This document shows, in pieces, positions 1 to 64,000 of a stretch of DNA of 64,000 bases. Position 1 is the first letter of the stretch. Every line of letters starts with the position of its first letter. The notes under the pieces are model-generated. The model had not been told where the DNA came from. It worked only from the letters and a program-made list of their open reading frames with translations, and did not search any database. Made by a program: the position numbers and the translations under genes. The stretch lies in assembly GCF_016772315.1 (NCBI RefSeq), contig NZ_CP053482.1, forward strand, positions 3,653,501 through 3,717,500, given 5' to 3'. This DNA is from Thiothrix subterranea (GTDB lineage Bacteria; Pseudomonadota; Gammaproteobacteria; Thiotrichales; Thiotrichaceae).

Positions 1-106
1 AGATGCGTTCATCGCGGGCAGCGTGTAATAAATCGGGGATGTGCTCGGCAGTCAGGGGTTCAAGGCGTACCAAACGGCCTTCCAAAGTCACAGGTTGTAA
101 TGTCAT
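1..106 (-). CDS. GNAT-family N-acetyltransferase, N-terminal fragment
   Basis: Only the first 35 codons lie in the window; the rest runs off the left edge. The visible residues start MTLQPVTLEGRLVRLEPLTA, the usual opening of RimJ/RimL-like GNAT acetyltransferases (first beta strand leading to the LEPL turn). The ATG at 106 follows an AGGAG at a proper distance, so the start is firm. The acetyl-CoA site is not visible, so substrate (ribosomal protein, antibiotic or small molecule) cannot be judged. Confidence 0.7.
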   Translation of the reverse strand, partial: MTLQPVTLEGRLVRLEPLTAEHIPDLLHAARDERI

Positions 107-123
107 GGGTCGTTACTCCTCAC

Positions 124-663
124 TCACAATACGCAGGACAACACGCAGAAACTGCCTTGCGCCAGCCCTGCGCCCAAGAACGCGCCGATCAGCACATCGC
201 TGGGGTAATGCAGCCCCAGAATCACCCGCGATAACGCCACCAATACGGTGAATGGCACCACCAGCACATACCATTCCGGGTAATAGTGCAGCAATACCCA
301 GCTAAACCCGACCGCGTGCAGGGTATGCCCGGAGGGGAAACTGAACTGGTCAAGTGCCGCCACATTCTGGAAAATAGTGTCGCTGTGGCTGTAAGGGCGT
401 ACCCGTTCGGTGGAGGTTTTCAGCCACTTGTAAATCAGCAAGGCTGCCAAACCGACCAAGGCCATGTGCGAGGACACGCGCAAGGCTTCCAGGCCGTAAA
501 TCAGCGGCAACATTAGCATCAGCACGTACCAGAATACTCCGTTACCCAGGCGGCTGATGGCAGCGAAAAACAGGCTGATGGGTTTGAGGTGATTGATCCG
601 ATTGAACAACAGGCACAACGGGATTTCACGGTCATTAAGTTGATGCAAACGCTTGATGTTCAT
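124..663 (-). CDS. PAP2-superfamily membrane phosphatase
   Basis: This 179-residue integral membrane protein carries the three phosphatase signatures of the PAP2 superfamily in order: Kx6RP at residues 82-90 (KTSTERVRP), PSGH at 110-113 and SRx5Hx3D at 145-156. Hydrophobic segments surround each motif. Family members remove phosphate from phosphatidic acid, phosphatidylglycerophosphate or undecaprenyl pyrophosphate; the substrate cannot be read from sequence. Its start overlaps the end of the upstream glycosyltransferase by 29 bases, so the two are surely one transcript. Release of diacylglycerol for the glycosyltransferase is an attractive inference. Confidence 0.85.
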   Translation of the reverse strand: MNIKRLHQLNDREIPLCLLFNRINHLKPISLFFAAISRLGNGVFWYVLMLMLPLIYGLEALRVSSHMALVGLAALLIYKWLKTSTERVRPYSHSDTIFQNVAALDQFSFPSGHTLHAVGFSWVLLHYYPEWYVLVVPFTVLVALSRVILGLHYPSDVLIGAFLGAGLAQGSFCVLSCVL

Positions 664-1837
664 GGTGTACCTCGCGGAGTACGGTTTGAATGGTGTGATG
701 CAGGCGTTCCACCACCTTTTCCCAGCTCAGGCCGAGCGCAGTCTGGTGGGCAGCCTGGCCTTGAGTGCGGCGTAAGTTGGGGTCGAGCGCCAATGCGATA
801 CTGGCTTCGATAAAGGCAGCAGTGTCGTCCAGCGGTATGCCCATGCCGTTGATGCCGCTGCGCAAGTGTTCATGGGCGGCGGCGTAATCGAAGGTCACGA
901 CCGGCAGGCCACTGGCCATTGCTTCCAGTACCACATTGCCGAAAGTTTCGCTGGTGCTGGGGTAGAGGAACAAGTCGCCGCTGGCATAGTGTTCTGCCAA
1001 GGCTGTGCCGGTTTGCATCCCGACGAACAGGCAATCGGGATGCATGTCTTGCAGGCGTTTGCGTTCCGGGCCATCGCCGACCAGCAGGAAACGCGCATCG
1101 GGGAGGTGTTGCTGGATGGCTCGAAAGGCGCTGAAGGCCAGATCAAGGTTTTTTTCCGGCGACATGCGCGATACCAGTGTGACCAGCAATTGTTCCGGGC
1201 GAATGCCGAGTTGGGTGCGCAAGGTGTCGCTGCGGCGTTGCGGGTTGAAGCGTTCCACATCAATGCCGCGATCCAGAATGCCGAGTTTGGTGTAACCATT
1301 GGCACTGAGTTGTTGCTGCAATTCGCGGGTAGGCACGAGTGTGACCAGCGTTTGATTATGGACGTGGCGCAAATAACGTTTCGCCAGATTGAAAAATCCA
1401 CTCAAGCGGTAATAGCGGCTGTACTGGTCAAAATTGGTGTGAAAGTCGCTGATGACGGGGATACCGAGCTTTTTGGCGGCTTTCATCGCGGAATACCCCA
1501 AAGGCCCTTCGGTCACGATTTGCACGATGTCAGGGCGCTGTTTTTTCCACAGGCGTTTGAGGGCGTTGTATTGCGGGAAGCCCAGGCGGACTTCCTTGTA
1601 AAAGGGAAGTGTCAGTCCATTGACGAGGTGTTCCTGAAAAAGTGCTTCGCGTTGCGGTTTTTCGTGTGCCGTTTGGCGGGGGCGCACCAACTGGATGTGG
1701 TAGCCACCGCGTGTGCGCAAACCTGCCACCATGCGACTGATGGAATGCGCCACCCCGTTGATTTCTGGCGGCCACGTTTCCGTGACGACGCTCAGGTGGG
1801 TGTGGTTGCTGACAAGTTGAAGGCGGGCGTTTGACAC
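635..1837 (-). CDS. GT4-family glycosyltransferase (GT-B fold)
   Basis: A 400-residue cytosolic or membrane-associated glycosyltransferase. The N-terminal acceptor domain opens with VVTETWPPEINGVA, and the C-terminal donor domain has SRMSPEKNLD near 223-232 and the EX7E pair at E297 and E305 (ETFGNVVLEAMA). This layout is that of sulfoquinovosyl-, mannosyl- and glucosyltransferases that act on diacylglycerol or phosphatidylinositol. The start is GTG at 1837 without a strong ribosome site. A Pho-box-like sequence lies 61 bases upstream, and the gene overlaps the PAP2 phosphatase behind it. Making a phosphorus-free glycolipid is inferred, not shown; exopolysaccharide synthesis is the main alternative. 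Confidence 0.8.
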   Translation of the reverse strand: MSNARLQLVSNHTHLSVVTETWPPEINGVAHSISRMVAGLRTRGGYHIQLVRPRQTAHEKPQREALFQEHLVNGLTLPFYKEVRLGFPQYNALKRLWKKQRPDIVQIVTEGPLGYSAMKAAKKLGIPVISDFHTNFDQYSRYYRLSGFFNLAKRYLRHVHNQTLVTLVPTRELQQQLSANGYTKLGILDRGIDVERFNPQRRSDTLRTQLGIRPEQLLVTLVSRMSPEKNLDLAFSAFRAIQQHLPDARFLLVGDGPERKRLQDMHPDCLFVGMQTGTALAEHYASGDLFLYPSTSETFGNVVLEAMASGLPVVTFDYAAAHEHLRSGINGMGIPLDDTAAFIEASIALALDPNLRRTQGQAAHQTALGLSWEKVVERLHHTIQTVLREVHHEHQAFAST

Positions 1838-1897
1838 AAAAATATACGTCTTATAGTGAATACCCTGATGATTTTGCAGGTTTAATACTGCAAGACA

Positions 1898-1915
1898 GTG
1901 ACGTTTTTATGACGG
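1898..1915 (-). promoter_or_regulatory. Candidate Pho box upstream of the glycosyltransferase
   Basis: On the minus strand the site reads CCGTCAT-AAAA-ACGTCAC, two 7-base half sites separated by four A residues, close to the PhoB consensus CTGTCAT-n4-CTGTCAT. It sits about 61 bases before the glycosyltransferase GTG, with a TATTAA some nine bases downstream that could serve as a -10. No footprint is available, so this is pattern evidence only. Confidence 0.5.
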
Positions 1916-1936
1916 TTAGATGTCATCTGACAAGGC

Positions 1937-2623
1937 TTATACCGTGGGTGAAAACCGATAGCCTGCCCCGCGCACGGTCTGGATGTAATGCTCAAAACCG
2001 TGCGTTGCCAGTGTTTTGCGCAAGCGCAGAATGTGTACGTCTACCGTGCGTTCTTCCACGTACACATTGCGTCCCCAAGCGTTGTCCAGCAATTGTTCGC
2101 GGCTGTATACGCGGTCAGGGTGTTGCATGAAAAATTTCAGCAAGCGGAATTCGGTGGGGCCAAAATCGAGTTCTTGACCATCAGCGGTGACGCGGTGGCT
2201 GAGCGGGTCGAGGGTTAACCCGGCAAATTCGAGCATTTCAGCCGGTTGGGAATGGCGGGTACGGCGCAATACGGCCTGAATTCGCACCACTAATTCGGCG
2301 GGTGAAAACGGTTTGCTGATGTAATCGTCGATACCCGCCTGAAAGCCGGAAATGCGGTCGGCTTCTTCGTTACGGGCGGTTAGCATAATGACCGGAATGT
2401 CTTGGGTATTGCCGTCCCGTTGCAGGCGTTTGACCAGTTCTATGCCACTCATGCCGGGCAGCATCCAGTCCATCAGGATCAGTTCCGGGCGCTGGCGATG
2501 AATGGCGGTGTAGGCTTGTTCGGCGGATTCGGCTTCGTGCAGGGTGAAACCGGCACGCCCCAACGCAAAGCCGACCATTTTGCGGATCGGCTGCTCGTCT
2601 TCAACGATCAATATGTTGCTCAT
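1937..2623 (-). CDS. phoB: Phosphate-regulon response regulator PhoB
   Basis: A 228-residue OmpR-class regulator. The receiver domain (about 1-120) starts MSNILIVEDEQPIRKMV, has the acidic pocket E8-D9, the phospho-acceptor D52 and the KPFSP lysine near 103. The C-terminal winged helix ends YIQTVRGAGYRFS, and VDVHILRLRKTL is typical PhoB wording. The ATG at 2623 was chosen because the receiver fold begins there; the frame is open a further 43 codons upstream but that sequence is not protein-like. No phoR follows, so the kinase must be elsewhere. A Pho box 50 bases upstream suggests autoregulation. Confidence 0.9.
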   Translation of the reverse strand: MSNILIVEDEQPIRKMVGFALGRAGFTLHEAESAEQAYTAIHRQRPELILMDWMLPGMSGIELVKRLQRDGNTQDIPVIMLTARNEEADRISGFQAGIDDYISKPFSPAELVVRIQAVLRRTRHSQPAEMLEFAGLTLDPLSHRVTADGQELDFGPTEFRLLKFFMQHPDRVYSREQLLDNAWGRNVYVEERTVDVHILRLRKTLATHGFEHYIQTVRGAGYRFSPTV

Positions 2624-2672
2624 GTGAAACCTGTATGAATTTCCTTTTACAGGCACATTTAACCGTAGGCGT

Positions 2673-2690
2673 GTGTCAGTTCTGTGACAG
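2673..2690 (-). promoter_or_regulatory. Pho box upstream of phoB
   Basis: The minus strand reads CTGTCAC-AGAA-CTGACAC, a 7-4-7 direct repeat matching the PhoB consensus in nearly every position. It is 50 bases before the phoB ATG and overlaps the stop codon of the exported protein upstream. This is the position expected for PhoB autoregulation. Confidence 0.7.
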
Positions 2691-3086
2691 GTTACTGACT
2701 TTATTGGGTGTTTGAGACTCTTCGCGGGTGATTTCCAGCGGATGGGACGCATCGGCGTAATCGTGATAACCGCGCAGGCTTTGGTTATGGTGGTTGTCTT
2801 CGTCGAGAATCAGGTAGAGGCGGTGTTCCTGTTGAGCGTCTTGCAAATACAGGAAAGGGGCGGTGGCGAGTTGCCCGTAAAAATATTCGGGCGTGGTGTC
2901 GGTGTAGGTTTTACCGTCGATGGTGAATTCGGCAGCTTGTGGCGTGATAGTCAGGGATAAGTCAGGGCTGTGCCATTCGCCGCTATACGCACTTTTGCCA
3001 GCGGCAGATACCACCGGTGATAAAGTGGCGGTGAGTAAGCAAGCGCACGCAAGCGCCACGGACTTAAACCGTTGTTCCTTTTTCAT
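2676..3086 (-). CDS. Small exported protein of unknown function
   Basis: A 136-residue protein with a clear Sec signal peptide (MKKEQRF, a hydrophobic stretch, cleavage near VVSAA at about residue 29). The mature part is short, rich in beta-prone and polar residues (YSGEWHSPDLSLTITPQ) and ends in a polar tail. I recognise no family. A perfect AGGAG precedes the ATG at 3086. It lies just ahead of phoB in the same direction, but the Pho box at its 3' end suggests phoB has its own promoter. The MFS gene is divergent. Confidence 0.6.
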   Translation of the reverse strand: MKKEQRFKSVALACACLLTATLSPVVSAAGKSAYSGEWHSPDLSLTITPQAAEFTIDGKTYTDTTPEYFYGQLATAPFLYLQDAQQEHRLYLILDEDNHHNQSLRGYHDYADASHPLEITREESQTPNKVSNLSQN

Positions 3087-3174
3087 GATGTTCTCCTAGC
3101 GATTTGGGTATTATTCGTTTAAAACTAGTTTAGTTGATTTATACCGATAAAGGGAAATCAGGAAGCATGAAATC

Positions 3175-4428
3175 ATGACAATGATCACAACCACTCGCGA
3201 GCGTTGGGCTTGGGCGTTTTATGACTGGGCAAACTCGGCTTTTATCACCACGGTGATGGTGGCGTTTTTTCCGATTTTCTTCCGGCAGTATTGGGCAAAC
3301 GATTTGCCCTCGGAAGATATTACCTTGCGTTTGGGGACGGCGAATGCGCTGGCGAGTCTGTCGATTATGTTACTTGCGCCGTTTTTGGGAACCGTTGCCG
3401 ATCAGGGCGGGATTAAAAAGCCGATGATGGCGGGCTTCGTGACCTTGGGCGTGTGCGCGACTTTGGGCTTGACCTTGGTGGGGGAAAGCCAGTGGCAGTG
3501 GGCGATGTTTGCGTTTGTGTTGGCGGTGGTGGGCTTTTTGGGGGCGAATATTTTCTACGATGCATTGCTGGTGGATGTGGCGGAAGAAAAGGATTTTAAC
3601 CGCGTGTCGGCGCTGGGTTACGGCTTGGGGTATTTAGGGGGCGGTTTGCTGTTTGCGTTGTGTGTGTTGCTAACCTTGAAACCGGCGTGGTTTGGGTTGG
3701 CGGATACCATTACGGCGGTGCGTTGGGCGTTTGGGGTGACAGCGGTGTGGTGGGCGCTGTTTTCGATTCCGTTGTGGTGGTGGGTGCGGGAACGTGCACC
3801 TGTTCAGGCAGTGCGTCCGCCGCTATTTACCTTGTTGCGGCAGTCGGTGACGCAATTGCGGGAGACGTTTCGGCATATTCGGCAGTTGCGGGTGGTGTGG
3901 CTGTTTTTGTTGGCGTATTGGTTTTACATCGACGGGGTGGATACGGTGATCCTGATGTCGGTAGATTACGGTAAGGCGCTGGGATTTGCGGATGACAGTT
4001 TGATTACGGCGTTGTTGATTACCCAATTTATTGCGTTTCCAGCGGCGTTGGCGTTTGGGTGGATTGGGAATCGGATTGGCGCAAAACGCGGTATTTTGGT
4101 GGGGCTGGCGGGGTATGTGGGGATTACGGTCATGGCTTCGCAGATGACGGAGGCGCGGGAGTTTTATTTGCTGGCGGGGGCGGTAGGGTTGGTACAGGGC
4201 GGGGTGCAGGCGTTGAGCCGTTCCTTGTACGCGAGTTTGATTCCGCAGGATCAGGCAGCGGAATTTTTCGGTTTTTACAATATGTTGGGTAAGTTTGCGG
4301 CGATTCTGGGGCCGTTGCTGGTAGCTTGGGTCGGGGCATTGACGAATTCACCCCGCTTGGGTTTGCTGGCAGTGTTGTTGCTGTTTGGGTTGGGCGCTTG
4401 GTTATTGTGGAAAGTGCCGCGTCGGTAG
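3175..4428 (+). CDS. UMF1-type MFS transporter (Atg22-like)
   Basis: A 417-residue polytopic membrane protein with about 12 hydrophobic segments. The N-terminal signature RERWAWAFYDWANSAF is diagnostic of the UMF1 family of major facilitator proteins, relatives of the yeast vacuolar effluxer Atg22; KPMMAG after the second helix and the ALSRSLYASLIP loop agree. The bacterial substrate is unknown. The ATG at 3175 lies 9 bases after AGGAAG; a second ATG two codons on is possible. A 10-bp hairpin overlaps the stop codon. Confidence 0.85.
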   Translation: MTMITTTRERWAWAFYDWANSAFITTVMVAFFPIFFRQYWANDLPSEDITLRLGTANALASLSIMLLAPFLGTVADQGGIKKPMMAGFVTLGVCATLGLTLVGESQWQWAMFAFVLAVVGFLGANIFYDALLVDVAEEKDFNRVSALGYGLGYLGGGLLFALCVLLTLKPAWFGLADTITAVRWAFGVTAVWWALFSIPLWWWVRERAPVQAVRPPLFTLLRQSVTQLRETFRHIRQLRVVWLFLLAYWFYIDGVDTVILMSVDYGKALGFADDSLITALLITQFIAFPAALAFGWIGNRIGAKRGILVGLAGYVGITVMASQMTEAREFYLLAGAVGLVQGGVQALSRSLYASLIPQDQAAEFFGFYNMLGKFAAILGPLLVAWVGALTNSPRLGLLAVLLLFGLGAWLLWKVPRR

Positions 4429-4437
4429 CGGCACTTT
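4411..4437. terminator. Hairpin terminator overlapping the MFS stop codon
   Basis: A perfect 10-bp stem (AAAGTGCCGC with GCGGCACTTT) encloses a 7-base loop; the TAG stop of the transporter is within the loop and stem. The arms begin with AAA and end with TTT, so it could serve both the transporter and the converging small gene. The T run is short. Confidence 0.55.
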
Positions 4438-4456
4438 CGCACTCAAGCGATAGCAA

Positions 4457-4717
4457 TCAAGCCGCGCATTGTTCGCGCTTGATTTGCTTTACGGCATGAA
4501 GCGGGGCTTGTGCGGGGTGTGGTCTGCCGACACAGCGTCCGCTTTCGTCGTAATGGTAGATGAGTGAACCCTTTTGGATGCTGACGGTATTGGCGGTGAA
4601 GCTCTTGAGACCGTCTTCAGGCCAGCGTCCGGGGGCGGATACTGAAGTGATTTGTTTGCCATTATGGTCGTAAATATAAATTAACGTACCTTTTTGAACA
4701 GCTTTGCCGATACTCAT
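4457..4717 (-). CDS. Small protein with two internal repeats, unknown function
   Basis: An 86-residue protein without signal peptide or membrane segment. It contains two copies of a motif of the form (V/I)QKG(T/S)LIYxYDxxG(K/R), at roughly residues 7-21 and 46-61, which suggests a small repeated beta structure. Short repeats built around YDxxG are known from the 4-fold beta flower proteins, but I cannot confirm that relationship. It converges on the transporter gene. The ATG at 4717 is preceded by a weak AGGA-like site. Confidence 0.55.
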   Translation of the reverse strand: MSIGKAVQKGTLIYIYDHNGKQITSVSAPGRWPEDGLKSFTANTVSIQKGSLIYHYDESGRCVGRPHPAQAPLHAVKQIKREQCAA

Positions 4718-4934
4718 GTGTATTTCCTCGTCCTAGTAGTCATGTGTTTTTAATTATGGATATTGCGCTTCGGTTTTTACCCAGCAATTTATCATAACAG
4801 TGAATGGGTAATGGTTGGAATCGGATAAACGTAGGGTTTCCCCTCAGGTGTCTAGGCGTTTTAATGGATGGGTGGCATTGTGACAGCTTTTATCATAAAA
4901 TAAGTTTATATAAACGAATTTTAATTAGAAAATA

Positions 4935-7900
4935 GTGGGCTTGTTTGTGTGTAATTTTAATATTTCTGTCATTAAGGCAGCGCTGTGGGCGTGGTTAGGG
5001 GCGTTAACGTGGGTCTTGCTGCTGGGCATTCAGCCGGTATTCGCGGCGGGTTCGGATTTATTGATTAGCAAGCAGGTGAGCACTACCACGCCAGAGGCGG
5101 GTGAAACGTTCACGTATACGCTGCGTTATCGGTGCGCGAGTCTTACCGAGCTGTATTGTGCAGCTCCTACCATGACCGACACCGTGCCTGCGCCATTGAA
5201 AATAGTCAGTTATACCCCGCTGGGGGGGAGTGTGGCAGCCGTCACTGTTGTTGATAAAACCGTAAGCTGGCGCTTAGCCACCCCGTTTGAAAGTTTGCCG
5301 GAAGGCGTGCCAGCCGATGGTTTAGCCGCCGGTTCGACGGGAATTCTCAAGGTGCAAGTGAAGTTTCCTACGTGTGGAAGTGCTGCACTGCCAGCCGTCG
5401 TCAGCAATGTGGCAAGCGCGGCGAGTGGTGGGGTGACTACTACTTCGATTGCGCCGGACGTTATTGTGCCAGCGGGAATTGATGCGCCATGCCCGACCCC
5501 ACCGCCCGCACCCAGCCCCGGCTTTACGAAAACAGGCAGTGCGGCATTTGTGCAGCCGGGCGGTTTGGAACGTTGGAGCGTGAATCTGCCCACCAGTGAG
5601 ACCGCTTACACGGTAGTGGAAACGTTGCCAGCGGGGACGCAGGTGGAACGGGCAACCGCGTCGAATACCCCTAAACTGATGAATTACCCGGAAGTGGATT
5701 GCAGTGCCACGGGTACGGGTGTATTTCACCCCTTGAATTTGCCAGTGTCGGATTGGGCGGAAGCGGAATTCGCCGCAGGACGGGCGGGTGATTTGCACGA
5801 TGCAGCGGGTAATCCGACAGGGTGTGTGGCAACGCGCTTGCCATCGGGGATGCTGGTGACATCCATCAAGCGTTTGCGTTGGGCGGTGAGCGCGAATCTT
5901 GCCAAACAAACGCTGGATGTGCGCCTGGTGGTGGATGCGGATTATGTGGGTGATGGCTTACGCAATTGTGTGGAATCGTCGTTGCATGGCACGAGTTGTG
6001 CGCCTCTGGTGCCGGTAGTGGGGCAGGGCGAGCCGATCTTGAGCCTTAGCAAAATCACCCCAACGGGTGGGGTGGTGTCACCGGATGGTTCGACGGTGGT
6101 GTATGCCGTACCCGCTTGGCAGCCAGTTGTCGCGCCTGCGCCCGCCAGCAATGATTACGTCTATCGCGTCTCGTTGGCGGTGGATGAATTATCGGGAACG
6201 GGTACGCAATACCCGATTTTAGAAGATGTTTTGCCCGCGAGTTTGGATTATGTGACGGGGCAAGCGGGCAATTGGTGGCGCGTTGCGGTGCCAAATAATG
6301 AGGTAACGACTGAACAAACGGCGTGTCAGATACCGCGTTTCAGCCGTACTGTACAAGCGGATGGGCGAGTGAAATTACGTTGGGAATTCCCCGGTTGTCA
6401 GTTGCCAGTGGGGTTGTCAGATACGGGCATGGCGGTGTATTTCAGTGCGAGAATTCGCCCCGGTATCGCGGCGGGAACGGTTGTGACCAATGTGGCGCAG
6501 TTTTCCACGGGCGATTACCCGCAAGTGACATGTGTAAACGGTGCGGATGCGGGCAAGACTGCGCGGGCATTTTGCCGTTCCAGTAATGTGAATTTTAGTG
6601 TGCCGCAATTGACGACGGTGGATAGCGTGAAGTGGGTGCAGGGTGAGCTGGACAGTACGTTGAGCCGTTTTCCGAATACGGGCAAGACGGGGTTGAGCGG
6701 GGTGGGAACGTATGTGCTGGAAATTCGCAATACTGGCAATGTGACCAATACGGCGGTTGACGTGCGCGATGTTTTGCCTGTCGTGGGTGATACCGCTTTG
6801 GTAACAGGCGGAGCGCGTGGGTCACAGTGGAGTTTGGTGCTGGCGGGTGAGATTAGCCTGCAACGGATTGGCAGTGATGGCGCGGTGACGGCATTGACGG
6901 CGGCTGACGTGCCTGCTGGGGTGCAATACGCGCCAAATAATGCGGAATTTCAGTTTATGGCCTTGCCAAGCGGTGGGTTGCAACCGGGGGAAAAGCTGCG
7001 TATCACTGTGCCGGTGCGTCAATTAGCGAGTGAATCAACACCTGCGAGTGGCAGCATTGCATGGAATAGCTTTGCCTATACAGCGAGTTATTACGATACC
7101 GTTACCAAAACCACTGAAACTTTGTTAACGACTGAGCCGCCCAAGGTGGGCTTGATGATGGTGGATACCGCAGCGGTGGCAGGCTTGAGCGGCACGGTGT
7201 GGTTTGATGACAATGGCGATAAGCAAAAAACAGCGGATGAAGCGGCAATCGAGGGCGTGACCGTGCGGGTGTATGACGGCGGAACGTTGGTGGCGGAAAC
7301 GGTGACGGATGCTGCTGGGTATTACGTTATTTGGGGCTTGTCGCCTAATACGGTTTACCGCATTGTACTGGATAAGCCGGATGATTATTTGGCAGGTAAT
7401 CCGTTGGCAGGAATACCGCTGCAAGGCATTGCGGAAGCGGGTTCGGGCGCGGCGGGGAGCATGGCGGCGGGTTATGATCTGGGTGTTGCGCTACCTGCAT
7501 CCTTGGGCGATAGGGTGTGGTTGGATGCCACCGGTGATGGGGTGCAGGATGCCGATGAAACGGGAGTCGCGGGGGTGGCGGTGGCGTTGCATTCTGCTGA
7601 TGGGGCGTTGGTGGCGAATACGCAGACGAATGCGGCGGGACTGTATGGATTTGAGTCAGTGTTGCCCGGTGATTATTACTTGGTGTTTAGTGCGTTTCCT
7701 GCGGGGTATGTGCCAACAGCTAGTGGCATGAGCGGCAATGCGCAAACCGATAGTGATGCGGATGCGGTGGGCAAAACGCTGGTATTTGCGTTGGTGGCGG
7801 GCGCACACGCGCATTCGTGGGATTTGGGCTTGACCTTGCCTCAGCAAACCGATTTGAGTTTGAGTAAAAGCGTGAATAAGCCAGCGGTAAAGCGGGGTGA

Positions 7901-8105
7901 GGAGGTGGTGTATACGTTGGTGGTGAGCAATACGGGGGCGCATGACGCAAATGGTGTGCAAATTCACGATCTGTTGCCTGCTGGTTTGGCGTTCCAGAGT
8001 GCGAGTCCGTTGGGGGAATACGATCCGCTGACGGGGATGTGGCAGGTGGGCTGGTTGGCTGCTGCGGGGCATCGGCAATTGCAGATTACGGCGCAGGTGC
8101 GATAA
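4935..8105 (+). CDS. Large secreted DUF11/SdrD-B repeat surface protein
   Basis: A 1056-residue secreted protein. After a GTG start and a signal peptide ending near PVFAAG (about residue 38) it has DUF11-type beta domains (first at about 38-155, others in the central region), then two SdrD-B/Cna-B-like domains starting near 750 and 855. Each of these has an Asp-rich calcium-type loop (DDNGDKQKTADE and DATGDGVQDADE). A final DUF11 unit begins near 970. The chain stops at LQITAQVR, before the last strands of that unit, with no anchor or sorting signal, so it may be C-terminally shortened or rely on another export route. An adhesin or sheath role is inferred. Confidence 0.75.
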   Translation: MGLFVCNFNISVIKAALWAWLGALTWVLLLGIQPVFAAGSDLLISKQVSTTTPEAGETFTYTLRYRCASLTELYCAAPTMTDTVPAPLKIVSYTPLGGSVAAVTVVDKTVSWRLATPFESLPEGVPADGLAAGSTGILKVQVKFPTCGSAALPAVVSNVASAASGGVTTTSIAPDVIVPAGIDAPCPTPPPAPSPGFTKTGSAAFVQPGGLERWSVNLPTSETAYTVVETLPAGTQVERATASNTPKLMNYPEVDCSATGTGVFHPLNLPVSDWAEAEFAAGRAGDLHDAAGNPTGCVATRLPSGMLVTSIKRLRWAVSANLAKQTLDVRLVVDADYVGDGLRNCVESSLHGTSCAPLVPVVGQGEPILSLSKITPTGGVVSPDGSTVVYAVPAWQPVVAPAPASNDYVYRVSLAVDELSGTGTQYPILEDVLPASLDYVTGQAGNWWRVAVPNNEVTTEQTACQIPRFSRTVQADGRVKLRWEFPGCQLPVGLSDTGMAVYFSARIRPGIAAGTVVTNVAQFSTGDYPQVTCVNGADAGKTARAFCRSSNVNFSVPQLTTVDSVKWVQGELDSTLSRFPNTGKTGLSGVGTYVLEIRNTGNVTNTAVDVRDVLPVVGDTALVTGGARGSQWSLVLAGEISLQRIGSDGAVTALTAADVPAGVQYAPNNAEFQFMALPSGGLQPGEKLRITVPVRQLASESTPASGSIAWNSFAYTASYYDTVTKTTETLLTTEPPKVGLMMVDTAAVAGLSGTVWFDDNGDKQKTADEAAIEGVTVRVYDGGTLVAETVTDAAGYYVIWGLSPNTVYRIVLDKPDDYLAGNPLAGIPLQGIAEAGSGAAGSMAAGYDLGVALPASLGDRVWLDATGDGVQDADETGVAGVAVALHSADGALVANTQTNAAGLYGFESVLPGDYYLVFSAFPAGYVPTASGMSGNAQTDSDADAVGKTLVFALVAGAHAHSWDLGLTLPQQTDLSLSKSVNKPAVKRGEEVVYTLVVSNTGAHDANGVQIHDLLPAGLAFQSASPLGEYDPLTGMWQVGWLAAAGHRQLQITAQVR

Positions 8106-8120
8106 GACTATACTGCGGCG

Positions 8121-9020
8121 ATGCAACATTCATTTCTTGATCGGTTTTCCCCTTACTTGCTGCTGGTACTGACGATTCTGTTCTGGGCAGGCAATTTTAA
8201 TTTGGCGCGGGCTATCCATACCGATGTGCCGCCGTTGGGCTTGTCGTTTTGGCGTTGGGCGGTGGCGGCGTTGATTTTGTTGCCGTTTGCGTGGTCTTCG
8301 ATGCGGGCGGCGTTGCCGTTGGCGCGGGAACATTGGCGGTTGGTGCTGGCGTTGGCGGTGTTGGGGATCGCGGGGTTCAATAGTTTGGTGTATGTCGGTT
8401 TGCAAACCACGACGGCGACCAATGGCGTGTTGCTGCAATCGGTGACGCCGATCACGATGATTTTGCTGGCGGGGTTGGTGCTGCATGAAAAGAGTACGTT
8501 GGCGCAATGGCTGGGGATTGGCGTTTCGTTGGTGGGCGTGTTAGTGATTATTACCAAGGCGGATTGGCAGGTAGTGCAGCAGTTGGCGTTCAATCGCGGC
8601 GATATGTGGATTGTGTTGGCAACGTTGGATTGGTCGTTGTATACGGTGTTATTGCGCAAGTTGCCGCAAGGTTTGCGGGGAACGCCGATTTTGGGGTTTT
8701 CGATTACCTTGGGGGCGCTGGTGATTTTGCCGCTGTATCTGTATGAAAGTTTCACGTTTCAGACCATGCCGTTCACGACGCTGAGTGTGGCGAGTGTTGC
8801 GTATGTGGCGGTGTTTCCGTCGTTGTTGTCGTATATGTTTTGGAATCATGCGACGCAAAAGCTGGGGGTGAACCGTACTGGGCAGTTCAGCCATTTGATG
8901 CCGGTGTTTGGGATTTTGTTGGCGACGCTGTTGCTGGGGGAACGCTTGCAGTTTTACCATGCAATCGGGATGATATTGGTAGCTGCTGGGATTTTGCTGG
9001 CAAACAAGAAAAGGATTTGA
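8121..9020 (+). CDS. EamA-family (DMT) permease
   Basis: A 299-residue membrane protein with about ten hydrophobic helices in two EamA repeats: [20 protein letters not shown] opens the first, and [13 protein letters not shown] opens the second. The end, [17 protein letters not shown], is typical. Members of the drug/metabolite transporter superfamily export amino acids or other small metabolites; the substrate is not deducible. The gene starts 15 bases after the surface protein and is followed with a one-base gap by the SEC-C gene, so it may be co-transcribed with both. Confidence 0.85.
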
Positions 9021-9021
9021 T

Positions 9022-9822
9022 GTGGATAAGCAACGCATTGTGAAGATTTTTGCGGTATTGGGTGAGCCAACCGATAACCGCCCGTGGCGTGATTATTCTG
9101 GCTACGGGTTGACGGCGGCAGATGCGCCGACGCTGGTGGAGTTGGTGGCAGATAACAGTTTTGTGGAAAGCGATGGCGCGGATTATTGGGTGCCGTTGCA
9201 TTCCTGGCGGGCGTTGTTGCATTTGATGCCTGCGGGCTTGCATGAGCTGATCGGCATTTTCGATGTGGTGGCGGAAGACGATTGGGCGCTGGATGAAATT
9301 CCGACGGTGGTGGCGGCTGCTTGTGATGCGGCACTGGATCCGTTGTTGGATTATGTGTTGGATAAGCGTAACGATGAATTTGCGATTCCGCTGGCGTTGC
9401 AGTGTTTAGTGGAAACCGGCAAGCGTCACAGCAAGTTGCGTAAGCCAGTGATCGAACGCTTGGTGTATGCCTTGAAGCATTCGGCGGCACGAGATTACGG
9501 CTTGCGCGGGCTGATCGTGGCGGAGTTGGTGGCGTTGCGTGCGGTGGAGGCGATGCCTGCGATTCGGGTCGCGTTTGCGGAAGATCAGGTGGATTGGACG
9601 GTCAGCGGTGATTTGGAAGATGTGGAGCTGGGCATGGGCTTGCGCACCAAACGCGATACGCCGCGCCCTAGTTATAAGGTGGAAGAGGACGACGCGGATG
9701 ATGAGAACGAGGATGATGCGCCGCTGGTGGAGCAGGTGATTCGTGCCGAGCCGAAGATTGGGCGCAATGAGCCTTGCCCGTGCGGTAGCGGGAAGAAGTA
9801 TAAAAAATGTTGTATGCCGTAA
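9022..9822 (+). CDS. SEC-C motif protein (HEAT-like, DUF1186-type)
   Basis: A 266-residue cytosolic protein. The first 190 residues are helical and Ala/Leu-rich, resembling DUF1186/HEAT-like repeats; an acidic linker ([13 protein letters not shown]) follows, then the C-terminal zinc-binding SEC-C motif ([17 protein letters not shown]). SEC-C is also the tail of SecA and binds zinc and SecB or ribosomes. The start is GTG at 9022 after AAGGA. The N-terminal half is a close paralogue of the next gene, so the two arose by tandem duplication. Function unknown. Confidence 0.75.
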
Positions 9823-9837
9823 CAGGAGGTTGATGAA

Positions 9838-11196
9838 ATGGCTATGGATAGACAAACCATTCTCGATAAGTTGGCAGCATTCGGTGAGCAAGATCCTAGG
9901 CAGCCGTGGCCTGATTATTCAGGATGCGGGTTCACTGCGGCGGATGCACCTGCTTTGGCGGCGTTGGTGGGTGATGTTAGCTTGTTGGATCCCGAAGGTG
10001 ATGACGTATGGATTCCCCTTCATGCTTGGCGGGCGTTGCAGCCGCTGATGCCCGCCGGGTTACACGAATTATTGCTGACGCTGAATCCCTTGGCGGAAGA
10101 TGATTGGGCAAGTGTTGAATTACCTAAGGTTATTGCCGCAGCGGGCGGCGCGGCTATCGAGCCGTTGCAAGCCTTTATCCTCGATGCGGCTAATGCCGAG
10201 TATGCCAGAAGCATAGCTGTGGATGCCTTGATCGAATTGGTTAGGTGTGATGCCGGGTGGCGTGAACAGGTGATGGCGGTGTTCGCCAGCAGTTTGCAGG
10301 CGGGTACGGACGATGACGAGTGGGTGAATAGCAGCCTCGTCAGTGGCTTGGTGGAGATGAAAGCGGTTGAAGTCGTCGAGGTTATTCGGGAAGCCTACGC
10401 ACGCAACAAAGTCGATATAAGTTTTCATGGCGATCTGGAAGATGTGGAAATGGATTTGGGGATACGTGAACAACGTGATACACCCCGGTCGGATTATGGA
10501 TGGGTTAAGGATGAGTCGTTCCCGCCGCCATCGCTTGAACCTGTGGCGAAGGATATGAGTCTTGAGGAGTGGGACGAGCGGATTGGGCAATTTCTCAACT
10601 TTTACAGTACTGAGGCTTCGCTTGAATCCTTTATTGAATTGCATGGCTTTTTTACGGCGATTGGGTGTGCGCCTGAGCCTGTCCAGCCTTCGGAATGGTT
10701 GCCTGAAATTTGGGGCGGGGCGGAATTTGAGCCAGAGTGGCCTGATATGCAGACGCTTCAGGTGTTTTTTGAGCTGATGATGCCGCTGCATAATTGGGTG
10801 ATGCAGGAATTACAAGACGTAGATAACTTTACTGCCACTTTTGCAAGGGGAGAGTTAGAGGGGCAGAAATTCATTGAGTTCGGCAGTTGGTGTGCGGGGT
10901 TTTTGCAAGGTGCGGATGTTGGGGGCGTTCCGGTGGTGGGTATTCCCGGTGTTATGCCATTATTGATTGTGCTTGAGGATGTGGCGGATAACGAGCTGTA
11001 TAGTTTTAGTATGTCCGCTGCGGAAGCTAAAGCGCAAGAACGGCATTTGAATGAGACGGTGCGGAAGATTTGCCGATTGGGACGTGGTGGGAAGGTGGCG
11101 ACACCGCCGATGGTGCATACCGCTCCTAAGGCCGGGCGCAATGACCCTTGCCCGTGTGGTAGCGGCAAGAAGTACAAGAAATGTTGTTTGCACTAA
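9838..11196 (+). CDS. SEC-C protein with inserted UPF0149/YecA-like domain
   Basis: A 452-residue protein. Residues 1 to about 225 parallel the preceding SEC-C protein (both have DYSGxGxTAADAP, WxPLHxWRAL and LMPAGLHEL). A UPF0149/YecA-like helical domain follows at about 237-370 ([35 protein letters not shown]), and then a C-terminal SEC-C motif ([17 protein letters not shown]). A strong AGGAGG sits 8 bases before the ATG at 9838. The gene is 20 bases from the next one and runs towards the restriction-modification genes. It may act as an adaptor, but no partner is visible. Confidence 0.75.
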
Positions 11197-11215
11197 ACCC
11201 TTGAAGGAAAACACC

Positions 11216-12049
11216 ATGAAATTATCCACGGAAGAGGCCGACCTGTTTTTCAAGCTGATGTGGGCGTTGCAGTTCTACGTCAAGCAGGAACTGGGGATAT
11301 GCCCAGAACTCAGTGATGTGGCGCGTTATAAGGATGATTGCAGTCTTGAGGATAAATCGGTTATCAGGCAGGCGGTTTACGATAATTCCCATTTGATCGA
11401 CAAGTTTGTGGCGGAAAATCCCAGCGGCTTTACTACAGAAGAGTTGGCTATTGTTAGTCAGTGGAAGGGCTTTTTGCAGGGTGATTTTTATATTGAACGG
11501 TTTCTGAAGAAGCACACCATTTTTGTTTCTTATCAGACCGAGGCAGTGTATGGCGTACAAGGACTGTACGAAGCATTGGATGAGATGTTCTATTCCGCAC
11601 AATTGCCCGCATTGGTTAAAGCGGTATTGTTGCCATTCAAGGGTAAGATCGTCTATGACGGGTTACTTCATGGCTACAATGTGTCTTTTGGTCGGGGTAT
11701 TAGCGGTAATATCAAGGATGCTTACCTCAAAGCCAAACAGAATAATCGCATCATCGACAGTTTTGACGTGCCATCTGCTACCTTGTTGGCGCGTCCAGCC
11801 AAGAAGCAAGCCATCAAAGATTGGCAGCCAGAAATCCGCGTGCTTCAGGCGCAAGCTAAACAGTTAAAGGCAGGGGATGCGTATCCTGCGTTGTATTCTC
11901 CGGTCTTTAGTTTGGTCAAAATGAGTCTGGATTTGGCGGAACAGGCTACCGCTGACAACGTTGATAAAGATGCCTTGTATAAAATGCTGCGCAAGATGGG
12001 GCTGACTGTGAACAGGGCATATAAGCTACTGGAGCGGGAAGATGATTGA
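11216..12049 (+). CDS. Conserved hypothetical protein upstream of type III mod
   Basis: A 277-residue soluble protein. I recognise its wording (VYGVQGLYEALDEMF, then LPALVKAVLLPFKGKIVYDG) from uncharacterised proteins but know no function. The C-terminus is Lys-rich and helical. The ATG at 11216 has GAAGGA upstream; an open frame extends further 5' but overlaps the SEC-C gene and is not protein-like. It ends 20 bases before mod, so it is probably in one operon with it and could be an accessory factor. Confidence 0.6.
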   Translation: MKLSTEEADLFFKLMWALQFYVKQELGICPELSDVARYKDDCSLEDKSVIRQAVYDNSHLIDKFVAENPSGFTTEELAIVSQWKGFLQGDFYIERFLKKHTIFVSYQTEAVYGVQGLYEALDEMFYSAQLPALVKAVLLPFKGKIVYDGLLHGYNVSFGRGISGNIKDAYLKAKQNNRIIDSFDVPSATLLARPAKKQAIKDWQPEIRVLQAQAKQLKAGDAYPALYSPVFSLVKMSLDLAEQATADNVDKDALYKMLRKMGLTVNRAYKLLEREDD

Positions 12050-12069
12050 TTGCCTCACCAAGGAATCTC

Positions 12070-13587
12070 ATGCCGCTGCTTGATTGGCTGAATAAACCCG
12101 CGTCCCTCCAGACGGCGCGGCTCGTGCCGTACCGTTTGCTGGAATGCGTGCCTGCGTTGGGTTATGGCGCAACACCTAACCCTAATTTGCTGATTCAGGG
12201 CGATAATCTGGAAGCACTCAAAGCGTTGTTGCCGTTGTATGCGGGGCGGATTAAGTGCATCTACATCGACCCGCCGTATAACACGCGCTCCGCGTTTGAG
12301 CATTACGACGACAATCTCGAACACAGCCAATGGCTGTCGATGATGTACCCGCGCCTCGAACTCCTGCGCGACCTGCTCGCCGAAGACGGCAGCTTGTGGG
12401 TGTCCATCGACGACCACGAAGGCCACTACCTCAAAGTCATGCTCGACGAAATTTTCGGGCGCAAAAATTTCATCGCCAACGTCGTTTGGCAAAGCCGTTA
12501 TTCACGTTCCAACGATGCCAGTTTGTCGGTTTCACACAACTTTATTTTGGCTTACGCAATTGATCCTGACGTGTGGAAATTGCGTCGTAATAAATTGCAA
12601 CGCACCGATGAACAGGCAAAACAATACACCAATCCTGATAATGATCCGAAGGGTGCGTGGCGGGCAATTCCTTGGGATGCGCCTAATATACGACCTAACT
12701 TAGAGTATCCGATCATAACCTCTAATGGGAAAGTGAGAGTTCCGCCGCCGGGTCGTCATTGGTCACGTACCGAAGATCAGTGGTTGGCGATAGTGGCTTC
12801 GGGTTTGGCTTATTTTGGTAAGTCGGGTGATGGCGCACCAGCGTTTAAGCAGTATTTAGCGGAAGCTCAGGGTATCGTACCGAATACTTGGTGGGGTCAC
12901 GAAGAGGCGGGACATACTGATGAGGCTAAAAAAGAAATTCAAACATTGTTTGGGCGAGATAATATTTTTGACACACCGAAGCCGGAGCGGTTGATTGAGC
13001 GGATTTTGCATATTGCGACGAATCCGGGCGATTGGGTGCTGGATTCGTTTTTGGGGTCAGGCACGACCGCAGCGGTAGCGCACAAAATGGGTCGGCACTA
13101 CATCGGCGTAGAAATGGGCGACCACGCGGTGACGCATTGTCAGCCGCGCCTGCAAAAAGTGGTGGACGGCGAACAAGGCGGCATTTCCAAAGCCGTCAAC
13201 TGGCAGGGCGGCGGCGGATTCACCTTCTGTCGCCTCGGCGCAACCGTCTTCGACGAGTACGGCATGATCGACAAAGCCATTCGTTTCCCCACCCTCGCCG
13301 CCTACATCTGGTATTTGGAAACCCGCACCCCGTGGATCGCCCCAGACACGCTTTCCCCCTTGCTCGGCATCCACGACGGCACAGCGTATTACTTGCTCTA
13401 CAACGGCATCCTCGGCGACCGCCGCCCGCAAGGTGGCAACGTCCTCACGCAAACCGTGCTGGACGGGCTGCCCAAACACCCCGGCAAGCGCGTGATTTAC
13501 GGCGAAACCAGTCGCTTCGGGGCAGGGCGACTGGCAGCGGAAGGGATAACGTTCAAGCAGATACCGTATGATGTGCGGGTGGGGTGA
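12070..13587 (+). CDS. Type III restriction-modification methyltransferase (Mod)
   Basis: A 505-residue N6-adenine DNA methyltransferase of the beta class: the catalytic DPPYN is at 67-71, and the S-adenosylmethionine-binding FLGSGT is at 327-332 followed by GRHYIGVE. The order (DPPY first) and length suit a type III Mod subunit, which also supplies DNA recognition. The ATG at 12070 was chosen over an upstream TTG because AAGGA lies 5 bases before it. The protein ends DVRVG, but a duplicate of its 3' end 744 bases downstream reads DVRVGLK, so the original C-terminus was probably two residues longer. The partner res follows after an inserted PIN pair. Confidence 0.85.
   Translation: MPLLDWLNKPASLQTARLVPYRLLECVPALGYGATPNPNLLIQGDNLEALKALLPLYAGRIKCIYIDPPYNTRSAFEHYDDNLEHSQWLSMMYPRLELLRDLLAEDGSLWVSIDDHEGHYLKVMLDEIFGRKNFIANVVWQSRYSRSNDASLSVSHNFILAYAIDPDVWKLRRNKLQRTDEQAKQYTNPDNDPKGAWRAIPWDAPNIRPNLEYPIITSNGKVRVPPPGRHWSRTEDQWLAIVASGLAYFGKSGDGAPAFKQYLAEAQGIVPNTWWGHEEAGHTDEAKKEIQTLFGRDNIFDTPKPERLIERILHIATNPGDWVLDSFLGSGTTAAVAHKMGRHYIGVEMGDHAVTHCQPRLQKVVDGEQGGISKAVNWQGGGGFTFCRLGATVFDEYGMIDKAIRFPTLAAYIWYLETRTPWIAPDTLSPLLGIHDGTAYYLLYNGILGDRRPQGGNVLTQTVLDGLPKHPGKRVIYGETSRFGAGRLAAEGITFKQIPYDVRVG
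13555..13585 (+). repeat. 31-bp direct repeat, copy 1 (3' end of mod)
   Basis: These 31 bases, from AAGCAGATACCG to GTGGGGT, are identical to 14299-14329. Copy 1 encodes the last residues of Mod; the two copies enclose the PIN toxin-antitoxin pair. Confidence 0.9.
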
Positions 13588-13608
13588 ATTAGCCGATTCC
13601 TGTAAAAC

Positions 13609-13624
13609 TGGCTATCATGAGCCA
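13609..13624. promoter_or_regulatory. Palindromic candidate operator of the PIN pair
   Basis: The sequence TGGCT-ATCATG-AGCCA is an inverted repeat 26 bases ahead of the antitoxin start and contains a possible -10 (TATCAT). Toxin-antitoxin operons are usually autorepressed through such sites; no binding data exist here. Confidence 0.35.
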
Positions 13625-13649
13625 ATAGATTGTAACCGAGGAAATGACG

Positions 13650-13859
13650 ATGCAACTCACGATTGAATTGCCTAACGACATCGGCAACAGGGTAGCCCAG
13701 CTACCGAATCGAGATAATTTTATTCTCAATGCCTTACAACTTGCGCTGCTGATGTTGGGGGATAAGCGTAACTTGGACGAAATAGCGACGGAAATGACCG
13801 CCGAAGCCAAACGAAATGGGTTAACTGACGAAAAACTGCAAGAGCTGCTGCAAGACTGA
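13650..13859 (+). CDS. Putative antitoxin of PIN toxin pair
   Basis: A 69-residue protein beginning MQLTIELPNDIGNRV, with a short beta strand and helices at the N-terminus that could form a DNA-binding dimer and an acidic helical C-terminus (TDEKLQELLQD) suited to covering a toxin. The ATG at 13650 is preferred over the one at 13644 because GAGG lies 8 bases upstream of it. It is 23 bases from the PIN gene. The antitoxin role rests mostly on the pairing. Confidence 0.65.
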   Translation: MQLTIELPNDIGNRVAQLPNRDNFILNALQLALLMLGDKRNLDEIATEMTAEAKRNGLTDEKLQELLQD

Positions 13860-13882
13860 CTCGTTGTCGAAAAGGAAAATAA

Positions 13883-14284
13883 ATGCCTGCTTTTGTTGTT
13901 GATACCAATATTCTTATCAGCTACGCCTTGTCAGTCCATTCCACGCCAGGTCAGGCTGTTCAAAAAGCCTTTCGGCAGGGCAGGGTTGTTTACAGTGCAG
14001 CAACCTTGCAAGAGCTTATCGTTAAATTGGCGTTTCCCAAGTTTGACCGTTACGTTAGTACCAAAAATCGCGCGGCGTTTATCCAGCGATTTGCGCTGCA
14101 AGCCCAACAAAGCGAGCCAACCCTTGAGGTGAGAGCTTGCCGCGATCCGAAAGACGATATGTTTTTGTCATTGGCGGTGGCTAGTCAAGCGACATACTTA
14201 ATCAGCGGTGACAAGGACTTGCTGGATATGAAGGTATTTCAGAGTATCCCCATCGTGACGGCAAAAGCGTTTCTCGATCTTTAA
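13883..14284 (+). CDS. PIN-domain toxin (COG1569-type ribonuclease)
   Basis: A 133-residue PIN protein. The first strand carries the metal-binding Asp (VVDTNILISY), a Glu follows in TLQELIVKL, and CRDPKDDMFLSLA plus ISGDKDLL supply the remaining acidic residues, as in the putative toxin PIN family of COG1569. Such enzymes cut RNA when freed from the antitoxin. AAAAGGA precedes the ATG. The pair lies between mod and res within two 31-bp repeats, so it is a later arrival in the restriction locus. Confidence 0.8.
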   Translation: MPAFVVDTNILISYALSVHSTPGQAVQKAFRQGRVVYSAATLQELIVKLAFPKFDRYVSTKNRAAFIQRFALQAQQSEPTLEVRACRDPKDDMFLSLAVASQATYLISGDKDLLDMKVFQSIPIVTAKAFLDL

Positions 14285-14298
14285 CCCACAGCAGGTGT

Positions 14299-14329
14299 AA
14301 GCAGATACCGTATGATGTGCGGGTGGGGT
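14299..14329 (+). repeat. 31-bp direct repeat, copy 2 (relic of mod 3' end)
   Basis: Identical to 13555-13585. Here the reading continues two codons further (Leu-Lys) to a TGA, which looks like the original end of mod. This marks the right border of the inserted toxin-antitoxin segment. Confidence 0.9.
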
Positions 14330-14374
14330 TGAAGTGAAGGCTTTGGTATACTTTAACCATCGTCCTCCGAACAA

Positions 14375-14482
14375 CCCCTCACCCCCCAACCCCCTCTCCC
14401 TCAAGGGGCGAGGGGGAGGAATAAAGACCGCCTCTTACTCTTAGCCCCTCGCCCCTTGAGGGAGAGGGGTTGGGGTGAGGGG
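14375..14482. repeat. Long imperfect inverted repeat (REP-like CCCTCACCCC element)
   Basis: The left arm 14375-14415 and right arm 14445-14482 are reverse complements over about 38 bases apart from a few extra C residues, with a 29-base centre. The arms contain the CCCCTCACCCC and CCCTCTCCCTC wording common in REP/REPIN-type elements of many bacteria. It sits in the gap between the toxin and res. No transposase is nearby. As RNA it would form a very stable hairpin that could reduce read-through into res. Confidence 0.75.
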
Positions 14483-14529
14483 TAACGGCGAAGCCGCAGA
14501 GGAAAAGTCATGTTGTGCCTAGGGAAATC

Positions 14530-17127
14530 ATGTTCGAGCTAAAAAACTACCAAAACGAAACGCTGCAAATCCTGCGTGAATTCCTCGAAGAAGCCCGCCT
14601 GATGCCAGTGGAGGAGGCATTCACTCGTGCCCAGCACCGCCAAAACCGCCAGCCGCTGCCGTATTTGCACCACAGTTTCGCGCAAGTGCCGTATGTGTGC
14701 CTGCGCCTGCCCACTGGCGGTGGCAAAACCGTGCTGGCTTCCTACGCCGTCGGCATCGCCAAACGCGCCTATCTGGAACAAGATTACCCGATTGTGTTGT
14801 GGCTAGTTCCCACCAACACCATCCGCGAACAAACGCTGGAAGCCCTGCAAAAACCGGGACACCCCTACCGCGCTGCGCTCGAAGACGAATTCGGTGTAGA
14901 CCGTTTAATGGTGCTGGACATTGGCGACGTAACTCGCATCCGCAAGCAAGACATTGGCAACAAAGCCATCATTGTGGTCGGCACACTTGCCACCCTGCGC
15001 GTCGAAGACACCAGCGGACGCAAGGTCTATGCCTACCATGAAGATTTCGAGCCGCATTTTGCCGGAATCAGCCCGCACGACGCACGCTTGGAAAAAGTCA
15101 GCGAAGCCGACCTCAAGCCCAACGGTTTGACCGCTGCGAATCTCGGCAACATCAAATATTCCTTCGCCAACCTGCTGGCACTTAAACAGCCACTGGTGAT
15201 CATGGACGAAGCCCACAACGCCCGCACCAAACTCACCTTCGACACCCTCAAACGCATCCACCCCGCGTGCGTGTTGGAGTTGACCGCCACGCCGGATACC
15301 AGCCGCGAATCCGCTTCCAACGTGCTGCATCACGTTTCTGCCTCGCAGTTGAAAGCCGCCAATATGATCAAGCTACCGATCATGCTCAGCGAACACCACG
15401 AATGGGAAGGCGCGGTGCGTGACGCAGTGTTGACCCGCAAACAACTGGCGCAAGAAGCGGTAAAATCCGGCGATTCCGTGCGCCCGATTGCCTTGTTCCA
15501 AGCCGAAAACAAAAGCGGTGAAGTCACTTTTGAGGTGCTGAAAACCTTCCTGATCGAACAACTCGGCATTGCCGCGCCGCAAATCGCCATCGTCACCGGC
15601 AACCAGCGCGAACTCGACGGCATTGATCTGTTCAACCCCGCCTGCCCGATTGAATACATTATCACTGTGGAAGCCTTGAAAGAGGGCTGGGATTGCTCAT
15701 TTGCCTACGTGTTCTGCTCGGTCAAAGACGTAAAATCCAGCAAAGACGCGGAACAATTGCTGGGGCGCGTGTTGCGGATGCCGTATGCCCAACGCCGCCA
15801 GCACGAAGCCCTGAACCGTGCTTACGCCCATCTGGTTTCCCCCAACTTTGCCAAAGCCGCTGCCGCGCTGACCGACAAAATGGTGCAAAGCATGGGGTTC
15901 GACCCGCTGGAATTGCCGCAACACCTGCAACACGGCAACCAGTACAGCCTGTTTGATAACACAGAAAACCCGTCATCACGCCCTGCGATTGCCGAAGAAT
16001 CCAGCGAGTTCACCCTCAATAACGGCGAACAACTCGCGGTTACGGGCTTGATCGACGAACCGACCGCAACGCTGATCCTGCAAGGCTTCACCGGCAAACA
16101 AAAGCTCGAAGTCAAGCAACAGGTGGAACAGCACAACCTGCGCGTCAAAGCCCAACTTGCCCCGGCAATGCGCGGCGAAGTATTTGCCCCATTACCCTTG
16201 TTGTGTGTGCGCGAAGAAAACCAACTGCGCCTGCTCGAACCCGAATCCTACCTTTACACCCAAGGCGGTTGGTCATTGCTGGATTTCCCGGTGGAACTGC
16301 CGCAGTTTGAAATCCGCGAATCCGGGCGCGTGTTTGAGGTGTTCCTGCAAGGTGGTCATGTCAGCTACAAACTGGCAGAGCAGGGCGAAACCCCGAACCT
16401 CAACCTGATCGAACTCGATATTGACGACACCGTGTTGGTGCGCTGGCTGGATCGGGAGGTGCGCCAAGCCGATGTTAGCCCAAGCGAGATGATCCGCTGG
16501 CTGGTGCAACTGGTGGGGCATTTAACCAAGGTGCGCGGCTTTTCCCTCACTGCACTGGTGCGTAGCAAATTCCTGCTGGCGCGTGCCATTAAAGACCGCA
16601 TTGCGTTTTGCCGTAACAAGGCAGCGGAGCAGGGTTTTCAGCATTGGTTGTTTGAAGATTCCAGCTTGTTGGGTGTTTCGGAGACTTATCGCTACGAATT
16701 CAAACCAGATTTGTACCCAGCGCGAGTGCCGTTCTATCGTGGTAAATATACGTTTTCAAAACACTATTACCCGGTAATCGAAGACCTGAAAAACAGCGGC
16801 GAAGAATTTGAATGCGCTCAAGCCCTCGACCAGCATCCGCAGGTCAAACACTGGATACGCAATCTGGTCAACCGCGAAGCCGCATCCTTCCGCTTGCCCC
16901 TAGCTCGCGGCTATTTCTACCCCGATTTCATCGCCGAACTCCACGACGGGCGTACTGTGGTGGTGGAATACAAAGGCGAACACCTGCAAACCGCTGACGA
17001 TGCCCGCGAAAAAGCGGCGGTTGGTCAACAGTGGGCGCAACAAAGCGGCGGATTATTTCTGCTGGCCTTGGCAAAAGACGCACAAGGCAAGAACATTTAC
17101 CAACAACTTAATCAGCTTTTTCATTAG
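14530..17127 (+). CDS. Type III restriction endonuclease subunit (Res)
   Basis: An 865-residue SF2 helicase-nuclease. Walker A is PTGGGKT at residues 61-67, the DEAH box is in LVIMDEAHNA near 225, TATP motif III follows (ELTATPDTS), and motif VI is EQLLGRVLRMPYA. The C-terminal PD-(D/E)xK nuclease is visible at about 795-816 (FYPDFIAEL ... VVVEYKG). It translocates on DNA with Mod and cleaves between inversely oriented sites. The ATG at 14530 follows AGGGAA; an upstream in-frame GTG at 14515 is less likely. Length is slightly below the usual 900-970 residues but all motifs are intact. Confidence 0.88.
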   Translation: MFELKNYQNETLQILREFLEEARLMPVEEAFTRAQHRQNRQPLPYLHHSFAQVPYVCLRLPTGGGKTVLASYAVGIAKRAYLEQDYPIVLWLVPTNTIREQTLEALQKPGHPYRAALEDEFGVDRLMVLDIGDVTRIRKQDIGNKAIIVVGTLATLRVEDTSGRKVYAYHEDFEPHFAGISPHDARLEKVSEADLKPNGLTAANLGNIKYSFANLLALKQPLVIMDEAHNARTKLTFDTLKRIHPACVLELTATPDTSRESASNVLHHVSASQLKAANMIKLPIMLSEHHEWEGAVRDAVLTRKQLAQEAVKSGDSVRPIALFQAENKSGEVTFEVLKTFLIEQLGIAAPQIAIVTGNQRELDGIDLFNPACPIEYIITVEALKEGWDCSFAYVFCSVKDVKSSKDAEQLLGRVLRMPYAQRRQHEALNRAYAHLVSPNFAKAAAALTDKMVQSMGFDPLELPQHLQHGNQYSLFDNTENPSSRPAIAEESSEFTLNNGEQLAVTGLIDEPTATLILQGFTGKQKLEVKQQVEQHNLRVKAQLAPAMRGEVFAPLPLLCVREENQLRLLEPESYLYTQGGWSLLDFPVELPQFEIRESGRVFEVFLQGGHVSYKLAEQGETPNLNLIELDIDDTVLVRWLDREVRQADVSPSEMIRWLVQLVGHLTKVRGFSLTALVRSKFLLARAIKDRIAFCRNKAAEQGFQHWLFEDSSLLGVSETYRYEFKPDLYPARVPFYRGKYTFSKHYYPVIEDLKNSGEEFECAQALDQHPQVKHWIRNLVNREAASFRLPLARGYFYPDFIAELHDGRTVVVEYKGEHLQTADDAREKAAVGQQWAQQSGGLFLLALAKDAQGKNIYQQLNQLFH

Positions 17128-17135
17128 GAACACAC

Positions 17136-17495
17136 ATGGCTTACAGCGGTAACACCGGACTCACCCGCATCATTAAAGCAGCGCAATATTCATGGCAAGG
17201 TTTCCGTGCCGCCTATAAACACGAGGAAGCATTTCGCCAAGAAGTGTGGGTTATGGCGCTTGCTTTCCCACTGGCCTTGTGGTTAGGCGAAAATGGGGTG
17301 GAAAAAGCCCTCATGATTGGCAGTGTTTTGCTGCTGTTGATTGTGGAGTTGTTGAATTCTGCGGTGGAGGCGGTGGTCGATCGTACCGGCATGGAGCGCC
17401 ATAAACTCTCTGGTCGGGCGAAAGACATGGGGTCGGCTGCGGTAACAATCGCCATTTTCAATGTCATTATCGTCTGGGGATTCATGCTTTCTTGA
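17136..17495 (+). CDS. dgkA: Diacylglycerol kinase
   Basis: A 119-residue inner-membrane enzyme with three hydrophobic helices. The family core ELLNSAVEAVVDRTG followed by LSGRAKDMGSAAV is present with the catalytic Glu and metal-binding residues. It phosphorylates diacylglycerol to phosphatidic acid, recycling lipid left by membrane-derived glycan synthesis. AGGAA precedes the ATG; the gene starts 8 bases after res, and its stop codon lies inside the FNR-type box of the cbb3 operon. Confidence 0.93.
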   Translation: MAYSGNTGLTRIIKAAQYSWQGFRAAYKHEEAFRQEVWVMALAFPLALWLGENGVEKALMIGSVLLLLIVELLNSAVEAVVDRTGMERHKLSGRAKDMGSAAVTIAIFNVIIVWGFMLS

Positions 17496-17505
17496 TCTAA
17501 GTCAA
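17492..17505. promoter_or_regulatory. FNR/ANR box upstream of ccoN
   Basis: TTGAT-CTAA-GTCAA matches the FNR/ANR consensus TTGAT-n4-ATCAA at nine of ten defined positions. It lies 146 bases before ccoN, overlapping the dgkA stop. A possible extended -10 (TGCTAGAGT) is at about 17533-17541. Oxygen-controlled expression of cbb3 oxidase by FNR-like proteins is well known, which supports function. Confidence 0.75.
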
Positions 17506-17650
17506 TTTGAGTGCATTAGGTGCACCATGCCCTGCTAGAGTGCGTGTTTTCACACAGTATTAACGTTTTCTTATCGGGTTTTTTGCTGTATGCTTGCCGC
17601 ACATTACAGTGTTTTTATTTTTTCAATCTTGTTAATCCAGAGGGCAAACG

Positions 17651-19099
17651 ATGGCTCATAGTGCTGCACTCTCTTCAGAGCAATATAACTATGATATCGT
17701 GAAGAAATTCGCGATAGCTTCGATCATCTGGGGTATCCTCGGCATGACTGCCGGTGTGTATATCGCGTCAGAATTGGCTTGGCCGTTTCTGAACTTCGAT
17801 ATTGCCCAGATCACTTTCGGGCGTTTACGTCCGCTACACACCAGCGGTGTTATCTTCGGTTTCGGTGGTAATGCGCTGTTCGCAACTTCTTACTACATTG
17901 TGCAGCGTACTTGTCAGGCGCGTCTGGCGGGTGGCACCTTCTGGCCGAACTTCACGTTCTGGGGTTGGAACTTATCCGTCCTCGTTGCGGGTTTACTCTA
18001 TCTGCAAGGTTTCACACAAGCGCGTGAATACGCTGAACCGGTTTGGTTTGTTGACTTGGCGATTACCGTGGTTTGGGTGGTTTACTTCCTGATCTACACA
18101 GTAACGCTGATGAAACGCAACCAGCCGCATATTTATGTGGCTAACTGGTTCTTCATGTCATTCATTTTGGCGACGGCACTGTTACACATCTTCAATAACT
18201 TGGCGATGCCGATCAGCTTGACGTCTCCGGTGTCTTACAGCTTGTTCTCCGGTGCACAAGATGCGATGACGCAGTGGTGGTACGGTCACAACGCAGTAGG
18301 TTTCTTCCTGACAGCGGCATTCTTGGGGATGATGTATTACTTCGTACCTAAGCAAGCAGGTCGTCCGGTTTATTCTTACCGTTTGTCTATCATCCACTTT
18401 TGGGCGCTAAGCTTCATGTACATGTGGGTAGGTAGTCACCATTTGCATTGGACGGCGATTCCTGACTGGACATCTACCTTGGCAGCGACTTTCTCCATCA
18501 TGTTATTGATGCCATCTTGGGGTGGTATGATCAACGGTATCATGACGCTTTCTGGTGCATGGGATAAGTTGCGTACTGACCCTATCATGATGTTCATGAT
18601 TACGGCGTTGTCATTCTACGGTATGTCGACCTTTGAAGGCCCGATGATGTCATTGAAGAGCGTTAACGCGCTGTCACATTACACTGACTGGACGGTTGGT
18701 CACGTTCACTCCGGCGCATTGGGCTGGGTTGCTATGATCACTTTCGCTTCCTTCTACCACATGATTCCGCGTCTGTGGAACACCACGCTGTACAGTATGC
18801 AATTGGTTTACACGCATTTCTTCTTGGCAACTATCGGTACTATCTTGTACATCACTGCATTGTGGGTATCGGGTATCGGTCAAGGCTTAATGTTGCGTGC
18901 CTTTGATGAATACGGCAACTTGGCGTATACCTTCGTTGAAACGGTTGCGTTTATGCATGGCCCATTGGTGGCGCGTGCGGTTGGTGGCTTGTTCTTCTTG
19001 TCGGGTATGTTGTTGATGGCTTATAACATTTATATGACCATTTCGCGTGCAAAACAGGAAGAAGGTGTTCCTGCCACTACTGCTGCTGCTAAAGCGTAA
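17651..19099 (+). CDS. ccoN: cbb3-type cytochrome c oxidase subunit I
   Basis: A 482-residue, roughly 12-helix catalytic subunit that reduces oxygen at haem b3-CuB and pumps protons. The N-terminal [35 protein letters not shown] (CuB His) and [11 protein letters not shown] segments are standard CcoN wording with the expected His ligands. It is the first gene of ccoNOQP, ahead of ccoO by 17 bases. This high-affinity oxidase suits a microaerophilic sulfur oxidiser. Assembly genes (ccoGHIS) are not in the window. Confidence 0.97.
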
Positions 19100-19116
19100 T
19101 CAGGGAGAGTTGAGAT

Positions 19117-19875
19117 ATGTTTAAACATGAAAGTATCGAAACCAATTCGGGGCTGTTGATTGTCCTGACCCTGGTTGCTATCAGTATCGGTGGTTTGGTG
19201 GAAATTGTGCCATTGCACTACATCAATGAAACAGTGGAAGATGTAAAAGACCCGGCGACTGGTTTAGAAGTCGTGCGTCCTTACACCCCGCTGGAGCAAC
19301 GTGGTCGTGACATTTACACCCGTGAAGGTTGCTACCTCTGCCATTCACAGATGATTCGTCCGTTTCGTGATGAAGATCTGCGTTACGGTCACTATTCACT
19401 CGCTGCTGAGTCCAAGTACGATCACCCATTCCAATGGGGTTCCAAGCGTACTGGCCCGGATTTGGCGCGTGTCGGTGGCAAGTATTCCAATGAATGGCAG
19501 GTTCAGCATTTGACGGCACCGCGTTCGGTGGTGCCTGAATCCATTATGCCTAACTATCCTTGGTTGCAGACGTCGGATTTGGATTTGTCTGATCTTCAAG
19601 ATCGTATGGTGGCGTTGAAACGGGTAGGCGTGCCTTACTCGCAAACCACGGTTGAATACGAAGATAACGTGAAGCGTTTTGGTGCGGAAGTCGCGAAGAC
19701 TCTCGACATTAATCAAGCAGAAGCCAACCTGATTGCACAGGCCAAAGCAGGCAACTACGACGGTAATTCATCTAACATCAGTGAGATGGATGCCTTGGTT
19801 GCTTACCTGCAAGTACTGGGTACGATGGTTGACTTTAAGAAGTTTGATGAAGATCACTTCATTCAATTCCGTTAA
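19117..19875 (+). CDS. ccoO: cbb3-type oxidase mono-haem subunit II
   Basis: A 252-residue membrane-anchored cytochrome c. One N-terminal helix (residues 12-32) anchors it, and the single haem c site CYLCH is at 72-76 in the context [19 protein letters not shown]. It passes electrons from CcoP to the CcoN active site. The length is usual for the family. The ATG at 19117 lies a few bases after AGGGAGAG. Confidence 0.96.
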
Positions 19876-19923
19876 TTTTCTGTGCTACTGGATAGTAGCC
19901 TCTGTTGACAAGGTGAGGATCAA

Positions 19924-20151
19924 ATGCTGACAGACTTCTGGACGTGGATACTGGATATGGGTAATAGCAAGACTGTTGCGTTACTGATCTTTTTTACGAC
20001 GTTTGTTGGCATTATCATCTACAACTATTCCAGCCGCAGACGTAGCGAAAGACTTGAGTCTTATCGCTACCTGCCGCTGATGGATGAAGATGAAGCTGAT
20101 AAGCGCGTCAAAGCAGCAGAGGCGGCTTCCCAAGCGAAAGGTGAGAAATAG
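19924..20151 (+). CDS. ccoQ: cbb3-type oxidase small subunit
   Basis: A 75-residue single-span protein: one hydrophobic helix (about 19-36) followed by the basic SSRRRSERLESYRYLPL stretch and a charged tail. CcoQ/FixQ proteins stabilise CcoP binding to the core oxidase. AGGTGAGGAT precedes the ATG, and the stop is 2 bases before ccoP. Confidence 0.9.
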   Translation: MLTDFWTWILDMGNSKTVALLIFFTTFVGIIIYNYSSRRRSERLESYRYLPLMDEDEADKRVKAAEAASQAKGEK

Positions 20152-20153
20152 TT

Positions 20154-21104
20154 ATGGCTACTCCTGTTAAAGACCCCTTGACTGGCGCAGAAACCACTGG
20201 TCACGTTTGGGATGATTCACTGCAAGAATTCAACAACCCCTTGCCACGCTGGTGGTTGTGGACATTTTACGGCACGATCATTTTTACGATTGTTTACTGG
20301 GTCATGTACCCGTCTTGGCCAATCGGTAAGACCTACCTGAAAGGCATTGGTAATGAGATTACCTACAAGACTGATGCTGGCGAAGAGAAAAGCACCCACT
20401 GGAACATGCGTGCGCTATTAGCTCACGACATGCAAAACGGTACGGAAGCGATCAAGCAGCAAGAATACCTCGCCAAAGTTGGCGCGGCTTCTTACCAGCA
20501 GATTGCGCAAGACCCGGATATGTCTTCTTTCGTGCGTTCTTACGGCGTAGGGATGTTCGGTGACAACTGCGCGGCTTGCCATCAGTCTGGTGGTCAAGGT
20601 GTGGTTGGGATGTACCCGAATCTGGTGGATGATGACTGGTTGTGGGGTGGTGACACTAGCACCATCGAGAATACACTGCGTTATGGGCGCATGGGTTATA
20701 TGCCCGCGTACAGCAAGACCTTTGACGAAACACAATTGAATCAAGTGGCAAACTACGTGTTAACCTTGTCTGGTGAGCCAGCAGTGGATGCAACCGCCGC
20801 TGCCGAAGGCCAGAAGATTTTCCAAGGCCAAACGGGTGGGTGCTACATGTGCCACACCAAAGAAGGCAAAGGAATGCACGCACAAGGTTCCGCTAACCTG
20901 ACTGATAAAGTTTGGACAATTGCTAACCTGCCCGCAGCAGAAACCCCTGAAGCCAAATTGGAAGCGGTGAAAGCCGTCATCCATAACGGTGTTAAGCGCC
21001 AAATGCCGGTGTTCGGTAAAGACGGTCGTAACCTGTCTGATACTGAAATCAAAGTATTGGTTGCTTACCTGCAACAGATGTCTGGCGGTGCTGGCGCACA
21101 GTAA
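20154..21104 (+). CDS. ccoP: cbb3-type oxidase di-haem subunit III
   Basis: A 316-residue membrane-anchored di-haem cytochrome c. The N-terminal part has the conserved DDSLQEFNNPLPRWW motif, the anchor helix is at about 37-52, and the haem sites are CAACH at 139-143 and CYMCH at 230-234. It receives electrons from soluble cytochrome c. It is the last gene of the operon and is followed by a clear terminator. Confidence 0.96.
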   Translation: MATPVKDPLTGAETTGHVWDDSLQEFNNPLPRWWLWTFYGTIIFTIVYWVMYPSWPIGKTYLKGIGNEITYKTDAGEEKSTHWNMRALLAHDMQNGTEAIKQQEYLAKVGAASYQQIAQDPDMSSFVRSYGVGMFGDNCAACHQSGGQGVVGMYPNLVDDDWLWGGDTSTIENTLRYGRMGYMPAYSKTFDETQLNQVANYVLTLSGEPAVDATAAAEGQKIFQGQTGGCYMCHTKEGKGMHAQGSANLTDKVWTIANLPAAETPEAKLEAVKAVIHNGVKRQMPVFGKDGRNLSDTEIKVLVAYLQQMSGGAGAQ

Positions 21105-21129
21105 GACAAACTGTTTTCAAGTATAATAG

Positions 21130-21154
21130 AGGCCGGATTTGTTCCGGCCTTTTT
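21130..21154 (+). terminator. Rho-independent terminator of ccoNOQP
   Basis: An 8-bp GC-rich stem (AGGCCGGA with TCCGGCCT) with a 5-base loop is followed by a run of five T residues, 25 bases after the ccoP stop. Confidence 0.9.
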
Positions 21155-21201
21155 GCGTTATGAACTGTTAATAAACAAATGGATAGACAAACGATTTCCT
21201 C

Positions 21202-22212
21202 ATGAAGATTCGCGAAAATTATTCCCTGCAAGCACTCAATACGTTTGGCCTAGCGGCACAAACCCGTTATTTCTGTACCTTGCACAAATTGAGTGGGGTG
21301 CGCACGCTCATGGCTTGGCAACAGGAACACCCGGATTTACCCCTATTGTTTCTGGGCGGCGGCAGCAATATGTTGTTCGTCAATGATTACCCCGGTTTAG
21401 TGGTGCAAGTGCGCTTGGAAACCTTGGAAGTACTGGGGCAGGATGAGAATTACCATTATGTACGCGCCGGAGCAGGTAATAATTGGCATGAATTTGTGCA
21501 ATGGACGATTGCGCAAGGCTTTGCAGGGCTGGAAAACTTATCGTTGATTCCGGGAACAGTCGGGGCAGCGCCTATGCAGAACATTGGGGCGTATGGCGTC
21601 GAGTTGAAGGATCATGTGTATGAAGTGCAAGCCTTAGACTGGCGCACCGCAGAAATCCGCGATTTCAGTGCTGAAGAATGCCGTTTTGCGTACCGTGATA
21701 GCTATTTCAAATCGGTAGAGCCGGATAGGTGGTTAATTGTGGCAGTCGTGTTTCGCTTGCCGCGCCAGCCGCAGTGGAAAATTGACTATGCTGGCGTGAA
21801 AGAGCCATTAGCAGGCAAAACGTTAAATGCGCGATTGATCAGCGATGCCATTATCCAGCTTCGCCAAAGCAAATTACCGAACCCCGCTGAAATCGGTAAC
21901 GCGGGCAGTTTTTTCAAGAACCCGTTAATTGCGCCTGCGCAATGGGCAACACTCAAAGTGCAATTCCCTGACATACCCGGTTGGCCTCAGCACGATCAGG
22001 TGAAAACTTCAGCAGGTTGGTTAATTGACCAATGCGGCTGGAAAGGCAAACGCGATGGTGATGCAGGCACTTACGCTAAACATGCGTTGGTCTTGGTGAA
22101 TCACGGCAATGCCACGGGTGCAGAGGTGTGGCATTTTGCCCAAGCGATTATTGCGTCGGTGCAGGATAAATTCGGAATTACCTTAGAGCCAGAACCACGG
22201 GTGATTCGCTAG
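21202..22212 (+). CDS. murB: UDP-N-acetylenolpyruvoylglucosamine reductase
   Basis: A 336-residue type I MurB. The FAD-binding domain starts with YSLQALNTFGLAAQTRYF and contains the diphosphate loop PLLFLGGGSNML; NLSLIPGTVGAAPMQNIGAYG and GSFFKNP (catalytic Ser) follow. It makes UDP-N-acetylmuramate in peptidoglycan synthesis using NADPH. The ATG at 21202 has no strong ribosome site but fits the family N-terminus. The gene converges on the histidine kinase gene. Confidence 0.95.
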   Translation: MKIRENYSLQALNTFGLAAQTRYFCTLHKLSGVRTLMAWQQEHPDLPLLFLGGGSNMLFVNDYPGLVVQVRLETLEVLGQDENYHYVRAGAGNNWHEFVQWTIAQGFAGLENLSLIPGTVGAAPMQNIGAYGVELKDHVYEVQALDWRTAEIRDFSAEECRFAYRDSYFKSVEPDRWLIVAVVFRLPRQPQWKIDYAGVKEPLAGKTLNARLISDAIIQLRQSKLPNPAEIGNAGSFFKNPLIAPAQWATLKVQFPDIPGWPQHDQVKTSAGWLIDQCGWKGKRDGDAGTYAKHALVLVNHGNATGAEVWHFAQAIIASVQDKFGITLEPEPRVIR

Positions 22213-22226
22213 GGGCGCACCTGTGT

Positions 22227-24050
22227 TCAGTCCCGCTGTAGCCATTGTTCGACAACCTTGAGCAGCTCGTCTTGTTTGACGGGTTTTGCCAGATAATCAT
22301 CCATACCCATTTTTAGGCAGCGTTCGCGGTCGCCTTTGAGTGCATTGGCAGTCATGGCAATTACTGGAATATGTTGCTTGATAATGCCCTCTTTTTGCCA
22401 TTTGCGGATGTAGCGGGTCGCGGTGTAGCCATCCATTTCTGGCATATTAATATCCATTAGCACCAGTTGGTAAGGGCGATTGCGCAAGGCTTTGAGTGCT
22501 GATTTGCCGGTGGTGACGTGATCCACGTGAATATCGAGCTTTTCCAACATGGTGACGGCAATCAGCGCGTTGACGGAGTTGTCTTCGGCTAACAAAATCG
22601 CCGGTGGAAACGAAGTGACGGATTTCAAAACGATATTCGGGAAAGCTGGCGCGGGCGCAGCCGTTGGTTTAGGCTGATAATCAAGCGCGTGACGTCGTAA
22701 CGTATCCAGCAATATATCCCGCAAGGTGATGGAGCGCACGGGTTTGGTAACGGCGGCTTGCACGCCCGCTTGTTGTTGTTTTTCGAGTGAAATGCCGTAA
22801 GAGGTGAGCATCACAATCGGGGTTTGGTCATGGCGGCTATCACTGCGGATGGTTTTGGCGAGGGCGATGCCATCCATTTGCGGCATAAACCAGTCCAGCA
22901 ACATGAGGTCGATTGGTCGTTGTTGAGTGATGGATTCTTCCAGTTTGTGCAAAGCGTCATGCCCGTTGCTGACGATAACGGCTTCGGCTTTCCAAGCTTG
23001 CAGGTAATTTTCCAGAATCCGGCGATTGGTTTCATTGTCATCCACCACCAAAATGCGGCGGCCTTCCAAATGGTAGTTAGCATTGCCCAATGCATGATTT
23101 TCAGTGATGGGGACGGTGATTTCAAACCAGAACGTTGTACCCTGACCGGGAACGCTCTCCAGCCCAAGGCGACCGCCCATCATTTCCGCAAATTCACGCA
23201 CAATGGTTAAACCCAAGCCGGTGCCGCCGTAACGCCGGTTGATGGAGGCATCGACCTGCACAAACGATTCAAACACGCTTTTTTGCATGGCAAGCGGAAT
23301 GCCAATGCCAGTATCACGGACTTCAAAGCGTAACACGGCTTTATTATCGCGAATTTCCAGCAATTCCAAGCCGGTATAGACTTCGCCACGTTCGGTGAAT
23401 TTGACGGCATTGCCCACCAGATTCATCAACATTTGCCGCAAGCGAGCCGGGTCGCCTTGAACGCGCTCAGGAATGTTTTCGGGGATGTAGCATTGGACTT
23501 CGAGGTTTTTCTCCTGTGCCATCGTCGACATAATGCTGCTGATATTTTCCACCAATTCACGCGGGGAAAACTCGATAATTTCCAGCTCAATACCCCCCGC
23601 TTTGAGTTTGGAAAAATCCAAAATATTGTTAATCACATCCAGCATGACTTCGCAGGAGGCATACGCGGTGTCGACGAATAGTTTCTGGCGCTGATCCAGC
23701 GTTGTGTCTTTCACGATTTCCAAAGAACCCAAAATACCGTGTATCGGTGTGCGTAATTCGTGGCTCATATTTGCCATGAAGCGGGTTTTTTGCTCGGACT
23801 TGTGCAGCGCTTCGATGCGTTGTTCGGTTTCGGTCTTGAGATCGTCGTACAGTTTGCGCATTTCTTGCGACGACACTTCCAGTGAGCGTTCCAATAAATA
23901 TTGCGCGTCACTGGTGCCGGTGTACGAGAGGTCGATTTGGTGCAGAAAATGTTGCCATTTGTTTTGATCATCTGGCAGGCCATGCTGGAGCAAGCCGCTG
24001 CGCTTTAATTGTTTTTGCAAGCGCTTGTGGAGGGGTTTAACTTCCTTCAT
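22227..24050 (-). CDS. Hybrid histidine kinase with two receiver domains
   Basis: A 607-residue cytosolic hybrid kinase without any transmembrane or own sensor domain. A short coiled region (about 50-90) leads to HisKA with the phospho-acceptor H97 (MSHELRTPIHG). The HATPase domain has DTGIG at 246-250 and GGTGLGL at 275-281. Receiver 1 has D386 and receiver 2 has D533. Its start overlaps the FIST gene end by 14 bases, so it is translationally coupled to that sensor. The arrangement matches NahK-type kinases controlled by FIST proteins. The final output (Hpt protein or regulator) is not nearby. Confidence 0.88.
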   Translation of the reverse strand: MKEVKPLHKRLQKQLKRSGLLQHGLPDDQNKWQHFLHQIDLSYTGTSDAQYLLERSLEVSSQEMRKLYDDLKTETEQRIEALHKSEQKTRFMANMSHELRTPIHGILGSLEIVKDTTLDQRQKLFVDTAYASCEVMLDVINNILDFSKLKAGGIELEIIEFSPRELVENISSIMSTMAQEKNLEVQCYIPENIPERVQGDPARLRQMLMNLVGNAVKFTERGEVYTGLELLEIRDNKAVLRFEVRDTGIGIPLAMQKSVFESFVQVDASINRRYGGTGLGLTIVREFAEMMGGRLGLESVPGQGTTFWFEITVPITENHALGNANYHLEGRRILVVDDNETNRRILENYLQAWKAEAVIVSNGHDALHKLEESITQQRPIDLMLLDWFMPQMDGIALAKTIRSDSRHDQTPIVMLTSYGISLEKQQQAGVQAAVTKPVRSITLRDILLDTLRRHALDYQPKPTAAPAPAFPNIVLKSVTSFPPAILLAEDNSVNALIAVTMLEKLDIHVDHVTTGKSALKALRNRPYQLVLMDINMPEMDGYTATRYIRKWQKEGIIKQHIPVIAMTANALKGDRERCLKMGMDDYLAKPVKQDELLKVVEQWLQRD

Positions 24051-25179
24051 ACATCACCGTTAAGGTCATGGTTTCATTGTGCAGGCAGCAACGCCCACCG
24101 AATGCATTGGGTGCTAATTCACCGTAGGAGTAAAAGCCAAGCTGTTGACTACCGGCGGGAAGATTGTCGAGCGTGGCTTCTAATTCTTGATCCGTATCAT
24201 CGCCCATGACGAGTTTGCGCCCTGAGCAACTGATGGTCAGCGCAAAGACGGGAGTTTGTGGCGGCAGCCGCTCGGCTAAGCTGCGCGAGGCTGTTTCCGC
24301 GCCATCCAGCAAATTGTCAAAACTGCCGTACATCAATTGTGTGCTGTAGCCCTGTGGAATATCGGCGACAAACCCTAAGCTATCATCCGTTTCATTAATC
24401 GACACCACGGTACGCACCACGTAATGATTTTTGGTGTCGTTCCAAATAGCCAACGGGAAGTGCAAGGCCATGGCGGGTAAATTATTAGCGTGTTCCCCAA
24501 GGTATTCTTTGTAGAGCTGTAAGGCCGGACGCCCATCAATTTCATACAAGGTATTGCCTGCTGAGCGGGTAATGACGCGCTCAGGGCCAAACGGCTTGAA
24601 ACCATCGCGGGCGTAGCTGGTAAAAACCAGTTCTTTGCCATAAAAGCCGACACCTGTTACGCGCTGTGAAACTGCTTGCCCTTGGTCTAATACCCATGTG
24701 GATACAAACTGCATCTTGTCGCTGGCTAAACCGCCGACAATCGTAACCTTGGTTTCATTAACCACCGAAGCCATACCCCGAATTAATGCACTGCCATTGG
24801 TGTTAAGCCCATCGGTTAGAACAAAAATTCCTTTAAGATCAGGTGCATTGAGTGTGGTCGCAATTTGCTTGCCTGCTTGGAAAGAATCGTCTGCATGCGG
24901 TAATTCCGCACTGGTAAAAGCCAGACGGCTTGTTTCAAAGCGAATAATGCCAACCACGACAGCATTTTCGAGCAAATGCTCATTGAAAATACCGGCAACA
25001 GTGGAACAACCCGCGATCACTGCTTGTGGATAGTGGGTATGTAGGTGTTTTATGGCAGTTTGGTACTGTTCACCATCGGGAGGGCTGAATACCAATACCA
25101 ATGTCTGGGATGAGTCAACGTCAGGTAAAGGCTTATGCCAGCCTGTAGCCTGCGTAAAAAAGCTTAGCGTCACTTGCAC
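24037..25179 (-). CDS. FIST-domain sensor protein (NosP-like candidate)
   Basis: A 380-residue soluble protein composed of FIST_N (about 25-225, with VIAGCSTVAGIF and VTIVGGLASDKM) and FIST_C (about 225-370, with ALQLYKEYLGEH and GFYSYGELAPNAFGG). FIST proteins sense small ligands, and the NosP subgroup binds haem and nitric oxide and controls a co-encoded hybrid kinase, exactly the arrangement seen here. Whether this one binds haem cannot be proved by reading. The start is GTG at 25179 after GGGGGAA. Confidence 0.82.
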   Translation of the reverse strand: MQVTLSFFTQATGWHKPLPDVDSSQTLVLVFSPPDGEQYQTAIKHLHTHYPQAVIAGCSTVAGIFNEHLLENAVVVGIIRFETSRLAFTSAELPHADDSFQAGKQIATTLNAPDLKGIFVLTDGLNTNGSALIRGMASVVNETKVTIVGGLASDKMQFVSTWVLDQGQAVSQRVTGVGFYGKELVFTSYARDGFKPFGPERVITRSAGNTLYEIDGRPALQLYKEYLGEHANNLPAMALHFPLAIWNDTKNHYVVRTVVSINETDDSLGFVADIPQGYSTQLMYGSFDNLLDGAETASRSLAERLPPQTPVFALTISCSGRKLVMGDDTDQELEATLDNLPAGSQQLGFYSYGELAPNAFGGRCCLHNETMTLTVMYEGS

Positions 25180-25282
25180 GGTGGTTCCCCCGGATGTGCA
25201 TCGTCATTATTTTAATACATTCTGCTTGATCAAAATAATATCATAAGATTGACCGCGATTACCCTACCATCTGTCGGAACGG

Positions 25283-25311
25283 TTGAACCTAGGTAAGGCT
25301 GTGGCTATACT
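25283..25311 (+). promoter_or_regulatory. Sigma-70 promoter of the phoH-ybeY-ybeX-lnt operon
   Basis: TTGAAC and TATACT are separated by exactly 17 bases, 18 bases before the phoH start codon. It would serve the whole downstream housekeeping cluster. Confidence 0.65.
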
Positions 25312-25328
25312 TTAACAATCATCCCTTT

Positions 25329-26339
25329 ATGGAATTTACTGTCTTCTTGACTACTAAAACCACTGCTGCAACGGAAAGTGACAGGCACACCGTTCAGTTT
25401 GAGCTTGAACCTGCGAATACCGAGCGTTTAATGAACTTGTGTGGTCAATTTGACCAACATTTGCGTCAATTAGAGCACCGTCTCGGCGTTGAACTGAGCA
25501 ATCGTGGCAATTTGTTCCAGATTACCGGAACGCCGCTGACCACACAGTTAACCATCAATCTATTGCACGACCTTTATCGCGAAACGGTTGAAACCGTTCT
25601 CAGCCCGGAAAGCATTCATCTGTTCCTGCAAGAAGCCAATCTCGACAAGGTGCAAGCCAATACCGGCGATGATGTGCGCATCCGCACCAAGCGCGGTTAC
25701 ATCAAACCCAAGGGTTTAGCGCAAAGTCAGTACATCCAAAATATCCGCACCCACGATGTCACGTTTGGGATTGGCCCTGCGGGTACGGGCAAGACTTGGC
25801 TGGCAGTCGCCTGCGCAGTCGAAGCCTTGGAGCGTGATGAAGTGCGGCGTTTGGTGCTAGTACGTCCTGCGGTCGAAGCGGGGGAGCGTTTGGGTTTTTT
25901 GCCCGGTGATTTGTCGCAAAAAATCGACCCGTATTTGCGCCCCATGTATGACGCTTTGTACGAGATGATGGGTGTTGAAAAGGTTAATAAGCTGATTGAG
26001 CGCAATGTGATTGAAGTCGCGCCATTGGCTTATATGCGCGGGCGCACCTTGAATGATGCGTTTATTTTGCTGGATGAGGCGCAAAATACCACCACGGAAC
26101 AAATGAAAATGTTCCTGACCCGCTTAGGGTTTGGCTCATCCGCCGTGATTACCGGCGATATTACGCAGATTGACTTACCCCGTCATCAAACGTCTGGCTT
26201 ACGTCAAGCGGCTGAAATTCTTGAAGATGTTAAAGGCATTAGTTTTAACTGGTTCAGCGGGCGTGACGTGGTGCGGCACAAATTGGTGCAAAAGATTGTG
26301 GCAGCGTATGAAGGTTTTGAGCGGGATCGTGCTGCATGA
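25329..26339 (+). CDS. ybeZ: PhoH-family ATPase (YbeZ)
   Basis: A 336-residue cytosolic ATPase. A KH-like N-terminal region is followed by the PhoH domain: Walker A GPAGTGKT near 149-156, the [16 protein letters not shown] signature and the Walker [12 protein letters not shown]. YbeZ works with the endoribonuclease YbeY in rRNA processing and quality control. The ybeY start overlaps its stop by four bases (ATGA). The 17-spaced promoter just upstream supports this ATG. Confidence 0.93.
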
Positions 26340-26794
26340 GCCTAGAACTCGATATTCAAAACCCGGAAGCTTACACAACGATTCCTGCCGAAGCCGATTT
26401 ATTACGCTGGGCGCAAGCGGCGTGGTCGGCGGATGCGGAAGCCGGTGTGGTGGTGCGCATTGTCAATGAGGCCGAAAGTCAGGAACTCAATCGCACTTAT
26501 CGTGACAAAGATTACTCGACGAATGTATTGTCGTTTCCTTACGATGCGCCACCGATTCCAGAGGATGACGATGACATCGAATACCTCGGTGATCTGATTA
26601 TTTGTTTGCCTGTGGTCGAGCGCGAAGCTGCCGAACAGGGCAAAACTGCCACCCAACATTGGGCGCATTTGCTGATACATGGTTTGTTGCATTTACAAGG
26701 TTATGACCATATAACGGATACCGAAGCAGAAGAGATGGAAGCGTTAGAAACCGCTTTGCTGCTGAAACTCGGCTTTCCCGACCCTTATCACTAA
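26336..26794 (+). CDS. ybeY: Endoribonuclease YbeY
   Basis: A 152-residue zinc endoribonuclease acting in 16S rRNA maturation and ribosome quality control. The metal-binding signature [11 protein letters not shown] is present at about 115-125, with the conserved [10 protein letters not shown] segment and [11 protein letters not shown] before it. It overlaps ybeZ by four bases and precedes ybeX by 14 bases. Confidence 0.95.
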
Positions 26795-26808
26795 TCCCCA
26801 GAGGACCA

Positions 26809-27681
26809 ATGAAAACTGACATAGGTGACTCGCGACCTCGACCGCGATGGAAACAATGGTTAATTAACAAACTCGATCTTACTTCCCAAAGTCGGGAAGA
26901 TTTGATGGACGATTTACAACGGGCTAACGAAAAAAACCTCCTGCCAGGGGAAACGGTGGGAATGTTGCAAGGCGTGCTGGAATTTGGTGCGCTTCAAGTG
27001 CGCGACATTATGGTGCCACGCTCACAAATCAACTTCATTTACCACGAAGATGATTTCACCGATATTCTCGCTCGCATTGCCGAAACCGAACATTCGCGCT
27101 ATCCCGTGGTGGATGAAGACCGCGATGATTTGGTGGGGGTATTGCTGGCAAAAGATTTGCTCAAATACAGCGGGCGCGAAGCAGAGTTCAAAATTGATGA
27201 CATTATCCGCCCTGCCTTAATTGTCCCCGAAAGCCAGCGTTTGAATCGCTTGCTGACCGAGTTCCGCAAAACCCGCAACCACATGGCGGTGGTCATCGAC
27301 GAATACGCGGGTATTTCCGGCTTGGTAACGTTTGAAGACGTGCTGGAACAGATTGTCGGTGACATTGACGATGAGCACGATGACGAAGAAGACATTTCCA
27401 CCAATATCCAGCCACAAGAAGACGGGCGTTTCATCGTCGAGGCCATGACCCCGATTGATGAATTCAACGAAACCGTCGGCACGGCATTCGATACCGAAGA
27501 ATTCGATACGATTGCGGGAATTGTGATCCATGAGTTGGGTAAAATCCCGCGTCAAGGCGAGGAACTCGTGTTAATGGGTTGGTTATTCCGGGTGTTGCGC
27601 AGCGATTCGCGGCGTATTTTGTTGCTGGAAGTGTTGCCCCACACGGAAAATTCATGTTCTGAGGAAGTGCCTGCGTTATAA
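26809..27681 (+). CDS. ybeX: CBS-domain protein YbeX/CorC
   Basis: A 290-residue cytosolic protein with two CBS domains (about 70-190: VRDIMVPRSQINFI, YPVVDEDRDDLVGVLLAKDLL, VVIDEYAGISGLVTFEDVLEQIVGDI split over the pair) and a C-terminal CorC/HlyC transporter-associated domain (EEFDTIAGIVIHELGKIPRQG). It is linked to magnesium/cobalt efflux and to ribosome maturation in the ybeZYX operon. GAGGA precedes the ATG. Confidence 0.93.
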   Translation: MKTDIGDSRPRPRWKQWLINKLDLTSQSREDLMDDLQRANEKNLLPGETVGMLQGVLEFGALQVRDIMVPRSQINFIYHEDDFTDILARIAETEHSRYPVVDEDRDDLVGVLLAKDLLKYSGREAEFKIDDIIRPALIVPESQRLNRLLTEFRKTRNHMAVVIDEYAGISGLVTFEDVLEQIVGDIDDEHDDEEDISTNIQPQEDGRFIVEAMTPIDEFNETVGTAFDTEEFDTIAGIVIHELGKIPRQGEELVLMGWLFRVLRSDSRRILLLEVLPHTENSCSEEVPAL

Positions 27682-27716
27682 TCCGCTCACATTTTGCTGT
27701 GCTGGATATTCCAATC

Positions 27717-29276
27717 ATGCTGTCTTTTCGTAATTCTCGTGAATCCCTTTCAAAAATTGATTACCTGCTGGCTTTGCTGGCAGGTGCATCAATGGCCTTG
27801 GCGTTCGCGCCGCTTGAGTGGCGTGTGTTTGCCTTTTTTGCCCCCGCCGTATTGTTTTGGCTGAATCTAAAAGCGTTGCCGACCAAGCAACGTTTGTGGT
27901 TGGCGTGGGTATTTGGGGTGGGGATGTTTGCCGGAGGTGCGCACTGGATTTATGTCAGTATCCACTTTTTTGGCGGGGCAAATTCCCTGATTGCTGGCTT
28001 AATGGTGGCAATTTTTGTGGTGATCATGGCGCTGTTGCTGCTGGTATTTGGCTGGTTGGCGGCGTATACCGCGCATTTGCCGCAAGCGGTGCGTTTACTG
28101 GTGGCATTTCCGGCGATTTGGGTGTTGACCGAATGGTTTCGTGGTTGGTTTTTAACGGGGTTTCCCTGGTTACAATTGGGTAGCAGCCAGATTGATACGT
28201 GGTTGGCACATTACGCGCCAATCACGGGTGTGTTGGGCGTCAGTTGGCTGGTCGCGGTGGGCGCGGGTGCATTGGTTTTGCTGGTGCTGGGAACCTTGCG
28301 TGAACGGTTGATTGCCAGCGTATTAGCGGTGGTCACGGTGGCGGGTGGTTTTGGTTTGGGGCAGATTCGTTGGACAGAACCCGCAGGAGAGCCGTTATTT
28401 GTCAGTATGTTGCAAGGCAATGTTGATCAGTTGACCAAGTGGTCACGCGAATTCCGCAATGACAATATCCAAGCGTATTTGGATTTAATGGATGGGGATA
28501 AGTACCCGAATGTCGAATCTTCTCACCTGGTGATTTGGCCGGAAACCGCGTTGGCGGATTCTTTTCAGCAATCCGACGACGTGATGTTACCGTTACAAGA
28601 TTGGGCGCGTGAGGCAAAAGTTGATGTGTTGGTTGGTGGTTTCCACATTAATCGCGACACCGAGGCGGTGTATAACGCGGTGATGGTGGTGGGTGGTGAG
28701 CGTGATGTGGAAGTTTCCGCCAATACGGGTGAGCATGTGTACGCGAAGCAACACCTTGTGCCGTTTAGTGAATACATTCCGTTGTTGAAATACCTGCGCT
28801 TTTTGGAACATATCGTTAAATTGCCGTATGACAATGTGACGGCGTGGGAAGGCACGAATACCCTCACCGTTGCCGGGCAGCCGATGCGCATGTCGGTGTG
28901 TTACGAAGATGCGTATGCCGAAGAAATGATTGCCGGATTGCCGCAAGCGACCATGCTGGTGAATGTCAGTAATGATGGCTGGTTCACTGGCTCGATTGAG
29001 CCGGCACAACACGCGGAAATTGCGCGGATGCGGGCGTTGGAAACCGGGCGCTATTTGTTACGGGCTACCAATAACGGTGTCAGCGCGATTATTGATGATA
29101 AAGGCAAAGTGACCGCCACGGCAGAACCGCGCATTGCCACGGTGATCAGTGGTTACGCCACACCGATGCAAGGCGTAACCCCTTATGTGCAGGTTGGAAA
29201 CTGGCTGATTATTCCATTGATGTTTATACTGTTAGGTGTTCCGTTGCTATTGTTGCGCGGCAAATTTTATTCATAG
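27717..29276 (+). CDS. lnt: Apolipoprotein N-acyltransferase
   Basis: A 519-residue inner-membrane enzyme that N-acylates the lipoprotein Cys, the last step of lipoprotein maturation. About six to seven N-terminal helices precede a nitrilase-like domain with the catalytic triad region: Glu in VIWPETALADS, Lys in YAKQHLVPFSEYIP and Cys in MSVCYEDAYAEE. The ATG at 27717 is preferred to a GTG six codons earlier because GGAT precedes it and the ATG fits. Two lipoproteins downstream in the window would be substrates. Confidence 0.94.
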   Translation: MLSFRNSRESLSKIDYLLALLAGASMALAFAPLEWRVFAFFAPAVLFWLNLKALPTKQRLWLAWVFGVGMFAGGAHWIYVSIHFFGGANSLIAGLMVAIFVVIMALLLLVFGWLAAYTAHLPQAVRLLVAFPAIWVLTEWFRGWFLTGFPWLQLGSSQIDTWLAHYAPITGVLGVSWLVAVGAGALVLLVLGTLRERLIASVLAVVTVAGGFGLGQIRWTEPAGEPLFVSMLQGNVDQLTKWSREFRNDNIQAYLDLMDGDKYPNVESSHLVIWPETALADSFQQSDDVMLPLQDWAREAKVDVLVGGFHINRDTEAVYNAVMVVGGERDVEVSANTGEHVYAKQHLVPFSEYIPLLKYLRFLEHIVKLPYDNVTAWEGTNTLTVAGQPMRMSVCYEDAYAEEMIAGLPQATMLVNVSNDGWFTGSIEPAQHAEIARMRALETGRYLLRATNNGVSAIIDDKGKVTATAEPRIATVISGYATPMQGVTPYVQVGNWLIIPLMFILLGVPLLLLRGKFYS

Positions 29277-29286
29277 AGGAACACCG

Positions 29287-30318
29287 ATGCTAACAACTAC
29301 TCTTGCGCGTGCTTTGGCGGGCGTTACCCTGTGTACGGCGGTCATGCTCAGTTTGCCTGCTCAGGCGGGCAAAACCTTGGATACCATCAAGTCCCGTGGT
29401 CAATTGGTGTGCGGTGTGAACGTGGCACTGGCTGGTTTTTCCTCTGCCGATAGCGAAGGCAAGTGGAGTGGGATGGACGTGGATTATTGCAAAGCACTCG
29501 CAGCAGCGGTGTTGGGCGATGCCAGCAAGGTGAAATACGTCCCCTTGAATGCACAACAACGTTTTACCGCATTGCAATCCGGCGAAATCGACATCTTGTC
29601 ACGTAATACGACCTGGACATTGACCCGTGATGCGTCGCTGGGGGCAAACTTTGTCGGCATGATTTATTACGACGGGCAAGGTTTCATGGTGAAAAAAGAG
29701 CTGAAGGTTGCCAGTGCTAAGGAACTGGATGGCGCGACGGTATGCGTGCAGTCCGGCACGACGACTGAAAAGAATCTGACCGATTTTGCCCGCGCCAACA
29801 AGTTGGACATTAAACCGCTGGTGTTTGAAAAGAATGAAGCTGCCACGGGGGCTTACCATAGCGGGCGTTGCGAGGCGTATACCACGGATGCGTCAGGGTT
29901 AGCAGCGGAACGAACTATTGCGAAAAATCCCGATGAACACATGATTTTGCCGGAAATCATTTCCAAAGAACCACTGGGGCCGTTGGTGCGCCGTGGTGAT
30001 GATGAGTTTTTTGCGATCAGCAAGTGGGTATTGAACGCGCTGATTGAAGGCGAAGAATACGGGCTTGCCCAAACGAATTTGGATGAAAAGAAAACCAGCG
30101 ATGACCCCAATATCCAGCGTATTTTGGGTACGGCTGAAGACATGGGAGCGTTGCTGGGTTTGGATAAGGAATGGGCTTACCGCGCACTGAAAGCGACGGG
30201 CAATTATGGTGAAATTTTCGAGCGTAATGTCGGTAAAGATTCCCCGTTGAAACTGGAACGCGGCTTGAATAAGCTGTGGAATCAGGGCGGGATTATGTAC
30301 GCGCCACCGATTCGTTAA
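29287..30318 (+). CDS. aapJ: General L-amino acid ABC transporter, substrate-binding protein
   Basis: A 343-residue periplasmic binding protein. A signal peptide ends near LPAQAG (about residue 25), followed by KTLDTIKSRGQLVCGV and the family segments GFSSADSEGKWSGMDVDYCKALAAAVLGD and LSRNTTWTLTRDASLG cut across the binding cleft. AapJ delivers a broad range of L-amino acids to AapQMP. AGAGGA is 6 bases before the ATG at 29287. First gene of the aap operon; nine bases separate it from aapQ. Confidence 0.93.
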   Translation: MLTTTLARALAGVTLCTAVMLSLPAQAGKTLDTIKSRGQLVCGVNVALAGFSSADSEGKWSGMDVDYCKALAAAVLGDASKVKYVPLNAQQRFTALQSGEIDILSRNTTWTLTRDASLGANFVGMIYYDGQGFMVKKELKVASAKELDGATVCVQSGTTTEKNLTDFARANKLDIKPLVFEKNEAATGAYHSGRCEAYTTDASGLAAERTIAKNPDEHMILPEIISKEPLGPLVRRGDDEFFAISKWVLNALIEGEEYGLAQTNLDEKKTSDDPNIQRILGTAEDMGALLGLDKEWAYRALKATGNYGEIFERNVGKDSPLKLERGLNKLWNQGGIMYAPPIR

Positions 30319-30326
30319 ACGTGTTA

Positions 30327-31280
30327 ATGACCTTCTGGCGCAACCAAAAAATACGCGGCTGGATTTACCAAATTGCCGCGTTGCTACTGGTTGCGCTGTG
30401 CGTTGCCATCCTCGCCGACAATACGCTGGAAAACATGCGCACCCGTGGCATTCAAAGCGGCTTCGGTTTCCTGTCACAACCTGCCGGATTTGACATTAGC
30501 GAAAGCCTGTTCGGGTTTGAGTCGACACAACCTTATTGGAAAGCTTTCCTCACCGGTTTGGGTAACACCCTTAAAGTCGCGCTCATTGGCATTATTCTCA
30601 CCACGATTCTCGGTGTATTGCTGGGGGTAGGGCGCTTCTCCCAGAATATCCTGATCCGTGGCTTGTGCCTGACGTATGTGGAAATCTTCCGCAATGTGCC
30701 GTTGTTGCTGCAATTGTTGATGTGGTATCTGCTGTTGGTTGAGTTTTTGCCGACTGCACGGGAAGCCGAACCCTTTCTCGGCATGTTTCTCACCAAAGCA
30801 GGCTTAACTTTGCCTTGGTTTGGGGATATGCCGGTCAAAGCCGGATTTGGCATTAAAGGCGGGATTAATGTCTCGCCGGAATTTCTGGCGTTATTGTTGG
30901 GGTTGGTGATTTATACGGCGTCGTATATTGCGGAAATCGTGCGCAGTGGCATTGCTTCTGTGCCGCGTGGACAGCATGAGGCGGCAATGGCGTTAGGTTT
31001 GAGTCGGGCGCAAGCCATGCGTTTGATTCAGTTGCCGCAAGCGTTGCGCGTGATTATTCCGCCGTTGACCAATCAGTATTTGAATCTGACCAAAAACTCT
31101 TCGCTGGCAGTGGCAGTGGGCTACCCTGAACTGGTGTCAATTGCGAATACCTCGCTCAATCAGACCGGGCGGGCGGTGGAGTGTATCGGGGTGATTATGG
31201 CGGTTTACTTAACGCTTTCGTTGCTCACTTCCTTACTGATGAATGCTTACAATCGTCGTGCGGCGATCAAGGAGCGTTAA
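30327..31280 (+). CDS. aapQ: General L-amino acid ABC transporter, permease AapQ
   Basis: A 317-residue His/Glu/Gln/Arg/opine-type permease with about six to eight hydrophobic helices. The inner-membrane loop that contacts the ATPase is visible (AAMALGLSRAQAMRLIQLPQALR), as is YVEIFRNVPLLLQLLMWY. The ATG at 30327 starts MTFWRNQKIRGW; an in-frame GTG two codons earlier is possible. The normal next gene, aapM, is displaced by a PIN pair. Confidence 0.92.
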   Translation: MTFWRNQKIRGWIYQIAALLLVALCVAILADNTLENMRTRGIQSGFGFLSQPAGFDISESLFGFESTQPYWKAFLTGLGNTLKVALIGIILTTILGVLLGVGRFSQNILIRGLCLTYVEIFRNVPLLLQLLMWYLLLVEFLPTAREAEPFLGMFLTKAGLTLPWFGDMPVKAGFGIKGGINVSPEFLALLLGLVIYTASYIAEIVRSGIASVPRGQHEAAMALGLSRAQAMRLIQLPQALRVIIPPLTNQYLNLTKNSSLAVAVGYPELVSIANTSLNQTGRAVECIGVIMAVYLTLSLLTSLLMNAYNRRAAIKER

Positions 31281-31340
31281 CCTGTTAAACTTGCTCTATA
31301 TTTTCCATATTCAGCTACTGCTGACGCGATTTTTCCGATG

Positions 31341-31369
31341 TTGACAGTCTGCAGACTTCTCCGCATAGT
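31341..31369 (+). promoter_or_regulatory. Candidate sigma-70 promoter of the PIN pair inside the aap operon
   Basis: A consensus TTGACA is followed after 17 bases by CATAGT, 38 bases ahead of the PIN gene. It could drive the pair and read on into aapM-aapP. Confidence 0.5.
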
Positions 31370-31406
31370 GTTCAGAACGTCAAACATGAAATATTCCTAA
31401 GCAGCA

Positions 31407-31877
31407 ATGAAACCAAGCGTATACATCGAATCCTCTATTCCCAGCTATTTGACCGCACGGGCAAGCCGCGATTTGGTAAAAGCTGCACATCAACAAATCA
31501 CCCAAGAATGGTGGGAACACAAAGACCGTTTCGATTTGTATGTCTCGGAAGTTGTTATTCAAGAAATCACTCAAGGTAATGAGGATGCCGCACAACGGAG
31601 ACTAACTGCGGTAGACAATATCCCTTCACTGGCATTGGATGAAGAAGCCCTCGCATTGGCACAGAAACTGGTCAGTATGCACCTCCTTCCTGACAAAGCC
31701 TTGTTGGATGCACTGCATATTGCTTTAGCCGCCAACAATGGCATGGATTATTTATTGACGTGGAATTGTAAACACATTGCCAATGCCGTGATGCGCCCTA
31801 AGATAGAACAAATGTGCCGGATAATGGGATTAGTTCCACCTGTCATTTGCACACCAGAAGAACTGCTGGAGTTTTAA
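31407..31877 (+). CDS. PIN-domain toxin inserted in the aap operon
   Basis: A 156-residue VapC-like PIN protein. MKPSVYIESSIPSYLTARAS replaces the usual D with E in the first strand (YIESS), an arrangement seen in one PIN subfamily; EVVIQEI, DALHIALAA and LLTWNCKHIAN supply the other family residues. These proteins are RNases held by a neighbouring antitoxin. The antitoxin gene follows after one base, so the order is toxin first. It splits aapQ from aapM. Confidence 0.75.
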   Translation: MKPSVYIESSIPSYLTARASRDLVKAAHQQITQEWWEHKDRFDLYVSEVVIQEITQGNEDAAQRRLTAVDNIPSLALDEEALALAQKLVSMHLLPDKALLDALHIALAANNGMDYLLTWNCKHIANAVMRPKIEQMCRIMGLVPPVICTPEELLEF

Positions 31878-31878
31878 G

Positions 31879-32052
31879 ATGAAAAATGATCCTATCGTGG
31901 AAGAAATCCACAACATCCGTGAAGCCTATGCTGCTCGTTTCAATTTTGACTTGAGAGCCATTTTTACCGACCTGAAAGCCAAAGAACGCCAATCATTGCG
32001 TCGGGTTGTTAAACTATCGCCTAAGCGTCTAGTGAATAATCAAGCCGCGTAG
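31879..32052 (+). CDS. Short antitoxin partner of the PIN toxin
   Basis: A 57-residue open frame that starts one base after the toxin stop and ends 11 bases before aapM. It begins MKNDPIVEEIHNIREAYAAR and continues FNFDLRAIFTDLKAKERQ, wording typical of small antitoxins paired with this PIN subfamily (a helix with EEIxxxRE, then FxxDLxAIFxDLKxKE). The C-terminus is basic. It is easily missed because it is so short. Confidence 0.75.
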   Translation: MKNDPIVEEIHNIREAYAARFNFDLRAIFTDLKAKERQSLRRVVKLSPKRLVNNQAA

Positions 32053-32063
32053 AAACCTGCAAT

Positions 32064-33116
32064 ATGGCTTTTATAAACACAGTCCGTTCCAACTTATTCA
32101 ATAACGTCTTTAACAGCACAGTGACGCTGCTGCTGGGAACGTTATTGCTCTACGCCCTCACCCATGCGTGGGGCTGGGGCATCCATCATGCAATATGGGT
32201 AGCCGATGCAGAACAGTGCAACGCAGCGCGTGGTACGGGCGCGTGCTGGGGCGTGGTCACGGAAAAATACCGTGTGATTATTTTTGGGCGTTACCCGTTT
32301 GCAGAGCAGTGGCGACCGTTCGCGGCGACCTTGTTGCTGATGGCATTATTGTTGGCAAGCTGTATGCGGATGTTTTGGAAACCGTGGTTGGCGGCGTTGT
32401 GGCTTGGGGTGTTGGCGGTATTTTTTGCTCTGATGCATGGTGGTATTTTCGGCTTGAGTGTGGTGGCAACGGATCAATGGGGTGGTTTGCCATTGACCAT
32501 TTTGCTGGCATCGTTGTCGGTGGTGGGCGCATTTCCGTTGTCGATTTTTCTGGCATTGGGACGCATGTCGGCTTTGCCAGTTATCAGAACGCTGTGCACG
32601 GTTTATGTGGAACTGATTCGCGGTGTGCCATTGATTTCGGTGCTGTTTATGGCATCGTTCCTGTTTCCGCTGTTCATGCCGGAAGGTTTTTCGATTGATG
32701 TATTGCTGCGCGTCTTAGTGGCAATGATTTTGTTTGCGGCGGCGTATTTGGCGGAAGTGATTCGTGGCGGTTTGCAGGCGATTCCGCGTGGGCAATACGA
32801 GGCGGCATCCTCGTTGGGGCTGACGTATTGGCAGATGCAACGCAAGATTATTTTGCCACAAGCCTTGGCAACGGTGGTGCCGGGGATTATGAATAATTTC
32901 ATTTCGACCTTCAAAGATACCTCGCTGGTGACGATTGTGAGTTTATACGAATTGACGGGTTCGTTGGATTTGGCGGTAAATAGCGATCCCAATTGGATGG
33001 CGTATAAGCTGGAAGGGTATTTGTTTATTGCGGCGATTTATTTTGGGTTTTGTTTCAGCTTGTCACGTTATAGCCAGTGGGTGGAGCGGCAGGTGAATCG
33101 GGGGAAGGTGCATTAA
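32064..33116 (+). CDS. aapM: General L-amino acid ABC transporter, permease AapM
   Basis: A 350-residue permease partner of AapQ. Several helices precede the permease core, with [20 protein letters not shown] and the ATPase-contact loop [23 protein letters not shown]. Its stop overlaps the aapP start (TAATG). It is 11 bases after the antitoxin, so it is now probably transcribed with the toxin pair as well as from the aap promoter. Confidence 0.93.
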
Positions 33117-33859
33117 TGTCTGATTACATGATCGAATTCGCCAAAGTTAATAAATGGTACGGCAACCAGTTTCACGTCTTGCGCGACATCGACTTGCAGG
33201 TTCGCAAGGGCGAACGCATTGTCATTTGCGGCCCTTCCGGTTCCGGCAAATCCACCCTGATCCGCTGCATTAACCGCTTGGAAGCACACCAGCAAGGTAA
33301 GCTCACGGTTGATGGGCTGGAACTCAGCGATGACGTGAAAGTGCTGCACGAAGTCCGCCGCAAAGTTGGCATGGTATTCCAGCAATTCAACCTGTTCCCG
33401 CATTTAACGGTGTTAGAAAACCTCACCCTCGCGCCGATTCAAGTGAATAAACTCTCCAAAATCGATGCGGAAGAACGTGCCATGGCACAATTACAGCGCG
33501 TGCAGATTGCGGAACAAGCGCACAAATACCCGCTGCAACTGTCCGGTGGGCAACAACAGCGCGTTGCGATTGCCCGCGCGTTGTGCCTGACCCCACAAGT
33601 TCTGCTTTTCGATGAACCCACCTCTGCCCTTGACCCGGAAATGATCAAAGAAGTGTTGGATGTGATGAGCGAATTAGCCGAGCAAGGCATCACCATGCTG
33701 TGTGTAACCCACGAAATGGGTTTCGCTAAATCGGTAGCCGATCGGGTGATCTTCATGGATGCTGGGCAGATTGTGGAAGAAAATAACCCGCACGATTTTT
33801 TCAATCGCCCGCGCAATGCGCGTACTCAGGCATTTTTGGCGAAAATATTGGCGCATTGA
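33116..33859 (+). CDS. aapP: General L-amino acid ABC transporter, ATPase AapP
   Basis: A 247-residue ABC ATPase. Walker A is GPSGSGKST near 38-46, the Q-loop is [12 protein letters not shown], the signature is [15 protein letters not shown], and Walker B is [12 protein letters not shown] with the switch His in [10 protein letters not shown]. It energises AapQM. The ATG at 33116 overlaps the aapM stop; an upstream open extension is within aapM and rejected. Confidence 0.95.
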
Positions 33860-33910
33860 GTGCCAATGAATGGGTTAGTTTTTCTAACCATTACGTTGAG
33901 AAATTATAGC

Positions 33911-33939
33911 TTGTTCATTTAGGTAAAAATCCCTATTAT
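33911..33939 (+). promoter_or_regulatory. Candidate promoter of the small RNA
   Basis: TTGTTC and TATTAT are separated by 17 bases. Transcription would start near 33946, about ten bases before the first hairpin of the structured region. Confidence 0.45.
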
Positions 33940-33945
33940 TTATTG

Positions 33946-34092
33946 CATTGCAACATAAGTGATTCAGGGTCTCTCTCCTCCTCCTAGCTTCTGAATCATT
34001 TGCAAGCGCCCACAGCGCACGGACATTGAGGGATTTCTCTCCTCCTCCTCTCTCTCCTCGTGTTCTTGCTGTGGGCGTATCTTTTAAGATAC
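33946..34092 (+). ncRNA. Candidate sRNA with two hairpins bearing anti-Shine-Dalgarno loops
   Basis: Between aapP and the NUDIX gene there is no open frame but strong structure. Hairpin 1 (33957-34001) has an 11-bp stem with one G-U pair and a 23-base loop containing CUCUCUCCUCCUCC. Hairpin 2 has a 10-bp perfect stem (34007-34016 with 34068-34077), an inner 5-bp stem and a large loop again containing UCUCUCCUCCUCC. A third small hairpin (34077-34092) follows and may end the RNA, though no long T run is present. CCUCC is the anti-Shine-Dalgarno core, so the RNA could bind ribosome sites. The minus strand would instead expose GGA repeats (CsrA-like sites). Confidence 0.5.
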
Positions 34093-34683
34093 CTATTGCA
34101 AGCAAGCCAGCAATGACAGCGTGATTCTAGCCGTCGCCCCCCATAAAATTTCCCCATCGTATTCTTGAAAATACACGATCGGTATTGGTTCTGTTACGTC
34201 GGTTAACTGTCGGTAGCGTATTTCGTGGTGTTGCGGTTGTGCCAGCCAATGCAGCGGAATGGTGAACGCGCGGGCGACTTCTTGCGGGCTAAGTATCAGT
34301 TCATAAGGCCAAGGTACGTGGGCAACGGTTGGCACAATTTGAAAGCGGCTCACGCTGTGATGCGGGCTGAGTTGCCCCAGAATAGCCACATCGTGCGGCA
34401 AAATACCGATTTCTTCGTGTGCTTCGCGCAAAGCGGTAGCGGTCAGGTCGGCATCTTCCGGGTCACGTTTGCCCCCAGCAAAAGCGACTTGCCCACTGTG
34501 ATAATCGCGCACCGACTTGGGGCGGCGAATAAACAGTAAATGCCAAGCATTATCCATGCGCACAAACGGTACTAACACCCCGGCTTCGCGACACGCATCC
34601 AGCGCGACATCATGCGTCGCTGCGCCGCGTTGTTGTAAGCGCTGCATAATGTCGGTTGGGGTCAGTTTGTCAATGGCGTTCAT
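34093..34683 (-). CDS. NUDIX hydrolase, CoA pyrophosphatase-like
   Basis: A 196-residue NUDIX enzyme. The complete NUDIX box is GGKRDPEDADLTATALREAH followed by EEIGI, and the upstream RRPKSVRDYHSGQVAFAG is typical of the NudL/CoA diphosphatase group, which cleaves coenzyme A derivatives. The ATG at 34683 was chosen over an upstream non-ATG start. It follows the desaturase gene by 13 bases on the same strand, so the two may be one transcript. Confidence 0.88.
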   Translation of the reverse strand: MNAIDKLTPTDIMQRLQQRGAATHDVALDACREAGVLVPFVRMDNAWHLLFIRRPKSVRDYHSGQVAFAGGKRDPEDADLTATALREAHEEIGILPHDVAILGQLSPHHSVSRFQIVPTVAHVPWPYELILSPQEVARAFTIPLHWLAQPQHHEIRYRQLTDVTEPIPIVYFQEYDGEILWGATARITLSLLACLQ

Positions 34684-34696
34684 GGTGTTGGCTGCC

Positions 34697-35773
34697 TTAG
34701 GCGCTGACCGAATACCCACGCAGGCGGTGTGCAAATTGCTCCAGAGCCGCGATGCCGGTTTTTTCCGCGTTGCTGATCCACTCTTGTACCGCTTCCAGCC
34801 GCGCTTCTTGGCTAACCGTGGTGCGTTCCCACAATTGATGCAGGCGTTGCTGATACAAATACACGGTTTGTAAGGCTTGGCTTTCTGCGAGTACAGTTTG
34901 GTGGCGCAATTCCGATTTCGTCACCGGTTTGATGACTTGCTGGGCAAAGTGCGAGAGGACTTGCAAGCGATTGCCGAGCACAGCGGTCACGGTGTCAAAG
35001 TCCACCGCCATTTTGTTGGGATTAACCCGAATGCGCGGGGCAACTTTGCGCACTTTCGCCATGCCCAACATTTCTAAGATGCGGATGTAAAACCAACCAA
35101 TATCGAATTCATACCAGCGGCTGGAAAGCCGTGCGGATGCGGCAAATGCGTGGTGGTTGTTATGCAATTCTTCGCCGCCGATTAAAATACCGATCGGGGA
35201 AATGTTGGTGGAAGCGTCGGTGGTGTTCCAATTGCGATAGCCCCAGAAGTGCGCCAAACCGTTGATAACACCCGCCGCCCAAAACGGAATCCATACCATT
35301 TGCACCGCCCAAATGAGTATGCCTGGCAAGCCAAACAGTACCAGATCAATCACCAGCATGGTGCTGACACCCAGCCAAGGGTAGGGCGCGTATACATGAC
35401 GCTCCAGCCAGTCATCAGGAGTGCCTTTGCCGTATTTTTCGAGGGTTTCCTGATTTTGGGCTTCTTGGTGGTAAAGCCACGCGCCTTTCCAGAGGACAGT
35501 ATTCACCCCACGGATTTGTGGGCTGTGTGGGTCTTCGGGGGTTTCGCATTTGGCGTGGTGTTTGCGGTGAATCGCCACCCATTCGCGTGTTACCATGCCG
35601 GTGGTTAGCCACAACCAGAGGCGGAAAAAATGCGCGGGGATAGCTCCCAAATCCAACGCCCGATGTGCTTGGGCGCGGTGTAAAAAGATAGTGACTGCCG
35701 CGATGGTAATGTGTGTTAAGCCCAGTGTGACCAGTACCAGTTGCCAAGCGCTGAGTTCTGCGAGTAAACCCAT
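34697..35773 (-). CDS. Acyl-CoA/acyl-lipid desaturase
   Basis: A 358-residue membrane di-iron desaturase. The three histidine boxes are HRAQAHR (about 32-38), HRKHH (about 69-73) and HNNHH (about 205-209), and four hydrophobic helices separate them. It inserts a cis double bond, most probably delta-9, and so sets membrane fluidity. The C-terminal 110 residues are a helical extension. AGAGGAGAGG precedes the ATG at 35773. The divergent neighbour is cbiX. Confidence 0.9.
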   Translation of the reverse strand: MGLLAELSAWQLVLVTLGLTHITIAAVTIFLHRAQAHRALDLGAIPAHFFRLWLWLTTGMVTREWVAIHRKHHAKCETPEDPHSPQIRGVNTVLWKGAWLYHQEAQNQETLEKYGKGTPDDWLERHVYAPYPWLGVSTMLVIDLVLFGLPGILIWAVQMVWIPFWAAGVINGLAHFWGYRNWNTTDASTNISPIGILIGGEELHNNHHAFAASARLSSRWYEFDIGWFYIRILEMLGMAKVRKVAPRIRVNPNKMAVDFDTVTAVLGNRLQVLSHFAQQVIKPVTKSELRHQTVLAESQALQTVYLYQQRLHQLWERTTVSQEARLEAVQEWISNAEKTGIAALEQFAHRLRGYSVSA

Positions 35774-35857
35774 ACTATTTACCTCTCCTCTGTTGTGACA
35801 GTGGATACTCTACTACATTCGCCCTTTATTGATATAGGGTTTACCCAAGGATTCATG

Positions 35858-36271
35858 ATGCAAGCTTTACTTATTGTGGCGCACGGCAGTCGCCGCGTGC
35901 AATCGAATGATGAAATTCGTGCCCTTGCTGCCAAAGTCGGGGAGCAGTCTGGTGCGGATTACGCTTACGTGGGCAGTGCGTTTCTGGAATTGGCAGAGCC
36001 GTCGATTCCCGACGGTATTCAGCAATGCATTGACCAAGGCGCAACGGCAATCACCATTATGCCATTTTTTCTATCAGCCGGTCGGCATGTGGTAACGGAT
36101 GTGCCTGAATTGGTACAGGCGAAACAATGTGAAAACCCCCAAGTAAAGATTCGTATGGCGCTTTACTTAGGGGTATCGGGTTTAATGCCGAGCTTGATTT
36201 TGCAGTCCGCGCAAACGGCGTGTGAGTGCAATGGGGTTAACTGCACGTATCCGGCGTGTATTACGGGCTAA
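35858..36271 (+). CDS. cbiX: CbiX-type sirohydrochlorin chelatase
   Basis: A 137-residue short CbiX protein with the chelatase His in LLIVAHGSRR and the partner segment SAFLELAEPSIPDGI; GATAITIMPFFLSAGRHVVTDVP carries the second His. It inserts cobalt, nickel or iron into sirohydrochlorin, giving sirohaem (needed for sulfite reductase or reverse Dsr) or cobalamin. The C-terminal tail is Cys-rich (CECNGVNCTYPAC) and could bind metal. ATG at 35858 is 6 bases after AAGGA; an adjacent ATG at 35855 is also possible. The 3' end overlaps the dsrE-like gene by 11 bases. Confidence 0.85.
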   Translation: MQALLIVAHGSRRVQSNDEIRALAAKVGEQSGADYAYVGSAFLELAEPSIPDGIQQCIDQGATAITIMPFFLSAGRHVVTDVPELVQAKQCENPQVKIRMALYLGVSGLMPSLILQSAQTACECNGVNCTYPACITG

Positions 36272-36740
36272 GGTAGCTCCAGCCTTGTTCTTGCAGGGCA
36301 ATAATCCGTGCAATGCCTGCTTGGGTTTCCTCGATGCCGTCAATGAGTGTGGGGCGTGTGCCGCTGCTTTCTTCCACGGTGTCGAGGGTGTTGCCGCAAG
36401 CGGTGAAAGTGACATTTTGCATCATCAGACTTTCAACGCGCTTGAGAAACGCACTTTTTTCGGTGACTAACCAAATGCCGGGGCCATAGGCGACCACCTC
36501 CATTTCGATATTATCCATGCCGTAATGTTTTTGCAGGTTGACGATATTGGCTAAGACGTGATCTTGAAAATCTTCTTCGCGCTTATTGACTTGAATCACC
36601 AAGCGATGGGTTTCATCACCAGCGGTTTCATTTTCACTGGTTTTTTCGGTAACAGCATCGGCTGCAATGACAGTTGAAAAAGGGACGCTCAATAAAGCAA
36701 TTGCTACCATGCTGGCAGCAAAAAACGGGTTTACTCTCAT
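36261..36740 (-). CDS. Exported DsrE/DsrF-like protein
   Basis: A 159-residue protein with a Sec signal peptide (cleavage near STVIAADA, about residue 27) and a DsrE-like domain: RLVIQVNKREED, NIEMEVVAYGPGIWLVTE and VTFTACGNTLDTV with the conserved Cys. DsrE-family proteins bind or carry sulfur in sulfur-oxidising bacteria; exported versions are common near sulfur metabolism genes. AGGAGGAAA precedes the ATG. It overlaps the 3' end of cbiX tail to tail. Confidence 0.8.
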   Translation of the reverse strand: MRVNPFFAASMVAIALLSVPFSTVIAADAVTEKTSENETAGDETHRLVIQVNKREEDFQDHVLANIVNLQKHYGMDNIEMEVVAYGPGIWLVTEKSAFLKRVESLMMQNVTFTACGNTLDTVEESSGTRPTLIDGIEETQAGIARIIALQEQGWSYLSP

Positions 36741-36839
36741 GTTTTAATTTCCTCCTAACGGTTTGCCCACTATAGCGCAATACAGCGTTTGAGAAAACTC
36801 AAAATAGCGATGAATAGGGGAGTAAAAAATGGCGGGAGA

Positions 36840-37036
36840 AAAAGTAGGAGCACACTCCAGAAAATCGTGGAAGACTTCGACCTTGAACCAGTGGTTCAAG
36901 TGGGTGCGGCGAATGTTTTTCAGGCTTACCGTCGAGCGGTCATGCACACCAAATCATTACAACCACTCCCGGGGTAAGAAATTAGGCTCAAGGATAATAC
37001 CCATCTTCTCACGAGTCCCCCAGAGGTGCTCTTGCT
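36840..37036 (-). ncRNA. ssrS: 6S RNA
   Basis: No coding frame fits this gap, but the minus strand carries the hallmark 6S wording ACUUGAACCACUGGUUCAAGG followed by further stem sequence, and GUGUGCAUGACCGCUC for the middle arm. The closing stem pairs GAGCAC (37031-37026) with GUGCUC (36853-36848), and UACUUUUU follows as a 3' end. The length (about 197 bases) is near the 184 of E. coli. It lies directly downstream of zapA, the conserved position in gammaproteobacteria. 6S RNA binds sigma-70 RNA polymerase in stationary phase. Ends are estimates. Confidence 0.9.
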
Positions 37037-37083
37037 AGTTATACTATTACAATTATTGGGCGAGGGGAAGAATTGACAAATGC

Positions 37084-37392
37084 TCAAGCTTTGTGCTTAT
37101 CAAGCGTGGCATCCAAACGTTGCTGCATTTTTTGCAGGTGTTCCAGCGTAGCAGGGTCGGCTGCTGCATTGTGGTGGTGTTTGCCGTGCATTAATTCGTG
37201 GGCAAGATTGAGGGCAACCATGACGGCAATGCGGTCACTGCCTAAGACTTTGCCAGAATCGCGGATTTTGCGCATTTCGCGATCGACGCGGCGTGAAGAA
37301 GCAATCAAGGCATCTTGTTCACCCACGGGGCAGGCAACCATATAATCTTTGTCGAGAATGCGAATATTGACGGGTTGGATAGCTTTTTCCAT
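37084..37392 (-). CDS. zapA: Cell division protein ZapA
   Basis: A 102-residue cytosolic protein that bundles FtsZ filaments. The N-terminal beta part (VNIRILDKDYMVACPVGEQ) and the helical part (REMRKIRDSGKVLGSDRIAV) are standard ZapA, with a coiled-coil C-terminus. The ATG at 37392 matches the family start; the open frame extends further upstream but overlaps the neighbouring gene. 6S RNA follows. Confidence 0.92.
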   Translation of the reverse strand: MEKAIQPVNIRILDKDYMVACPVGEQDALIASSRRVDREMRKIRDSGKVLGSDRIAVMVALNLAHELMHGKHHHNAAADPATLEHLQKMQQRLDATLDKHKA

Positions 37393-37397
37393 GTGAT

Positions 37398-37637
37398 TTA
37401 TGCCCCGGTTGCGGTTGGTTGGGTTTTCAGGCGCTGTATCAGGGCTTCTAATTGACTGCTGGCTTTGTCGTGGCGGTTGCGCAATGCCTGACATTCTTGG
37501 GCAAGGGTTTTTTCTTGCTTTTTTAGGTCGGCATTTTCAGTCGCCAATTTTTCAATGAGGCTCAATAGACGTTCCATGCGTTGTTCGATGGCATCCAGTT
37601 GAGTTTGCAGTGTCAAGTCAGGGGCTTTTGTATTCAT
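37398..37637 (-). CDS. ZapB-like coiled-coil protein (TIGR02449 type)
   Basis: A 79-residue protein predicted to be one long coiled coil (IEQRMERLLSLIEKLATENA, LKKQEKTLAQECQALRNRH). Short proteins of this kind precede zapA in many gammaproteobacteria and are assumed to help Z-ring assembly, as ZapB does. It is five bases ahead of zapA. The divergent neighbour is ygfB. Confidence 0.8.
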   Translation of the reverse strand: MNTKAPDLTLQTQLDAIEQRMERLLSLIEKLATENADLKKQEKTLAQECQALRNRHDKASSQLEALIQRLKTQPTATGA

Positions 37638-37711
37638 ACGCTAATGGTAGTAAAGAGTGCGAAACCACGTCAATCATCTCATAATAGTGCTTTGTCAGGG
37701 AGAAGATAATT

Positions 37712-38266
37712 TTGAAGAGTGAATTACCGGATTATGTAGGCGTAGAGCGGGCGTTAGGGCGTGCCAACGTGGATTTTTCGAGTGCAGAAATTCATGGGAT
37801 GGCGTGCGGTTTATTGGTGGTTGATCAGGCAACGCCACCAGAAACGTGGTTGGCGCAGGCGTTGGAGGGCAACCCGCAGGATTTTCATGTGCAAGAAGCT
37901 CGCAGTTTGCTGAAAGACTTATTTGCTGCGACCCGCCAGCAATTAAATGATTCAGACATGGCGTTTGAATTATTTTTGCCCGAAGATGATGCCTTGGAAA
38001 CCCGTGTGGAAGCGATGCAGGATTGGTGTCAGGGCTTCAGTTTCGGGTTGGCACTGGCGGGGGTGAAAGACATGCGCACCTTGCCGGACGATTCGCGTGA
38101 ATGGGCAGAAGACGTGGTACGCATCGGCAGTTCCGGCGAGCTGGAAATGGAAGACGAGGAAGAGGGTGAAGAATCACTCGCGGAAATTATCGAGTACCTG
38201 CGCGTCGGTGTGTTGATGATGAACGAAGAACTGCAACCGATGAAAGCAGCGCCACACATTCATTGA
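37712..38266 (+). CDS. ygfB: UPF0149 protein YgfB
   Basis: A 184-residue helical protein of the UPF0149 family: FSSAEIHGMACGLLVVD, LEARVEAMQDWCQGF-like wording (ETRVEAMQDWCQGFSFGLAL) and an acidic C-terminus ending in EIIEYLRVGVLMMNEEL. Its role is not settled; in Pseudomonas it affects a beta-lactamase regulator. The start is TTG at 37712 with AGGGAGAAG upstream; no nearby ATG fits. It precedes pepP by 10 bases. Confidence 0.9.
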   Translation: MKSELPDYVGVERALGRANVDFSSAEIHGMACGLLVVDQATPPETWLAQALEGNPQDFHVQEARSLLKDLFAATRQQLNDSDMAFELFLPEDDALETRVEAMQDWCQGFSFGLALAGVKDMRTLPDDSREWAEDVVRIGSSGELEMEDEEEGEESLAEIIEYLRVGVLMMNEELQPMKAAPHIH

Positions 38267-38276
38267 GGAGACAATC

Positions 38277-39629
38277 ATGCAAAAACCGATAATTCCGAAG
38301 GAAGAGTACGCGGCACGGCGGCGGCAGTTGTTGGCGCAATTAGGTCAGGATGCGGTGGCAGTCGTGCCTTCTGGCGGCTTGAAAGTGCGCAACCGTGATG
38401 CGGAATACCCGTTTCGACAAGACAGCGATTTCCACTACTTGACGGGTTTTAACGAGCCGGAGGCAGTGGCGGTATTTGTGCCGGGGCGCGAAGAAGGCGA
38501 ATACGTGCTGTTTTGCCGTGAAAAAAACGAATTAGCGGAACGCTGGTCAGGTACTCGCGCCGGTTTAGAGGGCGCAAAACATTGGCATGGCGCGGAAGAT
38601 GCGCACCCGATTGGTGACTTAAACAAGCTGATGCCGGAATTGCTGATCGGGCGTGACCAAGTGCATTACGATTTGGGCGCAAACCCTGGGTTTGATTTGC
38701 ATCTGATTCGTTGGGTGAATCACTTGCGTGCCAGAGCGCGGGCGGGGATACGTGCGCCGCACAGCATTGTGATGTTGGATCGGATTCTGCACGAAATGCG
38801 CCTGTTTAAATCAGCGGCAGAAGTGGCGGTAATGCGTTATGCCGCGCAAACCGCTGCACGGGCGCATACACGAGCGATGCAAGTCTGTCAGCCGGGGATG
38901 TACGAGTACGAAGTCGAAGCCGAATTGTTGCACGAATTCCGGCGCATGGGCATGGAACCCGCGTATACCTCGATTGTGGGCGGCGGTAAAAATGCCTGTA
39001 TTTTGCACTACATCGAAAACCGTGAGGTGTTGCATGACGGTGATTTGCTGCTGATTGATGCGGGCGCAGAACACGAATGCTACGCCAGCGATATTACCCG
39101 CACGTTTCCGGTGAATGGCAAATTTAGCCCCGCGCAACGAGCGTTGTATCAATTGGTGCTGGATGCGCAACAAGCCGCGATTGCTGTCGCGATTCCGGGC
39201 AATACGTGGGATGACCCGCACCAAGCAGCGGTGAAGGTGTTGGCGCAAGGATTACTCGATTTGGGCATATTGAGTGGTACGCTGGAAGAGGTGTTGAAAA
39301 AGCCTGAGGTGACGAATCTTGAAGAACCCGCTCCAGAAGAGCCTTACCGCCAGTTTTACATGCACAAAACCGGGCATTGGCTGGGAATGGATGTCCACGA
39401 CGTGGGCGATTACAAGCACGGCGAGGAATGGCGCAAATTACAACCGGGCATGGTGTTGACGGTAGAGCCGGGGCTGTACATTTCCCCCGCCGATAATGTC
39501 GACCCGCAGTGGTGGAATATTGGGATTCGGATTGAGGATGATGTGCTAATTACCGCCGACGGCAACGACGTATTAAGCCGTGATGTGGTCAAGGAAATCG
39601 CGGCTATTGAAGCATTGATGGCAGGTTAA
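38277..39629 (+). CDS. pepP: Xaa-Pro aminopeptidase
   Basis: A 450-residue cytosolic metallopeptidase removing N-terminal residues before proline. The N-terminal AMP_N domain has YPFRQDSDFHYLTGFNEPEA, and the pita-bread domain has the metal ligands in LIDAGAEHECYASDITRTF, HKTGHWLGMDVHD, VEPGLYI and IRIEDDVLI. GAGGAG-like sequence precedes the ATG. Normally ubiH follows directly; here a 4.7-kb block of unrelated minus-strand genes is wedged in, starting at its stop codon. Confidence 0.95.
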   Translation: MQKPIIPKEEYAARRRQLLAQLGQDAVAVVPSGGLKVRNRDAEYPFRQDSDFHYLTGFNEPEAVAVFVPGREEGEYVLFCREKNELAERWSGTRAGLEGAKHWHGAEDAHPIGDLNKLMPELLIGRDQVHYDLGANPGFDLHLIRWVNHLRARARAGIRAPHSIVMLDRILHEMRLFKSAAEVAVMRYAAQTAARAHTRAMQVCQPGMYEYEVEAELLHEFRRMGMEPAYTSIVGGGKNACILHYIENREVLHDGDLLLIDAGAEHECYASDITRTFPVNGKFSPAQRALYQLVLDAQQAAIAVAIPGNTWDDPHQAAVKVLAQGLLDLGILSGTLEEVLKKPEVTNLEEPAPEEPYRQFYMHKTGHWLGMDVHDVGDYKHGEEWRKLQPGMVLTVEPGLYISPADNVDPQWWNIGIRIEDDVLITADGNDVLSRDVVKEIAAIEALMAG

Positions 39630-41014
39630 GCGCTTGTCAGCAATTGTTCCAAGTGATTGACCAGATAAAAAGGAATGTTAAACAATTGGAAGGGGCGGGT
39701 TTGCTGGATGAGTTTGGCTTCCAGCTTATCCACCGATGGTTTGGCGGAACTGATGCGGATGGCGCGGTTGGCCTGCTTTTTGATGACGAATGTGTGCAGG
39801 GATTTGATCGTACCGGAGCTGCCTGCTTTGACTTCCACGGGAATAATTTCATTACCCACGGTAAACAGAAAGTCGATTTCGGCTTGCCCTTCTGCTTTGG
39901 GGGGCTGCCAGTAATACAGTTCGGGGTTGACGTAAGCGGGTTTGGCGTAGAGCAATTGTTGCCCAACGAATTGCTCAGCCAATAAACCACGATTCGTTAA
40001 TTCTAGCGGAGCGTGCATGATGTTTTGGGCGGGAATGTTTTGTGCCGCCAGCAGTAGCCCAATGTCAAGAAACAAGAATTTGCTGATACGGATTTTGGTT
40101 TCTGCCCCCAAAGGGACAGCCTCTGCATGGCTGTGTAAAACGCGGTAAAACAAACGTGCTGCTTGAAAGTGTTCAATTGCCGTATTCAATTGGCGGTTGT
40201 CACCACTGGATTGTTGGGCGATTTCTTGCGCTTGTTTGTGGGAAAATTGTTGCCCTATTTGCCCTAAAATCCCATTGAACAGTGCATTGAGGGTCAGAGC
40301 GGATTGGGAACCGCGATATTTGGCGAAATCATCCCGATAAGTTTGCAGCAACGCCGTTTGGTATTTGAGGATGTCGGCATGGTTAAAGTGCGTGTCTAGC
40401 CCAAGTTGAATGCAGTGAGGCATTCCGCCTGTCAGGGTGTAGCGGCGTACCAAACCCAACAGTTTTTCGTGCAAACTGTCGGGAATCAGGTGCATATTGG
40501 CGGTAGTCAGCATGTCAAGAGCGCGACATTCTTTGTCTGCTCCGATGGCTTGCAGGAATTCGTCAAAGCGTAATGCCCCCATGAAATAGGGTTCGATGCG
40601 TCCGACAGGGCTAGGCAGTTGGTAGTTGTTTAACACCTGATCAAGCAATGAACCCGTGAGGATGACCGCCAGTTGTGGCATGTCTTCCCAGAAGTAGCGC
40701 AGGCAGGAATAGGCGGCAGGGGTTGCTTGGGCTTCATCCAGAAACAGGATGAGCGGTTTTTCGGGGGCGATGGTTTCACCCGTGATTAACGAAAAGTTGA
40801 ACAGTAACTCGTCCAGTTGGTAGCGACGAAACAGAGCATCCAGCTCCGTATGGCGTTCCAGATTGATTTCGATAACATTAACGCCCAGTTGTTTACCCGC
40901 CATGCGCACGGCGGTGGTTTTGCCCACTTGACGTGCGCCACGGATAACCAGCGGTTTGCGTTGGGGTTGTTGATACCACTGAATAATGTCGGTGACAGCT
41001 TGGCGGTTGAACAT
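39626..41014 (-). CDS. AAA ATPase with DUF4143 domain
   Basis: A 462-residue ATPase of the archaeal/bacterial AAA_14 plus DUF4143 group. Walker A is GARQVGKT at 26-33, Walker B is FLDEAQ at 91-96, and the sensor segment is ILTGSLLDQVLNN. The C-terminal DUF4143 part resembles a PD-(D/E)xK nuclease fold (AEIDFLFTVGNEIIPVEVKAG). Proteins of this kind are widespread, often mobile and of unknown role. Its stop codon overlaps the pepP stop tail to tail. Confidence 0.82.
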   Translation of the reverse strand: MFNRQAVTDIIQWYQQPQRKPLVIRGARQVGKTTAVRMAGKQLGVNVIEINLERHTELDALFRRYQLDELLFNFSLITGETIAPEKPLILFLDEAQATPAAYSCLRYFWEDMPQLAVILTGSLLDQVLNNYQLPSPVGRIEPYFMGALRFDEFLQAIGADKECRALDMLTTANMHLIPDSLHEKLLGLVRRYTLTGGMPHCIQLGLDTHFNHADILKYQTALLQTYRDDFAKYRGSQSALTLNALFNGILGQIGQQFSHKQAQEIAQQSSGDNRQLNTAIEHFQAARLFYRVLHSHAEAVPLGAETKIRISKFLFLDIGLLLAAQNIPAQNIMHAPLELTNRGLLAEQFVGQQLLYAKPAYVNPELYYWQPPKAEGQAEIDFLFTVGNEIIPVEVKAGSSGTIKSLHTFVIKKQANRAIRISSAKPSVDKLEAKLIQQTRPFQLFNIPFYLVNHLEQLLTSA

Positions 41015-41078
41015 GGTTGTGGCACGGCTTTATTGCATCAATTGCATTAAAGTGTACTATTTTGAGGTTTGTTTTGCA

Positions 41079-42223
41079 TTAAAGTGGATGATTTTCCTGT
41101 AATAGCCAGGTTTTCACCGGCGTTCCGATGGTGTTCTCACCCCCGATCCACGCTTCAGACGTGAGAATAACCCCCGGCTTTTGCATTTGTGCGCCAAAGT
41201 GTTCCAGTGCGCGGGTTTCTCGCTGGCGGGTTTTGTCCTCTTCCAGCGTATAGCAAACCTGATACAGCGTTTCACCGTCGAAAAAATCCACTTCGTAAGT
41301 ATCACGCAAGTAACTGACGTGCCGTGTGCGTTGATTCAAGGTAATGCACACCAGATTTTCCAAGGCTTGCCCAAGATTACGGCTCGGCTTGGTCGCGGTT
41401 TGCAGGAAGCCGTTATCGAGAGCGTACAGTTTTTTCTGGGATTTGATGCGTTCTTTGGGTTTGTAATGAAAACGGTCAATGCGTTTGAGTAGAAAGGTTT
41501 CTTCAAAATAGCCCAGATAATCGCGGATGGTTTTATCGCTGATACCAAACGTTTGGCTGAGGGTGGTGTAATTCACTTCGCGAGTAGCATTCGTCATCAG
41601 GTAGTAAAACAGGTGTTCCAAGGTGGTGGCGTTGCGTATTTGGTGGCGAGGCACAATGTCTTGGTAGAGAATATTTTGCGCATAACTGAGTAACAGGGCT
41701 TGCCGAATCGCTGGAGTGGGTGCGGTGAACACTTCGTAAAACCCCCCCCATTGCAAATAGGCGTCGAAAGCACGGTTGATGTCGATGCGGTATTTGCTCA
41801 GGCTCAAGGCATCGGCGTGGTCAATACCGAGGTAATTCAAATATTCGTGAAATGAAAACGTATCCAGATGAATATTGAGGCTACGCCCGCTTAACAGTGT
41901 GTTCAAATCGTTGGAAAGCAGCGAAGAATTCGAGCCAGTTAGGATAAATTTTATGTGGGTATTTGCGTATTTGCTTTTCACAAATACTTGCCAGTTGGTG
42001 AAAAACTGTACTTCGCCAAGGAAGACGTAGACTTTTCCCTGTGGGTTGGTCAATTGCAGGTAGGTGTCATACAAGGTGTTTAAGTAAGCCGTATGGTGGC
42101 GGTGTTCAATAAACCAGGGCTGTTCAAGGTTGCGCGTTGGGTGCGAGGCGCTGCCGTGTAGGTTTCGCCGTACCAATGGGGGTTTTGTTCGCTGAGAATG
42201 GCTTTTATGGTGTCTGTATTCAT
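41079..42223 (-). pseudogene. Broken AAA ATPase (DUF4143 type), P-loop deleted
   Basis: The first codons from the ATG at 42223 give MNTDTIKAILSEQNPHWYGE, the usual start of this ATPase family. The frame then runs into a stop, and the homology resumes in another frame at NLEQPWFIEHRHHTAYLN. The piece that should carry Walker A is missing, and Walker B reads VFLGEVQ instead of FLDEIQ. The remaining 365-codon frame (41079-42176) keeps the TGSNSSLLS sensor and the DUF4143 domain. It therefore looks inactivated by an internal deletion with frameshift. A truncated product could still be made from an internal start. Confidence 0.75.
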
Positions 42224-42225
42224 GA

Positions 42226-42273
42226 AAAACAGCCTACTATCAGAAAGTATATTTCTGAATAGTAGGCTGTTTT
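42226..42273 (-). terminator. Long hairpin terminator of the metallopeptidase gene
   Basis: Arms of about 20 bases (42226-42246 and 42252-42273) pair with one bulge, and on the minus strand the stem is followed by TTTTT. It lies 27 bases after the peptidase stop and directly against the start of the broken ATPase gene. Confidence 0.75.
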
Positions 42274-42299
42274 AGCATAATAGCCAATCTAAAACCGGA

Positions 42300-44159
42300 T
42301 TAATCCACATCAAATGGGAAGTGTGCGTGTTTACCCGCCACACCCATCAGGTGCTCACCCAAGTTGCAGCGATTACGGATGAGGACATTTGCGCCGCTGG
42401 ATAAGCGTGTCACTTTGAAGGGCAGGGCGACTTGACCGCTAGGCAACTTACCATCCGCCCGTACCAGTCCGTCACGGAATGCCCGCAGTGATTGGCGGTG
42501 AGTTTTAACGAAACGCTGTTTTGCCATATTGACGGCACGCACGCCAGCAGGTTCAGGGGGTGTGGCTCCTTCGCCAGTGCCTTCTTCAGGGTAAATCCAC
42601 AAATCCGGGTCGGTGGTGAGTTGGATGTCATTCCAGTTTTCGTCCATGACCAATGTGCCTCCCTTGTAAATTGACACCATGCCCATAGCAATTTCGCCAT
42701 TCGGGGTGATGTAGCAGGATTCGTACTGCATTTCATAGGTGTAATACAGGTAACGTTCGGTCACGGTTTTGCTACCAGTGCCGCGTTGTTCCTTCGCCGC
42801 GTCGATGGTACGGGTGACGGTGCTAATGCGGGGGGCGAGAATGCGTGCGCCTTCACTCATGGGGATGCGCAGCGCATCGGCGTTTTCATACACGGCTTTC
42901 ATTAGCGCGGTATTGCCGGTATGGAAAGCTTCCTCGAAGCGCGTACCAATGCCGGGGGCGTTGATGTCGATTTCTTCCTGCCACATCATGCGGCGTTGGA
43001 ATACTTCTTTAGCCAGTTCACGCGGGTGTGGGTCATCCGGGAACAGACGAGCATCGGCGTTGTACAGCACCCGTGCCAAGGTCAGCAGCGTCACGCCAGT
43101 CGGGGGAATGTCTTGCAACGCCCGTAACATCATGCCTTTGACGCGGGTGCTGGCAGAGACGATGGCCTCGAAAAAGGCGTCGAAATCACTGCGATTAGCG
43201 GATTCGGTGTAATAGTCCTCGAATGCCGGATCTTGTTGCTGAATCGTCATCTGGCGCATTGAATGCATTTGCGCTTGGGGTTTGTGCGTGGCGGGTGCAT
43301 TTTCCAAGGTGGCTTTTACCGTAGGAGTCAGCGCTTCTGCTACCAAGGTGGCGAGAATCTCGTAAATGGCAGCCGTCCACACCGTGGAGCGATCATGAAT
43401 TTCAAACGGTGCCATGTCATAGCTGGGACCATTCAGGGCAGAGCGCAGGAAGGGGAAACTGACGCCCCACAAGCCGATACCGAATTCTTCTGCCAAGCCG
43501 CTGGCAAGGCTGGGGTTCATCATGTCGCCGCCGGATTCGCGGAATAATTGTTCTACCACCGGTTTGTGACTGAGCGCGGTAAACATCGCCATTAAATCGC
43601 CGACGGATTCGTGTAACGCACCGGTATCGACTTCTTCCGAATACACATACAAGGGGCGGAAGGAATCGAGGATGGCGTGACCCAATTCATGGGACACGAT
43701 GTCGTGGGATAAGCATGTCCACACCGGGGCGCGGCGGAATGGGGAGGTGAACGACCCAAAATTGAGTGACGGTGACATCGGGTCGTAAAACGCATTCGCA
43801 TCGCTGAAAGCATGGGGGCGCAACACCAAGGGAGCGCCGTGTTTCCACTTCATTTCGCGCCCAATGGCTGCCTCTACTAAGTCCAGCGAGTAAGCGGCGA
43901 CGGCGAAGGTGTTGACTTGGTGGAACTGTGGGTTGTCAATGAAATTGCCTTTTCTATTGAGTGCGGCAAAGGAGAGATCGGCATTTGCCCAATCTAACCC
44001 TTGATACAGCGGCATGTCATACAGGTCGTTATCGCGGATGGTAAATTTGCTCGATCCCATGCCCGCGAGAAAATCGCTGTCAATGGGGAATTCGTAGTCT
44101 TGGTACAAATCAGGCAGGGATGGGTCTTGCAGTAACATACCCATAGGTTTGGTGGTCAT
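42300..44159 (-). CDS. Large gluzincin-type metallopeptidase
   Basis: A 619-residue protein with HELGH at 157-161 (DIVSHELGHAILDSF) and a downstream glutamate E184 in GALHESVGDLMAMF, the zinc-site pattern of gluzincin (M4/M36-like) peptidases. No signal peptide or propeptide is visible, so it seems cytosolic, unusual for thermolysin relatives. The C-terminal 350 residues have no family I recognise. AGAGGAAG precedes the ATG. It is the last gene of the block that separates pepP from ubiH. Target unknown. Confidence 0.72.
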   Translation of the reverse strand: MTTKPMGMLLQDPSLPDLYQDYEFPIDSDFLAGMGSSKFTIRDNDLYDMPLYQGLDWANADLSFAALNRKGNFIDNPQFHQVNTFAVAAYSLDLVEAAIGREMKWKHGAPLVLRPHAFSDANAFYDPMSPSLNFGSFTSPFRRAPVWTCLSHDIVSHELGHAILDSFRPLYVYSEEVDTGALHESVGDLMAMFTALSHKPVVEQLFRESGGDMMNPSLASGLAEEFGIGLWGVSFPFLRSALNGPSYDMAPFEIHDRSTVWTAAIYEILATLVAEALTPTVKATLENAPATHKPQAQMHSMRQMTIQQQDPAFEDYYTESANRSDFDAFFEAIVSASTRVKGMMLRALQDIPPTGVTLLTLARVLYNADARLFPDDPHPRELAKEVFQRRMMWQEEIDINAPGIGTRFEEAFHTGNTALMKAVYENADALRIPMSEGARILAPRISTVTRTIDAAKEQRGTGSKTVTERYLYYTYEMQYESCYITPNGEIAMGMVSIYKGGTLVMDENWNDIQLTTDPDLWIYPEEGTGEGATPPEPAGVRAVNMAKQRFVKTHRQSLRAFRDGLVRADGKLPSGQVALPFKVTRLSSGANVLIRNRCNLGEHLMGVAGKHAHFPFDVD

Positions 44160-44408
44160 GGTGTGCTTCCTCTCGCTCTTTAGGTTGATTACGTGATGGC
44201 GTTACAAACTGGAGCTTACGTATCCACACGTAAGTCAGTAATCACTTGAACAAGGTATTTTTCCGCAGCCCCTCTGCCGGGATATGAGAGCTTATCGTGT
44301 TGCCTCTTTGCTTAGAGTATAGGTGGTTTTGGGTAAGTTGGGGGTTGCTTGACAGCGTGTCTGCTTTGTTCAAGGATGGCAGTACGATTTCAGCCAGTGA
44401 GCAGCACC

Positions 44409-45623
44409 ATGTTTGATATTTTGATCGTCGGCGGCGGGATGGTAGGGGCAAGTTTAGCCGTGGCACTTCAGCCCCTCAAGTTAACAATCGGTTTGATCGA
44501 AGCCTTTCCTTTTGGGGCGGCAGAACAGCCCAGTTACGACGACCGTTCGATTGCGCTGGCGTATGGTTCGAGCCGCTTGTATCAGGGAATGGGCTTGTGG
44601 AATAAGCTGCATTCGGGGGTGGAAGCGATTCAGCACATCCATATTTCGGATCGCGGGCATTTTGGCGCAACCCGTTTGTCAGCGGCGCAAGCGCGTGTGC
44701 CTGCCTTGGGTTATGTAGTGGAAAGTCGGGTATTGGGGCGCTTGCTGTACGACGAATTGGCGACGAGTGAAATCGCGCAATACGTTCCCGCCAGTGTGTT
44801 TGCGGTGGAACAGGATGCAGATGGCGTGACGGTGCGTATCGAGCGCGATGGCGTGGTGGATGCGTTGCGAACCCGTTTGCTGGTGGTGTCGGATGGGGTG
44901 AATTCTAACGTGCGCGAGATGCTGGGCATTGCGGTGACGCGGCGTGAATACCAGCAGACGGCGGTCATTGCGAATGTCACCACGGCAGAACCGCATCGCC
45001 ACACCGCTTACGAACGTTTTACCCCGCATGGCCCGCTGGCATTGTTGCCGTTGACGCAAGGGCGCTATTCGCTGGTGTGGACACACGATGATGCGGATGT
45101 GGCGGCTACGATGGCATTGGATGACGCAGCATTCTTGCGCAAACTCCAGGCGGAATTTGGTTATCGGCAGGGCGAATTTGTCAGGGTAGGGCAGCGCTCT
45201 GCTTACCCGTTGGTGTTGCAGAAATCGGTGTGCGAAGTGGCAGGGCGGGCGGTGTTGATTGGTAATGCCTCCCACGCGCTGCATCCGGTGGCGGGGCAGG
45301 GCTTGAATCTTGGCTTGCGCGATGTGGCAACCTTGGCGGATTTGCTGGCAGAGGCGGCGCAAACGGGTGCAGACCCCGGCAATGCGGCGTTGCTGAGTGC
45401 GTATGAGCAGCGGCGGCAGCCGGATTACGCGGCGGTCGTGCGCTATACCGATACACTGGTGCGGGTGTTTTCTAACGATTTTGCGCCGTTGGGTCATGCG
45501 CGTGCCGGGGGCTTGTTGGCGGTGGATCGGATACCGGCGTTGCGGCAGTGGATTACGCGCCAAAGCATGGGCTTGAATCATCAGCAAGCGCGGTTATCGC
45601 GGGGTTTAGGGTTGCGGGTATGA
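44409..45623 (+). CDS. ubiH: Ubiquinone biosynthesis FAD monooxygenase UbiH
   Basis: A 404-residue flavin monooxygenase. The FAD-binding start is MFDILIVGGGMVGASLA, DG in LLVVSDGVNSNVR and the signature GNASHALHPVAGQGLNLGLRD are all present. It hydroxylates the ubiquinone ring precursor. UbiH, UbiI and UbiF are similar, but the ygfB-pepP-ubiH order of relatives favours UbiH. The ATG at 44409 matches the family start. It overlaps the next gene by four bases. Confidence 0.88.
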   Translation: MFDILIVGGGMVGASLAVALQPLKLTIGLIEAFPFGAAEQPSYDDRSIALAYGSSRLYQGMGLWNKLHSGVEAIQHIHISDRGHFGATRLSAAQARVPALGYVVESRVLGRLLYDELATSEIAQYVPASVFAVEQDADGVTVRIERDGVVDALRTRLLVVSDGVNSNVREMLGIAVTRREYQQTAVIANVTTAEPHRHTAYERFTPHGPLALLPLTQGRYSLVWTHDDADVAATMALDDAAFLRKLQAEFGYRQGEFVRVGQRSAYPLVLQKSVCEVAGRAVLIGNASHALHPVAGQGLNLGLRDVATLADLLAEAAQTGADPGNAALLSAYEQRRQPDYAAVVRYTDTLVRVFSNDFAPLGHARAGGLLAVDRIPALRQWITRQSMGLNHQQARLSRGLGLRV

Positions 45624-46225
45624 TGGATGCGGTAGTGGATGGCTTGGTCGAACACGGCTGGGTGGTATTGCCAGATTTACTGTCAGTGGCGCAGTGCCGT
45701 GAATTGCGTGAGCAAGCGCAGGCAAATCGGGCAGCGGGTGCGTTTCACGCAGCGGGGATTGGACGTAGGCAAGGCTTGAAGGTGAATGAAGCGATTCGCG
45801 GGGATGAGGTGTTGTGGTTGGAGCAGGCTGAGACGGGCGCATTGGCGGATTATCAAGGTTTTATTGAAAGCTTGCGAGTGAATTTGAATCAGGCGTTGTA
45901 TTTGGGATTGGCGGAGTTTGAGGCGCATTTGGCGGTGTATTCGCCGGGGGCGTGTTATCAGCAGCATCTGGATAATTTTCGGGGTACGTCAGCACGGATT
46001 ATTAGCGCGGTGCTGTATTTGAACGAGGCATGGGCGGAAACGGATGGCGGGCAATTGCGCTTGTACACCAGTGATGATGCGACGGGGGAATACGTGGATA
46101 TATTTCCCCATGCTGGGCAGTTGGCGTTATTCCGCAGCGAAGTGTTTTGGCACGAAGTGCTCCCGGCGACGCGGGAGCGCTTTAGCTTGACCGGGTGGCT
46201 GCGCCGCCGTGGGGATACGGTTTAA
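45620..46225 (+). CDS. 2OG-Fe(II) oxygenase (prolyl 4-hydroxylase type)
   Basis: A 201-residue dioxygenase with the iron triad: HLD in YQQHLDNFRG and the distal His in EVFWHEVLPATRERFS, where the Arg binds 2-oxoglutarate. The fold is that of the PF13640 prolyl hydroxylase group. The start overlaps the ubiH stop as ATGA, so translation is coupled. Substrate unknown; a protein target is likely from relatives. The stop overlaps the converging lytic transglycosylase gene. Confidence 0.85.
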   Translation: MMDAVVDGLVEHGWVVLPDLLSVAQCRELREQAQANRAAGAFHAAGIGRRQGLKVNEAIRGDEVLWLEQAETGALADYQGFIESLRVNLNQALYLGLAEFEAHLAVYSPGACYQQHLDNFRGTSARIISAVLYLNEAWAETDGGQLRLYTSDDATGEYVDIFPHAGQLALFRSEVFWHEVLPATRERFSLTGWLRRRGDTV

Positions 46226-46833
46226 TTGTCGCCGAACTCATCCCATTTGAAGCGTGGCTCTGGTTTTTTGACGACATGTTTGACTTGAATGAGTTGTGGT
46301 TGCACGACGCGGGCTTTGGGGCGGTTGCCGTTACTGGCTAATTTGCCGTAGGCGTTGAGTACCCGTCGGGTGTATACGGCAGTTTCAGCGATGGGGACGT
46401 TCGCGCCGTAGCGGTCAACCCGGCCTTCACCGGCGTTATAAGCGGCAATCGCGTGCGGGATGCTGCCATTGTAACGGTTTAATAACCAACGCAAATAGCG
46501 CGTGCCACCGTCAATGTTTTCTGCCGGGTTAAAGCGGTCGTTCACCCCAAAGCGTTTCGCGGTAGCGGGGATTAATTGCATTAAACCGCCTGCGCCTTTG
46601 TGTGATTGTGCATCATTGCGGAAGCAACTTTCGGCGGTGATAACGGCTTTGATTAGGGCGGGGTTAACCCGGTATTTGATGGCCGCTTGGTTAATAACGT
46701 GTTGATAAGGTTGTGCTTGTTGGTGAATCACATTCACATGTTGTTTATCACACGACCCGGCAAGACTGCTGGTTGACACACCCAGCAACGCAACGCACAC
46801 AGCGAGCTGCGCGATGAACTGTTTTGTTTTCAT
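46222..46833 (-). CDS. Lytic transglycosylase (SLT domain)
   Basis: A 203-residue exported murein hydrolase. The signal peptide ends near TSSLAG (about residue 26). The SLT domain has the catalytic Glu in AVITAESCFRNDAQS, then GAGGLMQLIPATAKRFGV and AIAAYNAGEGRVDRYG. It cleaves peptidoglycan to 1,6-anhydromuropeptides. The ATG at 46833 is chosen over a GTG five codons earlier since MKTKQF begins a normal signal peptide. Confidence 0.9.
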   Translation of the reverse strand: MKTKQFIAQLAVCVALLGVSTSSLAGSCDKQHVNVIHQQAQPYQHVINQAAIKYRVNPALIKAVITAESCFRNDAQSHKGAGGLMQLIPATAKRFGVNDRFNPAENIDGGTRYLRWLLNRYNGSIPHAIAAYNAGEGRVDRYGANVPIAETAVYTRRVLNAYGKLASNGNRPKARVVQPQLIQVKHVVKKPEPRFKWDEFGDN

Positions 46834-47150
46834 AAGCAAATTGTACACACTACTTTAGTAAAGACACGTTGGGGATTCTATCCTAGAACGTTGGTGGGGG
46901 ACAGGGTTTGTGCGCGGTGTGCGTATTTTCGGGTGTGGGTGCTCTGCGCCCTAATGCAATTATTCGCTATGAAAATTCTGCGAAACGTAATATTTACTAT
47001 GAAATTATCTCGATATGGGGTTGTTTTGTACATACGTGTTTTAAGTTCATACCTTCATGTTCCTCTGCTAATGGAAAAAACATACACTGTGGATAATTCG
47101 GATACTCGGCAGATTTCCGAATTTGTATGAAAAACAAGTTAGGTGTTGCA
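46834..47150. other. Gene-free interval with a perfect DnaA box
   Basis: About 317 bases separate the divergent lytic transglycosylase and PIN genes. The only recognisable element is TGTGGATAA at 47088-47096, the exact reverse complement of the DnaA box TTATCCACA. Short open frames here overlap each other and are not protein-like. The right part is A/T-rich. I see no RNA gene. Confidence 0.5.
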
Positions 47151-47600
47151 ATGATAATTTACCTTGATATTTGCTGTTTTAATCGACCGTTCGATGATCA
47201 AAGCCAACTGCTCATTCACTTGCAGACGGAAGCGAAGCTGTTTGTTCAGCAAGGGATTCGGGATGGTGCGTTTGCTCTGGTGTGGTCGGCTATCCTTGAT
47301 TTAGAAAATGATGCTAACCCTGACAGGGAACGGTGTAATATCATCAGGGATTGGCGGCAGTTTGCAAAACATGACATACCCACGACTGTAGAAGTAGAGG
47401 CATTAGCGGAAACATTACAGGTCATTGGAATCAAAGCTATGGATGCATTGCATGTTGCTAGTGCTATCCATGCTGGTGCTGCCTATTTTCTGACAACAGA
47501 TAAGTTCGTTTTACGCAAGTTGCGTGATGAACAGCGTATCAAAGTGTTTGACCCTGTTGAGTTTCTCCGACATTTGGGGGATTTAGATGATGAAAACTGA
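47151..47600 (+). CDS. PIN-domain toxin upstream of bioA
   Basis: A 149-residue PIN protein starting MIIYLDICCFNRPFDDQ, where the Asp of YLD is the first metal ligand; IKAMDALHVASAIHAG and FLTTDKFVL provide the other acidic residues. The subfamily is known from toxin-antitoxin pairs and stand-alone copies. The ATG at 47151 with AGGTG five bases ahead is preferred over one eight codons upstream. The partner gene overlaps its end by 14 bases. Confidence 0.78.
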   Translation: MIIYLDICCFNRPFDDQSQLLIHLQTEAKLFVQQGIRDGAFALVWSAILDLENDANPDRERCNIIRDWRQFAKHDIPTTVEVEALAETLQVIGIKAMDALHVASAIHAGAAYFLTTDKFVLRKLRDEQRIKVFDPVEFLRHLGDLDDEN

Positions 47601-47799
47601 TAATGAAGTTCGTACTCAAGGCATTCAGCTTTTGTTTCGACATTTGGGCGAAGTTGATGCCGAACGTTTTATTTCTCTAATCAATCGGGAGCGTTTCGAT
47701 TACACTCGTTGGCGCAGAAATCAGTGGGAAGGCGAAACGGTGGCTTCGCTGGCGGCTAAAGCGCGAAAAATGCGTGAACAGGAACAAAAATCACATTAA
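47587..47799 (+). CDS. Small putative antitoxin, partner of the PIN protein
   Basis: A 70-residue protein, largely helical, with the pattern DAERFISLINRERFDYTRWR followed by a charged C-terminus rich in Arg, Lys and Glu. It overlaps the PIN toxin gene and ends just before bioA, and similar short proteins are usually paired with this PIN type. DNA binding is not evident. Confidence 0.65.
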   Translation: MMKTDNEVRTQGIQLLFRHLGEVDAERFISLINRERFDYTRWRRNQWEGETVASLAAKARKMREQEQKSH

Positions 47800-47803
47800 A
47801 TGT

Positions 47804-49105
47804 ATGAACATTCTTGACCTCGACCGCCGCCACGTCTGGCATCCTTTCACGCAAGCCCAAACCGCGCCCGATCCCATTCCGATTGCATCCGCGCAGGGTA
47901 TCCGCCTTTACGCCGAAGACGGGCGCGAATTCCTCGACCTGATTTCCTCATGGTGGGTGAATATCCACGGACACGCCCACCCCACGATTGCCGCCGCCAT
48001 TGCCCGCCAAGCGCACACGCTGGAACAGGTGATTTTCGCCGGATTCACGCACCAACCCGCCGCGCAACTGGCACACGAACTGGTGCAACGCTTGCCGGTT
48101 GGCCTTACCCGCGTGTTTTTCAGTGATGACGGTTCAACAGCGGTGGAAGTGGCGTTGAAAATGGCACTGCAATATTGGCGCAATCACGGCGAAACTCAGC
48201 GTACCCGTTTCCTCGCCTTTGAAGGCGGCTATCATGGCGACACAGTAGGGGCGATGTCGGCGGGTAAAGGTTGCGGGTTTTTTGACACTTACGGTAGCCT
48301 GTTGTTTGAAGTCGGTTTGTTACCCTTCCCCGAAACGTGGGATGGCGATACGGCTGTAGCCGCCAAAGAGCAAGCCGCCTTAGCACAGCTTGACGCTTAC
48401 CTTGCTGACCACGGCGAAACCCTCGCAGCCGTTATCATGGAGCCGTTGGTGCAAGGTTCCGCCGGGATGCGCATGTGCCGCCCCGAATTTTTGCAAGCCT
48501 TAGCCGCGCGTTTGCGTAAAGCCGGTATCTTACTGATTTTTGATGAAGTAATGACGGGTTTTGGGCGCACGGGTGATATGTTCGCCTCCCTCAAAGCGCA
48601 AGTGACACCGGATATTATTTGCCTGTCGAAAGGGCTGACAGCGGGGTTTTTGCCCATGTCGGTGACAGTAGCCAGCGAAGCCATTTACGCGGCATTTTTG
48701 GGGGAAAGCTTTGATCGGGCGTTGGTGCATGGGCATTCTTTCACCGCGAATTCCTTGGGTTGTGCGGCAGCGTTGGCATCCTTACAAGTATTTGCCGATG
48801 AACAGACGCTGGCAAAATTGCCGCGAATCGAACGCTGGCAACGGCAAGGGCTGGCAACCTTGGCAAGGCATCCGTTGGTGCAGCGCGTGCGGGTCACGGG
48901 AACGGTTGCAGCGTTCGACGTGGTGACAGAGGATGCGGGTTATACCTCGGCAATTGGGGCGCAACTCAAAGCCTTTTTCCATGAGCGCGGCTTATTATTA
49001 CGCCCGTTGGGGAATGTGGTGTATGTGTTGCCGCCGTATTGTGTGACCGAAGCGGAGCTGAAACAGGCTTATGACGTAATACTGGAAGGCTTAAACTCTC
49101 TATAA
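47804..49105 (+). CDS. bioA: Adenosylmethionine-8-amino-7-oxononanoate aminotransferase
   Basis: A 433-residue class III aminotransferase of biotin synthesis. HVWHPFTQ at the N-terminus, SSWWVNIHGHAHP, SDDGSTAVEVALKMALQYW and GGYHGDTVGAMS are BioA features, and the PLP Lys is in IICLSKGLTAGFLPMS. It uses S-adenosylmethionine as amino donor. The ATG at 47804 starts 4 bases after the antitoxin stop, and no own promoter is visible, so it may be read from the PIN pair. Other bio genes are absent from the window. Confidence 0.95.
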   Translation: MNILDLDRRHVWHPFTQAQTAPDPIPIASAQGIRLYAEDGREFLDLISSWWVNIHGHAHPTIAAAIARQAHTLEQVIFAGFTHQPAAQLAHELVQRLPVGLTRVFFSDDGSTAVEVALKMALQYWRNHGETQRTRFLAFEGGYHGDTVGAMSAGKGCGFFDTYGSLLFEVGLLPFPETWDGDTAVAAKEQAALAQLDAYLADHGETLAAVIMEPLVQGSAGMRMCRPEFLQALAARLRKAGILLIFDEVMTGFGRTGDMFASLKAQVTPDIICLSKGLTAGFLPMSVTVASEAIYAAFLGESFDRALVHGHSFTANSLGCAAALASLQVFADEQTLAKLPRIERWQRQGLATLARHPLVQRVRVTGTVAAFDVVTEDAGYTSAIGAQLKAFFHERGLLLRPLGNVVYVLPPYCVTEAELKQAYDVILEGLNSL

Positions 49106-49264
49106 AATTTATATATTGAGATTGCATTTAATTAGTTTTTTAGATTTATTAATAATTAAATTGGATAATATATTAGAGCTTTGCTGCTATATTTCTAAAT
49201 AAGATTGAGTTTATAATATTTTTGAATATTAATATTAACTCGATAAAGCGACGGGAGATTGTTT

Positions 49265-50251
49265 ATGCCAATTATTTCTATCTATAGCCAGCTCAATAAT
49301 GATGGATTAACCGTTAAGAAAATTAGTATTGCCGTATCCAGTGTATTGTTATCAACAATATTGGGTGCTTGCAGCAGTAATAATAATGGTGCATCTGAAA
49401 CGGGTGATAGTAATGGTGCAGGAACAGTGGTAGCGACTGCGAGTGCTGACCCTAGCACCAGCAATACTACCGGCACGGGTTCAACCGGTACAACAGACAA
49501 CGGCACGGGTGGCACGATTGCTGGTGGTAGCTCAGGCACTGGCACGGGCGGAACAACGGGTGGTGATGGCACTGATACAGGCGGCACAACCGGAGGTGAT
49601 GGCACTGGCACGGGTGGCACAACGGGTGGTGATGGCACGGGTACAGGCGGCACAACGGGTAGTGATGGCACGGGTACAGGCGGCACAACGGGTAGCGATG
49701 GTATTGGCACTGGCAGCACTGGCTTCCCTTCCTTGTTTGTTAAATTGGACGTTAATGGTGGTGAATTACCAGCAGATGCCGATACGTGGAGTTGTATTCT
49801 GGATACCAAAACGGGCTTAATCTGGGAAGTCAAAACCAACGATGGTGGCTTGCGTGATAAAGATTGGCGCTATCAATACGACGGCTCCTCTGGTTTGACG
49901 CCAGCAGGGACTGAATACCCTTGTACGGGGGTTTATGCGTGTAATCCAATGTCGTACATAGAAGCTTTAAATACTTATGGCGTCTGCGGTAAAACTGATT
50001 GGCATTTACCGACTGACGCTCAAATGAGTGGCGTAGGCGAGCCGCAATCTGAACCACCGCATATTAACTTGGCGGCTTTCCCGAACTTTAATACGGATTT
50101 GCCTTACTGCATTGCGAAATCAAACCCCGGTCATTACCAAGGCATTCATTTTGGCATGGAGATCCCTGAAGGGGCTGATTTGCTGGATGCTTTAAAAGTG
50201 AACATGTCGGATTATGATTTTCAGTGCCGAGTATTGGCGGTTAGCTATTAA
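49265..50251 (+). CDS. Lipoprotein with Gly/Thr repeat linker and DUF1566-like domain
   Basis: A 328-residue predicted lipoprotein: the lipobox is STILGACSS (Cys about residue 36). A low-complexity region follows with five tandem 11-residue units of the form GGTTG(G/S)DGxxT, then a C-terminal Cys-containing domain (CILDTKTGLIWEVKTNDG, TDWHLPTDAQMSG, FQCRVLAVSY) resembling DUF1566/Lcl proteins. The linker probably spaces the domain from the membrane. GGGAG sits 7 bases before the ATG at 49265; an in-frame TTG is two codons earlier. Base composition is A/T-rich upstream. Confidence 0.7.
   Translation: MPIISIYSQLNNDGLTVKKISIAVSSVLLSTILGACSSNNNGASETGDSNGAGTVVATASADPSTSNTTGTGSTGTTDNGTGGTIAGGSSGTGTGGTTGGDGTDTGGTTGGDGTGTGGTTGGDGTGTGGTTGSDGTGTGGTTGSDGIGTGSTGFPSLFVKLDVNGGELPADADTWSCILDTKTGLIWEVKTNDGGLRDKDWRYQYDGSSGLTPAGTEYPCTGVYACNPMSYIEALNTYGVCGKTDWHLPTDAQMSGVGEPQSEPPHINLAAFPNFNTDLPYCIAKSNPGHYQGIHFGMEIPEGADLLDALKVNMSDYDFQCRVLAVSY
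49547..49711 (+). repeat. Five tandem 33-bp repeats
   Basis: Five in-frame 33-base units encode the GGTTGxDGxGT segments of the lipoprotein. The copies differ by a few substitutions, mainly in third codon positions and at the Gly/Ser position. Copy-number change would keep the frame, so length variation of the linker is likely between strains. Confidence 0.85.
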
Positions 50252-50282
50252 TAATTAAGTAAGCAATAATTTTGATGAAAAA

Positions 50283-50326
50283 GGTGTTGGAGTTAAAGGT
50301 TTAGTCCAGACTCCAACACTATTTTG
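50283..50326 (+). terminator. Terminator after the repeat lipoprotein
   Basis: A 10-bp stem (GTGTTGGAGT with ACTCCAACAC) with a 16-base loop is followed by TATTTT, about 32 bases after the stop codon. Confidence 0.75.
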
Positions 50327-50461
50327 TGAAAATAAATCTATTAGGCTGATAAATCAAATCCAGTATCATCTTATTCAATCTGTTAAAAGTAATGCTGAAG
50401 ACTGTGCTATAAATAATGCGCGAGGTTAATTTCATTACTGATTAATAAGGATATTAAGTTT

Positions 50462-51187
50462 ATGGATAATAAACAGTGCCAATCAATAAAACGTATTACT
50501 GGTTTACTCATGATCAGCTTATCAGGGTTAGCAGGCTGTTCATCTTTGGATAATATGCGTGCTTTGAATAGTAATACGACGAGCACAGCACTCAATGCCG
50601 GTGACATTGCGGATTATGCCGCTAATCAAGAAGCCGTGTATCAAGCCTTATTGAGTTTAGCGGGTCTCCCCGAACAACCGGCAACAATCGATGAATGGGG
50701 TCAAGTCATTATGGCTGGCGTGCAGTATTCCAATCAAAAATGCGAAAACTATTTAGAAGCAGTGGATTGGGCGAAGCAAGGTCGGCAACGTGATAGCAAT
50801 TTGCTGGGTCAGGTTGGTACGTTCACTAACGGGGTCATGGGCATTACGGATGCCAGCGCTCGCGACTTAGCGCTGACAGCCGCCGCTTTTGGCGCTACCA
50901 GTGTTGGTTTTAATACCTTGAATCAAGATCCGCTGGCGGGGTTAGAAGCTTCTGCCGTGCGCAGTGTTGTGCACACCGCGCAACAGCAATACGTTAAAGA
51001 TTTGGATTTCAACCAATACACCAATCGCATTAGTGCTTTTAATGCGTTGCAAGGTTATATCCGCTTGTGTATGCCGGGGAATATTGCCGCTGAAGCGAAT
51101 CAAGCTGTACGCAATACGAAAACCGTTGATTCAACGACTGTTGACGCATTAGCCGTGCCAGCCATTCCTTTTATGCCGCCGCAATAA
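50462..51187 (+). CDS. Predicted lipoprotein of unknown function
   Basis: A 241-residue lipoprotein with signal peptide and lipobox LAGCSS (Cys at about residue 26). The mature part is helical and Gln/Asn-rich with no domain I know (YAANQEAVYQALLSLAGLPE, ALQGYIRLCMPGNIAAEAN); two further Cys residues could form a disulfide. AAGGAT precedes the ATG. It has its own unit between two terminators or gaps, next to the repeat lipoprotein. Confidence 0.6.
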   Translation: MDNKQCQSIKRITGLLMISLSGLAGCSSLDNMRALNSNTTSTALNAGDIADYAANQEAVYQALLSLAGLPEQPATIDEWGQVIMAGVQYSNQKCENYLEAVDWAKQGRQRDSNLLGQVGTFTNGVMGITDASARDLALTAAAFGATSVGFNTLNQDPLAGLEASAVRSVVHTAQQQYVKDLDFNQYTNRISAFNALQGYIRLCMPGNIAAEANQAVRNTKTVDSTTVDALAVPAIPFMPPQ

Positions 51188-51234
51188 TCCATTAATAGGC
51201 CACCGACCGCTACGGTATTAACGGCTGTAGCGGC

Positions 51235-51921
51235 TTATTTACCAAATACTTCGCGCTGCAACCCATTTAATTGCACGATTCGCGCATTCAGGTTGAGACT
51301 AATGCCGCGCCATAAAGAATCTTGCCCTTCGCGGGTTTCCAAATGCGGCATAATGGCTTCTTCAATCATGCGCGAGTGTTCAATATCCAGCTCGATATGC
51401 CCGACAAACAATTCAAGCGCATCATCATCCAAGCCCGGTACAGTACGCAAGCCAGTCAGTAACAGGCGGTAATACGGTGGAATCGGCCATTCACCGGCAA
51501 TGCCTGCCACCCCGACGGCTGCCAGCCAGTCAGTGCCTTGGGTAAGGCGCATCATGGTGTCAATGTAACCTTGCTGTTCGGGCGTGATTGGCGGGTTGGC
51601 AATCTCTTCCGGGCTGCAATCCACGGCGCGTAGCAGCTTGCGGTAAACTTCCATGTGTGATTTTGACGGGTCGCCATTGCCGTATTCGTCGTACAAAATA
51701 TCCGCCAGCACCGCTTGAATGCGCTCATCGGGGGTCACGCCCAGCGCATTCGCCTGATACAAGCGGGTGCGCAAAATATGCGGGTAATACAATAGCGCGA
51801 AGGTGCGGGCTTGTTGAAACGTCAGCGCTTGTGTCGAAAACTGTTGCAGGAACGGATGGCGCAGGAACGGGTGGTTATTGACCCGTTCTTTGAGTTCTTG
51901 CAGGAAAACAGGTGCGTTCAT
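51235..51921 (-). CDS. Haem-oxygenase-fold iron-containing redox enzyme (HDO type)
   Basis: A 228-residue helical protein of the TenA/PqqC/haem-oxygenase-like fold. The likely di-metal ligands are visible: Glu and His in DILYDEYGNGDPSKSH and the His/Asp/His set in FVGHIELDIEHSRMIEEA. Related HDO enzymes cleave C-C or C-N bonds (CADD, UndA, BesC, SznF types). The ATG at 51921 was chosen over an upstream one because it starts the helical fold. Substrate unknown; no pathway partners are adjacent. Confidence 0.75.
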   Translation of the reverse strand: MNAPVFLQELKERVNNHPFLRHPFLQQFSTQALTFQQARTFALLYYPHILRTRLYQANALGVTPDERIQAVLADILYDEYGNGDPSKSHMEVYRKLLRAVDCSPEEIANPPITPEQQGYIDTMMRLTQGTDWLAAVGVAGIAGEWPIPPYYRLLLTGLRTVPGLDDDALELFVGHIELDIEHSRMIEEAIMPHLETREGQDSLWRGISLNLNARIVQLNGLQREVFGK

Positions 51922-52018
51922 GTGCGAGTGCCTTCTAAAATGGGGGAGTTGCGTAACTGTAGCAGCAGTGTGCGGCAAAGCCGAATTTTCCATAAGTTTC
52001 TACTGATATACCACCGGA

Positions 52019-53266
52019 ATGATCAAGAAATTGCTGATTTTTACCCGAGCACTCGCCATTGCGCTGTTTCATGATATGCATCAGGGGAGCATTACGCTGC
52101 GGGCGATGGGCTTGGTCTACACCACTTTGCTGTCGTTAGTGCCGTTGCTGGCGCTGAGTTTTTCAGTGCTCAAAGGTTTCGGGGTGCATAACCAGATGGA
52201 GCCGTTGTTGTTGGCACTGTTAGAGCCGATGGGGGATAAAGCGGAGGAATTGACCCGTCAGGTATTGGGTTTCGTCGATAATGTGCAGGTGGGGGTGTTG
52301 GGTGTCGCGGGCTTGGCTATTTTGTTCTACACCGTGGTATCGCTGATGCAAAAGGTGGAAGAAGCGTTTAATCACGTCTGGCGGGTGAAGCGTCAACGTT
52401 CGATATTATTGCAATTTCGGGATTACCTGAGTGTGGTGCTGGTGGGGCCGGTGTTGATCTTTTCGGCGTTAGGGTTATGGACGGCGTTGGCGAATTCCGC
52501 GTGGTTGCATTCGTCGGCGGTGTTGGAAACGGGCTTGGCGGTATTGGTGCAATTGAGTCCCACTCTGTTGATTGTTTTGGCCTTTATGTTTATTTACCTG
52601 TTTATGCCGAATACGCGAGTCAAGCCCTTGGCGGCATTCGGCGGCGCATTGATGGCGGGCATTGTGTGGCAAGTGGCGGGGTGGTTGTTTGCGGCATTTG
52701 TGGTGAGTTCGGGGCAGCAAACCGCGATTTATTCGATTTTCGCCAGCTTGTTTTTATTCATGTTATGGCTGTATGTGGGCTGGATTATTGTGCTGACCGG
52801 AGCGCGGCTGGCGTATTATTTTCAGCACCCGGATGCGGTGTATTTGCCCCAGCAACCCACTGAAACCAGTGCGCAAACCCGCGAATTGTTGGCCGCAGCG
52901 GTATTGCGCGAAGTCGGGCAACGCTTCATCAGCAAACAAGCACCGCCGTCATTGGATGCGCTGAGCCATGCGATTCCGGTATCCCGTTTGCTGTTGGAAG
53001 AATCGTTGGACGATTTGGTCAATTACGGCCTTCTCAGCCGCGATGATGATGACCCGACGCATTATTTGTTACGCATCAGCCCGGAAACGCTCACGGTGGC
53101 GGATATTCGCCGCTGTTTTTGGCAAGGGAGCAAGCAGCAACAACGGCAAGCCACGCAAATCCAGCAGCAGACGGGGTTTAGTGAGGCGCAATTGATCGCG
53201 CTGGATAATAATCCGCACCTGACACTGCAACAATTGTTAGCAGCACCGGCCTCAACGCAACCCTGA
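52019..53266 (+). CDS. YihY/UPF0761 family inner-membrane protein
   Basis: A 415-residue membrane protein with six helices in the YihY (formerly BrkB) pattern: GSITLRAMGLVYTTLLSLVP, VEEAFNHVWRVKRQRS and QTAIYSIFASLFLFMLWLYV are characteristic. The last 130 residues form a soluble winged-helix-like tail (EVGQRFISKQAPPSLDAL). Function is not established despite the old ribonuclease BN label. Its 3' end overlaps dgt tail to tail by 15 bases. Confidence 0.87.
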   Translation: MIKKLLIFTRALAIALFHDMHQGSITLRAMGLVYTTLLSLVPLLALSFSVLKGFGVHNQMEPLLLALLEPMGDKAEELTRQVLGFVDNVQVGVLGVAGLAILFYTVVSLMQKVEEAFNHVWRVKRQRSILLQFRDYLSVVLVGPVLIFSALGLWTALANSAWLHSSAVLETGLAVLVQLSPTLLIVLAFMFIYLFMPNTRVKPLAAFGGALMAGIVWQVAGWLFAAFVVSSGQQTAIYSIFASLFLFMLWLYVGWIIVLTGARLAYYFQHPDAVYLPQQPTETSAQTRELLAAAVLREVGQRFISKQAPPSLDALSHAIPVSRLLLEESLDDLVNYGLLSRDDDDPTHYLLRISPETLTVADIRRCFWQGSKQQQRQATQIQQQTGFSEAQLIALDNNPHLTLQQLLAAPASTQP

Positions 53267-54403
53267 CAAGTCAAATAATTGCCCGTATTCGCGCATGGCG
53301 TAGCGGTCGGTCATCCCCGCAATAAAATCAGCAATGGCGCGTGCACGCCCGGCATCGCCATCTTCTGCTTCGTAACGTTTCGCAAACGCTTGGTATTTTG
53401 GCGTCAGCAAGCGGGTGTCTTGCAAATATGCGTCAAATAATGCCCGTACTACTTGGCGTGCTCGCCAAGTCATGCGGTATACCGTGGGGTGAAAATACAG
53501 GTTGTCGCGCAGGAATTTTTTCAGCCCGTTTTTTTGCTGGCGCATGTCATCGCCGTAGCGCATTAATGCAAGCGGTTGGGCGCGAACTTCTGCCAAGGTT
53601 TGTACCCCGGAGGCTTGGATGGCGGCTTGGCTGCTTTCGATTAAATCCACCACCATACGCCCGATCATGCGCCGCAAGGTTTCGCGGATCAGGCGTCGGC
53701 CTTGCAGTGCGGGGTATTGTTGCAATACGGCTTGGTATTCTTGCGCAAATACTGGCACTTGCTGCAATTGTTCCAAGCTGATTAAGCCGGAGCGTAAGCC
53801 ATCTTCAATGTCGTGGTTGTTGTAGGCGATTTCATCCGCCAGATTGGTGAGTTGGGCTTCCAGCGTGGGTTGGGTTTTATTGAGAAAGCGTTGCCCGACA
53901 TCGCCCAACGTTTGAGCGTGTTTGAGGGCGCAGTGTTTGAGAATGCCTTCACGGGTCTCAAAGGTGAGGTTGATGCCGGGAAAGTCGGCGTAGCTGTCTT
54001 CCAGCACGTCCACCACTCGCAGCGATTGCAAGTTGTGTTCAAACCCGCCGAAATCTTTCATGCAGGCATTGAGTTCGTCTTGCCCGGCGTGTCCGAACGG
54101 GGTGTGGCCTAAGTCGTGGGCGAGCGCAATCGCTTCGGTGAGGTCTTCATTCAAGCCCATGCTGCGAGCGACTGAACGCGCAATTTGCGCCACTTCCAAT
54201 GAATGGGTTAGGCGAGTGCGGTATAAATCGCCTTCGTGATTGACGAATACTTGGGTTTTGTATTCCAGCCGTCGGAACGCTTTGGAGTGAATAATGCGGT
54301 CGCGGTCGCGCTGGAATTCGGTACGGTATTGCGGCGGCGCTTCGGGATAACGCCGCCCTTGGGTGTATTCCGGTTGAGCGGCATAAAGGGCGGTGGTTGG
54401 CAT
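53252..54403 (-). CDS. dgt: Deoxyguanosinetriphosphate triphosphohydrolase-like protein
   Basis: A 383-residue HD-domain dNTPase. The metal site is in RLTHSLEVAQIAR, AIALAHDLGHTPFGHAGQDELN and LADEIAYNNHDIEDGL. It hydrolyses dGTP, and perhaps other dNTPs, to the nucleoside and triphosphate, affecting dNTP pools and phage defence. The ATG at 54403 has GGAG seven bases ahead; an upstream ATG at 54418 is also in frame. Confidence 0.9.
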   Translation of the reverse strand: MPTTALYAAQPEYTQGRRYPEAPPQYRTEFQRDRDRIIHSKAFRRLEYKTQVFVNHEGDLYRTRLTHSLEVAQIARSVARSMGLNEDLTEAIALAHDLGHTPFGHAGQDELNACMKDFGGFEHNLQSLRVVDVLEDSYADFPGINLTFETREGILKHCALKHAQTLGDVGQRFLNKTQPTLEAQLTNLADEIAYNNHDIEDGLRSGLISLEQLQQVPVFAQEYQAVLQQYPALQGRRLIRETLRRMIGRMVVDLIESSQAAIQASGVQTLAEVRAQPLALMRYGDDMRQQKNGLKKFLRDNLYFHPTVYRMTWRARQVVRALFDAYLQDTRLLTPKYQAFAKRYEAEDGDAGRARAIADFIAGMTDRYAMREYGQLFDLSGLR

Positions 54404-54517
54404 TTCAAACTCCGGCATGGCTGTGGGTGAAATGCCTTAGTGTAGGGCGCTTAAGGTTTGCTGGGAATAGTGAGCGTTCGTGGTAATATGGTGTGGTTAG
54501 TCGCTTAAGTTGGAATT

Positions 54518-55513
54518 ATGGAAGAGAGTCTGTCATTTGTCGTCACGCTGGAAGGCGGTTCACCATCGGTGCAATTGGTTGTTCTCGAAGGGTATAGCCA
54601 CCCGGATCGCATTATGGAAATCCCGTTTGGATTGCTGGATTTTCGTGCGCTGGTGCGCAGTGCTCAGGCAACCGGTGATTATTGGATCGTGAATACCACC
54701 CCCGATTTACCGGAATTTCAGGTCGAATCCGCCATTTTCGTGCGCCATCGCGATGATAAAATCCTCTGGGACGTTGTGTATGAGCATTATGAGCCGTTTC
54801 TTGACGTTGAATTGGCAGATGATGAGGATGACGAGCCGCTGGAAGATTTTGATGAAAATGTCATTACGCTGACTTTTGACCCGTTTCAATACGTGAGTGC
54901 GCTGTATCAATTTTGCCAGCTTTACCCGCAATTCAGGCCGGTAACATTTCAGCCCAAATCGACGGATGAATATTTGCGACTTGAGCAATTTTTACCGCAG
55001 TTACACATTTTGTGGCGGCGTTACGGCGAAGAGCAAGGTTCGGTAAGTGCCGATGGCTTATTGATCAGTGAAACCGATAGCTTTGCAAAATATGCAGAAG
55101 AGCAGTGGACGGATGAAGTGCTTCGCGCTCTATTGGAAATGCGCTTTGGGAAGATTTTGGGCAACATTGATGAATATTTGAATTCATTGCCAGCGGATGT
55201 GTTGGCGAAATTGGAAGCGGACAGCGCCAGTATTGAGCAGGCGCTGAATGAACGCTGGGAAAAGCTGGTTAATTCCCTAACCGAAGAAGAAGCTGAGGCG
55301 TTGGAAAATGATCAGAGCCAAAGCAAATTTCCTAACAGCTTAAAATTACGCTTGATGCGCGAATTTTTGGCGGGAAATCCTTCGGTGTTGTTGGGTCATG
55401 CGCATGTGGCAGGTAAGCACAGTGACACGCCAGACAAGGTAATCAGTCTGGAGTCGTGGAAAAAAGATAAAGATTCCCACGCCCAGCCGCCACAATCGAA
55501 TCAAGACGAATAA
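54518..55513 (+). CDS. Acidic soluble protein of unknown function
   Basis: A 331-residue protein without signal or membrane segment. The N-terminal 140 residues look beta-rich (SLSFVVTLEGGSPSVQLVVL), an acidic run DDEDDEPLEDFDEN lies near 104-117, and the C-terminal half is helical (EALENDQSQS region) with a polar tail. I recognise no family. It stands alone between divergent dgt and a strong terminator. Confidence 0.6.
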   Translation: MEESLSFVVTLEGGSPSVQLVVLEGYSHPDRIMEIPFGLLDFRALVRSAQATGDYWIVNTTPDLPEFQVESAIFVRHRDDKILWDVVYEHYEPFLDVELADDEDDEPLEDFDENVITLTFDPFQYVSALYQFCQLYPQFRPVTFQPKSTDEYLRLEQFLPQLHILWRRYGEEQGSVSADGLLISETDSFAKYAEEQWTDEVLRALLEMRFGKILGNIDEYLNSLPADVLAKLEADSASIEQALNERWEKLVNSLTEEEAEALENDQSQSKFPNSLKLRLMREFLAGNPSVLLGHAHVAGKHSDTPDKVISLESWKKDKDSHAQPPQSNQDE

Positions 55514-55536
55514 GATTCCGACCGCTGAAAGTGGGT

Positions 55537-55575
55537 AAACCGCAACTGCTGAAGAGTGAGCAATTGCGGTTTTTT
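55537..55575 (+). terminator. Rho-independent terminator after the acidic protein
   Basis: AAACCGCAA pairs with TTGCGGTTT around an inner TGCT/AGCA stem, followed by a T run to 55575. It is 24 bases past the stop codon. Confidence 0.85.
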
Positions 55576-55578
55576 CTG

Positions 55579-57222
55579 TTATGGCTTGCGTGCTTTTAAG
55601 CCGAAGATTGCCAGTAAACCTAACAAGAGTGCGCTTAGTGGCAGGCTACCGCCACCACCAGCGTTGGTTGATGCGGCTACTTGAGGTTCGCTCGATGTAT
55701 TGTTGGTCGTGTCAGTATTGCTGCTGCCGGTATTAGTCGATGTGTCGGTATTGCCGCTTGTACTCGGTGCTTGTTGAGTGCGGTGTTTCAGGCGCTCAAT
55801 GACATTGCGAGTGATGCGTGCTACTTGTGGGTCATTTAAGCCTTCGCCCCACGATATGGTGGGCGCAACAAAGACCGTGCCGCTAGTGGCGGTGGGTTTA
55901 AATACCCCAAGGGTTCCCCAGCCTTGCCCGTTGTGATTATTAGGCACGATACCGGGTGTCAACGAAGGAGAGTTGATCGCGTATGCCGGGGTTGTCGCTA
56001 AAATTTGAAAGTTAGTGGGTGTGCCATCTTCGCCAGTGACGACAGGTTTGCCATTCACCATTTTGAACAATGCGCCATCAACTTCATAACCAACCGTTTT
56101 ATGCCCAAAGACACCTTGATTGCTTAACCCAGTACCCTCAAATGCCCAATGAGAAGCATCGGTTACGGTAAAGCCTTCGTTAAGATAATGACGGTTTGCG
56201 CCTTCGGTGTAATTCGCATAGCCACCGTGTCGGAAACTAACCCCGGTGGAGAGATTCTCTGGTCTGTTAACCGGGGAGGTGAACCAGTTGGTGGTAACGC
56301 GACTATTATCACTTTTCAACGGATCATTGTTGGCATTTTTGTAACAGATCATGTGCTTATTGTCGGCACTGAAACGCACTTGCCACCACATGGTATTGCC
56401 ACTAAAAATAGCTGCATTACCACCCGCCGCGAGGTAGTTATCCCAGTTATCGCGCATTTCTTTTGACCAGTACTCATTATGCCCAACGAGTATGACTAAG
56501 TTGTAATGGCTCAGTAATGCGGGGTCACGGTGCAGATCCATCATCGACGCGGCTTCGTAGCTAACACCTTGCTGGTCAAGCCATTTGACAAATTCACGGT
56601 GTTCTGTCCACTGTCCGCGCCCAGTCGGGCGTTCCATTGAAACTTCGGGTGATGCGCCATTGATGGAGTTGAAGCCATACATGGACTTACCGCCAATGGG
56701 GGAGTAGGCAATTTTCGTGGGTAAACTGTCCAGCACCAACACTTTGGAATGGCTGCCCGGTTGTGCCGACTTGATCGCAACGAATTCAGAATAATTGCCA
56801 AGATCATTCTTGAAATTAAGTTCGTAAATACCACTCGTCAAATGCGAGGGGATGCCAACGTTATAGGCAGAACCCCAGTTCAAATCATTGTAGCTGTTAG
56901 CACTAGGGGTATAGTTACCTGCGCCACTGAAAGAAGCGCTCGTGACGGCGTTAGGATCTTTGTTGCCTGCACGTTGCATGTGTATGGCAAAATTAGGTAG
57001 GGTGCTGGCGACATGGACGCGCATTTGCCCACCGGTTTGTACCGTACCCGCTTCAATATAGCCACAAATTTCCGTGAATACGTCGCCATTTCTAAAGTCA
57101 CAGGAAACAGCAAACGCACTTGGTGAAAACAGTGTCAGACCAAGCAAGCCCACCGTGCCAATCAGCCCTGTCGATAATTTGCCAGTTGCGGTATGAAGGT
57201 GATTGGGTAATATAGTAGCCAT
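55579..57222 (-). CDS. Exported DMFase-beta-like protein with GlyGly-CTERM-like tail
   Basis: A 547-residue exported protein. The signal peptide ends near FSPSAFAV (about 38). The main domain (about 150-470) resembles the C-terminal domain of N,N-dimethylformamidase beta subunit: KVLVLDSLPTKIAYSP, MMDLHRDPALLSHYNLVILV, GHNEYWSKEMRDNWDNYLAA. A Ser/Thr/Asn-rich linker and a C-terminal sorting-type end (GGGGSLPLSALLLGLLAIFG then LKARKP) follow, matching GlyGly-CTERM signals handled by rhombosortase. Catalytic activity is uncertain. GGAGAAG precedes the ATG at 57222. It lies downstream of the exosortase H genes but lacks an IPTLxxWG motif. Confidence 0.75.
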   Translation of the reverse strand: MATILPNHLHTATGKLSTGLIGTVGLLGLTLFSPSAFAVSCDFRNGDVFTEICGYIEAGTVQTGGQMRVHVASTLPNFAIHMQRAGNKDPNAVTSASFSGAGNYTPSANSYNDLNWGSAYNVGIPSHLTSGIYELNFKNDLGNYSEFVAIKSAQPGSHSKVLVLDSLPTKIAYSPIGGKSMYGFNSINGASPEVSMERPTGRGQWTEHREFVKWLDQQGVSYEAASMMDLHRDPALLSHYNLVILVGHNEYWSKEMRDNWDNYLAAGGNAAIFSGNTMWWQVRFSADNKHMICYKNANNDPLKSDNSRVTTNWFTSPVNRPENLSTGVSFRHGGYANYTEGANRHYLNEGFTVTDASHWAFEGTGLSNQGVFGHKTVGYEVDGALFKMVNGKPVVTGEDGTPTNFQILATTPAYAINSPSLTPGIVPNNHNGQGWGTLGVFKPTATSGTVFVAPTISWGEGLNDPQVARITRNVIERLKHRTQQAPSTSGNTDTSTNTGSSNTDTTNNTSSEPQVAASTNAGGGGSLPLSALLLGLLAIFGLKARKP

Positions 57223-57437
57223 ATAATCTTCTCCAGGATCGCTTCCCATAAGTCAATCCTTTGTTCATTGGGGTTATAAGTATAGTTATTTTAATCCAAA
57301 TCCATAGATTTGCATTAATTTACATCATTGTTTTTATTTATGAGCGAATGAGAATACCAAGATTAGACTACATAGCTTCATGAAGAAGCATTCATAAACC
57401 GATAAAGTGAAATGATTTCACGATGTGCAGAGTGTCT

Positions 57438-57545
57438 TTATAATGCGAATGGGGATAAGTCATTCACAGTAAGAATGACATTCAGCACTATCATCAGTGC
57501 CATGATAGCCATGGCGACGTATAAATTTTTAAGTGAGCGTTCCAT
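57438..57545 (-). CDS. 35-residue single-span membrane protein
   Basis: The frame starting at the ATG at 57545 encodes MERSLKNLYVAMAIMALMIV and fifteen further residues ending NDLSPFAL: a short charged head, one hydrophobic helix and a short polar tail. GGA lies eight bases upstream. The frame is open further 5' but that part is not protein-like. It sits between the exosortase H partner and the GlyGly-tailed protein on the same strand. A role in the same export system is guesswork. Confidence 0.4.
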   Translation of the reverse strand: MERSLKNLYVAMAIMALMIVLNVILTVNDLSPFAL

Positions 57546-57690
57546 TGTTATCGTCCATTTTGTCTGAGTGTTTGTCGGTTGCGAAGTAGACGCTATTTTA
57601 TAACGATCCTCAAGCTTGCGAATGATCGTGAACACTGGGGTTTTCCCTTGTAAATCCAATATTTGTAATATTTTCCGACAAACGGTGTTG

Positions 57691-58302
57691 TTAGCGGGTA
57701 AACGATTGTTCCCATTGTGGTGCAAGGTGCAGCAGAAAGTCCCGATTCAGTGCAACCCAGATAATTAATGGTGCAATCATTGGCAACAACAACGTGCCGA
57801 CCTGATACCCTAGCGCAATGAAATCTGCTTCAGTGGGGGAAATGCTTTGCTGTGCTTGAAATGCCGCCCCAACGTCAAAGGTCAAGGTTTTCAGGACACT
57901 GAATGTCATGCTGAATATTTCAGTCGGTAGAATCAAGACGATGCCCCACAGCAGATTCGACCATTTGCGTGCGCTTGGGGTAGCGAGCATTAACGCCGCC
58001 AGCAATGGTAAGCTGTAGCTGTAAATCAATGGGTTCAAGTGAAACCCTAGCACGTCATCACCCACCGGTGGCGAGACGATCATCCCAGTGCTATCGTGTC
58101 CAAAATTAGAGGCCAACACTAGCATGTGTCCGTCTAAACGTAGCCACATGAGTGCGTCAGGCACAACGATGCTCACGAGTTTGCCGGTTATCAACGTGAT
58201 AGGGGCAAGATGATAAGTGGCGCTGACATACCACAGGAAAAACGTGAGTGGAAAAAAAATCAGTACGCCCAACATAAAGCGGTGCAGGGGCTTGTGTGTC
58301 AT
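57691..58302 (-). CDS. Exosortase H-associated membrane protein
   Basis: A 203-residue membrane protein with about four to five hydrophobic helices (MLGVLIFFPLTFFLWYVSAT, LIYSYSLPLLAALMLAT). It matches the protein that regularly accompanies XrtH, with the conserved VPDALMWLRLDG and HLNPLIYSY segments. Its ATG at 58302 overlaps the xrtH stop (ATGA), so the two are coupled. Its biochemical role is unknown, probably helping substrate handling at the membrane. Confidence 0.8.
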   Translation of the reverse strand: MTHKPLHRFMLGVLIFFPLTFFLWYVSATYHLAPITLITGKLVSIVVPDALMWLRLDGHMLVLASNFGHDSTGMIVSPPVGDDVLGFHLNPLIYSYSLPLLAALMLATPSARKWSNLLWGIVLILPTEIFSMTFSVLKTLTFDVGAAFQAQQSISPTEADFIALGYQVGTLLLPMIAPLIIWVALNRDFLLHLAPQWEQSFTR

Positions 58303-58811
58303 GCTACTGCCTCGGCTGATTTTGTTTGGCGCTGTTGCCCCGGTAAATAACGAATCCACACCAAGAAGACGATAAGGGCATCCAGCATAATTAAGGCTTG
58401 CCAAATGTATAGATGTGCCCAGTCGAATAACGCTTGGCTCCATTGTCCAAGGTAAAATAAACTAATGATTCGCAACAGATTCATGCCTTGGATGGCAATA
58501 AAGCCCCACAATAACCCCGTCAGCTTGTACAGGAAGGGGGCAGGGAACGCCATAATCGCCGCCAGCAATACAATCATTGCCTCAACCCCATTGCACCCCG
58601 GCTCAATCGACACCGCAAAGCCATTCACCGTACTGCGCACGACTTTACCGGCGGTAGCTACATTAGGGTCGAACGCGGTCATTAACCAACCGCTCACGTC
58701 GGCTAACACGCTTGTCCAAGGCAGGATAACGGCGGTTTGCACGGGTTGAAGCATTTCTACCCCAAACAAAACGCCTTGCACCAATAGAAACAACAGAAGG
58801 AAACGTACCAT
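58299..58811 (-). CDS. xrtH: Exosortase H
   Basis: A 170-residue integral membrane Cys transpeptidase/protease of the exosortase/archaeosortase superfamily. The catalytic Cys is C73 in IEPGCNGVEAM, the Arg is R114 in MNLLRIISLFYLG and the His is H133 in DWAHLYIWQ. The small size and the companion gene identify the H type, which processes IPTLxxWG-CTERM proteins during export. No protein with that tail lies in the window. AAAGTGGG precedes the ATG. Confidence 0.87.
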   Translation of the reverse strand: MVRFLLLFLLVQGVLFGVEMLQPVQTAVILPWTSVLADVSGWLMTAFDPNVATAGKVVRSTVNGFAVSIEPGCNGVEAMIVLLAAIMAFPAPFLYKLTGLLWGFIAIQGMNLLRIISLFYLGQWSQALFDWAHLYIWQALIMLDALIVFLVWIRYLPGQQRQTKSAEAVA

Positions 58812-58876
58812 AGCCCACTTTCTTTTATTTTTATAACGCTATTATTTTAACTGATGTGTTGATGGAAAGGTAGCGT

Positions 58877-59188
58877 TTAAATCTGCCGTATGGTGATGTC
58901 GCCAACGCTGGGTGTCTTGTTGCACGTACCGCAGCGGCGGCGGGTCGCGCATTCACTTTTCATAATGCAATGCCCGATCCAAAATAAAATGATGCCACAC
59001 AGCGTGCAAACGGCAACAAACATCCAGTTGATGTCTTGATGGCGTTCAAACTGGAGTATGGCTCCCATGCTGCCAATGCCCACCAGCAACAATAAAGCCA
59101 CCCATCGGGCAATGCGCATGAAATAAAATACGATGGATTGTTGGCATTCTACGGCTTGTGCATTCACACATTTCGCTTGCTTTTTCAT
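58877..59188 (-). CDS. Small Cys-rich membrane protein coupled to the kinase
   Basis: A 103-residue protein with two hydrophobic helices (about 27-45 and 57-75) and a C-terminal Cys cluster (CIMKSECATRRRCGTC) after them, plus two Cys near the N-terminus. The cluster could bind zinc. The ATG at 59188 overlaps the kinase stop by four bases, with GGGAG upstream. It is a likely partner or target of the kinase. Family unknown. Confidence 0.55.
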   Translation of the reverse strand: MKKQAKCVNAQAVECQQSIVFYFMRIARWVALLLLVGIGSMGAILQFERHQDINWMFVAVCTLCGIILFWIGHCIMKSECATRRRCGTCNKTPSVGDITIRQI

Positions 59189-60036
59189 GATCTGGAACTC
59201 CCTGAGTTAACCCTTTGAGATACATCCTGCAACAATCGTACCACCCCGTCGGCTGACTGTAGCCTGTTTTCAGGGAACTTAGCCAATAAGCCATTCAATA
59301 ATGGCTGATAAGTAGATAGGTTGTCAGGCAAGCGTGGTATGGGGGCAAGTGCATGTTTTTTCAAGAGTTCAGCCAATGTATTGGACTCATAGGGTTTGTG
59401 ACCAACCAGTAACTCATACAGTATTACCCCTAGGGCATATAAATCGGTACGTTCGTCTGGCGGGTCGCCGATAATGCGTTCAGGGCTTATATAATAGGGT
59501 GTGCAATAGATTTCATCTTCACGCAAAAACCCGCTGGCAACCAGCAAACGGGTTTCCAACCCAAAATCCAGCAAAGCTAAGGATTGATCATTGCGCACAA
59601 TGATATTGGAGGTTTTAAGGTCTTGATGCAGCAATCCAATGCCGTGAATCACTCCCAAGGCAAGCGTGATTTCCTCAAACCATTGCAAGGCTTGCGCTAA
59701 CGGTGGAGTACCCGATGTAGCCAAGTGCCGTCGCAACGTGACGCCCTGCACGTATTCCATGATCATGTAAAGAGCGCCAGACGCTATTCCTGCATCCAAT
59801 GGTCGCACTAGCCCAGGGTGGGCAAGTAAACCTAAAGCTTTGCTTTCTAAAATGAATTCGTCAACTAACTCGTGTGATAAGTGACTGGCATCAAATTTGA
59901 AGCGCTTGATCACCACCGGCAAGCCATTGGAATGATGGGCCAGCAAAATGACGGCATTGTCGCTTTCATGCAGCGTGTTGACGTATTGATAGCCCGGTAA
60001 TGCCAGCGGATACTGCGCCAATAAAGGGTGTTTCAC
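59185..60036 (-). CDS. Ser/Thr protein kinase (non-RD type)
   Basis: A 283-residue bacterial Hanks-type kinase without a membrane anchor or extra domain. The ATP-binding Lys is K44 in VVIKRFKF, the catalytic loop is HQDLKTSN (H137, D139) with Gln in place of the usual Arg, the DFG is at D157, and YISPER and RTDLYALGVILYELL follow. The glycine loop is degenerate (LHESDNAVILLA). All key catalytic residues remain, so it may be active. The start is taken as GTG at 60036 with AGGAA seven bases ahead; a TTG at 60078 is the alternative. Confidence 0.85.
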   Translation of the reverse strand: MKHPLLAQYPLALPGYQYVNTLHESDNAVILLAHHSNGLPVVIKRFKFDASHLSHELVDEFILESKALGLLAHPGLVRPLDAGIASGALYMIMEYVQGVTLRRHLATSGTPPLAQALQWFEEITLALGVIHGIGLLHQDLKTSNIIVRNDQSLALLDFGLETRLLVASGFLREDEIYCTPYYISPERIIGDPPDERTDLYALGVILYELLVGHKPYESNTLAELLKKHALAPIPRLPDNLSTYQPLLNGLLAKFPENRLQSADGVVRLLQDVSQRVNSGSSRS

Positions 60037-60178
60037 GCCGCTGTTCCTGTGTGGTTGCTCATTAGCCCTCGCTTGCAAGGTGTTGGTGTTATGATCGGCC
60101 TCTACAACTAGTGTAGGACATTCGTCACGGGTGTGTCGTCTTACCTAATGTTAACGGGGAAATTCAGTGCAATCCGAA

Positions 60179-60207
60179 TTGACAAACTGGCCTGAGTCAC
60201 CCATAAT
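60179..60207 (+). promoter_or_regulatory. Sigma-70 promoter of the rpsF operon
   Basis: A consensus TTGACA and CATAAT are separated by 17 bases, leaving a leader of about 75 bases before rpsF. The leader could hold the S6:S18 autoregulatory structure, but I could not model it reliably. Confidence 0.8.
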
Positions 60208-60287
60208 TCCGCGCTTTTCTATGGGCATCTGCCCAAGATCCTTGCCTCACCATTCATGGGAGGCTTTTAACCCGAAAGGAAACTGTC

Positions 60288-60674
60288 ATGAGACATTATG
60301 AAATTGTCTTTCTGGTCCACCCGGATCAGAGTGAACAAGTACCTGCGATGGTAGAACGCTACCGTAGTATGGTGCAGGAAAGCGGTGGCGCAATCCACCG
60401 TTTAGAAGATTGGGGCCGTCGCCAATTGGCTTACCCGATCAACAAGCTGCATAAAGCACATTATGTGCTGATGAATATCGAATGCGGCGCGGAAACACTG
60501 GCTGAACTGGAAAGCATTTTCCGCTTCAATGACGCGGTTATCCGTAATGTCACCATGCGCACCGACAAGGCTATCACTGAACCATCCCCGTTGAGAAAAG
60601 ACGCGGAAGGCAAGCCTACTAGACGTATGCGTGAAGAAGTACTGTCCGATGATGATTCATCTGACGACGAATAA
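60288..60674 (+). CDS. rpsF: 30S ribosomal protein S6
   Basis: A 128-residue ribosomal protein. [20 protein letters not shown] is the standard S6 start; [12 protein letters not shown]-like wording ([20 protein letters not shown]) follows and the acidic tail DDDSSDDE is typical. It binds S18 in the small-subunit platform. GAAAGGA precedes the ATG. First gene of rpsF-rpsR-rplI. Confidence 0.98.
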
Positions 60675-60698
60675 TTACGGTTGATCTGGAGATAGTTT

Positions 60699-60926
60699 AT
60701 GTCACGTCAATTCCGCCGCAAAAAATACTGCCGTTTCACGGCTGAAAAGATCACCGAGATTGATTACAAAGATCTCGACATCCTGAAAAGCTTTATTACC
60801 GAGACCGGTAAAATCGTACCTAGCCGCATTACAGGTACTAAAGCGATTTATCAGCGTCAACTGGCAACCGCTATCAAGCGTGCGCGTTTCCTCGCGTTGC
60901 TGCCATACACTGATCAGCACAAGTAA
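60699..60926 (+). CDS. rpsR: 30S ribosomal protein S18
   Basis: A 75-residue basic protein, [20 protein letters not shown], with the usual [20 protein letters not shown] and [20 protein letters not shown]. It pairs with S6 on 16S rRNA. Ribosome site GGAG is well placed. Followed by rplI after 12 bases. Confidence 0.98.
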
Positions 60927-60938
60927 AAGGTGAGTACG

Positions 60939-61385
60939 ATGCAAATCATTCTTTTGAAAAAAGTGGAAAACCTCGGCACATTGGGTAGCGTTGTATCCGT
61001 GCGTCCTGGTTATGCCCGCAACTTCCTGATTCCGCAAGGCAAAGCGCAAATGGCGACCAAAGCCAATATGGCCGCTTTTGAAGTCCGTCGCGCTGAATTA
61101 GAAGCCGAAGCCGAAGCGATTCTGGCAGCCGCACAAGCGCGTCGTGATCAACTGGCTGAGATGGTGTTGACCATCAAAGGCAAAGCAGGTAACGAAGGCA
61201 AATTGTTCGGTTCGGTTTCCAATATCGAAATTGCCGAAGCCATTCAAGCCGCTGGTATCCAAATCGAACGCCGTGAAATTCGTATGCCGGATGGCGCGAT
61301 TCGTCATCTGGGTGAATTTGACGTGGGCGTGCATTTGCACGCTGAAGTCGATACCACCATCAAGGTTGTGGTTGAAGCAGAATAA
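60939..61385 (+). CDS. rplI: 50S ribosomal protein L9
   Basis: A 148-residue two-domain protein. MQIILLKKVENLGTLGSVVS and RPGYARNFLIPQGKA form the N-terminal rRNA-binding domain; a long connecting helix and the C-terminal domain (KLFGSVSNIEIAEAI) follow. The ATG at 60939 after AAAAGGTG matches the family; a GTG three codons earlier is less likely. Confidence 0.97.
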   Translation: MQIILLKKVENLGTLGSVVSVRPGYARNFLIPQGKAQMATKANMAAFEVRRAELEAEAEAILAAAQARRDQLAEMVLTIKGKAGNEGKLFGSVSNIEIAEAIQAAGIQIERREIRMPDGAIRHLGEFDVGVHLHAEVDTTIKVVVEAE

Positions 61386-61412
61386 TACCTGCATTCATCA
61401 CACCCGATGATC

Positions 61413-61450
61413 AATGCCCCGTCATGTTTGAATGCGTGACGGGGCATTTT
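61413..61450 (+). terminator. Terminator of the rpsF-rpsR-rplI operon
   Basis: A perfect 12-bp stem (AATGCCCCGTCA with TGACGGGGCATT) with a 12-base loop is followed by TTCATTT. It lies 27 bases after rplI. Confidence 0.85.
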
Positions 61451-61453
61451 CAT

Positions 61454-61462
61454 TTATCCACA
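61454..61462 (+). promoter_or_regulatory. Perfect DnaA box upstream of dnaB
   Basis: TTATCCACA, the exact DnaA consensus, lies 56 bases before the dnaB start in the short gap after the rplI terminator. It could tie dnaB transcription to DnaA level, but a single 9-mer may occur by chance. Confidence 0.4.
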
Positions 61463-61518
61463 GCTTTCCCACCGTTCTATCCCTAACGCTTGCCGCTAAT
61501 TTTCGTTAAACTGCACCC

Positions 61519-64000
61519 ATGGCAGACTCATACGAATCCCTCAAAATCCCCCCCCACTCCATCGAAGCCGAACAATCTGTTCTGGGCGGCTTGTTGTTGA
61601 GTGGCTTAGCTAATGACAGTACCGCGTGGGATACCATTGCGGATAAAATAATCGAAAGCGATTTCTATAGGCAAGACCATCGCCTGATTTTCCGCGCTAT
61701 CGCCGATTTGGTCGAAGACAGCAAACCGCTGGATTTGGTCACGGTGTCCGAATGGCTCAAGCAGCGTAATGAACTGGAAAATGCCGGTGGCTTTGCTTAT
61801 TTGGCGACAATGGCGAAAGACACGCCCAGTGCCGCCAATATCCGTGCGTATGCTGACATCGTGCGTGAAAAATCGGTGCTGCGCCAATTGATCAGTGTGG
61901 GGACAGGCATCGCCGATTCCGCCTTCACTGCCCAAGGTCGCCCCAGCAAAGAATTGCTGGATGAAGCCGAACAAAAGGTTTTCAAGATCGCAGAGCAAGG
62001 CACACGGCAAGGCCAAGTATTCAAACCGCTGAAAAGTCTGCTGAAAGTTACCTTGGCGCATATCGAGGAATTAAGCAAACTCGATACCAATATTACCGGC
62101 GTTTCCACCGGCTACAGCCAATTGGACGAAATGACCTCAGGTTTGCAGAAAGGGGATTTGATCATCGTGGCGGGCAGGCCATCCATGGGCAAATGCATTG
62201 TTACTGGCAGCCGCGTACTGGATCCGCTCACGGGGCGTTTGGAAGTTATTGACGATTTGGTTGCCCGACAACAAGGTTCATTGGCTACGCTAAACGCACA
62301 GATGCGTTTGCAAGTCGCGCAACCGTCGCAATATGTTGATGATGGTATCAAACCCGTTTTCCGGGTACGCACGGCGCTTGGGCGTGAAATCACCACCACG
62401 CTGACGCATCCTTTTCTCACGATTGAAGGTTGGAAGCCATTAGCGGATATTCAGATCGGTAAACGCATTGCAGTACCCCGTATTTTGCCGTTTTTTGGCA
62501 AAGGCACGCTGTCAGAACAGCGCACTAAACTCATTGCTTATTTTTTAACTGATGGTGGCTTGACGCAAAGTTGCCCGCAATTCACCAATATTAACCCTCG
62601 AATTCGCCAAGATTTTATTGCCGCACTCGACGATTTTCCGGGTGTGCAATGGCGCTTGGAAGACAGTAAGGGGCAACGCACCCCCAGTATCCGTGTTGCA
62701 ACCGATACCGTATTTCAGCACAAAGCAAGGCAAGATTTTGCCGCACGTTTTAAATACCGCTTGCAAGAACTTTCCCTAAGTTTGAATGCATTAGCGCGGC
62801 AATTAGGCGTTGCCGTGGCAACGGTACATTATTGGTCAGTAGGGAAAGCAGTTCCTGCTGGGGATATGTTCGGTATTTTGTGTCGGCAACTTCAGCTAGA
62901 ACCCTCTGCCTTGATGCCACATGGCAGTGCTGCCACTACCCGTTCTGCGCCAAATCCGGTGACGGAATGGTTACAAACGTTGGATTTGATGGGCAAAAAT
63001 GCTTATGAAAAGCGTATACCGGCGCCTGTATATGAATTGCCGCGTGCATTGATGGCGGTTTTTTTGAACCGGGCGTTTGCGTGTGATGGCAGTGTTTACG
63101 TCCAAAACGGTGTTCAAGCGGGTATTTCCTATAGCACGGTTAGCTATGCATTAGCGCGGGATATGCAGCATTTATTGGTACGTTTTGGCATTCTTGCGAA
63201 ATTACGCCATCGGCAAGTGCGGTATCAGGGCGAGTATCGTGCCGCTTATGAATTGCGTATTACACATCAGCAACACGTTCGCCAATTTTTAGAAGAAATT
63301 GGCGTGTACGGTAAAGAAGAAGCCGTGCAAAAAGCCTTGACGGTCAGCCAAGAAAAAACACCCAAAGTCATTTTAGATACCTTGCCAAGCGAAACATGGG
63401 CAATTGTTGCAGATTGCAAAAGCGATTTGACCTGGGCGGAATTAGCGCATCGGATGGGGCGTAAACCCGGACATAATTTCCATGTGGGTAAGCGCGGCAT
63501 AGGTCGTGAGTTATTGGCAGAAATGGCAGCCGCGTTATCATCCGAGACACTTGCTACGCTTGCGCACAGTGATCTTTATTGGGATGAAATTGAATCCATT
63601 GATTATTTGGGTGAACAGCAAGTCTATGACTTGAGCGTACCGGATACGCACAATTTTGTTGCGGATGATGTGTTGGTACATAACACCACTTTTTCGATGA
63701 ACATCGCCGAATACGCCGCTGCGCACAAAAAACTCCCGACTGCCGTATTCAGCATGGAAATGCCCGCCGAACAGCTCACTTTGCGTTTGCTGTCTTCGAT
63801 GGGACGGGTTGACCAACACCGCATTCGGACGGGAAAACTCACCGACGAAGATTGGCCGCGCATTGCCACGGCGGTGAAAATTTTTGCCGATGTTCCCATG
63901 TTCATCGACGACAGCCCCGCACTTTCCCCAACCGAAGTTCGCGCCCGCGCCCGCCGCTTAATGCGTGAACACGGGCAACTCGGCTTGATTGTGCTGGACT
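61519..64000 (+). CDS. dnaB: Replicative DNA helicase DnaB with intein, 3' end cut by the window
   Basis: The frame is open from the ATG at 61519 through the window end (827 codons seen). The N-terminal DnaB domain begins SLKIPPHSIEAEQSVLGGLL, and the RecA-like domain has the P-loop GRPSMGK-TT, which is interrupted after Lys225 by an intein and resumes TTFSMNIAEYAA. FSMEMPAEQLTLRLLS and the Walker B approach (LGLIVLD) end the window. DnaB unwinds DNA at the fork. Without splicing the P-loop would be split and the helicase inactive. It follows the ribosomal operon as in many gammaproteobacteria. Confidence 0.93.
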   Translation, partial: MADSYESLKIPPHSIEAEQSVLGGLLLSGLANDSTAWDTIADKIIESDFYRQDHRLIFRAIADLVEDSKPLDLVTVSEWLKQRNELENAGGFAYLATMAKDTPSAANIRAYADIVREKSVLRQLISVGTGIADSAFTAQGRPSKELLDEAEQKVFKIAEQGTRQGQVFKPLKSLLKVTLAHIEELSKLDTNITGVSTGYSQLDEMTSGLQKGDLIIVAGRPSMGKCIVTGSRVLDPLTGRLEVIDDLVARQQGSLATLNAQMRLQVAQPSQYVDDGIKPVFRVRTALGREITTTLTHPFLTIEGWKPLADIQIGKRIAVPRILPFFGKGTLSEQRTKLIAYFLTDGGLTQSCPQFTNINPRIRQDFIAALDDFPGVQWRLEDSKGQRTPSIRVATDTVFQHKARQDFAARFKYRLQELSLSLNALARQLGVAVATVHYWSVGKAVPAGDMFGILCRQLQLEPSALMPHGSAATTRSAPNPVTEWLQTLDLMGKNAYEKRIPAPVYELPRALMAVFLNRAFACDGSVYVQNGVQAGISYSTVSYALARDMQHLLVRFGILAKLRHRQVRYQGEYRAAYELRITHQQHVRQFLEEIGVYGKEEAVQKALTVSQEKTPKVILDTLPSETWAIVADCKSDLTWAELAHRMGRKPGHNFHVGKRGIGRELLAEMAAALSSETLATLAHSDLYWDEIESIDYLGEQQVYDLSVPDTHNFVADDVLVHNTTFSMNIAEYAAAHKKLPTAVFSMEMPAEQLTLRLLSSMGRVDQHRIRTGKLTDEDWPRIATAVKIFADVPMFIDDSPALSPTEVRARARRLMREHGQLGLIVLD
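62194..63684 (+). mobile_element. Intein with LAGLIDADG-type endonuclease in the DnaB P-loop
   Basis: A 497-residue in-frame insertion starts at Cys1 (CIVTGSRVLD) directly after the P-loop Lys and ends VLVHN before Thr. Splicing blocks are visible: block A at the start, block B with TLTHPFLTIEGWKPLADI, block F YDLSVPDTHNFVADDVL and block G VHN. Between them are two LAGLIDADG-like motifs (LIAYFLTDGG and VFLNRAFACDGS) and a helix-turn-helix-like stretch (ALARQLGVAVATVHYW). It should self-splice and may home into intein-free dnaB copies. The site corresponds to the known P-loop insertion point in DnaB proteins. Confidence 0.93.

Follow-up and report, generated by a model that had tools for sequence, protein, structure and literature searches.

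Small RNAs (sRNAs) with repeated loops of the CUCCUCC type are described, in the literature that we found, in Alphaproteobacteria, and loops holding at least partial anti-Shine-Dalgarno (aSD) motifs are also reported for CyaR of Enterobacteria and RNAIII of Staphylococcus (PMC3927594). Within this group NfeR1 (alpha-r14; Rfam ar14, RF02344, Rhizobiales) is activated by the LysR-type regulator LsrB and has many predicted targets, mostly ABC transporter mRNAs (PMC10746234, PMC3927594). AbcR1 and AbcR2 (alpha-r15) likewise carry aSD motifs, one of them CUCCUCCC in a loop, and act on transport and metabolic mRNAs; AbcR1 is LsrB-driven, from a promoter said to bear T-N11-A motifs (PMC8844928). For NfeR1 and AbcR1/2, aSD pairing has been demonstrated with reporter mutants (PMC10746234, PMC8844928). 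CcsR RNAs are associated with DUF1127 genes in Alphaproteobacteria (PMC10253847), and the sibling sRNAs NgncR_162/163 govern metabolic pathways in Neisseria (PMC9973317).

Here we describe an unannotated RNA gene of Thiothrix subterranea (contig NZ_CP053482.1) in a window of 64,000 nucleotides, the whole stretch of DNA that we analysed. We consider it likely that the gene encodes a LysR-controlled (probably GcvA-like), trans-acting sRNA of ~141 nt whose CUCCUCC loops mask Shine-Dalgarno sequences (SDs) and thereby lower translation. The features of the locus are collected in Table 1.

Table 1. Features of the RNA gene and its surroundings, in window coordinates
Feature	Position	Strand	Remarks
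Intergenic region	33859 to 34093		From the end of the ABC transporter ATPase gene (+) to the NUDIX gene (-); hosts the unannotated RNA gene
Upstream neighbour, amino-acid ABC transporter ATPase gene	33110..33859	+	Best NCBIfam model GlnQ, 321.9 bits, below the cut-off of 379
LysR-type operator T-N11-A, GGTTAG-TTTTT-CTAACC, proposed GcvA-type site	33873..33889	+	Centre 33881, ~-65 from the inferred start
Conserved GTTGAGAAATTATAGCTTGTTC block, possible activation half-site plus -35 (TTGTTC 33911-33916)	33895..33916	+	22 stacked promoters
-10 element TATTAT	33934..33939	+	17 nt past TTGTTC
Proposed small RNA, ~141 nt, both ends inferred	33946..34086	+	Fold z, covariation, 15/16 genus genomes
Basal helix UUGCAA/UUGCAA closing hairpin 1	33948..34005 (33948-33953 with 34000-34005)	+	Fold
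Hairpin 1, 11 contiguous pairs	33959..33999 (33959-33969 with 33989-33999)	+	Three pairs are G-U
Anti-SD motif 1, CUCCUCC in loop 1, within UCUCUCCUCCUCC	33975..33981	+	Kept in 15/15 homologs
Hairpin 2, 12 basal pairs (34006-34017 with 34067-34078) plus inner stems	34006..34078	+	
Anti-SD motif 2, CUCCUCC in loop 2	34039..34045	+	Kept in 15/15 homologs
U-containing tail of possible terminator	34079..34086	+	Weak here, longest U run 4
Third hairpin GTATCTTTTAAGATAC (GTATC-TTTTAA-GATAC), overlapping the tail	34077..34092	+	Lineage-specific, 3/15 homologs
Downstream convergent neighbour, NUDIX CoA pyrophosphatase-like gene	34093..34682	-	122.2 bits, below the cut-off of 134

The RNA shares with ar14/NfeR1 the placement of aSD motifs in hairpin loops on diverged stems. 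It has two hairpins, whereas ar14/NfeR1 has three, each with CCUCCUCCC, a sequence absent from the RNA here and carried by only one of 15 homologs (G011, once). The ar14 covariance model scores the RNA at 15.3 bits, below the gathering cut-off of 58.8 (E 0.77 over 261 bases); 18 further loci (17 homologous, one other) were searched up to E 1, also without an ar14 match. We rejected ar14 membership, the near-match not being borne out in relatives. The box here, TTA-N7-TAA, also differs from the GCAT-N3-TG-N3-T proposed for VtlR/LsrB (PMC7486931, PMC8844928). AbcR1 and AbcR2 resemble the RNA in their use of aSD motifs, and AbcR1 also in the T-N11-A motifs said to lie in its promoter; they differ in having one aSD loop plus one linker motif, and AbcR2 is RpoH1-driven. 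No ar15 match was found even at E 10 over 261 bases. CcsR/cuckoo (CIN1) RNAs have the aSD motif in hairpin loops, a feature found here as well; the RpoHI/RpoHII promoter of the R. sphaeroides CcsR operon is unlike that of the RNA here (PMC10253847).

No Rfam family matches the RNA at gathering, and at permissive thresholds ar14 is the sole near-match of the aSD type. CyaR and RNAIII give no Rfam match to the element, and GcvB (RF00022) matches neither the window at the gathering threshold nor the element at E values as high as 10. The window does hold a 6S RNA, at 36851-37029 on the minus strand (RF00013, 82.6 bits). GcvB is transcribed divergently from gcvA and acts through a G/U-rich region, whereas the RNA described here presents aSD hairpins and, in 12 of 15 genomes, follows gcvA on its strand. 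The likeness to GcvB of enterobacteria, an sRNA under GcvA control with nutrient-uptake targets (PMC3658693), would lie in the proposed regulator and the candidate targets. A GGA-rich RNA of the CsrB/RsmZ type was not found on the presumed transcribed strand; the strand evidence favours the CU-rich strand. In its way of working the RNA would be like NfeR1/AbcR1, and it is neither ar14, ar15 nor GcvB by Rfam, nor CsrB-like by strand. We file it as a new sRNA family of the anti-SD kind. A search of titles and abstracts, with most subscription journals outside its scope, found no published description of such an RNA.

The plus strand folds far better than its shuffles. Over 33945-34105 the minimum free energy is -56.2 kcal/mol, whereas shuffles average -35.5 (z -6.2) and none of 200 does as well; the minus strand folds more weakly (z -2.55; 2 of 200 shuffles as good). 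A previous interpretation made from the letters alone (hereafter the sequence-only reading) had proposed two strong hairpins of 11 and 10 bp with a shared loop sequence. Both hairpins are present, the first with the 11 pairs given and the second with 12 basal pairs instead of 10, and TCTCTCCTCCTCC is indeed found in both loops. The genome has just two copies of the sequence CTCTCCTCCTCC, both at the RNA gene, and one of its reversed control. Over the 15 homologs, the mean unpaired probability of the loop CUCCUCC is 0.87-1.0 for motif 1 and 0.83-1.0 for motif 2. The region all but lacks a reading frame, close to what had been stated; two short ORFs, of 73 and 53 aa, run across the RNA gene on the minus strand.

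Hairpin 2 probably doubles as the terminator hairpin. A terminator scan of this genome found none at the RNA gene. In the homologs the stretch after hairpin 2 is pyrimidine-rich and of mixed quality, with a U run of at least 5 in 7 of 15 and of at least 4 in 11 of 15 (17-18 nt past hairpin 2). Since these runs are mixed and the longest here is 4, hairpin 2 likely terminates transcription in several relatives, while for this genome the same is uncertain. The small third hairpin that had also been proposed exists here; it is not a conserved part of the RNA, being confined to this genome (G000), G013 and G014 and absent from the other 12 homologs.

The RNA is conserved throughout nearly the whole genus. 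A DNA search of 16 genus genomes found one strong locus in 15 of them, this genome included (E <=1.3e-8). No locus was found by this search in the remaining genome, G003 (best E 0.059), and the covariance model gives the same 15/1 split. The covariation alignment comprises these 15 sequences and 24 modelled pairs, 15 of which show two-sided compensatory changes (6 of 9 in hairpin 1, 9 of 11 in hairpin 2). Two-sided cells number 41 compared to 11.1 in shuffles, and none of 500 shuffles reaches the observed value. Pairing cells amount to 96.9%; shuffles reach 87.0% and slid versions no more than 55.7%, the latter control being flattered because the structure was taken from the same alignment. 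The number of further pair types is unexceptional (157 of 500 shuffles), and the basal helix UUGCAA/UUGCAA is nearly invariant and so gives little covariation evidence. While the stems vary, CUCCUCC is kept in 30 of 30 loops.

The alignment also orients the RNA: with 27 G-U cells against 2 A-C cells on the plus strand, and with a conserved promoter on that strand, we place the RNA there. An sRNA exposing anti-Shine-Dalgarno loops, as first proposed by the sequence-only reading, is therefore strongly supported in structure, strand and conservation: the fold, the covarying stems in Thiothrix relatives and the invariant loops all agree with it.

The TTGTTC/TATTAT promoter called earlier stands as given, in position and in its 17-nt spacing. 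A generic promoter scan did not list it, and as TTGTTC is a weak -35 the case for this promoter rests on conservation. When we stacked 22 promoters from three genera (15 + 3 + 4) on the CTTGT block, no gap was needed between the box and the -35 block; the consensus is GtTgA.aaat.gTaGCTTGT. The form TTA-N7-TAA is found in 19 of the 22, the other three (G002, G008, G009) having GGTAAG variants. Exact GGTTAGN5CTAACC occurs once in this genome and 11 times in the 16 genus genomes, 10 of these at the RNA; the reversed control gives 7 sites in the same genomes. The box sits near the end of gcvA, ahead of the promoter. It fits the generic LysR form, TTA-N7/8-TAA (PMC7486931), equally well as the GcvA consensus, given in a figure legend as a T-N11-A containing CTAAT (PMC3658693). 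These motifs suggest that a LysR-type, GcvA-like regulator acts on the RNA promoter. The box and the link to GcvA are additions to the sequence-only reading.

In 12 of the 15 genomes with the RNA, a LysR-type regulator gene lies directly upstream on the same strand, its stop codon 57-77 nt before the CATTGCA at the RNA 5′ end. The one upstream regulator that was scored reaches 303.3 bits with the NCBIfam model 'transcriptional regulator GcvA' (cut-off 288), and the remaining ones are 69-98% identical to it. In G000, G013 and G014 an ABC transporter gene is upstream instead, the ATPase gene taking the slot that gcvA holds in 12 of 15 relatives; there the gcvA ortholog is elsewhere (85-86% identical to the query), ~614 kb from the RNA gene in G000. 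The transporter operon itself shows a further difference: at 31407-31877 (+) a gene for a 156-aa protein, presumably PIN-domain-like, and a 57-aa ORF stand between the ABC permease genes, and both are absent there in G013.

Both gcvA and the RNA are present in 15 of the 16 genus genomes and absent in one, a co-absence that rests on the single genome G003, where gcvA was not found in searches at E 1e-60 and 1e-20. Autoregulation of gcvA via the same box was considered and rejected, the box not being seen in the 200 nt upstream of gcvA in any of 15 genomes. Among eight gcvA flanks read in other genera, the box plus an aSD motif downstream was found only in two, both of genus g2; the other six (five g8, one g5) have no aSD RNA downstream of gcvA.

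Beyond the genus, a search of the order with covariance model R1 covered 63 genomes, all of one family, and 21 had a match at E <=1. Genus g8 has matches in 3 of 9 genomes (G059, G061, G062; E 9e-7 to 7e-6), which we take as real: these homologs (L048-L050) are two-hairpin RNAs with aSD loops, two of which (L048, L049) have a seven-U run after hairpin 2. They are headed by a similar box plus a GTAGCTTGT block and lie on contigs other than that of gcvA. Model R1 found no match in the other six g8 genomes, nor anywhere in genera g2 and g3.

The g2 RNAs, which the model misses, have another layout. In the two genomes read (G016/L355, G027/L356) gcvA is followed by two tandem units, each with its own promoter and LysR box. 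No gene was recognised in unit 1, which closes with CUCCUCCUU and a U-tailed hairpin (aSD unpaired at 0.66 and 0.78). Unit 2 holds a small gene with Pfam DUF1127 (33.0 and 27.8 bits, cut-off 23.3), and its 3′ end repeats the aSD CUCCUCCUU and the U-tailed hairpin. The likeness to CcsR/CIN1 comes from this genus, where an aSD RNA adjoins a DUF1127 gene whose 3′ end carries an aSD (2 genomes). In the genus of the RNA described here, inspection of the neighbours by eye recognised no DUF1127 gene beside it.

Two conserved aSD hairpins and a LysR-type promoter make the RNA probably a switch that lowers the translation of many messages. In the mechanism that we infer, a LysR-type regulator, most likely GcvA, would bind GGTTAGN5CTAACC at ~-65 and activate transcription from a sigma-70 promoter. 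The transcript would end at or soon past hairpin 2. Its two stable hairpins would keep two redundant CUCCUCC motifs single-stranded, and these loops would pair with purine-rich SDs (GGAGGAG) in a set of mRNAs, blocking 30S binding and repressing translation broadly. Duplex estimates are -20.3 for acs and -15.6 for a FadL-like leader, with -10.3 for a made-up AAGGAGGU leader.

The pattern GGAGGAG-N2-9-ATG occurs at 847 sites in the 16 genomes compared to 263 for the reversed pattern, and exceeds this control in all 16, G003 included; the excess mainly reflects ordinary Shine-Dalgarno sequences. We read the exact matches in four genomes (G000-G003), keeping 137 of the 144 listed after dropping 7 overlapping or self-antisense rows, and in 91 of the 137 the ATG begins an ORF of 60 aa or longer. 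The site recurs in three or all four of these genomes for eight gene families: acetyl-CoA synthetase (acs) and the L088 family (DsrE-like in G003) in all four, and DUF4212, an acyl-CoA-ligase-like gene, two CBS proteins, CsoS2 and L079 in three. A further set has it in two of the four (two FadL-like genes, malic enzyme, adenylate kinase, a lactate permease and two more), and PhaE and another lactate permease carry it in G000. This composition suggests that the candidate targets lean to organic-carbon uptake, activation and storage (acetate, fatty acids, lactate, PHA). Yet GGAGGAG is also retained in three of the eight families (acs, acyl-CoA-ligase-like, DsrE-like) by G003, which lacks the RNA; selection for the RNA therefore need not explain these strong SDs.

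One alternative concerns the regulator: the same sRNA with the same aSD mechanism could have a box for another LysR-type regulator, gcvA being merely an old neighbour. The separation of gcvA from the RNA in G000, G013 and G014, the different contigs in g8, the lack of a box upstream of gcvA itself and the match to the generic LysR form would all suit such control. We nevertheless think it unlikely, since gcvA adjoins the RNA in 12 of 15 genomes and is co-absent with it in G003, the box matches the T-N11-A/CTAA pattern published for GcvA (PMC3658693), and genus g2 has gcvA together with two boxes. An action in cis on the adjoining ABC transporter operon, with no set of trans targets, would draw on the transporter ATPase gene ending 13 nt before the box in G000 and on an RNAduplex estimate of ~-12 kcal/mol near the transporter gene start; with that gene upstream in only three of the 15 loci (G000, G013, G014), we hold cis action to be very improbable.

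Other alternatives leave SD pairing aside. The CU-rich loops might titrate an RNA-binding protein, such as Hfq or a CU-binding factor, and two repeated loops of variable (UCC)n length in a genome that encodes Hfq are what such a sponge would look like. It is improbable in our view, as strong SDs are complementary to the loop motif and NfeR1 and AbcR1/2 have been shown to act by aSD pairing (PMC10746234, PMC8844928). The sequence-only reading had offered the opposite strand as well, with exposed GGA motifs sequestering CsrA in the manner of CsrB/RsmZ; such an RNA would arise by read-through from the NUDIX gene. CsrA is indeed encoded alongside Hfq, and several GGA motifs fall in predicted minus-strand loops. 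Against this stand the conserved plus-strand promoter, the 27:2 G-U asymmetry, the weaker minus-strand fold, the absence of any Csr/Rsm Rfam match in the window at gathering, and the NUDIX gene itself, not seen downstream (by eye) at 5 of the 15 homologous loci. These make a minus-strand sponge the remotest of prospects. We retain a plus-strand, trans-acting sRNA that would mask SDs.

More tentatively, and at odds we would put on the unlikely side, the RNA may belong to an old module common to Alphaproteobacteria and this family, in which a GcvA/LsrB-type LysR regulator, anti-SD RNAs and DUF1127 genes switch organic-carbon assimilation against other modes by SD masking. The module would take three forms under the same LysR box: a stand-alone two-hairpin RNA (this genus and g8) and two forms in g2, one an aSD-terminator RNA, the other a DUF1127 mRNA whose 3′ end carries an aSD. 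An aSD sRNA family in a gammaproteobacterial sulfur bacterium, with a LysR operator and a DUF1127 link, would join GcvA-GcvB, LsrB-AbcR1/NfeR1 and CcsR-CcaF1 in one comparison, which would be a test of common ancestry.

Wider searches bear on the range of the family. Model R1 was run over 369 genomes of the class, behind filters that discard weak matches, and no homolog beyond the family was convincing. A contig pattern scan gave at least 80 loci from many phyla, Rhodobacteraceae included, which were assessed via model R1 and do not bound the distribution; on Rhodobacterales loci the model is weak (best 21 bits, E 0.0012 over 616 kb). Two hits of the order search outside the genus (L051, L052) and two weak hits of the class search (L231, L232; E <=0.01) were judged spurious. 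One of the latter, L231 in a distant class member (G148), has CUCCUCCUCCUCU just ahead of a strong U-tailed hairpin (~1552, reverse strand), in a different architecture. L053 (G053, genus g7) was also set aside for its different architecture and absent box; this intergenic locus holds CUCCUCCUAG twice, with one more CCCUCC between hairpins, and is perhaps another aSD RNA.

Within the genus, G001 has a second match (L054) with a single hairpin. It lies right after a phasin gene (PF09361), at ~1483-1580, and is a 13-bp hairpin with CUCUCCUCCUCC in its loop, perhaps a 3′UTR-derived aSD RNA. Finally, the number of (UCC)n repeats in the loops varies widely among homologs (for example L006 and L008, with most in L006), like a microsatellite held in a loop. 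This variation is a ready-made series in which to ask how target range depends on loop length.
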